The notes under the pieces were generated by a model. The model saw nothing but the letters and a program-made list of their open reading frames with translations. It had not been told where the DNA came from and searched no databases. Shown here one piece after another: positions 1 to 64,000 of a DNA stretch of 64,000 nt. Made by a program: the position numbers and the translations under genes. This DNA is from Cheilinus undulatus. Taxonomy: Eukaryota > Chordata > Actinopteri > Labriformes > Labridae. Position 1 is the first letter of the stretch; each line of letters starts with the position of its first letter. Where the stretch lies: NCBI RefSeq assembly GCF_018320785.1, contig NC_054886.1:36867354-36931353 (forward strand), in the 5' to 3' direction.

Positions 1-1190
1 GGAAGGAAGGAGGAGGGAGGGAAGAAAGAAAGGAGGAGGAGAAGGAAGGAAGGAAGAGAGGAAGGGGAAGGAAGTGAGAGAGGATGAAGAGAGAGAGGTG
101 GGAAGGAAGGATAGAGGGAGGGGCGAGGACAGAAGGAAGGAAGGAAGGAAGGAAGGGAAGGAGGGAGGGAGGGAGGAGGGAAGGTAGGAAGAGAGGGAGG
201 AGGGAAGGTAGGAAGAGAGGGAGGGAGGGAGGAAGGGAGGAAGGAAGGAAGGAAGGGAGGACAGAAGGGAGGAAGGAAGGAAGGAGGGAGGAGGAGGAGG
301 AAGAAGGGAGGGAGGAGAGAGAGAGGAGGGAAGAAAGGAAGTGGGAGAGAAAGAAGAGAGAGGAGGAAGGAAGGATAGAGGAGGAGGAGGAAGGAAGGAA
401 GGAAGGAAGGAAGGAAGGAAGGAGGGAAGGAGGGAGGAGGAGGAGGAGAGAAGAAGGGAGGAGAGGAGAGAGGGAGGGAAGAAAGGAAGTGGGAGAGAAA
501 GAAGAGAGGGAGGGAAGGAAGGACAGAGGGAGGAAGGGAGGAAGGAAGGAAGGAAGGACGGGAGGAATGAAGGAGGGGAAGGAGAGGAGGAGGGGAGGAG
601 GGAGGAAGAAGGGAGGAGGGAGAGAGGGAGGGAAGAAAGGAAGTGGGAGAGAAAGAAGAGAGGGAGGGAAGGAAGGATAGAGGGAGGGAGGGAGGACAGA
701 AGGAAGGAAGGAAGGAAGGAAGGAAGGAAGGAGGGAAGGAGGGAGGGAGGGAGGGAGGGAGGGAGGAAGAAGGGAGGGAGGGAGAGAGGGAGGGAAGAAA
801 GGAAGTGGGAGAGAAAGAAGAGAGGGAGGGAAGGAAGGATAGAGGGAGGGAGGAAGGAAGGAAGGAAGGAAGGAAGGAAGGAGGGAGGGTGGTAGGAGGA
901 AGGAGGAGGAGAGGAGGAAGAAGGGAGGAGGGAGAGAGGAGGAAGAAAGGAAGTGGGAGAGAAAGAAGAGAGGGAGGGAAGGAAGGATAGAGGGAGGGAG
1001 GAAGGAAGGAAGGAAGGAAGGAAGGAAGGAGGGAGGGAGGAAGGAGGAAGGAGGGAGAGAGGGAGGGAAGGATGGAAGGAAGGAAGGAAAGGATGGAAGG
1101 AAGAAGGAGGGAAGGAAGGGAGGAAACAAGGACAGAAGGAAGGAAGGGAGGAAGGCGTGAGGGAAGGAGGAAAGAGAATGAATCAAAGAG
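1..1190. repeat. Polypurine (GGAA/GGGA)n tract
   Basis: The + strand is almost only A and G for nearly 1.2 kb, made of GGAA, GGGA and GGAGGA words. A longer block (GTGGGAGAGAAAGAAGAG and neighbours) recurs around 340, 490, 645, 805 and 953, so there is a higher-order period of about 150-165 bp. All open frames here are Glu/Arg/Gly/Lys-only translations of the repeat and are not genes. The tract begins at the window edge and may extend left. Confidence 0.95.
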
Positions 1191-2300
1191 AGTGTGTGTT
1201 ATTTATTGTGTTATTTAGAGTTGTAAACTGTGTAACTGCTCCTTTAAAAAGCTTTTTATTGTTGTGTATTGTTCTGTAGATTAATGATAATCTGGGGCAG
1301 AGCAGCTCTGAAGCAGCATCCTCAGTTTAACAGATAACCTACTTACTAGTTATGGATTATTTATGCTGCTGTTGATCCCTCAGTGCTGACTGACAGGCAG
1401 TCTGTTGGTCCTGAATTCAGACAGCATGTCAGTGTTAATATTGGCAGTTATTCTAAATTCATCCTGTCTTATGATTCTAGTGCTTTTAGTTTAAGTCACA
1501 TTTTAGTCATTTTTACCTTTTAAAGTTCTAAATGAAATTTTTGTTGGTTCTGTATTTTTTAGCTAACACAGATTGTTGTTGTTGTTGTCGTTGTTTTTTT
1601 TAATAAACATGTTGTTCCTAGCCAATGTCCCCCTGAGGGATTGATAGGTATTCAGATTTCAGTTGAATAAGTTGAAGAAAAAACATTCAGTCCAGTTTTA
1701 GTCAAAAAGTCCTTCAATTTCAGTCAAAACACTTATTTTCTCTGAACTAATTTATTCAGCCAAACTGTAAAATTAGTATACATGAAAAAGCAGCCATACT
1801 AATGCACTGTCAGTACTGAACTGGTTTAAATCACAGTGATAAAAATACTGACATAACTTTAACACCCAGCGTAGGATAATCCTGGACTCTGAGCCTCCAA
1901 CCGTCCATCACCAACGCTCAGTCTGGTTGGAGTCTCCTAGATGAAAACTAGACTGAATTTTCATCATTGTTTCCTTTAACTTAATTCGAATTAAATGAAA
2001 ATTCACTTTAGTTTTGGTTCGTACATCGTGTTTTAGGAGTAGTTCATCGGTATTAGAGGTAGTAGTTGTTGCCTGACAGTCGGGACTCGGGGTAAAATAA
2101 ACATTTTGATCCATGGCGGAAGGTGATTCGGGTCTGTCTGTGTGGATTAAACTGAACTAAAATCACATATATCGGTTGATAATATAATCAGACAGAGTCA
2201 TGGCGGTAGTGAAAGCTGATATCAGCTATATTTGTCTTTAAACTCGGTACTTTTCGTCGAAGGATCGTCTGTTTCCGACGGTGCTCGTCTTTCCAGCCAG
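1191..2300. other. AT-rich unique sequence, no gene seen
   Basis: I see no conserved protein, RNA or clear transposon end here. It is AT-rich single-copy-looking DNA upstream of the mepce promoter. The short minus-strand frame at 1908-2114 has no recognisable domain. Confidence 0.5.
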
Positions 2301-2336
2301 GCATCGTTCTGGACACCTCTCTCCTTGGGCGCTATC

Positions 2337-2861
2337 CCGCCTCCCACTGTTCTGACCAATCAAACCAGCGCTTCGCCAGCACTGCTATATAATTGGTTCT
2401 ATCATTAGAGAGGCGGGAACTCAGACTAGGGCGTGATTGGGTGTCGCTGCCGTCGCTCACGCAGGTCTGCGGCTGGCGTATAAAACCGCGGGCTGCGGTT
2501 TGGGACACGATGTGAAGACTCCAACAGCTAACAGTTAGCCGCGGCGAAGAGGCTAACAGTTAATACACGCCTGCTCCGCGCGCTCACGGACCCTGACACG
2601 CGCACGGAGAGTTCGGTGCGGGCTCGTTTCCACGCACGACGCGGGTCCTGGGGGTTTTTAGCGGGTTGTTTTTCTTCAGGGGGGCGGGTGTTAGCGACTT
2701 CCTGCATGTTAGCATTAGAAGCTAAGTGTTTACCAGTCTACGGCTCGGTTGGTGAATTATTCATGACTCTGCCCGCTGATTGGTGGATACAGGGCGAGGG
2801 CGGAGCTAGAGAGCGTGTACTATAAGGAGACCCCAGAAGAAAACAGCAGGCCTGATAGAGG
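2337..2861 (+). promoter_or_regulatory. mepce: mepce promoter and noncoding first exon
   Basis: Composition turns GC-rich and CpG-rich. A CCAAT box lies at 2356-2360, inverted CCAAT boxes at 2392-2396 and 2436-2440, a GC-box-like CCCGCCTCCC near 2338, and a TATA box (TATAAAA) at 2479-2485. Transcription would start near 2510. A good splice donor (GAGG|GTGAGT) sits at 2861/2862, and the matching acceptor (CTCTGTAG|A) is at 8717/8718, 38 bp before the mepce ATG. This gives a 5'UTR exon of about 350 bp and an intron of 5.9 kb. The link of this exon to mepce is inferred from position and splice sites. Confidence 0.6.
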
Positions 2862-2914
2862 GTGAGTATTGATTATTGATCAGTAACGCTGAAACCTGCC
2901 TGGTTCTGTGAAGT

Positions 2915-4485
2915 CCTAGAAACTAGACCATCAGTCCTCCTGGTACCTAAAGTCCCAGAGTCCCAGCTGGGTCTAAAGTTCTGGAACTAGACCATCAGTC
3001 CTCCTGGTACCTAAAGTCCCAGAGTCCCAGCTGGGTCTAAAGTTCTGGAACTAGACCATCAGTCCTCCTGGTAACTAAAGTCCCAGAGTCTCAGCTGGGT
3101 CTAAAGATCTGGAACTAGACCATCAGTCCTCCTGGTACCTAAAGTCCCAGAGTCTCAGCTGGGTCTAAAGATCTGGAACTAGACCATCAGTCCTCCTGTT
3201 AACTAAAGTCCCAGAGTCTCAGCTGGGTCTACAGATCTGGAACTAGACCATCAGTCCTCCTGTTAACTAAAGTCCTAGAGTCTCAGCTGGGTCTACAGAT
3301 CTGGAACTAGACCATCAGTCCTCCTGGTAACTAAAGTCCCAGAGTCTCAGCTGGGTCTAAAGATCTGGAACTAGACCATCAGTCCTCCTGTTAACTAAAG
3401 TCCCAGAGTCTCAGCTGGGTCTAAAGATCTGGAACTAGACCATCAGTCCTCCTGGTAACTAAAGTCCCAGAGTCCCAGCTGGGTCCAAAGATCTGGAACT
3501 AGACCATCAGTCCTCCTGGTACCTAAAGTCCCAGAGTCTCAGCTGGGTCTAAAGATCTGGAACTAGACCATCAGTCCTCCTGTTAACTAAAGTCCTAGAG
3601 TCTCAGCTGGGTCTACAGATCTGGAACTAGACCATCAGTCCTCCTGGTAACTAAAGTCCCAGAGTCTCAGCTGGGTCTACAGATCTGGAACTAGACCATC
3701 AGTCCTCCTGGTAACTAAAGTCCCAGAGTCTCAGCTGGGTCTACAGATCTGGAACTAGACCATCAGTCCTCCTGGTAACTAAAGTCCCAGAGTCTCAGCT
3801 GGGTCCAAAGATCTGGAACTAGACCATCAGTCCTCCTGGTACCTAAAGTCCCAGAGTCTCAGCTGGGTCTAAAGATCTGGAACTAGACCATCAGTCCTCC
3901 TGGTACCTAAAGTCCCAGAGTCTCAGCTGGGTCCAAAGATCTGGAACTAGACCATCAGTCCTCCTGGTACCTAAAGTCCCAGAGTCTCAGCTGGGTCTAA
4001 AGATCTGGAACTAGACCATCAGTCCTCCTGTTAACTAAAGTCCCAGAGTCTCAGCTGGGTCCAAAGATCTGGAACTAGACCATCAGTCCTCCTGTTAACT
4101 AAAGTCCTAGAGTCTCAGCTGGATCTTAAGATCTGGAACTAGACCATCAGTCCTCCTGTTAACTAAAGTCCCAGAGTCTCAGCTGGGTCTAAAGATCTGG
4201 AACTAGACCATCAGTCCTCCTGGTAACTAAAGTCCCAGAGTCTCAGCTGGGTCTAAAGATCTGGAACTAGACCATCAGTCCTCCTGTTAACTAAAGTCCC
4301 AGAGTCTCAGCTGGGTCTAAAGATCTGGAACTAGACCATCAGTCCTCCTGGTAACTAAAGTCCCAGAGTCTCAGCTGGGTCTAAAGATCTGGAACTAGAC
4401 CATCAGTCCTCCTGTTAACTAAAGTCCTAGAGTCTCAGCTGGGTCTAAAGATCTGGAGCTAGACCATCAGTCCTCCTGTAAACCA
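2915..4485. repeat. 64-bp minisatellite, about 24 copies
   Basis: Tandem unit of 64 bp starting CTGGAACTAGACCATCAGTC, with variants at the CTGGTACC/CTGTTAAC and CTGGGTCTA/CTGGGTCCA positions. It fills the 5' part of mepce intron 1. Confidence 0.97.
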
Positions 4486-5764
4486 GAGGAGAGAAAACCA
4501 TCTTTGAATGTCTCAAACTTTTTGGCAGAGTTTCAGTATGGAAGTGTTTTTGAGCAGGAGTTTGTCTGCAGCTGTCACCTCTATAGTAAAAGTACCTACT
4601 AACAGTAACAGGGCTGTTCTGGAGGAAAAATCAAGCAGATCTGGATGTTTATGAGGACAACAACTACAAACTGTGGCAATTAAAATAGGTTAAAGGTGGC
4701 AAAAATAGAAATAAACAAAAAACGCATCAAGCACGGGGAGAAAAGCAACAAAAACATGAGTTATAGGTGGCAAAAATGGTTCAAAAGTGGCAGAAAATGA
4801 GTGAAAAGTGACTAAAATGGGAGAATAAAGCAAAGTAAGGGTGGGAAATATGTGAAGAAAATGGCATTTAATTGCAAAAAGCTGCTTAAAAGGGCGAAAA
4901 GTGGCCAAAAGGGGCTACAATTTGCAAAAAGTAGGCTAAAAGTGTCAAAAATGGGTGTAAAGTGGCAAACACTGGGAGAAAAGTGGGAAATAGGGCAGTA
5001 AGTGGCAATAAAATGAGTTACAGGTGGCAGAAATGGTCCACAAGCAGCAAAAATGTGGAGGAAAAATGAGTTAAAGTGATTTAAATGGGCAAAAATTTTA
5101 AAATAAGTTGGGCAAAAAGCATCAAAGAGTGAAATTCTTGGCATTTTATTGCAAAAGGGTGCTTTAATGGGTGAGAAATGGCAAAAGGGGGCAAAAATAG
5201 TAAAGTAGTAAACAGTAAAGTAGGATAAAGAAAGTGTCTAAAAGGGGAGAAAGCTGCAAACACTGGGAGATAAGTGGGGAAAAAAGGCAAGGAAGTGGCC
5301 AAAATGGGTGAAAAGTGGCATAAAATGAGTTACAAGTGGCAGAAATGGTCCAAAAGTGGCAAAAAAAATGAGTGAAAAGTGACTAAAATGGGAAAAAAAT
5401 GAAGTAAAGGTGGGAAATATGTGCAGAAAGTGGCATTTAAATGCAAATGGTGTTTAAATGGGTGAGAAATGGCAATAGGGGGCAAAAATAGTAAAGTAGT
5501 AAACAGTAAAGTAGGATTAAAAAATGTCTAGAAAAAAAGAAAGTGTCTAAAAGGGGAGAAAAGTGACAAAAAGAAATGGCAAAAATGGGCTTAAAGCAGC
5601 AAACACTGGGAGAAAAGTGGGAAAAAAGGCAAGAAAGTGGCCAAAATGGGAGAAAAGTGGCAAAAAAAAATGATATACAAGGTGGCAAAAATATGGAGAA
5701 AACATGAGCGAAAAGTGACTAAAATTGGCAGTAAAATAAAAGTGAATTTACCAGAACCCAGATT

Positions 5765-6060
5765 CAGTACTGTTGAGATCACACTCTGTTCCACATTATC
5801 ATGCATTTCCTCTTTTTTTTCTTTTTTTCCTAAATTCTCTTTAGAAGAGTCAATAGGATTCATTCCTCAACAGTTAAATTATAAACTGGGTTTTATTTGA
5901 CAAAATTACCAGGGATGATGATGGGGTTTTTTTGCAAAATAACTTAAAATGCATTGTTCCAAATTATTATGCAGTCAGAATTTCAAAACCACAATCGTTT
6001 GTAAAGAACTGAAAAGAAATCTGTGGTAATGTTTCTCAAACCAAAGCTGTTTCCATATTA
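5765..6060. mobile_element. Decayed Tc1-like end sequences
   Basis: TTCCACATTATCATGCA (near 5790) and TTCCAAATTATTATGCAG (near 5957) resemble the terminal and inner repeats (TTCCACATTATTATGCA) of the Tc1-like element at 48099-49635. No transposase remains and no clear target duplication is visible. It may be a MITE of that family. Low confidence. Confidence 0.35.
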
Positions 6061-6887
6061 TCACAGGAGCCCTTGATATCACCTTAAAACTCTCTCATCT
6101 ATGTGTTTCTGTGTTTCCCAGAGCTGCTGTCTGGAGCTAAACTGTCCTCAGCCCACCCGCATAGAGCTTCCTTCAAAGCAGCGTTACTCAACCAAAGAGC
6201 CAGAGTGTTGAGAAATACCTTTGCAAGAACCACAATCTAGCTGTGTGGTTAAAAGTGGCAATTAAAATAAGTTGATTGTGGCAAAAATGGTAAAATAGCA
6301 CAAACACTGGGAATAGAAGTGGCAACAATGGGTGGGGAGTGACCAAATAATGAGTGAAGAGTGGCAAAAATGGTCAAAAATATGAGAAAAAGTGGGGAAA
6401 AAGTGGTATTTTATTACTAAAGGCAGCTTAAAATGGGCAAAAGGGGCAAAAATTGCAAAAAGCAGGCTAAATATGTCAAAAAGGGGAGAAAAGTGACAAA
6501 AAGAACTGGCAAACACTGGGAGGAAAGTGGCAAAAAAAATATGGAGGAAAATGAGTAAAAAGTGATTGGATTGGGCAAAAAGAGGCATTTAATTGCACAA
6601 CTCAGCTTAAATGGGTGGTAAGGGGCAAAAAAGTGTACAAAGCAGGATATAGGTGACAGAAAGAAGTAGCAAAAATGGGCTTAAAACACTGGGAGAAAAG
6701 TGGGGGAAAAGACCAGAATGTGGCAAAAATGGGTGAAAATTGGCAAAAAAAAAAAAAAAGAGTTACAGGTGGCACAAACATGGAGAAAAAATAGTTTAAA
6801 AAGTGGCTGAAGTGGACAAAAATCAGTTCGTTTTTTTTTTTTTAATGCAAACACTGGGAGAAACGCGGCAAAAAAATAGGTGGGAAG

Positions 6888-7454
6888 TAGGGATGCACTG
6901 ATACCAATCCTGGTATCGGGTATCGGTCTGATCCAGCCCCTCAAAGCTGGATCGGGTATCAGTGGGAAAGGGCCGACCCGTGGTGCGATCCAGGCAACCA
7001 GCTCGAAGCCTTTTTTACAGGGTTGTTTGCTCTACTTTCTCACAGAATTGTTATTTTGTTTACAGTATGTGGTTAAAAACACTTGTGTGATACAGTTTTG
7101 TACTGGATTGTTACCTCTGATGCACTTTCTTTGTTTTTTGCTGCATTACCAGTCTACAGGGTATAAAAGTTTATAATTGAATAGTAGTTTCTGTAAGTCC
7201 TGAGGTATTGTTTTAACCAAACTGCTGGTAAACATTAAAACACTTTATAGTTTAAAGAAATATCAACTTCAGTAATCTATATGTACTCATTTTTTGCCTT
7301 TTATCCAAAACAATTACCAGTCTTATCCTACAGTAGGGCATGTAGGTTATTCTTTTACCACTGGTATCAGATCAATATCGGTATTGGTCGATACCCAAAG
7401 CCCAGGTATCGGAATCGGTATCGGGACCAGAAAAGGTGGATCGGTGCATCCCTA
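6888..7454. mobile_element. hAT-type MITE with perfect 8-bp target duplication
   Basis: The 567-bp element starts TAGGGATGCACTG and ends CGGTGCATCCCTA, near-perfect inverted ends. It is flanked on both sides by the same 8 bp, GTGGGAAG (6880-6887 and 7455-7462). An 8-bp duplication with TAGGG-type ends is the hallmark of hAT transposons. Subterminal GGTATCGG-type repeats are present at both ends. There is no transposase, so it is nonautonomous. It is inserted in the A-rich repeat within mepce intron 1. Confidence 0.92.
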
Positions 7455-7754
7455 GTGGGAAGTGACCAAATAAAAGTGAAATGTGGCAAAAAAATGTCAA
7501 AAATTAGATAAAAAGTAGGAAAGATGGGCAAAAAGTGGCATTTAATTGCAAAAGGCAGCTTAAATGGGCAAAAAGGGGCAAAAAAGAAATGGCAAAAATG
7601 AACTTGAAGTCGCAAACACTGGGAGAAAAATGGGAGAAAAGGTCAGAAAGGGGCAAAAATGTGAAGGAAAATCAGTGAAAAGTGACTAAAGTGGGCAAAA
7701 AAAAGAAAAAGATGGAAAAATGGGCAAAAAGCATCAAAAAGTGGGAAATTAGTA

Positions 7755-8515
7755 GCCTTTGATATTGTCTTTTGAAGCTTCTAAAACATTCCGTAATCTG
7801 TCTCTGATGATGTCATTATTTTAAATCCATAAAACATTCCTTCATTTGCCTTTGATATCGTCTTTTAAACCTTTAAAACATTCCATAATCCGTCTCTGAT
7901 GATGTCATTCTTTGAAAGCTATTAAACATTCCTTCATTTGCCTTTGATATCGTCTTTTAAACCTTTAGAACATTCCATAATCTGTCTTTGATGATGTCAT
8001 TATTTTAAATCTATAAAACATTCCTTCATTTGCCTTCGATATCGTCTTTTAAACCTTTAGAACATTCCGTAATCTCTTTGATGATGTCATTATTTTAAAT
8101 CTATAAAACATTCCTTCATTTGCCTTTGATATCGTCTTTTAAACCTTTAGAACATTCCGTAATCTCTTTGATGATGTCATTATTTTAAATCTATAAAACA
8201 TTCCTTCATTTGCCTTTGATATCGTCTTTTAAACCTTTAGAACATTCCATAATCTGTCTTTGATGATGTCATTATTTTAAATCTATAAAACATTCCTTCA
8301 TTTGCCTTTGATATCGTCTTTTAAACCTTTAGAACATTCCATAATCTGTCTTTGATGATGTCATTATTTTAAATCTATAAAACATTCCTTCATTTGCCTT
8401 TGATATCATCTTTTAAACCTTTAGAACGTTCCGTAATCTCTTTGATGATGTCATTATTTTGAAGCCTATGAAACTTTTCATCCTCTGACTTTGAAGATGA
8501 TGTAATCAAAGCTTA
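7755..8515. repeat. 90-92-bp minisatellite, about 8 copies
   Basis: Unit of 90-92 bp containing CATTCCTTCATTTGCC, GATATCGTCTTTTAAACC and TCTTTGATGATGTCATT; spacing of the first word is 92, 92, 90, 90, 92 and 92 bp. It lies in the 3' part of mepce intron 1. Confidence 0.95.
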
Positions 8516-8755
8516 AACATTCCATCCTTGCCTTTTGCTTACAGACCAGTCTAGGCACCCAGATGCCATTCCAGTCTAACCAGCTTCCCAAAGACTGTTT
8601 TAATCAATGATTTTGATTGGTTCCAGTGGTTCCTTACTGCTGTTCTTCACTTTAGCTGATGATTTTGATTGGTTCTGTCTCATGTCAGTCACACTAACCC
8701 CTCCCCTCTCTCTGTAGATCTCTCTCTGATTGGCTGAGGAGTCTGCTCATAGAGG

Positions 8756-10752
8756 ATGATCAGGATGTCATTGGACAACGAGACTGCCCTCCCTCATGAG
8801 GTTAGCCCCGCCTTTCCTGCCACCGGCAGCCTATCAGAGCAGCGAAAAATGGCCCACCCCCTCCGTCCCAAAAATGGCCTTCATCCGCCCGGCAACAGCC
8901 AGCTCGCCATCACCACCTCTGCTCCCCCTGTTCAGCGAATAGCAAAGAGGAGATTCTCCATGGGCGTCAACTTCAAGGGGATGGCCAAGAGGCGTCGCCG
9001 TGCCAACAGCGACAGCCAATCAGAGCCTGTTCTGCCAAGTCATTTCCTGTTAGGAGGAAATATATTTGACCCGTTGAACCTGAACTCGCTCCTGGACGAA
9101 GATGTCAACAAGTGAGCGAAACACCATTAATTAATACATTTATTGATTATTGAACTTTATTTCTTAGTCATCATTGAAATGTCTCACTGATCAGTTATTG
9201 ATCGCTTTATTGAGAGAGTAGTTTAACTCCCCTCCTCCTCCACAGGGCCACCAATCAGGAGACGCCTAAGTGCTCGCCCCTGCCTCTGCGGGGAGAAGAC
9301 CCCGTAGAGATCCTTGTTCCCCGTGACATCACCGACCCCCTGAACCTGAAGGGAGGCGGCGCAGACGGGAAGGAGGGGGGCGGAGTCCTGCTGTCCCCGC
9401 TGAAGATGAGGAAGAGACACAGGAACAGACACCACGGCGGGGGAGGAGAGAGGGAGGCGGTACCCGGTCGACTGTTTCCGACGGTTACTGGGCTGACAGG
9501 TGAGGGTGGTCAGGAGAATCCCTGAAATAAACAGGATTAACTAAACTTCTTCACCAAGTCAGACTAATGTTGGTTTTATTTTCCTGCAGTTCCTCTGCTG
9601 ACCACAGAGGGCAGTGTTCCTCCCTCCCCTCTCCCCTGTGAACTCAACACTGCCATCACCTGTCGGGATGATGTAGCCCCGCCCCCTATCCTCCCCAGGA
9701 GGCACACCCACCCTCCACCTGGCCAGGCCAGTAAACATGGTAACCATGGCGACAACCGCCAGCGCAGACGGCGCCGTACGACTTCAGCAAGGTCAGGAGA
9801 CTGTTCGGCTGATGCTGTTACCATGGTACCCACAGCTCGGCCAACAAAATTTCAGACTCCTCTGGTGGGAGGGGCTAAAGTTGGCAGGTGAGTGTGATGC
9901 TCTTTGAGCCTTGGGTTGCTCTTCTCTGATTGGCTGTCAGGTCATGTGACCTGTGCTCTGCCTCTTCCAGGTGTGCTGGTCTACAGCCGGGCTCTCATCC
10001 ACCACAGCAGAAGGACAAACACCGCTACCAACACGGCAACCACAGCTGCTACTATGGCTACCACGGTTTCTATGGCGACGGGTGGGAGGGGCGAGTCGGG
10101 GAAGAAGAGGATCCCAGGCTCCGCCTCCTAGAAGCTGATTGGTTCAGAGACAGAACAGTGCTGGATGTGGGCTGTGGCGCCGGTCACATGACCCTCGCCA
10201 TCGCCCGTAGATTTAACCCCACACATATCCTGGGGGTGGAGCTAGATGAGCGATTGGTCCATGCCGCCAGACAGAATGTGAGGCACTTCCTGTCACATGA
10301 CCTGGTGGTGGGGGAGAGGAGAAAAGAGGGGGTTGGGGCAAAGAAACCCCTCCCCCTCTCCTTCAGGGTGAGTCGGGGTCCTCTCTCTGCCCCGCCCCTC
10401 TTCCCCCCTTCCTCCCCCTCCTCCTCCTCCTCCAGGTTCCCTGATAACATCACCTTCATCCAGGTGAGTCTCCACCCACTGACATCCTCACTATGACCTC
10501 ATCAGCCTGCTAACAGCACCGCTCTGGCTCCTCCCACAGGGTAACTATGTGTCAGAGAAGGAGGTGTGGCCTGGAAGGGGCCAGTATGATGTCATCATGT
10601 GTCTGGGTGTGACCAAGTGGATGCAGCTGCAGTCAGGTGACGAGGGCGTGGTCACACTGTTCAAACGAGCCTATCAGAGCTTGTTGCCAGGCGGATTATT
10701 CATCCTGGAACCACAACCATGGAGCAGCTACCGCCGCAGCAAAAGAGCCTCG
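8756..10752 (+). CDS. mepce: 7SK snRNA 5'-methylphosphate capping enzyme (MEPCE), 3' end missing
   Basis: Coding exons: 8756-9111, 9246-9499, 9590-9887, 9971-10463 and 10540-10752. All are bounded by GT-AG and phases agree, giving 538 codons. Family knowledge: MEPCE methylates the gamma-phosphate of 7SK snRNA with S-adenosylmethionine and stays in the 7SK snRNP that restrains P-TEFb in the nucleus. Seen: the N-terminal conserved block [18 protein letters not shown] (about residues 95-115), the [17 protein letters not shown] block in the second exon, basic Arg runs, the SAM-binding motif LDVGCGAGH (residues 367-375), and LEPQPWSSY (523-531). A second Met (8765) is an alternative start. The final stretch of roughly 60 residues, including the family's usual FQRP-containing tail, is absent: after the donor at 10752/10753 comes a minisatellite and then the gap. 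Identity is firm; completeness is not. Confidence 0.95.
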
Positions 10753-10759
10753 GTATGTT

Positions 10760-11689
10760 AATTATTAAACCCTTAACTGTAGAACCACCGGGGGGCGCCC
10801 CATAGAGCCTGGGTAGGACGGTTATTAAACCCTAAACTGTAGAACCACCGGGGGGCGCCCCATAGAGCCTGGGAAGGACGGTTATTAAACCCTTAACTGT
10901 AGAACCACCAGGGGGCGCCCCATAGAGCCTGGGTAGGATGGTTATTAAACCCTTAACTGTAGAACCACCGGGGGGCGCCCCATAGAGCCTGGGTAGGACG
11001 GTTATTAAACCCTTAACTGTAGAACCACCGGGGGGCGCCCCATAGATCCTGGGAAGGACGGTTATTAAACCCTAAACTGTAGAACCACCGGGGGGCGCCC
11101 CATAGAGCCTGGGAAGGACGGTTATTAAACCCTTAACTGTAGAACCACAAGGGGGCGCCCCATAGAGCCTGGGTAGGACGGTTATTAAACCCTTAACTGT
11201 AGAACCACCGGGGGGCGCTCCATAGAGCCTGGGTAGGACGGTTATTAAACCCTTAACTGTAGAACCACAAGGGGGCGCCCCATAGAGCCTGGGTAGGACG
11301 GTTATTAAACCCTTAACTGTAGAACCACCGGGGGGCGCCCCATAGATCCTGGGTAGGATGGTTATTAAACCCTAAACTGTAGAACCACGGGGGGGCGCCC
11401 CATAGAGCCTGGGTAGGATGGTTATTAAACCCTTAACTGTAGAACCACCGGGGGGCGCCCCATAGAGCCTGGGTAGGATGGTTATTAAACCCTTAACTGT
11501 AGAACCACCGGGGGGCGCCCCATAGAGCCTGGGTAGGATGGTTATTAAACCCTAAACTGTAGAACCACCGGGGGGCGCCCCATAGAGCCTGGGTAGGATG
11601 GTTATTAAACCCTAAACTGTAGAACCACCGGGGGGCGCCCCATAGAGCCTGGGTAGGATGGTTATTAAACCCTTAACTGTAGAACCACG
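10760..11689. repeat. 60-bp minisatellite, about 15.5 copies, ending at the gap
   Basis: Exact 60-bp unit with TTATTAAACCCTTAACTG, AGAACCACCGGGGGG and CGCCCCATAGAGCCTGGG. It lies in the mepce intron after the 10752 donor and runs straight into the Ns, so its true length is unknown. Confidence 0.97.
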
Positions 11690-11789
11690 NNNNNNNNNNN
11701 NNNNNNNNNNNNNNNNNNNNNNNNNNNNNNNNNNNNNNNNNNNNNNNNNNNNNNNNNNNNNNNNNNNNNNNNNNNNNNNNNNNNNNNNN
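11690..11789. other. Assembly gap of exactly 100 N
   Basis: One hundred consecutive N. A round 100 is the usual convention for a scaffold join of unknown size. Left of it is the mepce minisatellite; right of it is telomere-like sequence. Confidence 0.99.
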
Positions 11790-14220
11790 ACCTGGCCTGG
11801 CACAACCTGGCCTAACCTGGCCTGGCCTGGCCCCTAACTGCCTAACCTGGCCTAACCTAACACCTAACTTCTTCCTAACCTAACCTAACTTCCTAACCTA
11901 ACCTAACACAACCTAACCTAACCTAGCCTAACCTAACTCTTCTTCTTTCTAACCTAACTAACCTAACCTAACTTCTTTCTTAACCTAACCTAACCTAACC
12001 TAACCTAACCTAACCTAACCTAACCTAACCTAACTCCTTTCTTCCTAGCACTAACCTAGCCTAACCTAACCTTCTTAACCTAACCCCTAACTTCTTCCTA
12101 ACCTAACCTAACCTAGCACAACCTAACCTACCTAACCCCTAACTAACCTAACCTAACCTAACCTAACCTTCTTTCTAACCTACTTCTTCCTACAACCTAG
12201 CACAGCACAACCTAACCTAACCTAACCTAACCTAACCTAACCTAACCTAACCTAACCTAACCCCTAACCTAACCTAACCTACAACACCTTTAACCTAACT
12301 AACTTCTAACCTAACTCCTAACCCCTAACCTTTTAACCTAACCTAGCCTAACCTAACCTAACTTCTTCTTCTTCTTAACCTAACCTAACCTAACTAACCC
12401 TAGCACAACCTAACCTAACCTAACCTAGCACAACCCTTCTTCTTTAACCTAACCTAACCTAACCTAACCACAACCTAACCTAACACAACCTAACTAACCT
12501 GGCTAATTCTTAACTACCTAACCTAACCTCCTGGCTCCTCCCAGCCTCCTCTTCTTCTTAACCTAGCCCCTAACTGTCTAACCTCTAACCTAGCACAACT
12601 TCTTTAACCTAACCTAACCTAACCTAACCCTAACCTAACCTAACTTCTTCTTCCCTAACCCCTAACTTCTTCCTAACCTAACCTAACCTCAACCTAACCT
12701 AATCTAACCCTAACCTAACTAACCTAACTACCTAACTCTAGCACAACCTAACACACCTGGCCTACTTCTTCAACCTAACCTAACTTCTGCCTAACCTAAC
12801 CTCTGGCTAACAACCTAGCCTAACCCAACTACCTAACCTAACTCACAACCTGGCCTAACAACCTAACCTAACCACAACTTAACTAGCTGCCTGCCTAACC
12901 TAACTCTTCTTTCTTCTTCTTCTTCTTCTTCTTCTAACCCTAACCTAACCTAACCTTCTTCTTTCTAACTAACTACACACCTCTTAACCTAACCTACACC
13001 ACACCTAACCTACCTAACCCCTCACCCACCTCCTCTACTCACAACCTACCTCTTCCCTAACCACCTAACCTAACCTAACCTAACCTAACCTAACCTCTAA
13101 CCTAACCTGCTAACCTAACCTTCCTCCTAACCTAACACCACCTAACCTTTCCTAACCTAACCTACTTCTTTTCTCCTAACCCCCTAGCTACACTACTTCT
13201 TCTTCTTCTTTTCTACCTTTCCTAACCTCTTAACCTTCTTCTTCTCACCCTAACCTACACTAACCCCTTCTTCTCTCCTACCTTCTTCTCTTAACACCAC
13301 TGCTCCTAACTCTTCTTCTTTCCCCTACTAACCTAACCCCTACTAAACTTCCTCTAACCCCCCACCTAACCTAACCCCCTCCACTCTAACCTAACCTAAC
13401 CTAACCTAACCCCCCCAACCTAACCCCCACCTACAACCTAACCTACACAACTGCCCTAACCCCTAACCTAACCTACAACCTAACCTGCTTAACCTCTCCT
13501 GGCCTCACACCTCCTCAACCTAACTCCTAACCTCTCCACCTAACTCTTCTTTAACCCCCACAACCTAACAGACCTAACCTACACCTCACCACCTAACCTA
13601 ACCTCCCTAACCTAACACTTTTCTACTCCTTTAACCTCCTAACCTGCTAACCTAACCTAACCCACTAACCTAACCAGCCTAACCTAACAACCTTCTTAAC
13701 CTAACTGCCTAGCCTAACCTAACCTACCTAACTCTTCACTAACTCTTCTTTAACCTAACCTCCTAACCTCTACACACTCCTAACCTAAGCCACCTGGCCT
13801 AACCTAACCTCCTCCTAACCTAACAACCTAACCTAACTAACCTAACCCCACTTCTTTCTTCTAACCTAACCCTAACCTAACCTAACCTTCCTAACCTAAC
13901 CCACAACCTAACCTAACTAACCTAACCTAACCCTAACCTACTAACCTAAACCTTTCTTAACCCTAACTAACCTAACCTAACTTCTAACCTAACCTTCTAA
14001 CCTAACCTAACCCTAACCTCTTTAACCTAACCTAACCTAGCCAACCTAACCTAACCTAACCTTTCTAACTTACAACTTCTTCTTAACCTAAACGGTGGTT
14101 TCATCCTGTATCCTAACCTAACCTAACCTAACCTAACCTAACCTAACCTAACTTCTTCTTCTTAACCTAACCTAACCTAACCCCTAACCTAACCTAACTT
14201 CTTCTTTAACCTAACCTAAT
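11790..14220. repeat. Corrupted telomeric repeat (CCTAA, CTTCTT, CCTGG words)
   Basis: About 2.4 kb dominated by CCTAACCTAACC, with runs of CTTCTT and, near the left edge, CCTGGCCTGG. Correct CCCTAA hexamers are few. The C-rich strand is on +, so a telomere would point left. The same array further right (16317 onward) is clean CCCTAA. The mix of words matches published nanopore basecalling errors of the C-rich telomere strand, so I read this as unpolished telomere rather than a real 5-bp repeat. Confidence 0.8.
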
Positions 14221-16316
14221 CTTAATGGCTGGCTAATTAGCCTAATTAGCTGGCTAATTAGCTTAATTAACTGGCTAATTAAAACACATGGAATCTGTCT
14301 CTCACTTGCTTGTTGTTAATTAGCTGGCTAATTAAAACACTTGGGCATTGTTCCGCTTGCTTTTTCTTAATTAGCCAGCTAATTAAAACACTTAGGAAAA
14401 TTTCAACAAGTCCGATCCCCTAACAAAACTTTTCAAAAAACTTACTTCAAAGTAGGGTCCAATCCACTCCAAATGCTCTGAAACGTGCTCCTAAACATCT
14501 TCTGCAGGTACCTTTTTGCCTCAAACACTTTGGCATTTTTTTCACAATCCCACACATTCGGTCCTAATGGGACGCCTCTTTAGGCCCGGAACTCTGCTTC
14601 CCTGTGTCCTACCGTCACAATACGCAAATCTACGAGCTCGCAGCCTGCTCCATTCGGGGCAAAAACCCCCAAGTCGCTGGGACCTGTCGTTGCAGAGATA
14701 AAGACTTTGCAACATGCTAATAACGCTTACCTTTCCACCTCTACTAGTCTGGCTCTCATTGGACTTTTCGCACCATCCTTGACTACGATGCGTCTTGGAG
14801 GCTCCTCTATGTCAATCCCTTGGTCCCGTCTCAATACGCCCTTCCGATGTCTAAGTAGCTTTCCACAGGGTCTACAGATACCAGACTTTACACACATCGT
14901 CTCCACCCAAAAGTCTACAGAAATGGCAACTTTCCACTCATTTGCTCTAGATTTGGACAAACTGCAGCCAAATCAAAATTCGGAAAAGCCCTTTTTAAAG
15001 GCCCGCCCCTCGGAGACTACTGGTCCCATCCGTACCGGACTGATGCCTATCTGCTCGTCTCCTGCTCCCCTACCGCATATCCCGAGCTCACGTTCCTAGC
15101 TCTTGTACAAACAGTTTTGCTCCGCACCCACCAGCCAAAACAAATCCTCTTAGCTTCTATGACCCTACCCCCATTTGTCAGCTGCATTTTGGATAAACCT
15201 AACTTTGCTTCTAAAAGAGATAGACACTTACTTTTTCACATCCTTCATCAGAGGCCCCAGGCCATCTACTGTCTGAATTCTGGGGCCTCTACACTCAAAG
15301 GGGCCAAATGGGGACAAAAAGACACTTTCGCTTTCAAACTCCATCCCTTTTTGGGAATCATTTCAAAGTGCTTGGGCCTACAGTGCTCAAATTCCGATAT
15401 GTTCGTCCTGGAATCATGTACAATCGTGCTACAGTTTTTCACCTCCTACCACCTTGCTAACTCCAAAAGGTCACGCAGAAGACGCCTAAAATGCATGCCT
15501 AAATGCACAACTTTTCATAGGAAGGTCCCACAAACTCAATCTTGGTACCATTGGAAATCTCCTGGCCACAAATGGGGGGGTAGACACCAATGCCCTCTTC
15601 ATGCCCCGCTCCCATCCAAAGTTAGCCCAATTTCAACTCCCCATTCATTTCAGATGGGGAATTTAAAAAGTCCACAACTTTTCACAGGAACATCCTACAG
15701 ACTCAATCTTGGTACCATTGGAAAGCCAGTGCCCATATTTGGGGGGGTAGACACCAATGCCCTCTTCATGCCCCGCTCCTATCAAAAGTTACGGCCAATT
15801 TCAATTCCCCATTCATTTCAGATGGGGAATTTAAAAAGTCCATAACTTTTCATAGGAACGCTTTACAGACTTGAGCTTGGTACCATTGGAAAGCCAGTGC
15901 CCATATTTGGGGGGGTAGACACCAATGCCCTCTTCATGCCCCGCCCCTATCAAAAGTTAGGACCAATTTCAAGTCCCCATTTTTTTCAGATGGGGAATTT
16001 AAAAAGTCCATAACTTTTCATAGGAACGCTTTACAGACTTGAGCTTGGTACCAGTGGAAAGCCAGTGCCCATATTTGGGGGGGTAGACACCAATGCCCTC
16101 TTGATGCCCCGCTCCTATCAAAAGTTATTCAACAAAAACTTTGGCAGAAATTCTCTTTCCAGCACTTCCGGAGGTCACAGGTCAACAAGAGTGCTACTGT
16201 TGGAAAGGCCGTACCCCTTAATGTGTGGGTAGAGCCTAATGCCCTCTTGATGCCCCGCTCTGTTGGAGGTTACGGCCCAAAATAAACTTGCCCGAAGTGG
16301 TTTTCATCCTGTATCC
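14221..16316. repeat. Subtelomeric 2.1-kb unit, copy 1
   Basis: It starts with TAATTAGCTGGCTAATTA-type dyads, continues through about 1.2 kb of unique-looking sequence, then four tandem subrepeats of about 168 bp (markers GGTAGACACCAATGCCC at 15579, 15746, 15914 and 16082), and ends GTGGTTTTCATCCTGTATCC against CCCTAA repeats. Open frames of 60-243 codons recur in every copy, but they match no domain I know and overlap on both strands. I treat the unit as noncoding satellite-like DNA. Confidence 0.93.
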
Positions 16317-16460
16317 TAACCCTAACCCTAACCTAACCTAACCTAACCTAACCCCTAACCCTAACCTAACCTAACCTAACCCCTAACTAACCTAACCTAA
16401 CCTAACCCTACCCCTAACCCTAACCCTAACCCTAACCCCTTACCCTAACCCTAACCCTAA
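16317..16460. repeat. Interstitial telomeric array (CCCTAA)n
   Basis: About 145 bp of CCCTAA with some CCTAA and CCCCTAA variants, lying between subtelomeric units 1 and 2. Confidence 0.95.
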
Positions 16461-18566
16461 TTAGCTTAATTAGCTGGCTAATTAGCCTAATTAGCTGGCT
16501 AATTAGCCTAATTAGCTGGCTAATTAAAACACATGGAATCTGTCTCTCACTTGCTTGTTGTTAATTAGCTGGCTAATTAAAACACTTGGGCATTGTTCCG
16601 CTTGCTTTTTCTTAATTAGCCAGCTAATTAAAACACTTAGGAAAATTTCAACAAGTCCGATCCCCTAACAAAACTTTTCAAAAAACTTACTTCAAAGTAG
16701 GGTCCAATCCACTCCAAATGCTCTGAAACGTGCTCCTAAACATCTTCTGCAGGTACCTTTTTGCCTCAAACACTTTGGCATTTTTTTCACAATCCCACAC
16801 ATTCGGTCCTAATGGGACGCCTCTTTAGGCCCGGAACTCTGCTTCCCTGTGTCCTACCGTCACAATACGCATATCTACGGAAAGCTCGCAGCCTGCTCCA
16901 TTCGGGGCAAAAACCCCCAAGTCGCTGGGACCTGTCGTTGCAGAGATAAAGACTTTGCAACATGCTAATAACGCTTACCTTTCCACCTCTACTAGTCTGG
17001 CTCTCATTGGACTTTTCGCACCATCCTTGACTACGATGCGTCTTGGAGGCTCCTCTATGTCAATCCCTTGGTCCCGTCTCAATACGCCCTTCCGATGTCT
17101 AAGTAGCTTTCCACAGGGTCTACAGATACCAGACTTTACACACATCGTCTCCACCCAAAAGTCTACAGAAATGGCAACTTTCCACTCATTTGCTCTAGAT
17201 TTGGACAAACTGCAGCCAAATCAAAATTCGGAAAAGCCCTTTTTAAAGGCCCGCCCCTCGGAGACTACTGGTCCCATCCGTACCGGACTGATGCCTATCT
17301 GCTCGTCTCCTGCTCCCCTACCGCATATCCCGAGCTCACGTTCCTAGCTCTTGTACAAACAGTTTTGCTCCGCACCCACCAGCCAAAACAAATCCTCTTA
17401 GCTTCTATGACCCTACCCCCATTTGTCAGCTGCATTTTGGATAAACCTAACTTTGCTTCTAAAAGAGATAGACACTTACTTTTTTCACATCCTTCATCAG
17501 AGGCCCCAGGCCATCTACTGTCTGAATTCTGGGGCCTCTACACTCAAAGGGGGCCAAATGGGGACAAAAAAGACACTCGCTTTCAAACTCCATCCCTTTT
17601 TTGGGAATCATTTCAAAGTGCTTGGGCCTACAGTGCTCAAATTCCGATATGTTCGTCCTGGAATCATGTACAATCGTGCTACAGTTTTTCACACTCCTAC
17701 CACCTTGCTAACTCCAAAAGGTCACGCAGAAGACGCCTAAAATGCATGCCTAAATGCACAACTTTTCATAGGAAGGTCCCACAAACTCAATCTTGGTACC
17801 ATTGGAAATCTCCTGGCCACAAATGGGGGGGTAGACACCAATGCCCTCTTCATGCCCCGCTCCCATCCAAAGTTAGCCCAATTTCAACTCCCCATTCATT
17901 TCAGATGGGGAATTTAAAAAGTCCACAACTTTTCACAGGAACATCCTACAGACTCAATCTTGGTACCATTGGAAAGCCAGTGCCCATATTTGGGGGGGTA
18001 GACACCAATGCCCTCTTCATGCCCCGCTCCTATCAAAAGTTACGGCCAATTTCAATTCCCCATTCATTTCAGATGGGGAATTTAAAAAGTCCATAACTTT
18101 TCATAGGAACGCTTTACAGACTTGAGCTTGGTACCATTGGAAAGCCAGTGCCCATATTTGGGGGGGTAGACACCAATGCCCTCTTGATGCCCCGCCCCTA
18201 TCAAAAGTTAGGACCAATTTCAAGTCCCCATTTTTTTCAGATGGGGAATTTAAAAAGTCCATAACTTTTCATAGGAACGCTTTACAGACTTGAGCTTGGT
18301 ACCAGTGGAAAGCCAGTGCCCATATTTGGGGGGGTAGACACCAATGCCCTCTTGATGCCCCGCTCCTATCAAAAGTTATTCAACAAAAACTTTGGCAGAA
18401 ATTCTCTTTCCAGCACTTCCGGAGGTCACAGGTCAACAAGAGTGCTACTGTTGGAAAGGCCGTACCCCTTAATGTGTGGGTAGAGCCTAATGCCCTCTTG
18501 ATGCCCCGCTCTGTTGGAGGGTTACGGCCCAAAATAAACTTGCCCCAGGTGGTTTTCATCCTGTAT
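16461..18566. repeat. Subtelomeric 2.1-kb unit, copy 2
   Basis: Nearly identical to copy 1 with a few point changes and small indels, for example AGC to GGAAAGC after the word ATCTACG near 16880. It has the same TAATTAGC head, four 168-bp subrepeats and GTGGTTTTCATCCTGTATCC end. Confidence 0.93.
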
Positions 18567-18679
18567 CCTAACCCTAACCCTAACCCTAACCCTAACCCTA
18601 ACCCTAACCCTAACCCTAACCCTAACCCTAACCCTAACCCTAACCCTAACCCTAACCCTAACCCTAACCCTAACCCTAA
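18567..18679. repeat. Interstitial telomeric array, near-perfect (CCCTAA)n
   Basis: About 19 near-perfect hexamers between units 2 and 3. The Pro-Asn frame across it is a translation of the hexamer. Confidence 0.97.
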
Positions 18680-20610
18680 TTAGCTTAATTAGCTGGCTAA
18701 TTAGCCTAATTAGCTGGCTAATTAGCTTAATTAGCTGGCTAATTAAAACACATGGAATCTGTCTCTCACTTGCTTGTTGTTAATTAGCTGGCTAATTAAA
18801 ACACTTGGGCATTGTTCCGCTTGCTTTTTCTTAATTAGCCAGCTAATTAAAACACTTAGGAAAATTTCAACAAGTCCGATCCCCTAACAAAACTTTTCAA
18901 AAAACTTACTTCAAAGTAGGGTCCAATCCACTCCAAATGCTCTGAAACGTGCTCCTAAACATCTTCTGCAGGTACCTTTTTGCCTCAAACACTTTGGCAT
19001 TTTTTTCACAATCCCACACATTCGGTCCTAATGGGACGCCTCTTTAGGCCCGGAACTCTGCTTCCCTGTGTCCTACCGTCACAATACGCATATCTACGGA
19101 AAGCTCGCAGCCTGCTCCATTCGGGGCAAAAACCCCCAAGTCGCTGGGACCTGTCGTTGCAGAGATAAAGACTTTGCAACATGCTAATAACGCTTACCTT
19201 TCCACCTCTACTAGTCTGGCTCTCATTGGACTTTTCGCACCATCCTCGACTACGATGCGTCTTGGAGGCTCCTCTATGTCAATCCCTTGGTCCCGTCTCA
19301 ATACGCCCTTCCGATGTCTAAGTAGCTTTCCACAGGGTCTACAGATACCAGACTTTACACACATCGTCTCCACCCAAAAGTCTACAGAAATGGCAACTTT
19401 CCACTCATTTGCTCTAGATTTGGACAAACTGCAGCCAAATCAAAATTCGGAAAAGCCCTTTTTAAAGGCCCGCCCCTCGGAGACTACTGGTCCCATCCGT
19501 ACCGGACTGGTGCCTATCTGCTCGTCTCGTGCTCCCCTACCGCATATCCCGAGCTCATGTTCCTAGCACTAGTAGAAACAGTTTTGCTCCGCACCCACCA
19601 GCCAAAACAAATCCTCTTAGCTTCTATGACCCTACCCCCATTTGTCAGCTGCATTTTGGATAAACCTAACTTTGCTTCTAAAAGAGATAGACACTTACTT
19701 TTTTCACATCCTTCATCAGAGGCCCCAGGCCATCTACTGTCTGAATTCTGGGGCCTCTACACTCAAAGGGGGACAAATGGGGACAAAAAAGACACTCGCT
19801 TTCAAACTCCATCCCTTTTTTTGGAATCATTTCAAAGTGCTTGGGCCTACAGTGCTCAAATTCCGATATGTTCGTCCTGGAATCATGTACAATCGTGCTA
19901 CAGTTTTTCACACTCCTACCGCCTTGCTAACTCCAAAAGGTCACGCAGAAGACGCCTAAAATGCATGCCTAAATGCACAACTTTTCATAGGAAGGTCCCA
20001 CAAACTCAATCTTGGTACCATTGGAAATCTCCTGGCCACAAATGGGGGGGTAGACACCAATGCCCTCTTCATGCCCCGCTCCCATCCAAAGTTAGCCCAA
20101 TTTCAACTCCCCATTCATTTCAGATGGGGAATTTAAAAAGTCCATAACTTTTCATAGGAACGCTTTACAGACTTGAGCTTGGTACCATTGGAAAGCCAGT
20201 GCCCATATTTGGGGGGGTAGACACCAATGCCCTCTTGATGCCCCGCTCCTATCAAAAGTTAGGACCAATTTCAGGTCCCCATTCATTTCAGATGGGGAAT
20301 TTAAAAAGTCCATAACTTTTCATAGGAACGCTTTACAGACTTGAGCTTGGTACCAGTGGAAAGCCAGTGCCCATATTTGGGGGGGTAGACACCAATGCCC
20401 TCTTGATGCCCCGCTCCTATCAAAAGTTATTCAACAAAAACTTTGGCAGAAATTCTCTTTCCAGCACTTCCGGAGGTCACAGGTCAACAAGAGTGCTACT
20501 GTTGGAAAGGCCGTACCCCTTAATGTGTGGGTAGAGCCTAATGCCCTCTTGATGCCCCGCTCTGTTGGAGGGTTACGGCCCAAAATAAACTTGCCCCAGG
20601 TGGTTTTCAT
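18680..20610. repeat. Subtelomeric 2.1-kb unit, copy 3 (one subrepeat shorter)
   Basis: Same architecture but with three 168-bp subrepeats instead of four: after the first, the sequence passes directly to the version with CATAACTTTTCATAGGAACG. It also lacks the terminal CCTGTATCC and goes from GTGGTTTTCAT straight into TAACCC. Confidence 0.93.
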
Positions 20611-20766
20611 TAACCCTAACCCTAACCCTAACCCTAACCCCTAACCCTAACCCCTAACCCTAACCCTAACCCTAACCCTAACCCTAACCCCTAACCCTAA
20701 CCCTAACCCTAACCCTAACCCTAACCCTAACCCTAACCCTAACCCTAACCCTAACCCTAACCCTAA
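20611..20766. repeat. Interstitial telomeric array (CCCTAA)n
   Basis: About 155 bp of CCCTAA with occasional CCCCTAA, between units 3 and 4. Confidence 0.96.
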
Positions 20767-22898
20767 TTAGCTTAATTAGCTGGCTAATTAGCCTAATTAG
20801 CTGGCTAATTAGCGTAATTAGCTGGCTAATTAAAACACATGGGAGCTGTCTCTCACTTGCTTGTTGTTAATTAGCTGGCTAATTAGCTTAATTAGCTGGC
20901 TAATTAAAACACTTGGGGATATCTCCGCCTGCTTTTTCTTAATTAGCTGGCTAATTAAAACACTTGGGCATTGTTCCGCTTGCTTTTTCTTAATTAGCCA
21001 GCTAATTAAAACACTTAGGAAAATTTCAACAAGTCCAATCCCCTAACAAAACTTTTCAAAAAACTTACTTCAAAGTAGGGTCCAATCCACTCCAAATGCT
21101 CTGAAACGTGCTCCTAAACATCTTCTGCAGGTACCTTTTTGCCTCAAACACTTTGGCATTTTTTTCACAATCCCACACATTCGGTCCTAATGGGACGCCT
21201 CTTTAGGCCCGGAACTCTGCTTCCCTGTGTCCTACCGTCACAATACGCATATCTACGGAAAGCTCGCAGCCTGCTCCATTCGGGGCAAAAACCCCCAAGT
21301 CGCTGGGACCTGTCGTTGCAGAGATAAAGACTTTGCAACATGCTAATAACGCTTACCTTTCCACCTCTACTAGTCTGGCTCTCATTGGACTTTTCGCACC
21401 ATCCTTGACTACGATGCGTCTTGGAGGCTCCTCTATGTCAATCCCTTGGTCCCGTCTCAATACGCCCTTCCGATGTCTAAGTAGCTTTCCACAGGGTCTA
21501 CAGATACCAGACTTTACACACATCGTCTCCACCCAAAAGTCTACAGAAATGGCAACTTTCCACTCATTTGCTCTAGATTTGGACAAACTGCAGCCAAATC
21601 AAAATTCGGAAAAGCCCTTTTTAAAGGCCCGCCCCTCGGAGACTACTGGTCCCATCCGTACCGGACTGATGCCTATCTGCTCGTCTCCTGCTCCCCTACC
21701 GCATATCCCGAGCTCACGTTCCTAGCTCTTGTACAAACAGTTTTGCTCCGCACCCACCAGCCAAAACAAATCCTCTTAGCTTCTATGACCCTACCCCCAT
21801 TTGTCAGCTGCATTTTGGATAAACCTAACTTTGCTTCTAAAAGAGATAGACACTTACTTTTTTCACATCCTTCATCAGAGGCCCCAGGCCATCTACTGTC
21901 TGAATTCTGGGGCCTCTACACTCAAAGGGGGACAAATGGGGACAAAAAAGACACTCGCTTTCAAACTCCATCCCTTTTTTTGGAATCATTTCAAAGTGCT
22001 TGGGCCTACAGTGCTCAAATTCCGATATGTTCGTCCTGGAATCATGTACAATCGTGCTACAGTTTTTCACACTCCTACCACCTTGCTAACTCCAAAAGGT
22101 CACGCAGAAGACGCCTAAAATGCATGCCTAAATGCACAACTTTTCATAGGAAGGTCCCACAAACTCAATCTTGGTACCATTGGAAATCTCCTGGCCACAA
22201 ATGGGGGGGTAGACACCAATGCCCTCTTCATGCCCCGCTCCCATCCAAAGTTAGCCCAATTTCAAGTCCCCATTCATTTCAGATGGGGAATTTAAAAAGT
22301 CCACAACTTTTCACAGGAACATCCTACAGACTCAATCTTGGTACCATTGGAAAGCCAGTGCCCATATTTGGGGGGGTAGACACCAATGCCCTCTTCATGC
22401 CCCGCTCCTATCAAAAGTTACGGCCAATTTCAATTCCCCATTCATTTCAGATGGGGAATTTAAAAAGTCCATAACTTTTCATAGGAACGCTTTACAGACT
22501 TGAGCTTGGTACCATTGGAAAGCCAGTGCCCATATTTGGGGGGGTAGACACCAATGCCCTCTTCAAGTCCCCATTTTTTCAGATGGGGAATTTAAAAGTC
22601 CATAACTTTTCATAGGAACGCTTTACAGACTTGAGCTTGGTACCAGTGGAAAGCCAGTGCCCATATTTGGTCAATGCCCTCTTGATGCCCCGCTCCTATC
22701 AAAAGTTATTCAACAAAAACTTTGGCACAAATTCTCTTTCCAGCACTTCCGGAGGTCACAGGTCAACAAGAGTGCTACTGTTGGAAAGGCCGTACCCCTT
22801 AATGTGTGGGTAGAGCCTAATGCCCTCTTGATGCCCCGCTCTGTTGGAGGGTTACGGCCCAAAATAAACTTGCCCCAGGTGGTTTTCATCCTGTATCC
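20767..22898. repeat. Subtelomeric 2.1-kb unit, copy 4 (longer head, altered tail)
   Basis: Its head carries extra TAATTAGCTGGCTAATTA-spaced segments (20870-20965) not found in copies 1-3. In the 168-bp subrepeat zone it has a deletion joining the words ATGCCCTCTTC and AAGTCCCC near 22565, and a shortened next subrepeat. It ends in the same CCTGTATCC. Confidence 0.92.
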
Positions 22899-23070
22899 TA
22901 ACCCCTAACCCTAACCCTAACCCTAACCCTAACCCTAACCCTAACCCCTAACCCCTAACCCTAACCCTAACCCTAACCCTAACCCTAACCCTAACCCTAA
23001 CCCTAACCCCTAACCCTAACCCTAACCCTAACCCTAACCCTAACCCCCTAACCCTAACCCTAACCCTAAC
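22899..23070. repeat. Interstitial telomeric array (CCCTAA)n
   Basis: About 170 bp of CCCTAA, a few CCCCTAA, ending at GTATAAATTC where non-telomeric DNA begins. Confidence 0.96.
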
Positions 23071-23850
23071 GTATAAATTCTAATCCTATTCTTATATTCT
23101 AATCCTAACCTTAATCTTAAACCCAAATGGGATCTGGATTAATTAAATTTATATACTTAATTATTTTAGCTTTGATAATATTTAATTATTTTTTTAAAAA
23201 ATTATGGATAGGTTATAATTTATTAGAAAGGAAAGGGTTAAAAACAAACAATTGAAAAAAATAACAGGATAAAGCAAAAACAATTTGGAACGGAAAGTGA
23301 AACTTAAATTGAAAAGTGAAACTTAACTGAGGGTATAAAAGGAGACGCACAAGAGAGAGCTCTCATTCTTGCTCAGACATTTGACGGAGTAAGCTGCTCA
23401 TACACTGCCTGAAAGCCATTTGTGATACAGTGCCCCTGCCTGAAGAAGAACTTTTCAGGTCGAAACGTCGCTTGGGCACTTATTTTCTTTTATCTAGGGA
23501 GTTTTTTAGTTTAATTAAAAATCAAAACTTTTTTATTTAGTTTATTTTACAATAAAAATATTTCATTTTTGTTTATTTAAAAAACAATTCATTTTAATTT
23601 CATTTATTTTATATTAAGAACAAAAAAACACATAAAAAACACAAAAAAATAAATACACTTACAATATAATGAGCAACGCTCAATATGAGTGGACTCAGGT
23701 CCGCCACAGGAGACAGCAGCGTCGTCCCCATGTGGAGTATGGGGCTCCATACTCCCAGTCAAGGGAGAGGAGGGTTGTGTGGCACAGGGGGATGGACAGT
23801 GCACCGGCTGCTCCACCTCCTTGGAGGCAGTTCCCCTTCCCCTCACCTAA
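23071..23850 (+). mobile_element. Telomere-flanked element with hammerhead-like motif (retroelement candidate)
   Basis: An AT-rich segment of about 780 bp lies between CCCTAA repeats on both sides. It has a TATA-like GGTATAAAAGGAG near 23333, then a motif CTGAAGA...GAAAC enclosed by a 7-bp stem (23429-23480). An open frame begins at 23669 (MSNAQYEWTQVRHRRQQRR...) and runs out into CCCTAA after about 60 codons, as if the rest of a longer protein were cut off by telomeric repeats. Penelope-like elements are known to carry hammerhead motifs and some associate with telomeres, but no reverse transcriptase is present here, so the class is an inference. Confidence 0.4.
23429..23480 (+). ncRNA. Hammerhead-ribozyme-like fold, helix III vestigial
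   Basis: AGTGCCC (23429-23435) can pair with GGGCACT (23474-23480), and GC (23438-23439) with GC (23470-23471), forming a helix I with an internal loop. Next come CTGAAGA (23440-23446), a weak helix II (23447-23461), and GAAAC (23462-23466) followed directly by GTC (23467-23469). This is the type-I hammerhead order, but there is almost no helix III between GAAA and GTC. Activity is not established; it may be a degenerate or dimer-only form, or coincidence. Confidence 0.35.
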
Positions 23851-23863
23851 CCCTAACCCCTAA
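23669..23863 (+). pseudogene. Truncated ORF running into telomeric repeat
   Basis: About 59 codons of non-repeat protein, Arg-rich near residues 12-20 (RHRRQQRR) and with GAPYSQSRERR, then Pro-Asn from CCCTAA. No family recognised. The composition, unlike its AT-rich surroundings, suggests the N-terminus of a retroelement protein. Confidence 0.35.
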
Positions 23864-23934
23864 CCCTAACCATTGTTCTTATCTGTTTTAGCGTGCAAAT
23901 AACTAAACTAAACTAAACTAACACATCCTTCATT

Positions 23935-24085
23935 CTATTCATTCTATAATTATGTGGATATATGGAATAATAAAGATGTGGATATATGGAATAATAAAAG
24001 TTTGGATAAATGAAATAATAAAGATGTAGATATATGGAATAATAAAAGTGTGGATAAATGGAATAATAAAGATGTGGATAGACCC
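23935..24085. repeat. 24-bp AT-rich tandem repeat, 5-6 copies
   Basis: Unit GATGTGGATATATGGAATAA plus TAAA with drift. It ends in a single ACCCTAACCC scrap at 24080-24090, another telomeric-type remnant. Confidence 0.85.
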
Positions 24086-24089
24086 TAAC

Positions 24090-24640
24090 CCTTTGAATGA
24101 CTGTGTGTGTCTGAATTTTGGATGCTGACAGATTTTCTTCTCTGATTTTTGCATTCTTTACTTTAAATGCTAAAAGTAGTAATAACTGTGTGCAAATTAC
24201 GACACAGCCACAGTCACTTTTGCAAGACTCAAACTTTATTCGTGCAGCTTCAATTCTTCACCAAAGTTCTTTGAAGACACTTTCCAAAAAGGTCTAGACT
24301 ATCCTCTCTTTTCTATTATTGATCAAGACAAAATTGATCATCATCAGCTCAATACTAAACATTTAGTAAAGTCATGCTAAATTTTCATGTCCTCTGTCTG
24401 TGCAGTGATCTGATCCAGAGAAATACGATGATCAATCTCAGCAGGTCCACTGCACATGCTCAGTCCGTCTCTGGCACGTGGCATAGGCACCACTCTTCTC
24501 AGGATATGTGTCAGGTCTAATTTCACCAGAGCCCACAGAGACTGTGATCTCTTATCTCCAGCTGCTCAGAGCTGTGCTCCAGAAACACATCCAATACGTA
24601 CAGGAGCTGCTGTTGGTTTGAGAAGACAGCTGGGATGCAG
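24090..24640. other. Unique sequence, nothing recognised
   Basis: No host exon, RNA gene or clear transposon end was found. It lies between the telomeric block and a GA-rich repeat, downstream (3') of the cyclase gene. Confidence 0.4.
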
Positions 24641-24644
24641 CGCA

Positions 24645-24968
24645 GGGAGAGGAGGTGTAGAGAGAGAGGAGAGAGGTGTAGACAGAGAGAGAGGAGGTGT
24701 AGAGAGAGAGAGGAGGTGTAGAGAGAGAGAGGAGGGAGGTGTAGAGAGAGTGGAGAGAGGTGTAGAGATAGAGGAGGTGTAGAGATAGAAGAGGTGTAGA
24801 GAGAGAGGAGAGAGGTGTAGACAGAGAGAGAGGAGGTGTAGAGAGAGAGGAGGGAGGTGTAGAGAGAGAGAGGAGGGAGGTGTAGAGAGAGAGAGAGGAG
24901 GTATAGAGAGAGAGAGAGGAGAGGAGGTGTAGAGAGAGTGGAGGGAGGTGTAGAGAGAGAGGAGGTGT
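24645..24968. repeat. GAGGTGTAGAGAGAGA minisatellite
   Basis: Purine-rich units of about 16-30 bp, GGAGGTGTAGAGAGAGAG with variable GA run length. The Ser/Leu/Thr-rich minus-strand frames are translations of it. Confidence 0.93.
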
Positions 24969-25467
24969 CCATAAATTTATGGCCATGTTCATTAATCCTT
25001 ATCAAACTCCATTTTGGGATATGGCTTTAACATCAGTAATCAGTATGTAAAGTTTTATCAATCACCATCATTGATATAAAATTGAACACTTTAACATTAG
25101 CGTTAGCAGCTAAGAATTATAGCAGTGGAAAAGGAGAAAAGCAAAGATATACTTGGTACTACTACATTAAAAAGATATATCCCATCATGCAATGGGCCAG
25201 CACAGAGGAAATGAAATGTTGATCAGGTGGGTCACCTGTATCAATAATCTGATGTGGAGGATAATCCTGATGATTCTAGACCACATTAGGCACAGAAATC
25301 CACTAAACATCTACAAAGAGGGAGGGATGTGTCTGACCAATCACAGTCCAGCATCCTTCAGCTATAAACAGGAAGTGGTAATCTTTGAATGGTTCAGAAG
25401 TCTGTTTGGGTTTTGGCCGGTTAAAGCACAGTCCTGGAGGTAGAGAGTGTTTGAGTGAGTGTTGGCA
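24969..25467 (-). other. 3' flank / possible 3'UTR of the guanylyl cyclase gene
   Basis: It lies directly downstream of the cyclase stop codon (25468-25470). I saw no clear AATAAA (TTTATT on +) close to the stop, so the 3'UTR end cannot be fixed. No other gene is seen. Confidence 0.4.
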
Positions 25468-28400
25468 TCATTTCTTGATCTTCTTCTGTCGATCAAGGAA
25501 CTTCTGTCTGCGTTCTTTGGGAATCTCATCCAAGCTGATCCCGTGGTTACTGGCCCTGTTAGAGAGAGAGGGAGGGGTTTTTCTTGTTATACCTGATGAC
25601 AGCTGGAGATAGAGGATTTTAAAATTATCTTTCCAGTGTTTCTAAAAAATAAAAAATAAATATTTTACCCTCCGGTCAAGTCTGGAGGAACAGGAAGTGG
25701 TTTATTGAATCCATCTCGACCCACCAACCAGTAGGTGTCCATGGTTCCCTTTACCTTTACAAAGAAACATTAATGCCATTATAGACCCATACCACTCTAC
25801 AAACCTACAGCTTTATAGAGCCATACCATTCTGAAACCTACAGCTTTATAGAGCCACAACATTCTATAAACCTACAGCTTTATAGAGCCACAACATTCTA
25901 CAAACCTACAGCTTTATAGAGCCACAACATTCTACAAACCTACAGCTTAAAAGAGCCACAACATTCTATAAAGCTACAGCTTTATGGAGCCATACCATTC
26001 TGAAAACTACAGCTTTATAGAGCCACAACATTCTACAACCCTACAGCTTTATGGAGCCACAACATTCTACAAACCTACAGCTTTATAGAGCCACAACATT
26101 CTACAAACCTACAGCTTTATAGAGCCATGAAGTTCTATGACCCTTTATCTTGTCAAAACATTCTGTAACCCTACCTTTAAGCCTTAAGAGTAGCAAAACA
26201 TGCTTTAGCCCTACCTTAACACCTTTAAAGTGACATAACAATGCATCATTCTTCTCTTTTAACTGTTACAGTGCCGTAACACTCAATTACTCTACTTTTG
26301 GACCTATAGTGCCAGAATATTTAATAACCCTACCACTACATCTTTATAGTACTATAACATTATATAATCCCGTGTTTACACCTTTTAAGTCTCAATGCAT
26401 TTCCTATCCCTATCTTAACCCTAACCCTGACATAACATAATTTGTAATGCAAGCTTTACACCTTTGTAGTGCCATTACATTCCATAATCCTACCTGCACA
26501 AGGATTTACTGCTACACCATTCTTTAAGCCTTAACTTTACACATTTTTAGTACCATAACATGTATTATTCTATCGTTACACCTTTATGTGCCATAGCATA
26601 ATACAACCCTTAAAAGATGATGAGACAGGCGGGAGTACCTGAGCCTTCCTGGTGTCGATGTGATATCCCAGTTTGAGACTGGTCAGGACCTTCACTGTGT
26701 TCAGACTGATGTGGATCCTGTAGGCTGGACAATACAAAAAATATTCTGATGTTCCTGGTTGTTCAACTTCACTCTGCACTCACATGATCTTACTGACATG
26801 CTAACATCACATGGGGACAGGAAGTGAAGACCAATAGTAAGGGATAAATGGTAATGGGTTAGGTTAGGAAGTAAAGTTAGTCCGTTAGAGCTCTAGGTGG
26901 ACGTAAAGTTAGTTCATCAGAGCTAGAGTTCGAGGAGTTAAACCAGTTTACTTTTGCCTTCAATGCCTTTCGTGGAAATGCTGACATTAGAGACTGTAGT
27001 GAAGAATTGTTTCTGAGGGGTCCTGTTCTATGAGCTGGGTTAAGGTTAGGGTTGATCTGAATGGCAGGAAAGACAGTCCCAGTCCAACAGAAAATCACTT
27101 CCTGCCACCCGAGTATAGTTCTTGCTTTGCTGTGACAACATCTTAAATGATGACAATTTTACTCATTCCTACTCACGCAGCCCGGTAGCTTCCATGTGAG
27201 ATGCTGTCGTCACCGTATCCCCAAACAGACAATACCTGGGCATCGTTAAGCCAACGACCCCTGCAACCACTGGACCTGCAGGTGATTTAAAAACCGAGGA
27301 ACAGGAGCAGAGGATAGGTTAGGTTTCTTTGACATTTGTAACAGTGATTTAGAGGGAATCAGTAATCCTCCACAGACAAACATCTTTGTGACATTAACCA
27401 AATGTTTTGTTTTCAGATAGAGGTGTTATACCGCTGTGAAGGCCGATGCGTATTTTGACTTTTATCTCGGGCATGTGTCTGATCTTGAACGCAGCGATGG
27501 AGTGGAGGATGTCCAGAGACATGTTGGCAACTTCGGCTGCATGTCGATTCCCATTTCTGTTTGGGACCCCTGAAGCCACCATGTAGGCATCGCCGATAGT
27601 TTCCACCTGAAAAGGGAACCAGAATCCTGAACTACCATCTGGGACCATCAGAGGTGCAGAGTGAGAGTGAATTAACCTCTAAATAATCAATTAAATTCTC
27701 TGCTTAATCAGAGAAAAAGACCACGTTTACTGGAGTATCATGACGAGCATGTCTCACCTTGTAGACGTCGTGAAGAGCAATGATGGCATCGAACATCGTG
27801 TACAGGTCATTGAGCAGGTCAACCACCTAAACACCCACAAACACAGCTTTAGAGGAATGGAGCTTCACCATTGGTTAATTTCAGGTTATACTGATCAGCA
27901 GGTTTTACCTCAATAGGTTCACTGAGCGCTGAAATAGTTGTAAATCCAACAATGTCACTGAAGTAGAGAGTGCTGTCTGAATAATGCTCAGGCTGGACCG
28001 GCTTCCCCTTCTTCAGAGCCTGAGCCACAGACCTGAACCAGAAAGAGACTGAGTTCATAATTTCATTTTTTTTTTTTTTTTTTTTATCATCAATCTACTC
28101 TATAGATTTATTCATCTGTAATATGCTGGGGGACTCTACTACCCCTGCGTTAATAAAACTGAAATGCATACCTACTAAAGTAATACAGCATTTTACAATA
28201 CATCATTATTTACTGGAGATTAAATAGTAGTGTGTGGATGTGTATGAATACCTTACACTGAGGGACAGTCTACACACCAACCATCAGTGTGTTAGTGCTG
28301 TTCAAACACATAGTACATGTAGTTGCACATAGTGCTCCAATCTTTCTAAATTCCAGTTGTTTACTGTCTTTGACAGTTACATTGGTTAATCTTGATTTTT

Positions 28401-31400
28401 TTTATTTAAATTTGATGACAACATTCAGATATATCTCAAGGTCTCATAAATTATCTTGTAAGCAAATCAAAGTTTTACAACCTTTTAACTAAACAAGCTA
28501 AAATCTTCTGTGCCCCATTAATCAGCCAGGTATTGAATGAATATGTAGATTTGACCAGTGCCTCTGTGTTTCTGACCGGTGCAGACAGATCCTCAAAGAC
28601 ACAATGACAACAACATCAACTAAACCACTTTCCAGTTCCACAAGACCTTTCAGTTGTTTTTGCTCCTAAAAGTCTCCAGCTGTCCATTTTTTAACCTTTG
28701 TGTCATGTGTTTAACCTTATTTCTGTATTTTTATATGTTATGATATTTATATTTATAAGGTTTTGGTGGCTTTAGGGTAGGGTTAGGGTTAGAGTTTTAC
28801 ATTGCTGCTGTTCAGTCGACATGTTGCTTTCACAGTGTTTTCCAGTGATTATTTAAAAAAGCCTTAAATTATGACAGGTCTTCTATGTGTGCTTAAACAG
28901 GTTTCTCCTTCCCTTTTTAAATGTTTTATATTATTAATATTATTATTATCATCTCTAACACTAAGGGCTCCTAAGCCCATGCCATTTCTTTGCTTATCTA
29001 AGGGGCTGGGCTGTCGCACCCACACACAGGTAAAAGTGGACTATTGGGCCTATAATTTTAAACATGCATTCAAATCATTAATAGTTAAAGAATTCAGGTG
29101 AACCCAGTGGATTTTACAATAGCACAATGTTGCGCTGGGGGCTGAGCAAGCAGCTCCAGTTTTCCTGATCATCCCAGATTTAGGAAAACCACTTAACAGG
29201 CAGAACAGAAGCCCCCGACTGGGATTTAAACAACAACCTGTCTCATTGAGAAGGCTTGGATCTGCACCTCCATGTCACGAAGTCAACAGCGAACACTTAA
29301 ATTTTGAAGAGCAATGTGTCTTACTTTGGCAGCAGCTGTCCAACAAGCTTCTCAGTCTTGTTCCTCTCCACCTCCAGCTCATCAGTTCGCTCTCTGATCA
29401 GATCCTCCAGGTTTGAACTGTACTGCTCCAACATCCGCAGCATGGAGTCAATGATGTTCGCCCGCTTACCCCGGTTAATGCCCCGGAACTGAGAACAGGC
29501 AGAAGCAGATGGTTGGACTCCTGTCAATCAATCAATCAATAAGGTTGTTTGACCTAAAACTAAAACCCTCAACCCTTAAACTGAGCTGGAAGTAAAACCA
29601 TAAAATCTGATTTTAGCCAGCTGGGGGCAGCACCTGCATCCCTCACCTGTTTAAAGACCTCGTCAAAGTTTGGTCGTTTACTCGGATCTTCATTCCAACA
29701 ATCGTTCATCAGACTGAGACACTCAGCAGGGGCCTCATCCACCGAGACCAGGGGCCGGCACTGAGGAGGGGGGTTCTTCAGGCGGTCCACGATCTCTGCA
29801 GGGCAGACGGAAAATTGGACAGGAAGTCAGAAAGACAGGAGGTCGGCTAGACAGAAGGTCAGACAGGAAGGGAGTCAGGAAGATGGACTGACAGGAAGTA
29901 AGATAGACAGACAGGAAGTCTGACACGAAGATTGGTATGCTGTCTCACCATGGGCGGGCATGTCCATCATGGAGTAGGGCAGCGTGCGTGAGATAACCTC
30001 CTGTATGATGATGGAGAAACTAAAAACATCTCCAGCAAATGTTCCTCCTCGAATCGGATTCCTCAAGAGCTCTGGGGCTGTCCACAGCAACTCTGAGGGA
30101 CAAACAGGAAGAAGCCAGACAGGAAGTGACAGAATGGAAGGAGACAGACAGGAAGTGACAGACAGGAAGGAGACAGTGGAAGACAGAAAGCAGGAGACAA
30201 AGAGGGAGGTTGGATTACAGATTTCTTTCTCTAGGCAAATGGGTTGGCAGACATCCATCCATCCATCCATCCATCAACCATCCATCCATCCAAGCATCCA
30301 TCCATCCATCCAAGCATCCATCCATCCATCCAAGCATCCATCCATCCATGCATCCATCCATCCACGCATTCATCATCTTGCTCCCCAGCTAGGAAGTCCT
30401 CAGGCAGAAACCCCTTCCACCACCCTGTCCAGAAACCCCCAGAAGGCTGAGTGCTCAAACTGCTGTCTGGTGCCTACATACGATGTGCTAAGAGTCCAAG
30501 CCTTCCTGCCTGAGACCTGAAGCCACGAAGAAAAAAACCCTCTTGTCCCCCAGGAAAACTCCAACAATCAGCTGAGAAGCTTGTAAGTATCCCTACCAGC
30601 CAGTGTCTCACACCTTTACAACTCCAGAAAAGTAGAGCCCAGCCCCACTCCAGGAGTATGGCCCCACAGTTGGTTATGTGTATGAACATGAGTCCAGCTA
30701 TCTAGCTTTTAATGCTCCAATGCCCAAAACCAGTCCTGATGCTTCCTCTGCCAAAGAGGAGATGTTCCACATCCCAAAAGTCAGACATTCCTCCTGCTGC
30801 AGTCCAGAACCCATGCCAAACCCCACAGGTGGTGAAGGGCCCACTGGTGAGGTTCAGACCGATCCACAGTCAGGCTAGGAAAATAAAGCTCCAGTGTTAG
30901 GATTATGCAGTTTTACCTTGAGGGTCTTCATGAATGCTCAGACTCAGGGAGTGAAGGATCATAGGAAGTCCGTAGTCTGTGATTTTCAAAACAAAGCGTC
31001 CGTCTACTAAACAGTTAGTGGACTTCAGTCTCCCATGACTGAGACCGCGAAGGTGGAGGTACTTCATCCCCTGAAACACGGAGAGAGGTTTGTGATTAAA
31101 ATCAACACATTTTAATTTTGAAACAACAAATATCTGTTTAATTAAAATTCAGCTTAAAGTTTGAATGGAAGCATGAAAACATATTTTATCTCCTTGTCTG
31201 TGGGACTAAAACTATGCAATCTAAGACTTTTACTTTGAAGTCAAACAGGAGTCTTTGATTAAGAGCTCAAACGGGGGAAAATATCCAGTCCAGTTCAGAG
31301 TTTATATCAGCAGAGCTACCAGCAGGGGGTTGGGTAGTTCAGATTTTAGAAATAAAAGTAGTAGTTCTATAATAGCATTGGTAGTAGGGTTATGAGTACC

Positions 31401-34400
31401 ATCTAACCCTTACCCAGACCACTGGCTGTATACTGTGGATATTAAGTTGTAGTAGTAGTCCACTGGCTGAAGTAGTGCTAATTCATTATTTCTTATTACT
31501 ACTATTATTACTATTATTATTGATATTTACTTGTAGTAGTAGTATTAGTGGCAGTGTTAGTCCACTGGCTGCAGTTTTAGTACCTTGATGAGGTCCATGA
31601 GCAGTGAACTTTTGAACATCCAGTCAAGCCTCATGTTTCCGTCTGCCAGCAGGTCGGCCAGACTTCCTCGAGGACAGTGTTCGACCACCAGAGCAAAGAT
31701 CCCAGAGTCGAGGAACAGACCCAGGTACAGATTCAAGTTCTCATGTCTCATGTCCCTCAGCTGATAATGAAAGGAAAAACAGGTCGATATATTTTAATCA
31801 AACATATATAATAAAAGTAAAGATGAAAATGTTAGGCATTCATTTCTTAACATTCGGTCAAATTTTAAAATTCAGTTTGTTTCAGTGAAACAGAATATGG
31901 CCTAACAAATCACCTGCTTTTCCCATCTAATGCTAGATGTGTGCTGGATTTCTCCAGAGTAAATGTTATTGCGTTAAATGAATATGGATCGCAGATATGC
32001 GTATTTACACAAAAGTTAAAGATATTTACTGTGACTAAGATAAGATATTCTTTTATTAGTCCCACAGGGGGGAATTCCAATATCTCCAGTATCTACTATA
32101 ACTACTGTTGGATGTATTTTCTTTAATGTTGGACATATTTGCTGCTAAGGCATATATATTTAATGTAATTTTAGATATATTTGCTGTAATGTTAGATGTA
32201 TATAATGTAATTTTAGATATATTTGCTGTAATGTTAGATATATATAATGTAATTTTAGATATATTTGCTGTAATGTTAGATGTATATAACGTAATTTTAG
32301 ATATATTTGCTGTAATGTTAGATGTATATAACGTAATTTTAGATATATTTGCTGTAATGTTAGATGTATATAATGTAATTTTAGATATATTTGCTGTAAT
32401 GTTAGATGTATATAATGTAATTTTAGATATATTTGCTGTAATGTTAGATGTATATAATGTAATTTTAGATATATTTGCTGTAATGTTAGATGTATATAAT
32501 GTAATTTTAGATATATTTGCTGTAATGTTAGATATATTTGCTGTAATGTTAGATATATATTTCATGTAACTTTAAATATATTTGCCATAAGGGTAGATAT
32601 ATTTCATGTAATTTCAGATATATTTACTGTAATTTTAGATATATTTCATGTAATGTTAGATATATTTTCTCTGGTCATCTGACTACTCAGAGTGGTTTTT
32701 CCCACAGATGTAACCTCCCCATTCACTCCTCATTCATACACTAGTAGCAGAGTTTGATGGTTGGAGAACTGACCTTCAGTATTAAATAGTCCCAATCAAG
32801 TGCATCCAAACCCACTGATATTAAAGATAAAGTTGATCTGTTTTATTGAATTACTTAAGTTTGTACCTGGTGAAACAGGTTCTGAGTGTTTTGTTTCACA
32901 GATGTAATCGTTGTCTCAGCTGGAATCTTCTTAAGCCAAACCCAGTCACCCTGACAACAGAAACACCAATCACAGAGCAGAGTTAGCGAGGTTAAGGACG
33001 GGAAATAAAATGTTAACAGATGGAAGAGTTATCAGATAAAATGTTAACAGATGGTAGAGTTATCAGATAAAAATGTTAACAGATGGTAGAGTTATCAGAT
33101 AAAAGTGTTAACAGATGGTAGAGTTAACAGATAAAAATGTTAACAGATGGTAGAGCAGCCATTGGGTAGGTAAAGGATGGGTAGACTTAGTGTGTTCCTT
33201 CGTACCTCTAGTATTCCGATGTTGGAGCTCTCAGGAGTTGTCAAGATGTAGCTCCGAGCGATTGATTTAAATGGAGTCTTTATCTCCAGAAGACTCCTCA
33301 TGATGGACTCGTCATTGAGTTTCTAGAAAGCAGGGAATATATCAGCAACTTTCCTACTGTCAACAAACCAAGATGCCAAAAAACACAACAAGTAGATCAA
33401 CACATTTTATAGTGTCAAAATAATATCAATATCAAAGTTCTTTGATCATCCTTGATAAACAATGAAAAAGAAAAAAAAAGGCCTCAACAACAATTCAATC
33501 TATAAATATATCAGTCTGCTAACAGTGTTGAGGCTCTGCTAACTGTGTTGAGGCTCTGCTAACAGTGTCGAGGCTCTGCTAACAGTGTTGAGGCTCTGCT
33601 AACAGTGTTGAGGACCTGCTAACAGTGTTGAGGACCTGCTAACAGTGTCGAGGCTCTGCTAACTGTGTCGAGGCTCTGCTAACTGTGTCGAGGCTCTGCT
33701 AACAGTGTTGAGGCTCTGCTAACTGTGTCGAGGCTCTGCTAACTGTGTCGAGGCTCTGCTAACAGTGTTGAGGCTCTGCTAACAGTGTTGAGGCTCAGCG
33801 AAGGTTTTCCCACTGCTAGCATAGTTCTAATTTAGACGTTTCTATCTGAAGACTTGTCTCTGACCTTCCTGCTGACTTGTGTGTCGATGAAGACAATGTC
33901 ATCCAGCGTTAGGATCAGTTTGGTCATGTTCGCTGTCCTCTTGTACTTCCTGTAAACACAAACACACTCCATTGGAACAGCAGAAGTATTTCTCATAAGA
34001 TTTGTATTTTTGGTCAAACATCTGCTAGATTTATATGTGGGGTTGTACTTACTTGATCCAGAATAGGAAGGCAGCAATCAGAGCGACGAGCAGTAGGAAG
34101 ATAAAAAACATGGTCGCTGAGTCCAAACCTGTAGAAAAATAAATATCACCTAAAACAAGGCCTGAACTTTCCCAGCAATTCCCCAACACCCCATCACTTA
34201 AAGAATCCCACTCCTCCTGTAGGTCAGTGAACGCACCACCACTGCAGGCTTCATCCGGGTCAAACCAACAGAAGCTGGCGGAGGGGGGTTTTCCTCCTGG
34301 GAAGGTAAAGGAGCGACTCAGCCGTCTCAGACCCCCAACCACCCCGTCTGTGTGTGTCGGAGCCAGAGAGTGAGTCGGCACTAGATGGTCTCCATCGCTG

Positions 34401-37400
34401 TCCAACACCACATACCTGGCCTGGAGACCACGCCCCTCCTTTCCCCCATACAACATCTGGAAAAAAGAGCGAGCTGTCAGCAGTGTAAAAGCACAAGAGC
34501 AGGAAGATGAGCAGATGAAAAATAATGAGATCAAAGGAAATCAACGAACAAACAAAGTTTTGTTTTTTACATTTATTTAACCAGATAAAGATACACTGAG
34601 CTCAGGAGCTGTGGTCTGTCCCACAGGTCACCTATTGAAGAGCTCACCTGTCGGTTACCTGTCCAACAGGTGAGAGACTAGTGACGCAGATAAGACTACT
34701 GACATGAACGGAAATAAGAACTACAAAATAAAACAGGAAATGCTCAGAATTAACTACTGAATTTTAATAATTTTAGTTTTATTTTTTGTGTATGTTGTAT
34801 TTTTACCATTTAAAAGCTAAATGTTGAATTTCTCTGCGGACACAGGTGACAGTAATGTCACAGGTTACCTGGTTGAAACCCTGAAATTCGAAGCCCCCGT
34901 CTGAGTGGACGAGCTGATTGCCTGTCACCCAGTGTCCACCTCCTGCTTGACGACGCTCCTCCACCGCTTTGGCGACAAAGTAGACCATGTTAAAGATGGT
35001 CCCAAAAAACGGAGACACCTGCAGACAAAGTTCAGGACAAAATGACCTCAACACCAGCTTTGATACGATTGATTAGATAATCAAAGATTGATCATGAGTA
35101 TTACTGGCTGTTATGCATTCAAAGTTGTGTACTTCTTTGTGCATTACCTCAGTGGCGCTGACGGCCGAGCGGATCTCTCGACTAAGCTGAGCTTCACGGA
35201 AGGCTTCATAGAAATTTAAGTCTGATGCCATGGTTACAGTCAGGACAGCGCTGTAGGCATGGCGAAGCTTTGTGCTGTTGGTCAGCTGAGGAAATACCAT
35301 CTCCTGATTAAAGGGAAGAGTGAATGTCAGCTTTAATTTGAAAGGGAACTTCCTCTTTATGTTATTCAGGAAAACACAAAATAAATAGCCAGGATGTGTG
35401 TAAAATGATAGACTTGGACTTCTCATCATTTCTGGAAACATCCAATTTGAATTTGTTGCCTGTGACATGTTTCATAAAACTTGGGACAAGTTCGTGTTTG
35501 TGGCTCTGCAGCATCATCTCAGGTCTATCAGAGCAGTCTATCAGAGCAGTCTATCTGGAAGGTCTATAAGGTCCAGGCTGTCTAAAAGGGCTGTCTATCA
35601 GGAAGGTCTATCAGGGCAGTTTATCAAGGAGGTCTATCAGTGTGGTTTATCAAGACAGTTTATCAAGAAGGTCTATCAGGGCAGTTTATAAAGGAGGTCT
35701 ATCAGAGCAGTGTGGTTTATCAAGACAGTTCATCAAGGAGGTCTATCAGGGCAGTTTATAAAGGAGGTCTATCAGGGCAGTTTATCAAGGAGGTCTATCA
35801 GAGCAGTGTGGTTTATCAAGACAGTTTATAAAGGAGGTCTATCAGGGCAGTTTATCAAGGAGGTCTATCAGGGCAGTTTATAAAGGAGGTCTATCAGGAC
35901 AGTTTATAAAGGAGGTCTATCAGGGCAGTTTATCAAGGAGGTCTATCAGTGTGGTTTATCAGGGCAGTTTATCAAGGAGGTCTATCAGGGCAGTTTATAA
36001 AGGAGGTCTATCAGGGCAGTTTATAAAGGAGGTCTATCAGGACAGTTTATAAAGGAGGTCTATCAGGGCAGTTTATCAAGGAGGTCTATCAGTGTGGTTT
36101 ATCAGGGCAGTTTATCAAGGAGGTCTATCATGGCAGTATATCAAGGAGGTCTATCAGGGCAGTGTGGTTTATCAAGACAGTTTATCAAGGAGGTCTATCA
36201 GGGCAGTTTATCAAGGAGGTCTATCAGGGCAGTTTATCAAGGAGGTCTATCAGTGTGGTTTATCAAAGAGGTCTATCAGTTCAGTTTATCAAGGAGGTCT
36301 ATCAGGGCAGTTTATCAAGGAGGTCTATCAGGGCAGTTTATCAAGAAGGTCTATCAGGGCAGTTTATCAAGGAGGTCTATCAGGGCAGTTTATCAAGAAG
36401 GTCTATCAGGGCAGTTTATCAAGAAGGTCTATCAGAGCAGTTTATCAAGGAGGTCTATCAGAGCAGTTTATCAAGGAGGTCTATCAGTGTGGTTTATCAA
36501 GGAGGTCTATCAGGGCAGTTTATCAAGGAGGTCTATCAGGGCAGTTTATCAAGAAGGTCTATCAGGGCAGTTTATCAAGGAGGTCTATCAGGGCAGTTCT
36601 TCAAAGAAATTAAGGAGGTCCATAAGGGCGGTATAACAGAGTGGTCTATCAGGGCAGCTTATCAGGGCAATTTTTTTAGGGTGGTCTATCAGGGTGGTTT
36701 ACAAGGTGGTAAATAATCAGGGTGGTCTGTTAGGGCAGTTTATTGTGTGTGTGGGGGGGGGGGGGGCGTATGACTGCAGTCTATCAGGGAAGTCTATCAG
36801 TCTATCTGGTATGAAATTGCATTGGTTATTAGCTAGGGTCACCTTGTACGGCATGGCATATAGGGTTATTGTTAAGGTCACCTGGTATGGCATGGCATAC
36901 AACAGGGCATCGTATGGAATAAACACATAACCGTCAGCAACCATCCCCATGTCCAGGGCAGCCAATAGAAGCTCTCGCTGGTCCTCTCCACCAATCAGGA
37001 CAGAGGACATGCACATGATAATCACTGAGAGAAAAACATGATGGAGGATAAATCTGTGTTAAGCCCAGAAATCAGGAGGTAAAAGTAGATAAAGATTTTA
37101 TGGTGTAAGTTATCCTTTAAAAATTTTTATGTTCAGCCATTAGATTTTTCTGTGAACTCTGACCTTTGACCCTGTCTGCATCTCGTATTGCTCTGAGTGC
37201 CTCACGGGGCCCGCCATTTGTCTTTGTTTCCATGGTAACCACTGGACCAATCGGCAGTCCCAGAGCCCTTAGTGCAGAAGCTACTTCCTGTCCGGTGCCC
37301 TCCCACAGGTCTGATGGAGCTGACAGGAAGAGACAGGGATAAACCATTATCATTCATAAAATCATGATACACATTGGGAAGCTTCAGTGGGGCAGCTGGA

Positions 37401-39587
37401 CAGGGTCACTGTAATTGGAAGGCTAACCCTTTTGCTAATGTGCAACAATGTTTTAGGACAAATGTGCAAGAACTCTAGGACTTTACACTAGGATTAAGAC
37501 AAATGCACAATATCAGCAGTACTTCATGTTAGAGAGTTTTGTGAAAAAATCTGCAAAACACCATTTCTTTATATTAACATGCATTAGGACAATGGTACAA
37601 TAACACTGATACTTTGTTAAATTACATTTATCATTAATATTTTTTTTTCTATTATTCCTTTTTTCTTATTTATTGCTTTTTTAACTCAAATGTACAATAA
37701 TGCCAGTACGTCATATTAGAATGTATCAAAAAAAATGTGCAATAACATGAATACTTTAAAATTAATTACATTTATCAATATTTTTTCTGAACATTCTTTA
37801 TTTCTTTATTGCTTGTCTATTATTTCAGAAATTGCAGTTAGGGTTTTTAAGGTAGTGAGGGTTCGTTAGTTAGGTAGTCAGAATCAGGTGGGTAGAAAGT
37901 CAGGATTAGGTGGGTAGATAGTCAGGATTAGGTGGGTAGATAGTCAGGATTAGGTGGGTAGGAAATCAGGATTAGGTGGGTAGGTAGTCAGGATTAGGTG
38001 GGTAGGTAGTCAGGATTAGGTGGGTAGGAAATCAGGATTAGGTGGGTAGGTAGTCAGGATTAGGTGGGTAGGTAGTCAGGATTAGGTGGGTAGGAAATCA
38101 GGATTAGGTGGGTAGATAGTCAGGATTAGGTGGGTAGGAAATCAGGATTAGGTGGGTAGGAAGTCAGGATTAGGTGGTTAGGTAGTCAGGATTAGGTGGG
38201 TAGGTAGTCAGGATTAGGTGGGTAGGAAATCAGGATTAGGTGGGTAGGTAGTCAGGATTAGGTGGGTAGGAAATCAGGATTAGGTGGGTAGATAGTCAGG
38301 ATTAGGTGGGTAGGTAGTCAGGTAAGGTGGGTAGGAAGTCAGGATTAGGTGGGTAGGTAGTCAGATTAGGTGGGTAGGTAGTCAGGATTAGGTGGGTAGG
38401 TAGTCAGGATTAGGTGGGTAGGTAGTCAGATTAGGTGGGTAGGTAGTCAGGATTAGGTGGTTAGGTAGTCAGGATTAGGTGGGTGGGAAGTCAGGATTAG
38501 GTGGGTAGAAAGTCAGGATTAGGTGGGTAGGTAGTCAGGATTAGGTGGGTAGGTAGTCAGATTAGGTGGGTAGGTAGTCAGGATTAGGTGGGTAGGTAGT
38601 CAGGATAAGGTGGGTAGGTAGTCAGGTTAGGTGGGTAGGTAGTCGGAATTAGGTGGGTCAGTAGTCAGATTAGGTGGGTAGGTAGTCAGATTAGGTGGGT
38701 AGGTAGTCAGGATTAGGTGGGTAGTTATGGATAGTTAAGTGGTAAGGGTAAGATAGATAGTGTTAGTTAGGTAGTAAAGGTTGGTTAGGTGAGTTGATAG
38801 TTTGACCTGTGTTTTTGTGAGGTCACACCCCTTACCTGAGATGATGCCAACGTGAGCCCATCTAAAGAACCTCAGCACAGTGAAAAGGACTTTGCTTGGA
38901 GGCACAATGGGTGGAAGGTTTGGCCAATCAGCATCAAGACAGCCTGGGGAGGCAAGCCCCGCCTCCCAGTGTTCAGTAAATAAGGAAGCAGCATGGCAGA
39001 GGGCAGGGTTAAAGGGTCCGATGTAGGCGTGTCCATAGCCCTCCATATCCCCAAGTTCTGTGAGTGCTAAAAATAGAATAAAATAGAAAATAACATTAAA
39101 AACACGTAAAAACACAATAAAAAAAAGCTTTCGAAAGTTTGGAGTCCAGTACAACATGTCATCAACATTAAATGTGTTTACAAAAAAGACAAGGGCCCTT
39201 AAAAACATCAGGGTTAGGATTAGATAGGTCAGAGTTAAATAACCACAACCCTGACCCTTGCAAAGGTTTAGGCTTAGTTAAACCTAACATTTAATGTTTT
39301 ATTTGTTTTGCCTGAGAAATGTTGTGATTGGCTGACCAACCTTTGGAGGCGGAGCAGTCTTCATCCAATAGTTTGACGTCGTACCAGTACCCTCGGCTCA
39401 GCCCGCTGTCACTCCGTAAACGGGACAATGCCAGGTTAGCCGCTGCTGTTGGCATTGCTCTGGAGAACATGGGGTCACATGTCCACGGTCCAATCAGAGC
39501 CAGTTTAAAAGTTGCAGTCCTGACCTCTATGATGCATAGCAACCACAGACCAACACCTAGCAACCACCTAGACGGCTGCATCCTGAC
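25468..39587 (-). CDS. gucy2d-like: Retinal-type membrane guanylyl cyclase (retGC, 23 coding exons)
   Basis: Coding exons from 5' to 3' (minus strand): 39341-39581, 38836-39066, 37164-37319, 36882-37024, 35148-35303, 34869-35018, 34237-34456, 34053-34128, 33865-33949, 33206-33322, 32867-32950, 31584-31760, 30917-31070, 29949-30092, 29647-29795, 29325-29488, 27909-28032, 27758-27826, 27432-27606, 27177-27275, 26639-26724, 25669-25754, 25468-25555. All phases agree; the sum is 3,174 nt, 1,057 residues, close to the family's roughly 1,100. Family role: makes cGMP in photoreceptor outer segments to restore the light-sensitive current, controlled by GCAP proteins. Domains in order: signal peptide (1-22), ligand-like ectodomain, one membrane segment (about 435-456), pseudokinase domain (about 470-760), coiled-coil linker, cyclase (about 816-1010), short tail. 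The tail word NHGISL-EIP-ERR resembles GUCY2D as I remember it more than GUCY2F, so the paralog call is tentative. An acceptor at 39588/39587 shows a noncoding first exon upstream. Confidence 0.93.
25785..26135. repeat. 34-bp minisatellite in cyclase intron 21
   Basis: About ten copies of ACATTCTACAAACCTACAGC plus TTTATAGAGCCACA. Decayed versions continue to about 26580. Confidence 0.92.
28033..29324. other. Cyclase intron 16, no other feature seen
   Basis: A 1.3-kb intron of AT-rich unique DNA with a T run (28069-28086) and a short TTAGGG-like scrap (near 28775). No exon or transposon was recognised. Confidence 0.5.
30240..30365. repeat. (CATC)n microsatellite
   Basis: CATCCATCCATC with periodic CAAG and CATG interruptions. 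On the minus strand it is (GGAT)n, the usual tail of fish RTE/Rex3 LINEs, and it directly follows a decayed LINE-like segment. Confidence 0.95.
30366..30895 (-). mobile_element. Decayed RTE/Rex3-type LINE fragment
   Basis: Read on the minus strand, it resembles, as I recall it, the start of the Rex3 endonuclease region: TTTTGGGATGTGGAACATC, a CTCCTGGAGTGGGGCTGG stretch, then a tail joined to (GGAT)n. Frames are broken throughout. It lies in cyclase intron 13, in the same orientation as the gene. Confidence 0.5.
32100..32680. repeat. 42-bp TA-rich minisatellite in cyclase intron 11
   Basis: About nine copies of ATGTTAGATGTATATAATGT plus AATTTTAGATATATTTGCTGTA, with decayed copies at the right end. 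Because 42 is divisible by 3 and stops are absent in one frame on each strand, long frames appear on both strands; neither is a gene. Confidence 0.95.
33005..33155. repeat. 32-33-bp minisatellite, about 4 copies
   Basis: Unit TTAACAGATGGTAGAGTTAT plus CAGATAAAAATG, in cyclase intron 10. Confidence 0.9.
33515..33798. repeat. 20-bp minisatellite, about 14 copies
   Basis: Unit GCTAACAGTGTTGAGGCTCT with AACTGTGTCG variants, in cyclase intron 9. Confidence 0.95.
35520..36810. repeat. 26-bp (2 x 13) minisatellite in cyclase intron 4
   Basis: Unit GCAGTTTATCAAG + GAGGTCTATCAGG, about 45 copies; two related 13-mers alternate. The long plus-strand frames rich in VYQGGLS and RRSIRA are translations of it. 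A poly-G run sits at 36756-36766. Confidence 0.95.
36837..36899 (-). other. gucy2d-like: Tandem duplication of an exon-intron junction
   Basis: GGTCACCTTGTACGGCATGG (36837-) and GGTCACCTGGTATGGCATGG (36876-) are 39 bp apart. On the minus strand both read TATGCCATGCC..., then a Tyr codon, Cys/Lys-side AG and a GTGACC donor. Use of the downstream donor would add exactly 13 codons in frame to exon 4. Confidence 0.7.
37855..38735. repeat. 22-bp minisatellite in cyclase intron 2
   Basis: Unit TAGGTAGTCAGGATTAGGTGGG, about 39 copies, with GGAAATCAGG variants. It is G-rich on + (no C except in TCA). Confidence 0.96.
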
Positions 39588-39709
39588 CTGGAAACAAAAG
39601 AAATATAATAATTAAATTAAACAAAATCATTAAGTTTACTTCCAAAAGAAAAAACATGACATGTCCTCATACCACTAGGGGGCGCTAAGACGGTGTTTTT
39701 ATGACACGA

Positions 39710-39900
39710 TATATTCAGGGGGTCATCATTTACATCGTGGTAGTCCTATAGGGGGGTTATCCTTTAGACCCTGGCAGTCCTATAGGGGGTCATCATTTAG
39801 ACCCTGGTAGTCCTATAGGGGGTCATCATTTAGACCCCGGTAGTCCTATAGGGGGTCATCATTCAGACCCTGGTAATCCTATAGGGGGTCATCGTTTTGT
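39710..39900. repeat. 33-bp minisatellite, 5-6 copies
   Basis: Unit GTCCTATAGGGGGTCATCAT plus TTAGACCCTGGTA, upstream of the cyclase ATG, inside the predicted first (noncoding) intron. Confidence 0.92.
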
Positions 39901-40434
39901 TTCTGTGTTCAAAGTAAAATAATGTTAGCCTCCAAAATAAATCTAGGATGATTGGAAAGCTGGGTTAAACCTTTTTTATTTTTTTAACAGCAGTTGGTAA
40001 ATCCTTTTTTAAAATGGCATTTTCATGGGGGAATATTAATTTGGTTATCATTTGTATATTTTTGAAAACCTCTAAAAGTTTGGGTCATATCTGCGACCCA
40101 GAAGGTTTTCAAACTTTCTGACAGAACTGTTAAAGTCTTTGGTTTCTGGGCAGGCCTAGAACCTCAGAATAAAATACTACAACAAACAACTGTGTAGTGT
40201 TTGTATGATCAGCTTTATCACAGAGGTTTCCATCTACACAAATGACACAATGAACTTTTTCTCTCTCTCAGACTCTGACCCAGCTGACTGGCCTGACCTT
40301 TGACCTCTAATCCTCCCGTTAACACTGACTGACCGTTTTAGCTAACACCAAACAGAGCTAAGGTAGATAAAAATAGCATCAATGCTAACGCTCTTAAGAC
40401 AAGCTAAGAGACAGGATACAATTACGAAAACCCC

Positions 40435-40830
40435 CAAACCCATTTCATAACCCATACCAGACCATCTCAGAGACCTGACCCTTTACCATGACCCCGATCA
40501 TTCATAACCCCTACCAGAACATCTCAGAGACCTGACCCTTTACCATGACCAGGGTCATTTATAACCCCTACCAGACCATCTCAGAGACCTGACCCTTTAC
40601 CATGACCAGGGTCATTTATAACCCCTACCAGACCATCTCAGAGACCTGACCCTTTACCATGACCCCGATCATTCATAACCCCTACCAGACCATCTCAGAG
40701 ACCTGACCCTTAACATGACCCCGATCATTCATAACCCCTACCAGACCATCTCAGAGACCTGACCCTTTACCATGACCCCGATCATTCATAACCCCTACCA
40801 GACCATCTCAGAGACCTGACCCAGTAATAT
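40435..40830. repeat. 57-bp minisatellite, about 7 copies
   Basis: Unit CATAACCCCTACCAGACCAT, CTCAGAGACCTGACCCTTTA, CCATGACCCCGATCATT. Confidence 0.93.
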
Positions 40831-40861
40831 GACTTGGACTGGTCCCTCACAAAAGCCCTAC

Positions 40862-40990
40862 CTGCAGACATCCTCATCCCAGTCCTCTTTGTCTCTGTAA
40901 TGGTTCTGGTTTTTGTTCTGGCTCCTATTCAATAGAGCTGGTGGCACTCATGTGATTACACAGAGTCACTGATCTATTAATATAGTCTGT
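40862..40990 (-). promoter_or_regulatory. gucy2d-like: Possible cyclase first (noncoding) exon and promoter
   Basis: On the minus strand GATGTCTGCAG|GTAGGG at 40862/40861 is a strong donor that could join the acceptor at 39588/39587 next to the ATG. Just upstream, GTGTAATCACATG resembles a homeodomain (CRX-like TAATC) site, which would fit a photoreceptor gene. No transcript evidence; exon start unknown. Confidence 0.3.
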
Positions 40991-41009
40991 GATTGATTCA
41001 TACAGTCTT

Positions 41010-41300
41010 AAAGGGGACATATTATGCAAAAATCACTTCTCAGGCTTCTATAACAAAAAAATGTGCCCCTGTCCTCAAATACTAAAAAATCCTGTCCCCC
41101 TTCCATTTCTCACTCTTTCAGAAAATGTGTGCTGAAACAAGCCGTTCTCAGGATTTTACCCTGGTGACCTCATGTGGGGAGCAAACCTTGCCCCCAGGTT
41201 TGGTTGGCCCGCCCAACTTGGGAGAAAGTTCCTCCCTCCTCTACTGATCTTCCTCTCAGCTACCAGCTGAGACGCTGGATAGCTCAGTGGGTTACCCTGC
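41010..41300. mobile_element. Probable short dispersed element with tRNA-like scrap
   Basis: It begins AAAGGGGACATATTATGC, a sequence I associate with dispersed fish/amphibian repeats. Near 41275 GCTGGATAGCTCAGTGGGTTA resembles a tRNA-derived SINE head (A-box region) and is cut off by CCCTAA-like sequence and the 20-bp satellite. Class uncertain. Confidence 0.35.
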
Positions 41301-41307
41301 TAACCCT

Positions 41308-43888
41308 AACCCTATTGATACAGTCTGTAACCTATTGATACAGTCTGTAACCTATTGATACAGTCTGTAATCTATTGATACAGTCTGTAACCTATTGATA
41401 CAGTCTGTAACCTATTGATACAGTCTGTAATCTATTGATACAGTCTGTAACCTATTGATACAGTCTGTAATTTATTGATACAGTCTGTAATCTATTGATA
41501 CAGTCTGTTATCTATTGATACAGTCTGTAATCTATTGATACAGTCTGTTATCTATTGATACAGTCTGTAATCTATTGATACAGTCTGTAATCTATTGATA
41601 CAGTCTGTAACCTATTGATACAGTCTGTTATCTATTGATACAGTCTGTAATCTATTGATACAGTCTGTAACCTATTGATACAGTCTGTAATTTATTGATA
41701 CAGTCTGTAATCTATTGATACAGTCTGTAATCTATTGATACAGTCTGTAATCTATTGATACAGTCTGTAATCTATTGATACAGTCTGTTATCTATTGATA
41801 CAGTCTGTAATCTATTGATAGTCTGTAATCTATTGATACAGTCTGTAACCTATTGATACAGTCTGTAATTTATTGATACAGTCTGTAATCTATTGATACA
41901 GTCTGTAATCTATTGATACAGTCTGTTATCTATTGATACAGTCTGTAATCTATTGATACAGTCTGTAATCTATTGATACAGTCTGTAATCTATTGATACA
42001 GTCTGTTATCTATTGATACAGTCTGTAATCTATTGATACAGTCTGTAATCTATTGATACAGTCTGTAATCTATTGATACAGTCTGTTATCTATTGATACA
42101 GTCTGTAATCTATTGATACAGTCTGTAACCTATTGATACAGTCTGTAACCTATTGATACAGTCTGTAACCTATTGATACAGTCTGTAATCTATTGATACA
42201 GTCTGTAACCTATTGATACAGTCTGTAATCTATTGATACAGTCTGTAACCTATTGATACAGTCTGTAATCTATTGATACAGTCTGTAATCTATTGATACA
42301 GTCTGTTATCTATTGATACAGTCTGTAATCTATTGATACAGTCTGTAATCTATTGATACAGTCTGTAATCTATTGATACAGTCTGTTATCTATTGATACA
42401 GTCTGTAACCTATTGATACAGTCTGTAACCTATTGATACAGTCTGTAAACTATTGATACAGTCTGTTATCTATTGATACAGTCTGTAATCTATTGATACA
42501 GTCTGTAACCTATTGATACAGTCTGTTATGTATTGATACAGTCTGTAATCTATTGATACAGTCTGTAACCTATTGATACAGTCTGTAATCTATTGATACA
42601 GTCTGTTATGTATTGATACAGTCTGTAATCTATTGATACAGTCTGTTATCTATTGATACAGTCTGTAATCTATTGATACAGTCTGTTATGTATTGATACA
42701 GTCTGTAATCTATTGATACAGTCTGTAATCTATTGATACAGTCTGTAATCTATTGATACAGTCTGTAATCTATTGATGCAGTCTGTAATCTATTGATGCA
42801 GTCTGTAATCTATTGATACAGTCTGTAATCAATTGATGCAGTCTGTAATCTATTGATACAGTCTGTAATCTATTGATACAGTCTGTAATCTATTGATGCA
42901 GTCTGTAATCTATTGATGCAGTCTGTAATCTATTGATACGGTCTGTAATCTATTGATACAGTCTGTAATCTATTGATACAGTCTGTTATGTATTGATACA
43001 GTCTGTAATCTATTGATACAGTCTGTTATCTATTGATACAGTCTGTTATGTATTGATGCAGTCTGTAATCTATTGATACAGTCTGTTATGTATTGATACA
43101 GTCTGTTATGTATTGATACAGTCTGTTATCTATTGATACAGTCTGTAACCTATTGATACAGTCTGTTATCTATTGATACAGTCTGTAACCTATTGATACA
43201 GTCTGTAACCTATTGATACAGTCTGTAATCTATTGATACAGTCTGTTATCTATTGATACAGTCTGTTATCTATTGATACAGTCTGTTATCTATTGATACA
43301 GTCTGTAACCTATTGATACAGTCTGTTATCTATTGATACAGTCTGTAACCTATTGATACAGTCTGTAATCTATTGATACAGTCTGTTATGTATTGATACA
43401 GTCTGTAATCTATTGATACAGTCTGTTATCTATTGATACAGTCTGTTATGTATTGATGCAGTCTGTAATCTATTGATACAGTCTGTTATGTATTGATACA
43501 GTCTGTTATGTATTGATACAGTCTGTTATCTATTGATACAGTCTGTAACCTATTGATACAGTCTGTTATCTATTGATACAGTCTGTAACCTATTGATACA
43601 GTCTGTAATCTATTGATACAGTCTGTTATGTATTGATACAGTCTGTTATGTATTGATACAGTCTGTTATGTATTGATACAGTCTGTTATCTATTGATACA
43701 GTCTGTAACCTATTGATACAGTCTGTTATCTATTGATACAGTCTGTTATGTATTGATACAGTCTGTAACCTATTGATACAGTCTGTAACCTATTGATACA
43801 GTCTGTTATGTATTGATACAGTCTGTAATCTATTGATACAGTCTGTAATCTATTGATACAGTCTGTAATCTATTGATACAGTCTGTTA
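41308..43888. repeat. 20-bp satellite, about 129 copies
   Basis: Unit CAGTCTGTAATCTATTGATA. Variants of the middle word are AACC, AATC, TTATC and TTATG, with ATGCA instead of ATACA in some. One unit at 41811-41826 is shortened by 4 bp. Variant order repeats at larger scale. Confidence 0.98.
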
Positions 43889-43889
43889 G

Positions 43890-44690
43890 ATAAGTAGAAG
43901 GAGTTTATTGTTTGTTGTTGGTTAAAGTGCTATGGTTGTCTGTAATGTTTTATTAACTTCCTGCTCAGTGACAGATAAGGAGAAGGAAACAGTCACACTT
44001 TCATTTAATAATCTGTCCTAAAGTGACCCGGTTTACCTGAGAAGTGTACCTGAGAGTACATAGTAGGAGGAACTCTGAACATTTTAGCCATTTTTAATCA
44101 CAAAAAAGAAACTGAGAATATCCTGTTGACCTTAGAATATATGTGAAAATGCCATTTGAAGGGACTCTGCCAGACATGAGTGACCAATTTTACATTTTTT
44201 GGTGTAGCATGCCAAATGATTTTTTGAAAATACTGTAGTGGGCGCCACTGAGCCGTTATGCTCTGCCCTCCAACAAAATCAATATCAATCCTTCAGTGAA
44301 TGTTTACCATGTTTCAAAGCTCTACACATATTCTAGACCTGAGAATTGTACTTCCTGTTTTATGGCAAACAAAAGAAATCACCCTGGCCACACCCTTTGA
44401 AGAACAAACATCATGAATGACATCTCATCTGTGTTTTGTCTTCTTGTTATGTCTCTAAGGTGCTGTTGTTTGTATAAATGCCCTAAGGTGTCTAATATCC
44501 CCAGTTTTACAAAAATTAAAAAGGCAGCCTTCCTGTTCATTTAAAGGTATAGTCCCAAACACTTTTCTATAAATCCTGAGATGATACATATGGCCTGAAA
44601 TTTCAAAATCCAAGCTTAAGCCTACTGTGGAGATTTTGGTCAATATTGTAGGGGGTTCCACTGAGCCAAAAGGCCAAACCCACCTACAGG
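43890..44690. other. Unique AT-rich sequence, no gene seen
   Basis: About 800 bp with no recognised exon or transposon signature. Parts (44040-44280 and 44500-44660) read like decayed dispersed repeats, sharing words such as TTTTAGCCATTTTTAATCAC, but I cannot name a family. Confidence 0.35.
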
Positions 44691-45300
44691 ATAACAACCC
44701 CACAAACCCCCCAAACAGGACAACAACATCACCAAAGACCCCTGGAACAGGATAACAACACCACAACCCCCCCCCCAAACAGGACGACAACATCACCAAA
44801 GACCCCTGGAACAGGATAACAACACCACAACCCCCCCCCCAAACAGGACGACAACATCACCAAAGACCCCTGGAACAGGACAACATCCCCACAAACCCCC
44901 CAAACAGGACAACAACATCACCAAAGACCCCTGGAACAGGACAACATCCCCACAAACCCCCCAAACAGGACGACAACATCACCAAAGACCCCTGGAACAG
45001 GACAACATCCCCACAAACCCCCCAAACAGGACAACAACATCACCAAAGACCCCTGGAACAGGATAACATCCCCACAAACCCCCCAAACAGGACAACAACA
45101 TCACCAAAGACCCCTGGAACAGGATAACAACACCACAACCCCCCCCCCCCCCCAAACAGGACGACAACATCACCAAAGACCCCTGGAACAGGACAACATC
45201 CCCACAAACCCCCCAAACAGGACAACAACATCACCAAAGACCCCTGGAACAGGATAACATCCCCACAAACCCCCCAAACAGGATGACAACATCACCAAAG
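44690..45300. repeat. C-rich minisatellite of about 61-65 bp, 10 copies
   Basis: Unit ACAGGACAACAACATCACCA, AAGACCCCTGGAACAGG, ATAACATCCCCACAAACCCCCC, with a variable C run (6 to 15). Words (ACAACA, GACCCCTGGAACAGGA) are shared with the 30-bp satellite at 45870, so the two are probably related. Confidence 0.93.
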
Positions 45301-45830
45301 GACCCTGAACAGGATCCTTTGGAAAGCAGATGGATACGCCCGTTTTCCTTGTTTCTCACTGGTTATTCCATCTCTCAAAGCTCCCTTCTGAACTGTTTGG
45401 GCCCAGTTAGAAATGTGACAGGGCCAATCAGCGACGAGGGGCAGTACTTTCAGGCACAGCAGAGTGGCGACGTAAACAAGCAGCAACACTTTGCTGCACT
45501 TTAGCAGCAACGTGAATGCTGCTAAAGTGCTAGTTTTATTATGACATTTCCTTTTTAAAAGAAGAACAGAGAACTGCAGTGAGTTGGTTTCTTTTCAAAA
45601 ATGACAAAAGTTGTGTACTAACATGTCTATTATCACCATATTTTCCATTATTTCTCCAAAGCGGTGCACGCGCAGCTCAATGGCGGCTACATCACGTGTT
45701 TTGTTGCTCTGATGGCCCATAGAGATGTGACATAACATTCATCCAATCACGTTTTTTTCAAAGTTTCTGCCTTTTCTCAAACGTTTCCTATAGAAGCTTT
45801 CCCAGATGGATGTGAGAAACAGGTTAGAAC
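45301..45830. mobile_element. Probable dispersed element between two satellites
   Basis: It contains GGAAAGCAGATGGATACGCC, GGGCCAATCAGCGACGAGG and CTCAATGGCGGCTACATCA. I recall these as recurring fish repeat words but cannot assign a superfamily. No long frame belongs to a known protein. Confidence 0.3.
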
Positions 45831-45869
45831 AGGATAACAACATGACCAAAAGACCCCCAAATTCACCCC

Positions 45870-47905
45870 TGGAACAGGAACACAACAACATGAGACCCCT
45901 GGAATAGGACCACAACAACATGAGACCCCTGAAAAAGGACCACAACAACATGAGACCCCTGGAATAGGACCACAACAACATGAGACCCCTGAAACAGGAC
46001 CACAACAACATGAGACCCCTGGAACAGGACCACAACAACATGAGACCCCTGGAACAGGACCACAACAACATGAGACCCCTGGAATAGGACCACAACAACA
46101 TGAGACCCCTGAAACAGGACCACAACAACATGAGACCCCTGAAACAGGACCACAACAACATGAGACCCCTGGAATAGGAACACAACAACATGAGACCCTT
46201 GGAACAGGACCACAACAACATCAGACCCCTGGAATAGGAACACAACAACATCAGACCCCTGAAACAGGACCACAACAACATGAGACCCCTGGAACAGGAC
46301 CACAACAACATGAGACCCCTGGAATAGGAACACAACAACATCAGACCCCTGAAACAGGACCACAACAACATGAGACCCCTGAAACAGGACCACAACAACA
46401 TGAGACCCCTGGAACAGGACCACAACAACATGAGACCCCTGGAATAGGAACACAACAACATGAGACCCCTGGAATAGGACCACAACAACATCAGACCCCT
46501 GGAATAGGACCACAACAACATGAGACCCCTGGAATAGGACTACAACAACATCAGACCCCTGAAACAGGACCACAACAACATGAGACCCCTGGAACAGGAC
46601 CACAACAACATGAGACCCCTGGAACAGGACCACAACAACATGAGACCCCTGTAATAGGAACACAACAACATCAGACCCCTGAAACAGGACCACAACAACA
46701 TGAGACCCCTGGAATAGGACCACAACAACATGAGACCCCTGGAATAGGACCACAACAACATGAGACCCCTGAAACAGGACCACAACAACATGAGACCCCT
46801 GGAATAGGACCACAACAACATGAGACCCCTGGAATAGGACCACAACAACATGAGACCCCTGGAATAGGAACACAACAACATGAGACCCCTGGAATAGGAC
46901 CACAACAACATGAGACCCCTGAAAAAGGACCACAACAACATGAGACCCCTGGAATAGGAACACAACAACATCAGACCCCTGAAACAGGACCACAACAACA
47001 TCAGACCCCTGAAACAGGACCACAACAACATGAGACCCCTGGAACAGGACCACAACAACATGAGACCCCTGGAATAGGAACACAACAACATGAGACCCCT
47101 GGAATAGGACCACAACAACATGAGACCCCTGGAATAGGAACACAACAACATGAGACCCCTGGAATAGGACTACAACAACATCAGACCCCTGAAACAGGAC
47201 CACAACAACATGAGACCCCTGGAACAGGACCACAACAACATGAGACCCCTGGAACAGGACCACAACAACATGAGACCCCTGGAATAGGAACACAACAACA
47301 TCAGACCCCTGAAACAGGACCACAACAACATGAGACCCCTGGAATAGGAACACAACAACATGAGACCCCTGGAATAGGACCACAACAACATGAGACCCCT
47401 GAAACAGGACCACAACAACATGAGACCCCTGGAATAGGACCACAACAACATGAGACCCCTGGAATAGGACCACAACAACATGAGACCCCTGGAATAGGAA
47501 CACAACAACATGAGACCCCTGGAATAGGACCACAACAACATGAGACCCCTGAAAAAGGACCACAACAACATGAGACCCCTGGAATAGGACCACAACAACA
47601 TGAGACCCCTGAAACAGGACCACAACAACATGAGACCCCTGGAACAGGACCACAACAACATGAGACCCCTGGAACAGGACCACAACAACATGAGACCCCT
47701 GTAATAGGACCACAACAACATGAGACCCCTGAAACAGGACCACAACAACATGAGACCCCTGGAATAGGAACACAACAACATGAGACCCCTGGAATAGGAC
47801 CACAACAACATGAGACCCCTGGAATAGGACCACAACAACATGAGACCCCTGGAACAGGACCACAACAACATGAGACCCCTGGAACAGGACCACACCACCA
47901 CCCCC
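45870..47905. repeat. 30-bp satellite, about 67 copies
   Basis: Unit GGAATAGGACCACAACAACA plus TGAGACCCCT, with variants GGAACAGG, GAAACAGG, GAACAC and CATCAGA. Units are exactly 30 bp throughout, so all frames stay open; the minus-strand frame of 689 codons is an artefact of this. Confidence 0.98.
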
Positions 47906-48098
47906 TGGAGGTAAGAGGGTAAGCAGCAACACATCTCAAAAAAGTAGGTACAAGGCAACAAAGGATGGAAAAGTAAGTGGTACTAATGAAAAACAGCTGG
48001 AGTAGCATTTTGACACTAATGAGGTTAATTATCAACAGGTCAGTCACCAGACTTGGTATAAAAGGAGCATTTTAGAGAGGCAGAGTCTCTCAGAAGTA

Positions 48099-49635
48099 CA
48101 CTGCTTTCCACATTATTATGCAAATGATATTACTCTTATTTTCCTTAATATTAATGCAAATGACAGTCAGAATATTTTACAAGTCATCAGCCATTAGATC
48201 ATAATTCAAATGTTTTTGAACAAACTTCATAATGATAAGCAATTTTTTTTTTTAATTAAAACCTCAAAAGTCACTGTTCCACAATATTAAGCAGGCCACA
48301 GGTTTCAGCAATCTGGGGAAGAAAAAGGATCTCTCTGCTGAAAAGCCTCAAATAGTGTAATGCTTTGGACAAAGAATGAAAACACGAGATATTTCATGAG
48401 GAATTAGTCGTGATAATCATACAGTGAAGACATTAGTGTCTGATTCAGAGCACAGACGGGCTCCTGCAGCTAAAGGCATAATGAGGAAGGTTTCTGACAG
48501 CCTAATTCATCAGATTAAGAGAGCAGATGCTAAAATGCCATTACAAAGCAGCAAACAGGTATTTGAAGCTGCTGGTGCCTCTGGAGTCCCACCAACCTCA
48601 AGGTGTAGGATCCTCCAGAGGCTTGCAGTCGTGTATAAACCTACTATTCAGCCCCCCCTAACCAATGCTCACAAGCAGAAACGGTTGCAGTGGGCCCAGA
48701 AATACATGAAGACTCATTTTCAAACAGTCTTGTTGACTGATGAGTGCCGTGCAACCCTGGATGGTCCAGATGGAGGAGTAGTGGATGGTTGATGGATGGC
48801 CACCATGTCCCAACAAGGCTGTGACATCAGCAAGGAGGGGGCAGAGTCATGTGCTGGGCCAGATTCATGAGGAGAGAGCTGGTAGACCCCTTTAGGGTCC
48901 CTGAAGGTGTGAAAATGACCTCGGCAAAGTATCTAGAGTTTCTGACTGACCACTTTCTTCCATGGTACAAAAAGAAGAACCGTGCCTTCTGTAGCAAAAT
49001 GATCTTCATGCATGACAATGCTCCATCTCATGTTGCAAAGAATCCCTCTGTGTCATTGGCTGCTATGGGCATAAAAGGAGAAAAACTCATGGTGTGGCCC
49101 CCATCCTCCCCTGACCTTTAACCCTACTGAGAACCTTTGGAGCACCCTCAAGCTAAAGATCTATGAGGGTGGGAGGCAGTTCACATCAGAACAGCAGCTC
49201 TGGGAGGATATTCTGACATCCTGCAAAGAAATTCAAGCAGAAACTCTCCAAAAACTCACAAGTTCAATGGATGAAGAATAGTGAAGGTGATATCAGAGAA
49301 GGGCTCCTATGTTAACATGGAACTTGGCCTGTTCAGATGTTTTTGATTGAAATAGCTTTGATTTCAGTAAATATGACCTCCTAATGCTGCAGATTCAACA
49401 AATGACCAGTTTCACTTCTTTACAGCCTGTAAAATCTTTTAAAACTCTGTTGTGCTTAATAATGTGGAACAGTGCATTTTGAGGTTTTTATGGTTATTAT
49501 TATGAAGTTTGTTCAAAAACATCTGAATTATGCTCTAACGGCAGATGACTTGAAAAATACTCTGACTGTCATTTGCATTAATATTTAGGAAAATAATAGG
49601 AAAATTTAATTTGCATAATAATGTGGAAAGTGGTG
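48099..49635 (+). mobile_element. Tc1-like transposon with about 210-bp inverted ends
   Basis: The element starts CACTGCTTTCCACATTATTA and, read in reverse complement, ends CACCACTTTCCACATTATTA. TA lies outside both ends (48097-48098 and 49636-49637). The inverted homology extends about 200 bp and includes an inner copy, CTGTTCCACAATATTAAGCA at 48276 and its partner near 49450-49475, the IR/DR layout of several fish Tc1 elements. It lies inside the older element. Confidence 0.93.
48378..49282 (+). pseudogene. Tc1-like transposase, broken
   Basis: DDE transposase in pieces. The first fragment (48424-48792) has QKRLQWAQKYMKT and the first catalytic Asp in LLTDECRATLDGPDG. The second (48849-49121) has MIFMHDNAPSHVA with the second Asp. 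The third continues as PTENLWSTLKLKIYEGG with the Glu in another frame. Breaks: an in-frame TGA near 48399, a frame change around 48785-48850, and one extra T in SPDL/NPTEN near 49120. Not functional as it stands. Confidence 0.9.
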
Positions 49636-50077
49636 TAAAGATGGGCAGAGGTTCACCAATCTGTGAAAATTAGTCTAACAATTGTGGAACAATTCCAGGA
49701 AAATGTTTCTCAAGGTTAGAAATAGTGAAGACTTTGACAAGGCTGAAGGGGCCCTCAGGGGCCACTGCATTAAAAACAGGCATGATTCTGTAGTGAAATC
49801 ACTGCATGGGCTCAGGAACATTCCAGAAATCATCATGTGTTGTTCCATCAATGTGTTTCTGCTGACTGTAGCAGGGCTAGGATGTTGCTCATCCATTAAT
49901 TTCATTCATGCTAATATAAGGCAGCCAATCACAGGGCTGACATATAAAGACGGACGATCAGACGCGCTCACATTCACACCTCTTAAGCAGTTGTTGCCAT
50001 TACCTGCGTTTTTCTGAAGTATTTCCTCTCCAGTAAAACTGTCAGAAGCTTAAACTTAAGAGTGATCAGTCAACCTG

Positions 50078-50250
50078 ATGAGCATGTTTTTGGTGGTGGG
50101 AGGACGCTGGAGAACCCGGGGAGAACCCACACGTGAACATGGAGAACATGTGAACTCCACACAGAAAGGCCCTGAGCAGGAAGTGAACCGGGAACCTTCT
50201 TGCTGTGAGGCAACAGCGCTAACCCCTGCACCGCCATGCAGCTCAGTCTT
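50078..50250 (-). mobile_element. tRNA-derived SINE (V-SINE-like)
   Basis: Read on the minus strand: GGCGGTGCAGGGGTTAGCGCTG, then TTGCCTCACAGCAAGAAGG and GGTTC-CGGTTCACTTCC (A-box and B-box-like region). It continues with TGTGTGGAGTTCACATGTTC and GTGGGTTCTCCCCGGG, the conserved central domain of fish V-SINEs as I recall it. Confidence 0.75.
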
Positions 50251-50254
50251 TAGG

Positions 50255-51040
50255 ACCCATCGTTTCTGATTTAGCTTCCCTGCCTTTATATTGATATAGA
50301 ACAGGTTCTCTTATAATAGAGTAAATATATTATTCTAAAGTATGTCGGTGTGTGTAACATTGATCCAGCTCTCTGATGGAACTGCCGTCTGATTTTATCC
50401 TGACACTTTAAAGCTCTGCAGTGTCTTTATTCCTTATCCCGCTGTGATGAGTCATTTTCAAATCATTATCTGATAACTCCGCCCCTTTACGGAGCCACAT
50501 ATCGTTTTCAGGGTAGACGTGTAGAATAAATGTGTGTATGGTTTGTGTGTGGTTGAAATCTTTGATTAATCCTGTTGGAAACTGTTTGAAGGTGAAATCA
50601 GAGACGGGAGCTTCAGGTGACTCTGCTAATCCAATCATGGTAAACCACAACCACCGCTCAAAGCTGTAAACTCGATTTGTCAGAGCCAGCTGCTGCTCTC
50701 TGATTGGCCAATTTAAAGCAGGTCAAACTCTCCTTGTCCTGCTCCATATATTTATTTATTTATCTACTTTGTTTTTATGTTTTCACCTGCAAAAGCCAAA
50801 AAATATGATTTAACTGTTCTAGAGACATCCCTATCAGAGGAGAGAGGAACATTCATGTCAGTTATTAATATCTGCTCTGTTCTTCTAGAGACATCCCTAT
50901 CAGAGGAGAGAGGAACCTTCATGTCAATTATTAATATCTGCTCTGGTTTTCCTGTTTTTAGGAAAGGTTTTTGGAATCCAGCCAGCATGAATCTTGCATT
51001 TGACTGCAGATACAAATCTGATTCATCATCAGCATTAGCC
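50255..51040. other. Unique sequence with a two-copy 69-bp duplication
   Basis: The block TCTAGAGACATCCCTATCAG through ATTAATATCTGCTCTG occurs twice, at about 50818 and 50886. The frames across it are short and unrecognised. Otherwise no feature is seen. Confidence 0.6.
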
Positions 51041-51044
51041 AATG

Positions 51045-51735
51045 ACCTCTTTGGGTTAGGGTTGGTGATGACCTCCTTGGGTAAGGGTTGGTCATGACCT
51101 CTTTGGGTTAGGGTTGGCCATGAACCTCTTTGGGTTAGGGTTGGTCATGAACCTCTTTGGGTTAGGGTTGGCCATAACCCTCTTTGGGTTAGGGTTGGTC
51201 ATGACCTCTTTGGGTTAGGGTTGGCTATGACCTCTTTGGGTTAGGGTTGGCCATGACCTCTTTGGGTTAGGGTTGGCCATGAACCTCTTTGGGTTAGGGT
51301 TGGTCATGAACCTCTTTGGGTTAGGGTTAGCTATGACCTCTTTGGGTTAGGGTTGGCCAATGACCTCTTTGGGTTAGGGTTGGCCATGAACCTCTTTGGG
51401 TTAGGGTTGGCCATGACCTCTTTGGGTTAGGGTTGGCCATAACCCTCTTTGGGTTAGGGTTGGTCATGACCTCTTTGGGTTAGGGTTGGCTATGACCTCT
51501 TTGGGTTAGGGTTGGCCATGACCTCTTTGGGTTAGGGTTGGTCATGACCTCTTTGGGTTAGGGTTGGCTATGACCTCTTAAGGTTAGGGTTAACATGACC
51601 TCTTTGGGTAAGGGTTGGCCATGAACCTCTTTGGGTTAAGGTTAACATGACCTCTTTGGGTTAGGGTTGGCCATGAACCTCTTTGGGTTAGGGTTAACAT
51701 GATCTCTTTGGGTTAGGGTTGGTCATGACCTTGTT
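51045..51735. repeat. 27-bp minisatellite containing TTAGGG
   Basis: About 26 copies of CCTCTTTGGGTTAGGGTTGG plus CCATGAA/TCATGAC. Each unit includes GGGTTAGGGTT, one and a half telomere hexamers in G-rich orientation. Confidence 0.95.
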
Positions 51736-51929
51736 GTGTTACAGTTAGCATGGCCTCTATGGAGTAGGGTTTGCCTAGAACCTGGTTAAACATCCACAAT
51801 CAAAACAAACATCATCAATAGTTGGAGCCTAGAACTTCATACATGGTTAGGACCCTGAACACTGTCTATGATCAGAGACTAGATGGTCCAGGCCAGAACC
51901 TTTAATGTCCTCAAATGTAGGTCATCAAA

Positions 51930-54785
51930 CACAACTTCAACCAGAGGATCCTCTCACCAGTATCAGTACTTCTACTTTAACCAGAGGATCCTCTCACCAG
52001 TACCAGTACTTCTACTCTAACCAGAGGATCCTCTCACAAGTATCAGTACTTCTACTCTAACCAGAGGATCCTCTCACCAGTATCAGTACTTCTACTCTAA
52101 ACAGAGGATCCTCTCACCAGTATCAGTACTTCTACTCTAACCAGAGGATCCTCTCACCAGTATCAGTACTTCTACTACAACCAGAGGATCCTCTCACCAG
52201 TATCAGTACTTCTACTCTAACCAGAGGATCCTCTCACCAGTACCAGTACTTCTACTTTAACCAGAGGATCCTCTCAACAGTACCAGTACTTCTACTTTAA
52301 CCAGAGGATCCTCTCACCAGTACCAGTACTTCTACTTTAACCAGAGGATCCTCTCACAAGTTCAGTACTTCTACTCTAAACAGAGGATCCTCTCACCAGT
52401 ATCAGTACTTCTACTCTAACCAGAGGATCCTCTCACCAGTATCAGTACTTCTACTCTAACCAGAGGATCCTCTCACCAGTATCAGTACTTCTACTACAAC
52501 CAGAGGATCCTCTCACCAGTATCAGTACTTCTACTCTAACCAGAGGATCCTCTCACCAGTATCAGTACTTCTACTACAACCAGAGGATCCTCTCACCAGT
52601 ATCAGTACTTCTACTCTAACCAGAGGATCCTCTCACCAGTACCAGTACTTCTACTTTAACCAGAGGATCCTCTCAACAGTACCAGTACTTCCTTCTTTAA
52701 CCAGAGGATCCTCTCACCAGTACCAGTACTTCTACTTTAACCAGAGGATCCTCTCACAAGTTCAGTACTTCTACTCTAACCAGAGGATCCTCTCACCAGT
52801 ATCAGTACTTCTACTCTAAACAGAGGATCCTCTCACCAGTATCAGTACTTCTACTCTAACCAGAGGATCCTCTCACCAGTATCAGTACTTCTACTACAAC
52901 CAGAGGATCCTCTCACCAGTATCAGTACTTCTACTCTAACCAGAGGATCCTCTCACCAGTATCAGAACTTCTACTCTAAACAGAGGATCCTCTCACCAGT
53001 ATCAGTACTTCTACTCTAACCAGAGGATCCTCTCACCAGTATCAGTACTTCTACTACAACCAGAGGATCCTCTCACCAGTATCAGTACTTCTACTCTAAC
53101 CAGAGGATCCTCTCACCAGTATCAGTACTTCTACTACAACCAGAGGATCCTCTCACCAGTATCAGTACTTCTACTCTAAACAGAGTATCCTCTCACCAGT
53201 ATCAGTACTTCTACTCTAAACAGAGGATCCTCTCACCAGTATCAGTACTTCTACTCTAACCAGAGGATCCTCTCACCAGTATCAGTACTTCTACTCTAAA
53301 CAGAGTATCCTCTCACCAGTATCAGTACTTCTACTCTAACCAGAGGATCCTCTCACCAGTATCAGTACTTCTACTCTAACCAGAGAATCCTCTCACCAGT
53401 ATCAGTACTTCTACTCTAAACAGAGTATCCTCTCACCAGTATCAGTACTTCTACTACAATCAGAGGATCCTCTCACCAGTATCAGTGCTTCTACTACAAT
53501 CAGAGGATCCTCTCACCAGTATCAGTGCTTCTACTTTAACCAGAGGATCCTCTCACCAGTACCAGTACTTCTACTTTAACCAGAGGATCCTCTCACAAGT
53601 TCAGTACTTCTACTCTAACCAGAGGATCCTCTCACCAGTATCAGTACTTCTACTCTAAACAGAGGATCCTCTCACCAGTATCAGTACTTCTACTCTAACC
53701 AGAGGATCCTCTCACCAGTATCAGTACTTCTACTACAACCAGAGGATCCTCTCACCAGTATCAGTACTTCTACTCTAACCAGAGGATCCTCTCACCAGTA
53801 TCAGAACTTCTACTCTAAACAGAGGATCCTCTCACCAGTATCAGTACTTCTACTCTAACCAGAGGATCCTCTCACCAGTATCAGTACTTCTACTACAACC
53901 AGAGGATCCTCTCACCAGTATCAGTACTTCTACTCTAACCAGAGGATCCTCTCACCAGTATCAGTACTTCTACTACAACCAGAGGATCCTCTCACCAGTA
54001 TCAGTACTTCTACTCTAACCAGAGGATCCTCTCACCAGTATCAGTACTTCTACTCTAACCAGAGGATCCTCTCACCAGTATCAGTACTTCTACTCTAAAC
54101 AGAGGATCCTCTCACAAGTATCAGTACTTCTACTCTAACCAGAGGATCCTCTCACCAGTATCAGTACTTCTACTCTAAACAGAGGATCCTCTCACCAGTA
54201 TCAGTACTTCTACTCTAAACAGAGTATCCTCTCACCAGTATCAGTACTTCTACTCTAACCAGAGGATCCTCTCACCAGTATCAGTACTTCTACTCTAACC
54301 AGAGGATCCTCTCACCAGTATCAGTGCTTCTACTCTAACCAGAGGATCCTCTCACCAGTATCAGTACTTCTACTCTAACCAGAGGATCCTCTCACCAGTA
54401 TCAGTACTTCTACTCTAAACAGAGTATCCTCTCACCAGTATCAGTACTTCTACTACAATCAGAGGATCCTCTCACCAGTATCAGTGCTTCTACTCTAACC
54501 AGAGGATCCTCTCACCAGTATCAGTACTTCTACTCTAAACAGAGTATCCTCTCACCAGTATCAGTACTTCTACTCTAACCAGAGGATCCTCTCACCAGTA
54601 TCAGTACTTCTACTACAATCAGAGGATCCTCTCACCAGTATCAGTGCTTCTACTCTAACCAGAGGATCCTCTCACCAGTATCAGTACTTCTACTACAACC
54701 AGAGGATCCTCTCACCAGTACCAGTACTTTTACCACAACCAGAGGATCCTCTCACCAGTATCAGTACTTCTACTCTTACCAGAGG
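51930..54785. repeat. 40-bp satellite, about 71 copies, each with a 12-bp palindrome
   Basis: Unit CAGAGGATCCTCTCACCAGT plus ATCAGTACTTCTACTCTAAC. AGAGGATCCTCT is a perfect dyad in nearly every unit. Shortened units (CACAAGTTCAG) at about 52355, 52755 and 53595 mark larger duplicated blocks. Confidence 0.98.
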
Positions 54786-54789
54786 ATTG

Positions 54790-56390
54790 TCTACCTGGGT
54801 TTTCTGACCTGAGTTAATGAAGTTACTGTAATTCTGTAAGTTCAGTATTGTTATTTTCTTTTTTTGATAACATGGTCAGTTGTTCTGCTAATCACAGTCA
54901 GTGGTTCTACATCTAAACAGAGCCAGACTACACTTTCTTTAAATCCATCAATCACACAAACACAGCTGACCTGTGGCTCAGAGGCTCATTTGTCCAAAAT
55001 CCTCCAGTTTCTCTCGATAGAGTAAAAAAAAAAAAGTCCAAGCAGTTAGAAGAGGAGCTGCAGAAAGTGCTGATGTCAGGAGAACGAGAGAGTATGACAG
55101 TCACAGTTACACAAACACACACAGAGGATTTAGTTTAATCCTGTTAAGACTTCAGGAAGAAGTTTGGCTTCATGTTAGAGACTGTAATGAGAGGATGACT
55201 TACTGAATGCATGCTCACTGAACCTTCTTACCCGGCTCCTCTGAGGTGAACCAACAGCTCTTTACCTTTGGACCTCCCCATGAAGACTTTTATTTATCAT
55301 AACAGGTCAGACAACAAAAACCCAAACCATCCTCTCATGTTTGACAGGCAGAGCTTTAAGCCCGTAGCAGACTAACTAAGACCTGGTCCAGGTCTGATCC
55401 AGTCCTGACTATAAGCTTTATCACAGAGGACAGTTTGAAGACTATAGCAGACTAACTGATACCTGGTCCAGGTCTGATCCAGTCCTGACTATAAGCTTTA
55501 TCACAGAGGACAGTTTGAAGACTATAGCAGACTAACTAAGACCTGGTCCAGGTCTGATCCAGGATCTACCTCCCATACTACTGTTAGTTTGGGAGTAAGG
55601 TGAAAGAAGGCTGACACATTTTTATGTGGGTGTGAAAGGATCCTGATCCAAAAGAACTCCTGGATTCCTCACAGTGGATCTGGATGTCAGGCTAATGCCG
55701 TCTCAGGCCGTTACATTCTTAGAGAAAGCTTTTCGGGTAGGTTTTTGGGTCAGAGCACTATAACCTCAGTCTGGTCAGAGTGGAACATATCCTGGTCATC
55801 CAGGTTTGATGTCATGAAAACCACATTTATTCATGATACTGCAGAGATAATCCAAAACAAACTTTCTCATAAAACATACGTTCAAAGTACAATGAAAAAT
55901 AAAAATGATTTAAACACTATTAATTAAAAACATACAGGTCGTGGCCATGTGAGATATTTAGACTACAAGAAAAGGAGGGTTAGAGTTGGAATTAGGGCTG
56001 AACTTAACCATAACCCTAAAAGCCAGGCTAATGGTCAGGGAATAAAGTCTGAGTTTAAATCCAGCAGTATGTGAGACAGCCCTGACCCTAACCCTAACCC
56101 TAACCCAGGCACATGGAGGCTCAGTGCTCCAGAGAAAAGTTGGACATTACAGAGCTTCAAATTCAACCTCGGGCGCAGCTGATTGGTGAATCAGAGTACC
56201 TGTGATAAAATATCAGATAAGGTGAATAAAGCTCAATCTCCAATCTCATAAAGAGGATTTAGTCCCATTAATACCAATTAAGGATTCAGGTCTGAGTAAC
56301 AGGATGTGGTGGTCAGTTGTGTCAGGACTGAGATCAAACAGAACTCAGGAGAGTTCTAGCTGTATCAGCTAGAACCCTGGTACTTTAACA
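54790..56390. other. Unique sequence with an 80-bp duplication
   Basis: The block ACTAACTAAGACCTGGTCCA through CACAGAGGACAGTTTGAAG occurs 2.3 times in 55365-55565. Short CCCTAACCC scraps occur at 56010 and 56085-56105. No gene recognised. Confidence 0.5.
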
Positions 56391-56392
56391 GA

Positions 56393-56965
56393 ATGTTCTC
56401 CGAGTACCCAAAAGTTAACAAATCAATACAGAAGGTCACTTCATTTCAGTTCATCTCTCTACACTGGCTCCAGGCTGTAGCTCGCATTAAATTCAAAACT
56501 CTAATTATTGCTTACAAAGCAGGAACTAAAACTGCTCCTGTTTACCTGGACTCCCTCATCCAGGTCTACACTCTGTCACTACGCTCAGCCAGAGAAAGGG
56601 ACCTGGTACTTCCAGCACATCAGAATGAGTCTCCTAACTACAGTTGGCTCGCACTTTCCTGCTACTTCTGGGATTTTTATGCCCATTTCTTTGTGAGTGA
56701 CCACTTGGTACTTTGGTCAATAGTGTTGTGAAGACAATTCAATGGATGGTGATGATGAGACATCTCACATTTGTTTCATTATTGATGTTGATTAAAACAA
56801 ACTTGTATTCATTATGTGCTTTGCCTTTAACACTGCATGGCAGCACCTGTGTCCAATTGGACAGGAAGCATTTTGTGGCACTAACTGATGTTTCGTCTTG
56901 TCTAGATCGTTGCTTGTGTTGTTCTTGCTCTTTAATGTATGTCATTTTGGTTAAAAGCATCTGCT
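56393..56965 (+). mobile_element. 5'-truncated L2-type LINE, 3' end
   Basis: The frame at 56440-56640 reads LHWLQAVARIKFKTLIIAYKA, then APVYLDSL and LRSARERDLVLP, the C-terminal region of fish non-LTR reverse transcriptase ORFs. It is followed by a 3'UTR ending TTTTGGTTAAAAGCATCTGC-TAAATGA and TGTAACATTGTAA, the stem-loop and TGTAA-type tail of L2/UnaL2 elements as I recall them. Only the last 570 bp are present. Confidence 0.75.
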
Positions 56966-57978
56966 AAATGACTCTGTAACATTGTAACATTGTAACGTCT
57001 GCTAAATGACTCTGTAACATTGTAACATTGTAATGTCTGCTAAATGACTCTGTAACATTGTAACATTCTAATGTCTGCTAAATGACACTGTGACATTGTA
57101 ACATTGTAATGTCTGCTAAATGACTCTGTAACATTGTAACATTCTAACGTCTGCTAAATGACACTGTAACATTGTAACATTCTAACGTCTGCTAAATGAC
57201 ACTGTAACATTGTAACATTCTAACGTCTGCTATATGACACTGTAACATTGTAACATCTGCTAAATGACACTGTAACATTGTGACATTCTAACATCTGCTA
57301 AATGACACTGTAACATTGTGACATTCTAACATCTGCTAAATGACACTGTAACATTGTGACATTCTAACATCTGCTAAATGACACTGTAACATTGTAACAT
57401 TCTAACATCTGCTAAATGACACTGTAACATTGTGACATTCTAGCATCTGCTAAATGACACTGTAACATTGTAACATTCTAACGTCTGCTAAATGACACTG
57501 TAACATTGTAACATTCTAACGTCTGCTATATGACACTGTAACATCTGCTAAATGACACTGTAACATTGTGACATTCTAACATCTGCTAAATGACACTGTA
57601 ACATTGTAACATTCTAACGTCTGCTAAATGACACTGTAACATTGTAACATTCTAACGTCTGCTATATGACACTGTAACATTGTAACATCTGCTAAATGAC
57701 ACTGTAACATTGTGACATTGTAACATCTGCTAAATGACACTGTAACATTGTGACATTCTAACATCTGCTAAATGACACTGTAACATTGTGACATTCTAAC
57801 ATCTGCTAAATGACACTGTAACATTGTAACATTCTAATGTCTGCTAAATGACACTGTAACATTGTAACATTCTAACGTCTGCTAAATGACACTGTAACAT
57901 TGTAACATTCTAATGTCTGCTAAATGACACTATAGCATTGTAACATCTGCTAAATGACACTGTAACATTGTAACAAGT
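56965..57978. repeat. 38-bp minisatellite derived from the LINE tail
   Basis: About 27 copies of TCTGCTAAATGACACTGTAA plus CATTGTAACATTCTAACG. The unit equals the last 3'UTR bases and tail of the adjoining LINE (GCATCTGCTAAATGACTCTG, TAACATTGTAAC). Confidence 0.95.
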
Positions 57979-58370
57979 TCTGTAGCAGAACATCATGTGC
58001 ACGTCTCAGCAGTTTGATTCTGATCCATTAGACAGGGAATCAGCTTGGGTCCCAAGCACCAAGGGGCCTGAAGTCTGACCGAGGAATAAAGGTTAAAGAT
58101 CATTTCTGTTATTCAGATGAGTTCCTAGAATGTGAATTAAGGAACCTCGAATGAAAAAAGAAATTTAATAGTCTAAAAGAGTTCTCTAGAAAGGCCAAGG
58201 ACCACCCTCTGATTTCAGGCTCCATCATGCCTTAATTTTAAGCTAATACAAGCAAGGTGGGTCAATATAGGCGTAAAATCCTGAGGAGATACCTAAAACC
58301 CCCTAGAACCAGCAGGGACACCCAAGAGCCATCCCTGCATTTATCCACTGTTGGCAGTCTGCAGAGCTGT
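57979..58370. other. Unique sequence, nothing recognised
   Basis: About 390 bp between two minisatellites with no frame, RNA or transposon sign. Confidence 0.5.
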
Positions 58371-58371
58371 G

Positions 58372-58998
58372 TAATGTCTGCTGTGTTCTGCAGAGTTGTG
58401 TGATGTTCTGCTGTGTTCTGCAGAGTTGTGTGATGTTCTGCTGTGTTCTGCAGAGTTGTGTGATGTTCTGCTGTGTTGTGCAGAGTTGTGTGATGTTCTG
58501 CTGTGTTGTGCAGAGTTGTGTGATGTTCTGCTGTGTTCTGCAGAGTTGTGTGATGTTCTGCTGTGCTCTGCAGAGTTGTGTGATGTTCTGCTGTGCTCTG
58601 CAGAGTTGTGTGATGTTCTGCTGTGCTCTGCAGAGTTGTGTGATGTTCTGCAGAGTTGTGTAATGTCTGCTTTGTTCTGCAGAGTTGTGTGATGTTCTGC
58701 AGAGTTGTGTAATGTTCTACTGTGTTCTGCAGAGTTGTGTGATGTTCTGCAGAGTTGTGTAATGTTCTGCAGTTGTGTAATGTTCTGCAGAGTTGTGTGA
58801 TGTTCTACTGTGTTCTGCAGAGTTGTGTAATGTCTGCTATGTTCTGCAGAGCTGTGTGATGTTCTACTGTGTTGTGCAGAGTTGTGTGATGTTTTACTGT
58901 GTTGTGCAGAGTTGTGTGATGTTTTACTGTGTTCTGCAGAGTTGTGTGATGTTCTACTGTGTTCTGCAGAGTTGTGTGATTTTCTACTGTGTTGTGTG
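58372..58998. repeat. 30-bp minisatellite (GTTGTGTGATGTTCTGCTGTG...)
   Basis: Unit AGTTGTGTGATGTTCTGCTG plus TGTTCTGCAG, about 20 copies, with shorter variants lacking the second half. Cys/Val/Leu frames on + and His/Ser/Asn frames on - are translations of it. Confidence 0.96.
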
Positions 58999-59303
58999 TT
59001 TCTGTGCAGGCCTGATCTGCTAATCCTGATCTGGATTAGGTCCATCCTCAGGGATCACACTTCCCAGCTGGTCTGCAGCCAGGAATAGAGGCAGGATTAG
59101 ACCCGCTCTAACTCACCTGGAACGGCCCTGAGCTTCTTTGGTTCTCTGATAGATGACGTTGTGCCAGCTGGGTCAAACTTCGGTACTGATGAGAATTTAA
59201 TGAGTCAGTGAGGACAAGGTCCTGGACCAATGAGACGGCTGCAACATGTAGGCCAGAAAGGCGTCACTGTTGTCACTTTCCTGTAATATTCACTTAATAT
59301 CTC

Positions 59304-59355
59304 TAATACACACACACACATATATGTAGTGTGTGTGTGTGTGTGTGTGTGTGTT
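59304..59355. repeat. (CA)n / (TG)n microsatellite
   Basis: ACACACACACACA, TATATGTAG, then (GT)n on the same strand, a short imperfect mirror/inverted arrangement. Confidence 0.95.
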
Positions 59356-59364
59356 TGTTTATAT

Positions 59365-59935
59365 AAACACGTGGACAAAATTATTAGCCTCCCTATGAAA
59401 ATTTCAGTTTTTCTGAAGTATTTCCCAAGCACTGTTAACCCTCAGGCCCTCTGTTTAAAAAAAAATCCTTTTAGGACATTGGATATATTTAGAAATAATA
59501 AACATGAAAGAAAACTAATGGTCTTTAACTCCAGTCCTCATCATGTATAGCAGATGTGAATTCATTTTCATAATTTTAATTTTTCACCAGACTCTGACAT
59601 CCATAGAAAACAGCCAAAGTAGTTTTAGTTTAAATAATTAATTCCACTGGCCTACAGTCACTGATATACCCTATCAGTTCAAACAAGGTCATTATCTCCC
59701 ACAATGCCTCTCTGCAAACATTGAAAAATGGTGAAATTTGGTGTCATGTTTTTTGGTGTGCAAATATTTTTACCTCTGAATGAATTACAGAGGAATTCAC
59801 AGGATTTCTTATTTCTGTATTGCAGTGGCGGTAGAATGAAAGGAGTGGTTTTAATGGTAGTCAATGAGGCCTTAAAGGCCTTTAGGAGGGAGAGTGTGAG
59901 TTTTTTGTCTACACAGTGGAAAATTCTGTCAACAC
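59365..59935. mobile_element. Possible Tc1/mariner end fragment
   Basis: CACGTGGACAAAATTATTAG (59369-) resembles the terminal repeat of a widespread fish/frog Tc1-like family (CACGTGGACAAAATTGTTGG, from memory). I could not locate a convincing partner end or transposase. Otherwise AT-rich unlabelled sequence. Confidence 0.35.
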
Positions 59936-60003
59936 AATGTGGATAATGAAATTTAAAAAAACCTTAAAAAATGAACATCTTTGTCAAATATCATCATTAA
60001 ACC

Positions 60004-61260
60004 ATGGCGGCTGTGAGGCTTGCCACAATACAAGCAACGTTCTTGTCTGTCATTCTAATGTCTGCGTTATTTGTCTGCAAAGTGTCGTGCTTAATCCAGT
60101 ACACCCGATTGGAGCTTCTAAACCTCAGATCCATCTCTCACAGTGTTCTGGGCCCATCTACATCCATGCTGGAGGGGAAATTAAGGGACCTAAACATCTC
60201 AAGCCACTCAACACCATGGCTGCCGGCCAAAAAGGGCCGCTGCTCCGACACCTCTGCCAGGTTCCGGAGGCGCCCCTATCGGCCTCTGCTCCCAGTCGTT
60301 CTGCTGTCAAATGTCCGATCCCTCCGGCACAAAATGGATGAACTACAACTCATGATACAAACCAACAAAGACTACTGTGACTGTTCTGCCATCTGCCTCA
60401 CAGAGACCTGGCTGGATCAATCAGTACCCGACCAAGAGGTAACACTTCCAGGTTTCACATCACACCGTGCCGATAGATCATCCAAACTATCCCGCAAGGC
60501 AAAAGGCGCCGGTGTTTGCATAATGATTAATGAACGCTGGTGTACAATTTCTACAGAACTCACCCATGTATGTTCCCCACAACTGGAATACCTTGCTGTC
60601 AAATGCAGACCGTCATACCTCCCACGGGAGTTCGCATCTGTAATTCTCATCTGTGTTTACATTCCACCTGAGGCTAACGCTAACACCACCATTGCCGAGT
60701 TAGCCAACTACATCTCCTCGGCGGAAAATTCACACCCTGACACAGCAATCATCGTCCTTTGGGACTTCAACCGGATCAACCTGTCATCTGAGCTCCCCAG
60801 CTACCATCAGCAGGTAACTTGCCCCAGCAGAGGGACCAACACGCTGGACCACTGCTACACCACCATCAAAGAGGCTTACCGTGCTTTCCCGAGGGCTCCG
60901 CTAGGCAAGTCTGACCACGCAATACTGCTGCTAATTCCACGATACAAGCAAAAAGTTAAATCCTCCAAGTCACCAGCAAAACTTGTCCGGTGCTGGTCCC
61001 CGGAAGCCATCGATCAACTTCGGGGTTGTTTCGCGTGCACAGACTGGGATGTTTTCCATGCTGCAGGTGACTTCCACGCTGTCACCGACGTAGTGACGTC
61101 ATACGTCAACTACTGTGCGGACCTGTGCATACCACTCAAAAAAGTCAAACACCACAATAATTATAAACCGTGGTTTTACAAGGACATTAAAAAATTAAGA
61201 AAGGAGAAAAATTCAGCACATTTGTCAGGAAACAAAGAACAATACATGGCTGCCAAGTAA
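60004..61260 (+). pseudogene. LINE ORF: AP-type endonuclease part
   Basis: From ATG 60004, 418 codons. Endonuclease motifs: NVRSLRHKMDEL (about 103-114), ETWLDQSVPD (Glu), YIPPEAN, IIVLWDFNRINL (catalytic Asp and Asn kept, but Trp where Gly is usual in GDFN), and GKSDHAILL (SDH). A TAA at 61258-61260 interrupts the reading; the same frame continues with LRSAIRRAKTNYATKLE, so this is a premature stop, not a true ORF end. Confidence 0.85.
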
Positions 61261-62882
61261 AAACTGAGATCTGCAATAAGGAGAGCCAAAACCAACTACG
61301 CCACTAAACTAGAAGAACAAATCACTACGAACGACACACGGTTCATCTGGAAAAAACTCCAAAACATGACAAACTACAAAAAGAAACCCACCACCACTAC
61401 TGACAGCGACAATCATCTTCCTGACATACTCAACACTTTTTATGGGAGGTTTGAGCAGGCACCGGCTCCATCACAATCTCTCCCCGACCCCCCTCCCCTC
61501 CCCCCTTTTACCATCAGCGAGGAGGAGGTAAGGAGCACCTTCAGGGGACTTAAAAAGAATAAAGCCGCCAGCCCCAACAACATCAGCCCCTCTGTTCTCC
61601 ACCACTGTGCTGTGGAACTGGCTGGGGTTTTTACCGACATCTTCAACACCTCCCTCTGTCAATGCTCAGTACCCATGTGCTTCAAAGAGTCCATCATCAT
61701 CCCGGTCCCCAAGACCAGGACCATCTCTTGCCTCAATGACTACAGACCCATCGCCCTGACATCAGCAGTCATGAAATCATTCGAGTGCATCATACTCAAG
61801 CACCTGAGGACTGTTCCCACCCCCCTCATGGACTCACACCAATTTGCATACAGAGCCAATAGGTCAGTTGAGGACACGTCAACTTAGCGATCCATCACAT
61901 ACTGAACCACCTGGAGTCTGCAAACACATATGCCCGCATCCTGTTCATAGATTTCAGTTCTGCATTCAACACAATTAACCCAGCCAAACTCTTCAATAAA
62001 CTACTGGACATGAACACTGACCCATGCATCTGTCCCTGGATTCACAGCTTTCTCTGGAACAGGCAGCAGAAGGTGAAGATCAACAATAACACATCCTCCC
62101 CTCTGTTCCTCAGCACAGGTGCACCCCAAGGCTGTGTTCTCTCACCCTGGCTATTCTCTCTCTACACTAACCAGCTCACATCCCTTCACAGCTCTGTCAA
62201 CCTATACAAGTACGCGGACGACTCAACCATCGTAGGACTCATCACCAACAACCAAGAAACTGATTACCGTGCACAGATCAACCAAGCAGTGACCTGGTGT
62301 ACAGAACATGACCTCTTACTCAACACATCAGAAACAAAAGAACTCATTGTCGACCTAAGACACCAGCCATCCCCCAAAACTCCTGTGTTCATCAAAAGTG
62401 AACCCATCTCCATCACAGACTCATTCAAATTCCTAGGAACTCACATCAGCAATAACCTCAAATGGAAAATAAACACAGACCACATCTACAAAAAAGCCCA
62501 GCAAAGACTTTTCCATCTACGACAGCTCAAGAAGTTCAGAGTAAGGTTCCATCTTCTGCTCCGCTTCTACACAGCAATCGTCGAAAGTGTCCTCACCTCA
62601 CCAATAACAGTCTGGTTCAGCAGTCTCGACACTCTCCAGGAAGAAACTACAGCGCATCATTAACAGAGCATCCAAAATCACTGGCTCACCTCTACCATCC
62701 CTTGAATCACTCCACCACAAACGGACACTGCGCAGAGCCCGCAAGATCACCTCGGATCCCACTCACCCTGCACACTATGCATTCCAGTTACTGCCCTCTG
62801 GGAGGCGCTACAGGTCAATTGCCTCCAAAACAACCCATTTCAAAAACAGTTTTATCACAACTGCTATTAATATTCTGAACTT
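61261..62882 (+). pseudogene. LINE ORF: reverse transcriptase part, two frameshifts
   Basis: First frame to about 61878: IIPVPKTRTISCLNDYRPIAL and FAYRANRSVED. After a one-base shift near 61878 the reading continues: ILFIDFSSAFNTI, STGAPQGCVLSPWLFSLY and the catalytic YKYADDSTIVG (about 62200-62235), then FKFLGTHISNNLKW. A second shift near 62638 moves to KLQRIINRASKITG, LPSGRRYRSIA and the stop near 62890. Catalytic residues are present, but the element cannot encode an intact protein. Confidence 0.88.
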
Positions 62883-63239
62883 TGAACACTGAGGAGGGTT
62901 AAGCATGGCCTTTGTGTTTGTGATTGTCTAAATGTGTTTGTCTGGCTGTATATCTCTGTTTGTGCTTAAATGTTGGAACCTGCACCAGCTGTACTGACAA
63001 CAAATTCCACAAGCTTGGCAGTGTGGTCATTAAAGAATCAATCAATTAATCATGTTAGCATGATTACTGCCAAAGTAAGAAAGCCAAAAATCCCTAAAAG
63101 GGCTCTACGGGGGTCTGCGGGTTAAACAGAGTGAAGAGTTTTAAGCTTTTCCAAACATCATAATTTTATTTTGGATGCTTCAATGGACTGGAGACTGGAA
63201 GACTAGAAGGTGTTGTGCATGAATGAGTCCAGGTTTACG

Positions 63240-64000
63240 GTTAGGGTTAGTGTGATGGTCTGGGGGCTTGGAGGTGGAGACAGCGTGATGGTCTGGGAGC
63301 TTGAAGGTGGGGACAGCGTGATGGTCTGGGGGCTTGAAGGTGGAGACAGCGTGATGGTCTGGGGGGGGTGGAGGTGGAGACAGTGTGATGGTCGGGGGGC
63401 TTGGAGGTGGAGAAAGTATGATGGTCTGGGGTGATTTGGAGGTGGGGCAGTGTGATGGTCTGGGGCCTTGGAGGTGGAGACAGCGTGATGGTCTGGGGGC
63501 TTGAAGGTGGAGACAGTGTGATGGTCTGGGGGCTTGGAGGTGGAGAAAGTGTGATGGTCTGGGGGCTTGAAGGTGGAGTCAGCGTGATGGTCTGAGGGGC
63601 TTGGAGGTGGAGACAGTGTGATGGTCTGGGGGCTTGGAGGTGGAGACAGTGTGATGGTCTGGGGGCTTGGAGGTGGGGCAGTGTGATGGTCTGGGGGCTT
63701 GGAGGTGGAGACTGTGTGATGGTCTGGGGGCTTGAAGGTCGAGACAGCGTGATGGTCTGGGGTGATTTAGAGGTGGAGACAGCGTGATGGTATGGGGGTC
63801 TTTGGAGTGGGAGACAGTGTGATGGCCTGGGGGCTTGGAGGTGGAGACAGCTTGATGGTCTGGGGGGCTTGGAGGTGGAGACAGTGTGATGGTCTGGGGG
63901 CTTGGAGGTGGAGAGAGCAAGATGGTCTGGGGGCTTGGAGGTGGAGACAGCGTGATGGTCTGGGAGCTTGAAGGTGGAGACAGCGTGATGGTCTGGGGGC
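63240..64000. repeat. 33-bp minisatellite, about 23 copies, to the window end
   Basis: Unit GTGATGGTCTGGGGGCTTGG plus AGGTGGAGACAGC. G-rich on +, with GGGGG runs in nearly every unit. It continues past the window edge. Confidence 0.97.

Follow-up and report, generated by a model that had tools for sequence, protein, structure and literature searches.

Misorientation errors numbered between 1 and 25 (on average 6.5) in nearly all of the human assemblies compared in one published survey (PMC9668749). A second artefact has been described for nanopore sequencing of telomeres, in which CTTCTT replaces CCCTAA on the C-rich strand, with CCCTGG as a further error (PMC9414165). The locus considered here lies in a 64,000-nucleotide stretch of DNA from Cheilinus undulatus (the window) at the far right of the 37,038,322-bp scaffold C22, where the gene mepce meets a scaffold gap on whose other side a telomeric array points into the chromosome. 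This inward telomere is most likely an artefact of assembly and not a real junction, and the fault probably lies in the way a contig was oriented, not in the joining of contigs that have nothing to do with each other.

On the left side of the junction, a 60-bp minisatellite on the forward strand occupies positions 10762-11688 (15.4 copies with 96% matches) in the interrupted mepce intron and runs, as the preliminary description had stated, into a gap of exactly 100 N (11690-11789, corresponding to C22:36879043-36879142), the only N run that a scan of the window detected. A 28-base word of this repeat has 13 matches at one mismatch or fewer in the entire assembly, all of them at the mepce locus. 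No assembled sequence crosses the gap; what stands to the left of the telomeric tract is N and not contiguous DNA, and the mepce-side contig simply breaks off inside a repeat.

Immediately beyond the gap, at 11790, the C-rich telomeric array begins on the forward strand, and it consists mostly of the pentamer CCTAA, with CTTCTT, rather than clean CCCTAA repeats. Repeat counts across 11790-14220 were compared with 100 dinucleotide shuffles: CCTAA dominates (219 occurrences; shuffled mean 44, maximum 56), CTTCTT is found 52 times (mean 3.2, maximum 8), and CCCTAA, with 21 occurrences (mean 18, maximum 28), is not the dominant unit. The second published miscall, CCCTGG, is absent from the array, in which CCTGG occurs 13 times. 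The terminal array with this miscall signature (CCTAA, CTTCTT and CCTGG; PMC9414165) extends from 11790 to 14091, and is followed on the same strand, still within the C-rich array, by a remnant of a subtelomeric-unit end (14092-14110, bounds approximate), similar to one in the array of scaffold C21, and by a CCTAA tract (14111-14220) ahead of the first subtelomeric unit; this tract also contains CTTCTT and is therefore miscalled like the array. Four forward-strand subtelomeric units of about 2.1 kb each then occupy 14221-22896, with (CCCTAA)n separators at 16315-16460, 18567-18679 and 20611-20766, and a last (CCCTAA)n tract on the forward strand, across the units from the tip, spans 22897-23070. 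CTTCTT is missing from all four tracts from 16315 onwards; it is enriched in the terminal array and not in these internal tracts. We infer that the true chromosome tip lies to the left of the array at 11790-14091. The suggestion that position 11790 is the start of a contig at a chromosome end is supported.

The window's mepce gene is incomplete. An exon on the forward strand at 9930-10365 (end approximate, splice sites from reading only) contains the start of the methyltransferase domain, with a Methyltransf_25 match in 9930-10493. The last assembled exon (10540-10752, forward strand) matches positions 1-55 of the 109 positions of the Bin3 profile and is followed by GT at 10753-10754, after which the C22 assembly of the gene breaks off. 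Both reading frames concerned (9930-10493 and 10483-10755) are open. In solved chains of the 7SK methylphosphate capping enzyme, 62 residues follow the stretch matched by this exon, the match ending at residue 230 of 292 in 5una and at residue 247 of 309 in 6dcb. The exon is thus real and about 60 residues are lacking, as had been proposed. The other mepce match in the assembly, on scaffold C12 at 36.16 Mb, keeps its last exons, and comparison with it qualifies the proposal that the last coding exon is missing: the 3' part is indeed absent, but it comprises two exons rather than one, as judged by eye from the splice sites of the C12 paralogue.

What lies beyond the gap is the outermost contig of the scaffold. 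From 11790, 159,180 bp lead to the end of C22 with no further N, and therefore the telomere-bearing contig is outermost and its telomere points inward. The scaffold itself terminates in an unfinished minisatellite without a telomere; a 29-base word of this repeat has 16 exact matches, all at that terminus. The same layout recurs elsewhere in the assembly. Inward subtelomere clusters are found at C3-L, C9-R, C16-L, C18-R, C21-L and C22-R, and every one of the six adjoins exactly 100 N. The pieces outside these gaps measure 130,508-552,757 bp and make up 0.29-1.05% of their scaffolds; that of C22 was read whole, and additional gaps may be present in the remaining five. At the termini of these five scaffolds, the final 600 bases contain neither CCCTAA nor TTAGGG. 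CTTCTT is common in all six inward arrays and is also seen at the scaffold termini C1-R, C11-L and C3-R (weakly at C3-R, with 9 in 1,323 bases); 439 bases read at the C44 end, an outward cluster, contain no miscalled array (3 TTAGG, 0 AAGAAG). In the C9 contig, a nanopore start adapter (sequence from PMC7490894) begins at the fourth base past the gap, over 22 bases with one mismatch; it is the sole match at two mismatches or fewer in 1.17 Gb, and the adapter read backward as a control gave none. No such adapter was found at C22. An overlap test of the six scaffold ends against five gap flanks (that of C9 left out) yielded no convincing overlap; two inverted matches between the C3 end and the C3 flank (66% over 918 bases and 75% over 80 bases) were set aside as probably a dispersed repeat.

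Taken with the position of the contig, this pattern makes it quite probable that C22 truly ends on the right in the 159,180-bp contig that begins at 11790, and that this contig was scaffolded in reverse. Its telomeric tip would thereby have come to lie against the placeholder of 100 N, and the scaffold terminus would be its inner end, which breaks off in the unfinished minisatellite. Hi-C data may have failed to orient a contig so short and rich in repeats. Turned round, the order would read mepce (+), gap, a PI3K gene (+), gucy2 (+), subtelomeric units and a TTAGGG telomere, and the gap between mepce and the PI3K gene would hold the last mepce exons. Several findings weigh against this account: the lack of a convincing overlap between scaffold ends and gap flanks, the absence of CCCTGG from the array and of an adapter at C22, the C44 end without a miscalled array, the PI3K and gucy2 comparisons described below, and the absence of the mepce exon from the contig's opposite end, where it would be expected only if the gap were short. 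In a tblastn search of the 159-kb contig with the C12 exon, the best match had an E value of 0.63 and was of low complexity; as a check of sensitivity, a 21.7-kb target was searched with the preceding C12 exon, which did recover the corresponding C22 exon (55% identity, E 6e-24). The missing exons, being absent from the contig, must therefore either lie in the gap, have stayed unassembled or have been lost; presumably they lie in the unsequenced gap.

The preliminary description had read the junction as two unrelated contigs scaffolded together. That the join is a scaffolding artefact is supported. Yet it is unlikely that the contig is the true end of another chromosome, wrongly attached to C22. 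Such a misjoin would account for the absence of the missing mepce exons from the contig, and also for a PI3K exon whose relatives are on C7 and C13 only, with none on C12. (This PI3K gene had been taken by eye for pik3cd; a solved-structure search places it nearer p110-alpha. No report of mepce/pik3cd/gucy2 synteny was found in the literature.) However, the piece is the outermost of C22, a single reversal repairs its orientation, and five other ends are built alike. Its gucy2 gene, on the reverse strand, also speaks against a foreign origin. The catalytic-domain exon lies in an open frame at 27397-27678 (Guanylate_cyc, E 4.3e-14) and the extracellular-domain exons in open frames at 38738-39611, with an ANF_receptor match at 38738-39277; the frame at 39294-39611 has no Pfam match and retrieves other gucy2-like loci. 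For both of the two gucy2 exons tested, the best match apart from the exon itself is at C12:37.95 Mb, the first at 82% (the next best, 71%, is at 28.8 Mb on C22 itself) and the second by a small margin, at 47% against 44%. The nearest relatives of gucy2 and of mepce are hence both on C12, 1.8 Mb apart, which would fit a contig reversed on C22 better than one placed there from another chromosome, although the one PI3K exon tested does not point to C12.

It is improbable, too, that the C22 mepce gene truly lost its last exons, and that its 3' end has decayed where the minisatellite now stands; the scaffolding error would then be a separate matter, compatible with reversal. The preliminary description had proposed, as a check in favour of a misjoin, to look elsewhere among the scaffold ends for the missing exon together with the same 60-bp minisatellite, and neither was found. 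Across the whole genome (E up to 10), the C12 exon retrieved only C12 itself and a match on C7 (E 2.4, containing a stop) that we dismissed as chance. The Bin3 profile, at the same threshold, gave four matches (two on C12, one each on C22 and C3) and no second half for C22. While the assembly thus yielded no further copy of the exons and the C12 copy keeps them, these searches have little power here: with the profile, the second half of the C12 gene itself scores only 23.2 bits (E 0.08), and a short diverged exon could be overlooked. Moreover, both C22 frames are open, GT follows the last exon, and the contig just stops in a repeat. We give little credence to the further idea that mepce on C22 sits beside a chromosome end and that an expanding minisatellite adjoins the site where its C-terminal capping-enzyme exons were really lost, in which case only the C12 copy would still be complete.

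Fish do have interstitial telomeric tracts, and telomeric together with subtelomeric DNA is indeed found inside this scaffold, but a chromosome fusion or subterminal inversion that brought telomeric DNA next to mepce and disrupted it, offered earlier as the alternative, is highly implausible, given that no assembled sequence crosses the placeholder gap to link mepce to the array, that the array shows the miscalls of a molecule end, and that six ends alike, one with a sequencing adapter, would need six events, each exactly at such a gap.

Six scaffold ends of the assembly thus probably carry reversed terminal contigs, and therefore the assembly is at these ends no reliable guide to the order of subtelomeric genes, to gene truncations or to 'interstitial telomeres'. 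Such cases can be checked for from sequence alone, by looking for a telomere that points inward against a gap of 100 N, lies within the outermost percent of its scaffold and shows nanopore miscalls.

With interstitial telomeric sequence derived from fusion, as generally understood, the C22 locus shares a telomeric repeat within a scaffold; it differs in its 100-N border near the scaffold end and in having subtelomeric units on one side only. As in the nanopore miscalls described in PMC9414165, the C-rich strand of the C22 array shows CTTCTT where CCCTAA should stand, but its errors persist in the assembled consensus, are mixed mainly with CCTAA, and include CCTGG without CCCTGG. With misorientation errors, the locus would share a piece that is reverse-complemented within its own scaffold; in contrast to those in PMC9668749, the C22 case is visible from sequence alone, because telomeres sit on the outermost contigs, and the error is repeated at six scaffold ends.

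The last assembled exon of mepce (10540-10752) is followed by a 60-bp minisatellite (10762-11688), a run of 100 N (11690-11789), a C-rich telomeric array extending from 11790 to about 14220 and, beyond it, subtelomeric units of about 2.1 kb each with (CCCTAA)n tracts in between. This anatomy, already given in the preliminary description, proved correct on re-examination. The 100 N are a placeholder with no measured length. The window corresponds to C22:36,867,354-36,931,353 in a genome assembly of 1,173,462,691 bases and 46 contigs, one of which (C46) is probably the mitochondrial genome, since it comprises 16,613 bp and carries rRNA and tRNA genes within its first 10,000 bases. Scaffold C22 is 37,038,322 bp long, so that only 159,180 bp remain beyond the gap. 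Examined whole, this outer piece contains no further N. Its right terminus is a minisatellite running off the scaffold, a 29-base word of which has 16 exact genomic matches, all at the right end of C22. No telomere is present in the last 600 bases of C22, and none was seen by eye in the first 600. The telomeric array at the gap faces inward, and reversing the outer piece would therefore put the telomere on the right chromosome end. The mepce-gap-telomere junction was correctly observed and is most likely an artefact of assembly. Minisatellites are very abundant from 24646 to 64000 and in the remainder of C22, and tandem-repeat masking covers about 59% of the 159-kb contig.

A genome search with a 1.9-kb subtelomeric query yielded at least 56 matches; the stronger ones were grouped by eye, omitting diverged C14 matches (72-74%) and short or weak ones (below about 600 bits) except that at C5-R (L and R denote left and right scaffold ends). 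Seven clusters face outward less than 10 kb from a sequence end (C1-R, C3-R, C5-R, C11-L, C19-R, C28-L and C44-R; that of C5-R is a partial match of 320 bases), and two outward clusters lie deeper inside, 35 kb (C12-R) and 159 kb (C17-L) from the end. The remaining six (C3-L, C9-R, C16-L, C18-R, C21-L and C22-R) face inward, and the telomeric side of every one adjoins exactly 100 N, located, apart from C22, at C3:442304-442403, C9:52043114-52043213, C16:506016-506115, C18:44240917-44241016 and C21:138821-138920. The six outer pieces, of which that of C22 was the one examined whole for further gaps, measure 130,508-552,757 bp (0.29-1.05% of the scaffold). In the other five scaffolds, the terminal 600 bases contain neither CCCTAA nor TTAGGG, and these sites are probably reversed terminal contigs too. 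The short stretches read around the deeper outward units (C17:155500-158700 and C12:51376500-51380000) contain no N. Relatives of the subtelomeric unit with 72-74% identity are present on C14 at 45.70 Mb and at 48.72-48.76 Mb, where they recur about every 3 kb in the scaffold interior.

The two contigs had been presumed to be unrelated. This is probably wrong, as a terminal contig scaffolded in reverse fits better. One gucy2 exon from the contig has its best non-self match on C12 at about 37.95 Mb (82% over 61 residues; 15 matches), followed by one of 71% on C22 itself (28.8 Mb); a second gucy2 exon likewise matches C12 at about 37.95 Mb best (47% over 76 residues; 4 matches), followed by one of 44% on C2. 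The other mepce match lies at C12:36.16 Mb, and Bin3 has a third match, on C3, which probably represents a separate Bin3 gene. Hence, the nearest relatives of both gap sides lie on C12, about 1.8 Mb apart, which favours a single chromosome as their common origin. Against this counts the PI3K exon of the contig, nearest to p110-alpha, whose relatives are found on C7 and C13 only. On C12, mepce and gucy2 occupy the same strand, as they do on C22 only if the contig is reversed; this agreement lends weak support to reversal, because the gene order differs.

Solved 7SK capping enzyme chains continue for 62 residues beyond the stretch matched by the assembled mepce exon, and in the C12 copy, read by eye, the part missing from C22 comprises two exons. 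The preliminary description had proposed looking for the missing exon elsewhere beside a matching 60-bp minisatellite. The last exons were not found in the 159-kb contig, searches by exon or family profile, which could miss a short diverged exon, found no second copy genome-wide, and the minisatellite was seen at this place only. In the simplest reading, both contigs ended in minisatellites, and the intervening sequence with the last mepce exons would have been left unassembled; alternatively, these exons may have been genuinely lost from C22.

At C9, the sequence from the fourth base after the gap onward (C9:52043217-52043238), directly before the telomeric array, is the nanopore start adapter (sequence as provided in PMC7490894) with one mismatch in 22 bases. 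It is the sole genomic match at up to two mismatches, a backward-read control gave none, and, allowing up to four edits, no adapter was detected in the window or in the loci searched other than that of C9. The start of the C9 contig is therefore also the start of a sequenced molecule. By analogy, since its array bears a like signature, the C22 contig would also start at a molecule start. In 11790-14220, CTTCTT occurs 52 times (100 shuffles: mean 3.2, maximum 8) and CCTAA 219 times (mean 44, maximum 56), while CCCTAA, at 21, is near chance (mean 18, maximum 28). CTTCTT is lacking in the four tracts that start at or after 16315, where CCCTAA coverage is 49-96%. By raw counts, without shuffles, CTTCTT abounds in each of the five remaining inward arrays (48 in 1,104 bases at the lower end of the range, 231 in 2,916 at the upper). 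It is likewise frequent at the scaffold termini C11-L (177 in 3,700 bases) and C1-R (51 in 1,945), and sparser at C3-R (9 in 1,323); the last 439 bases of C44 contain no such array. In C22 (14092-14110) and C21 alike, the terminal array encloses the final bases of a subtelomeric unit; this remnant may mark telomere addition onto a truncated unit.

The inward array at exactly 100 N, the same layout in six of six cases and the apparent miscalls of a molecule tip support the original proposal of an artefactual join to a contig starting at a chromosome end. Judged by its motifs, the C22 array looks like the miscalled tip of a sequenced molecule. According to PMC9414165, CCCTAA is miscalled in nanopore data as CTTCTT and CCCTGG; the C22 array has 13 CCTGG and no CCCTGG, whereas its CTTCTT matches the published miscall.
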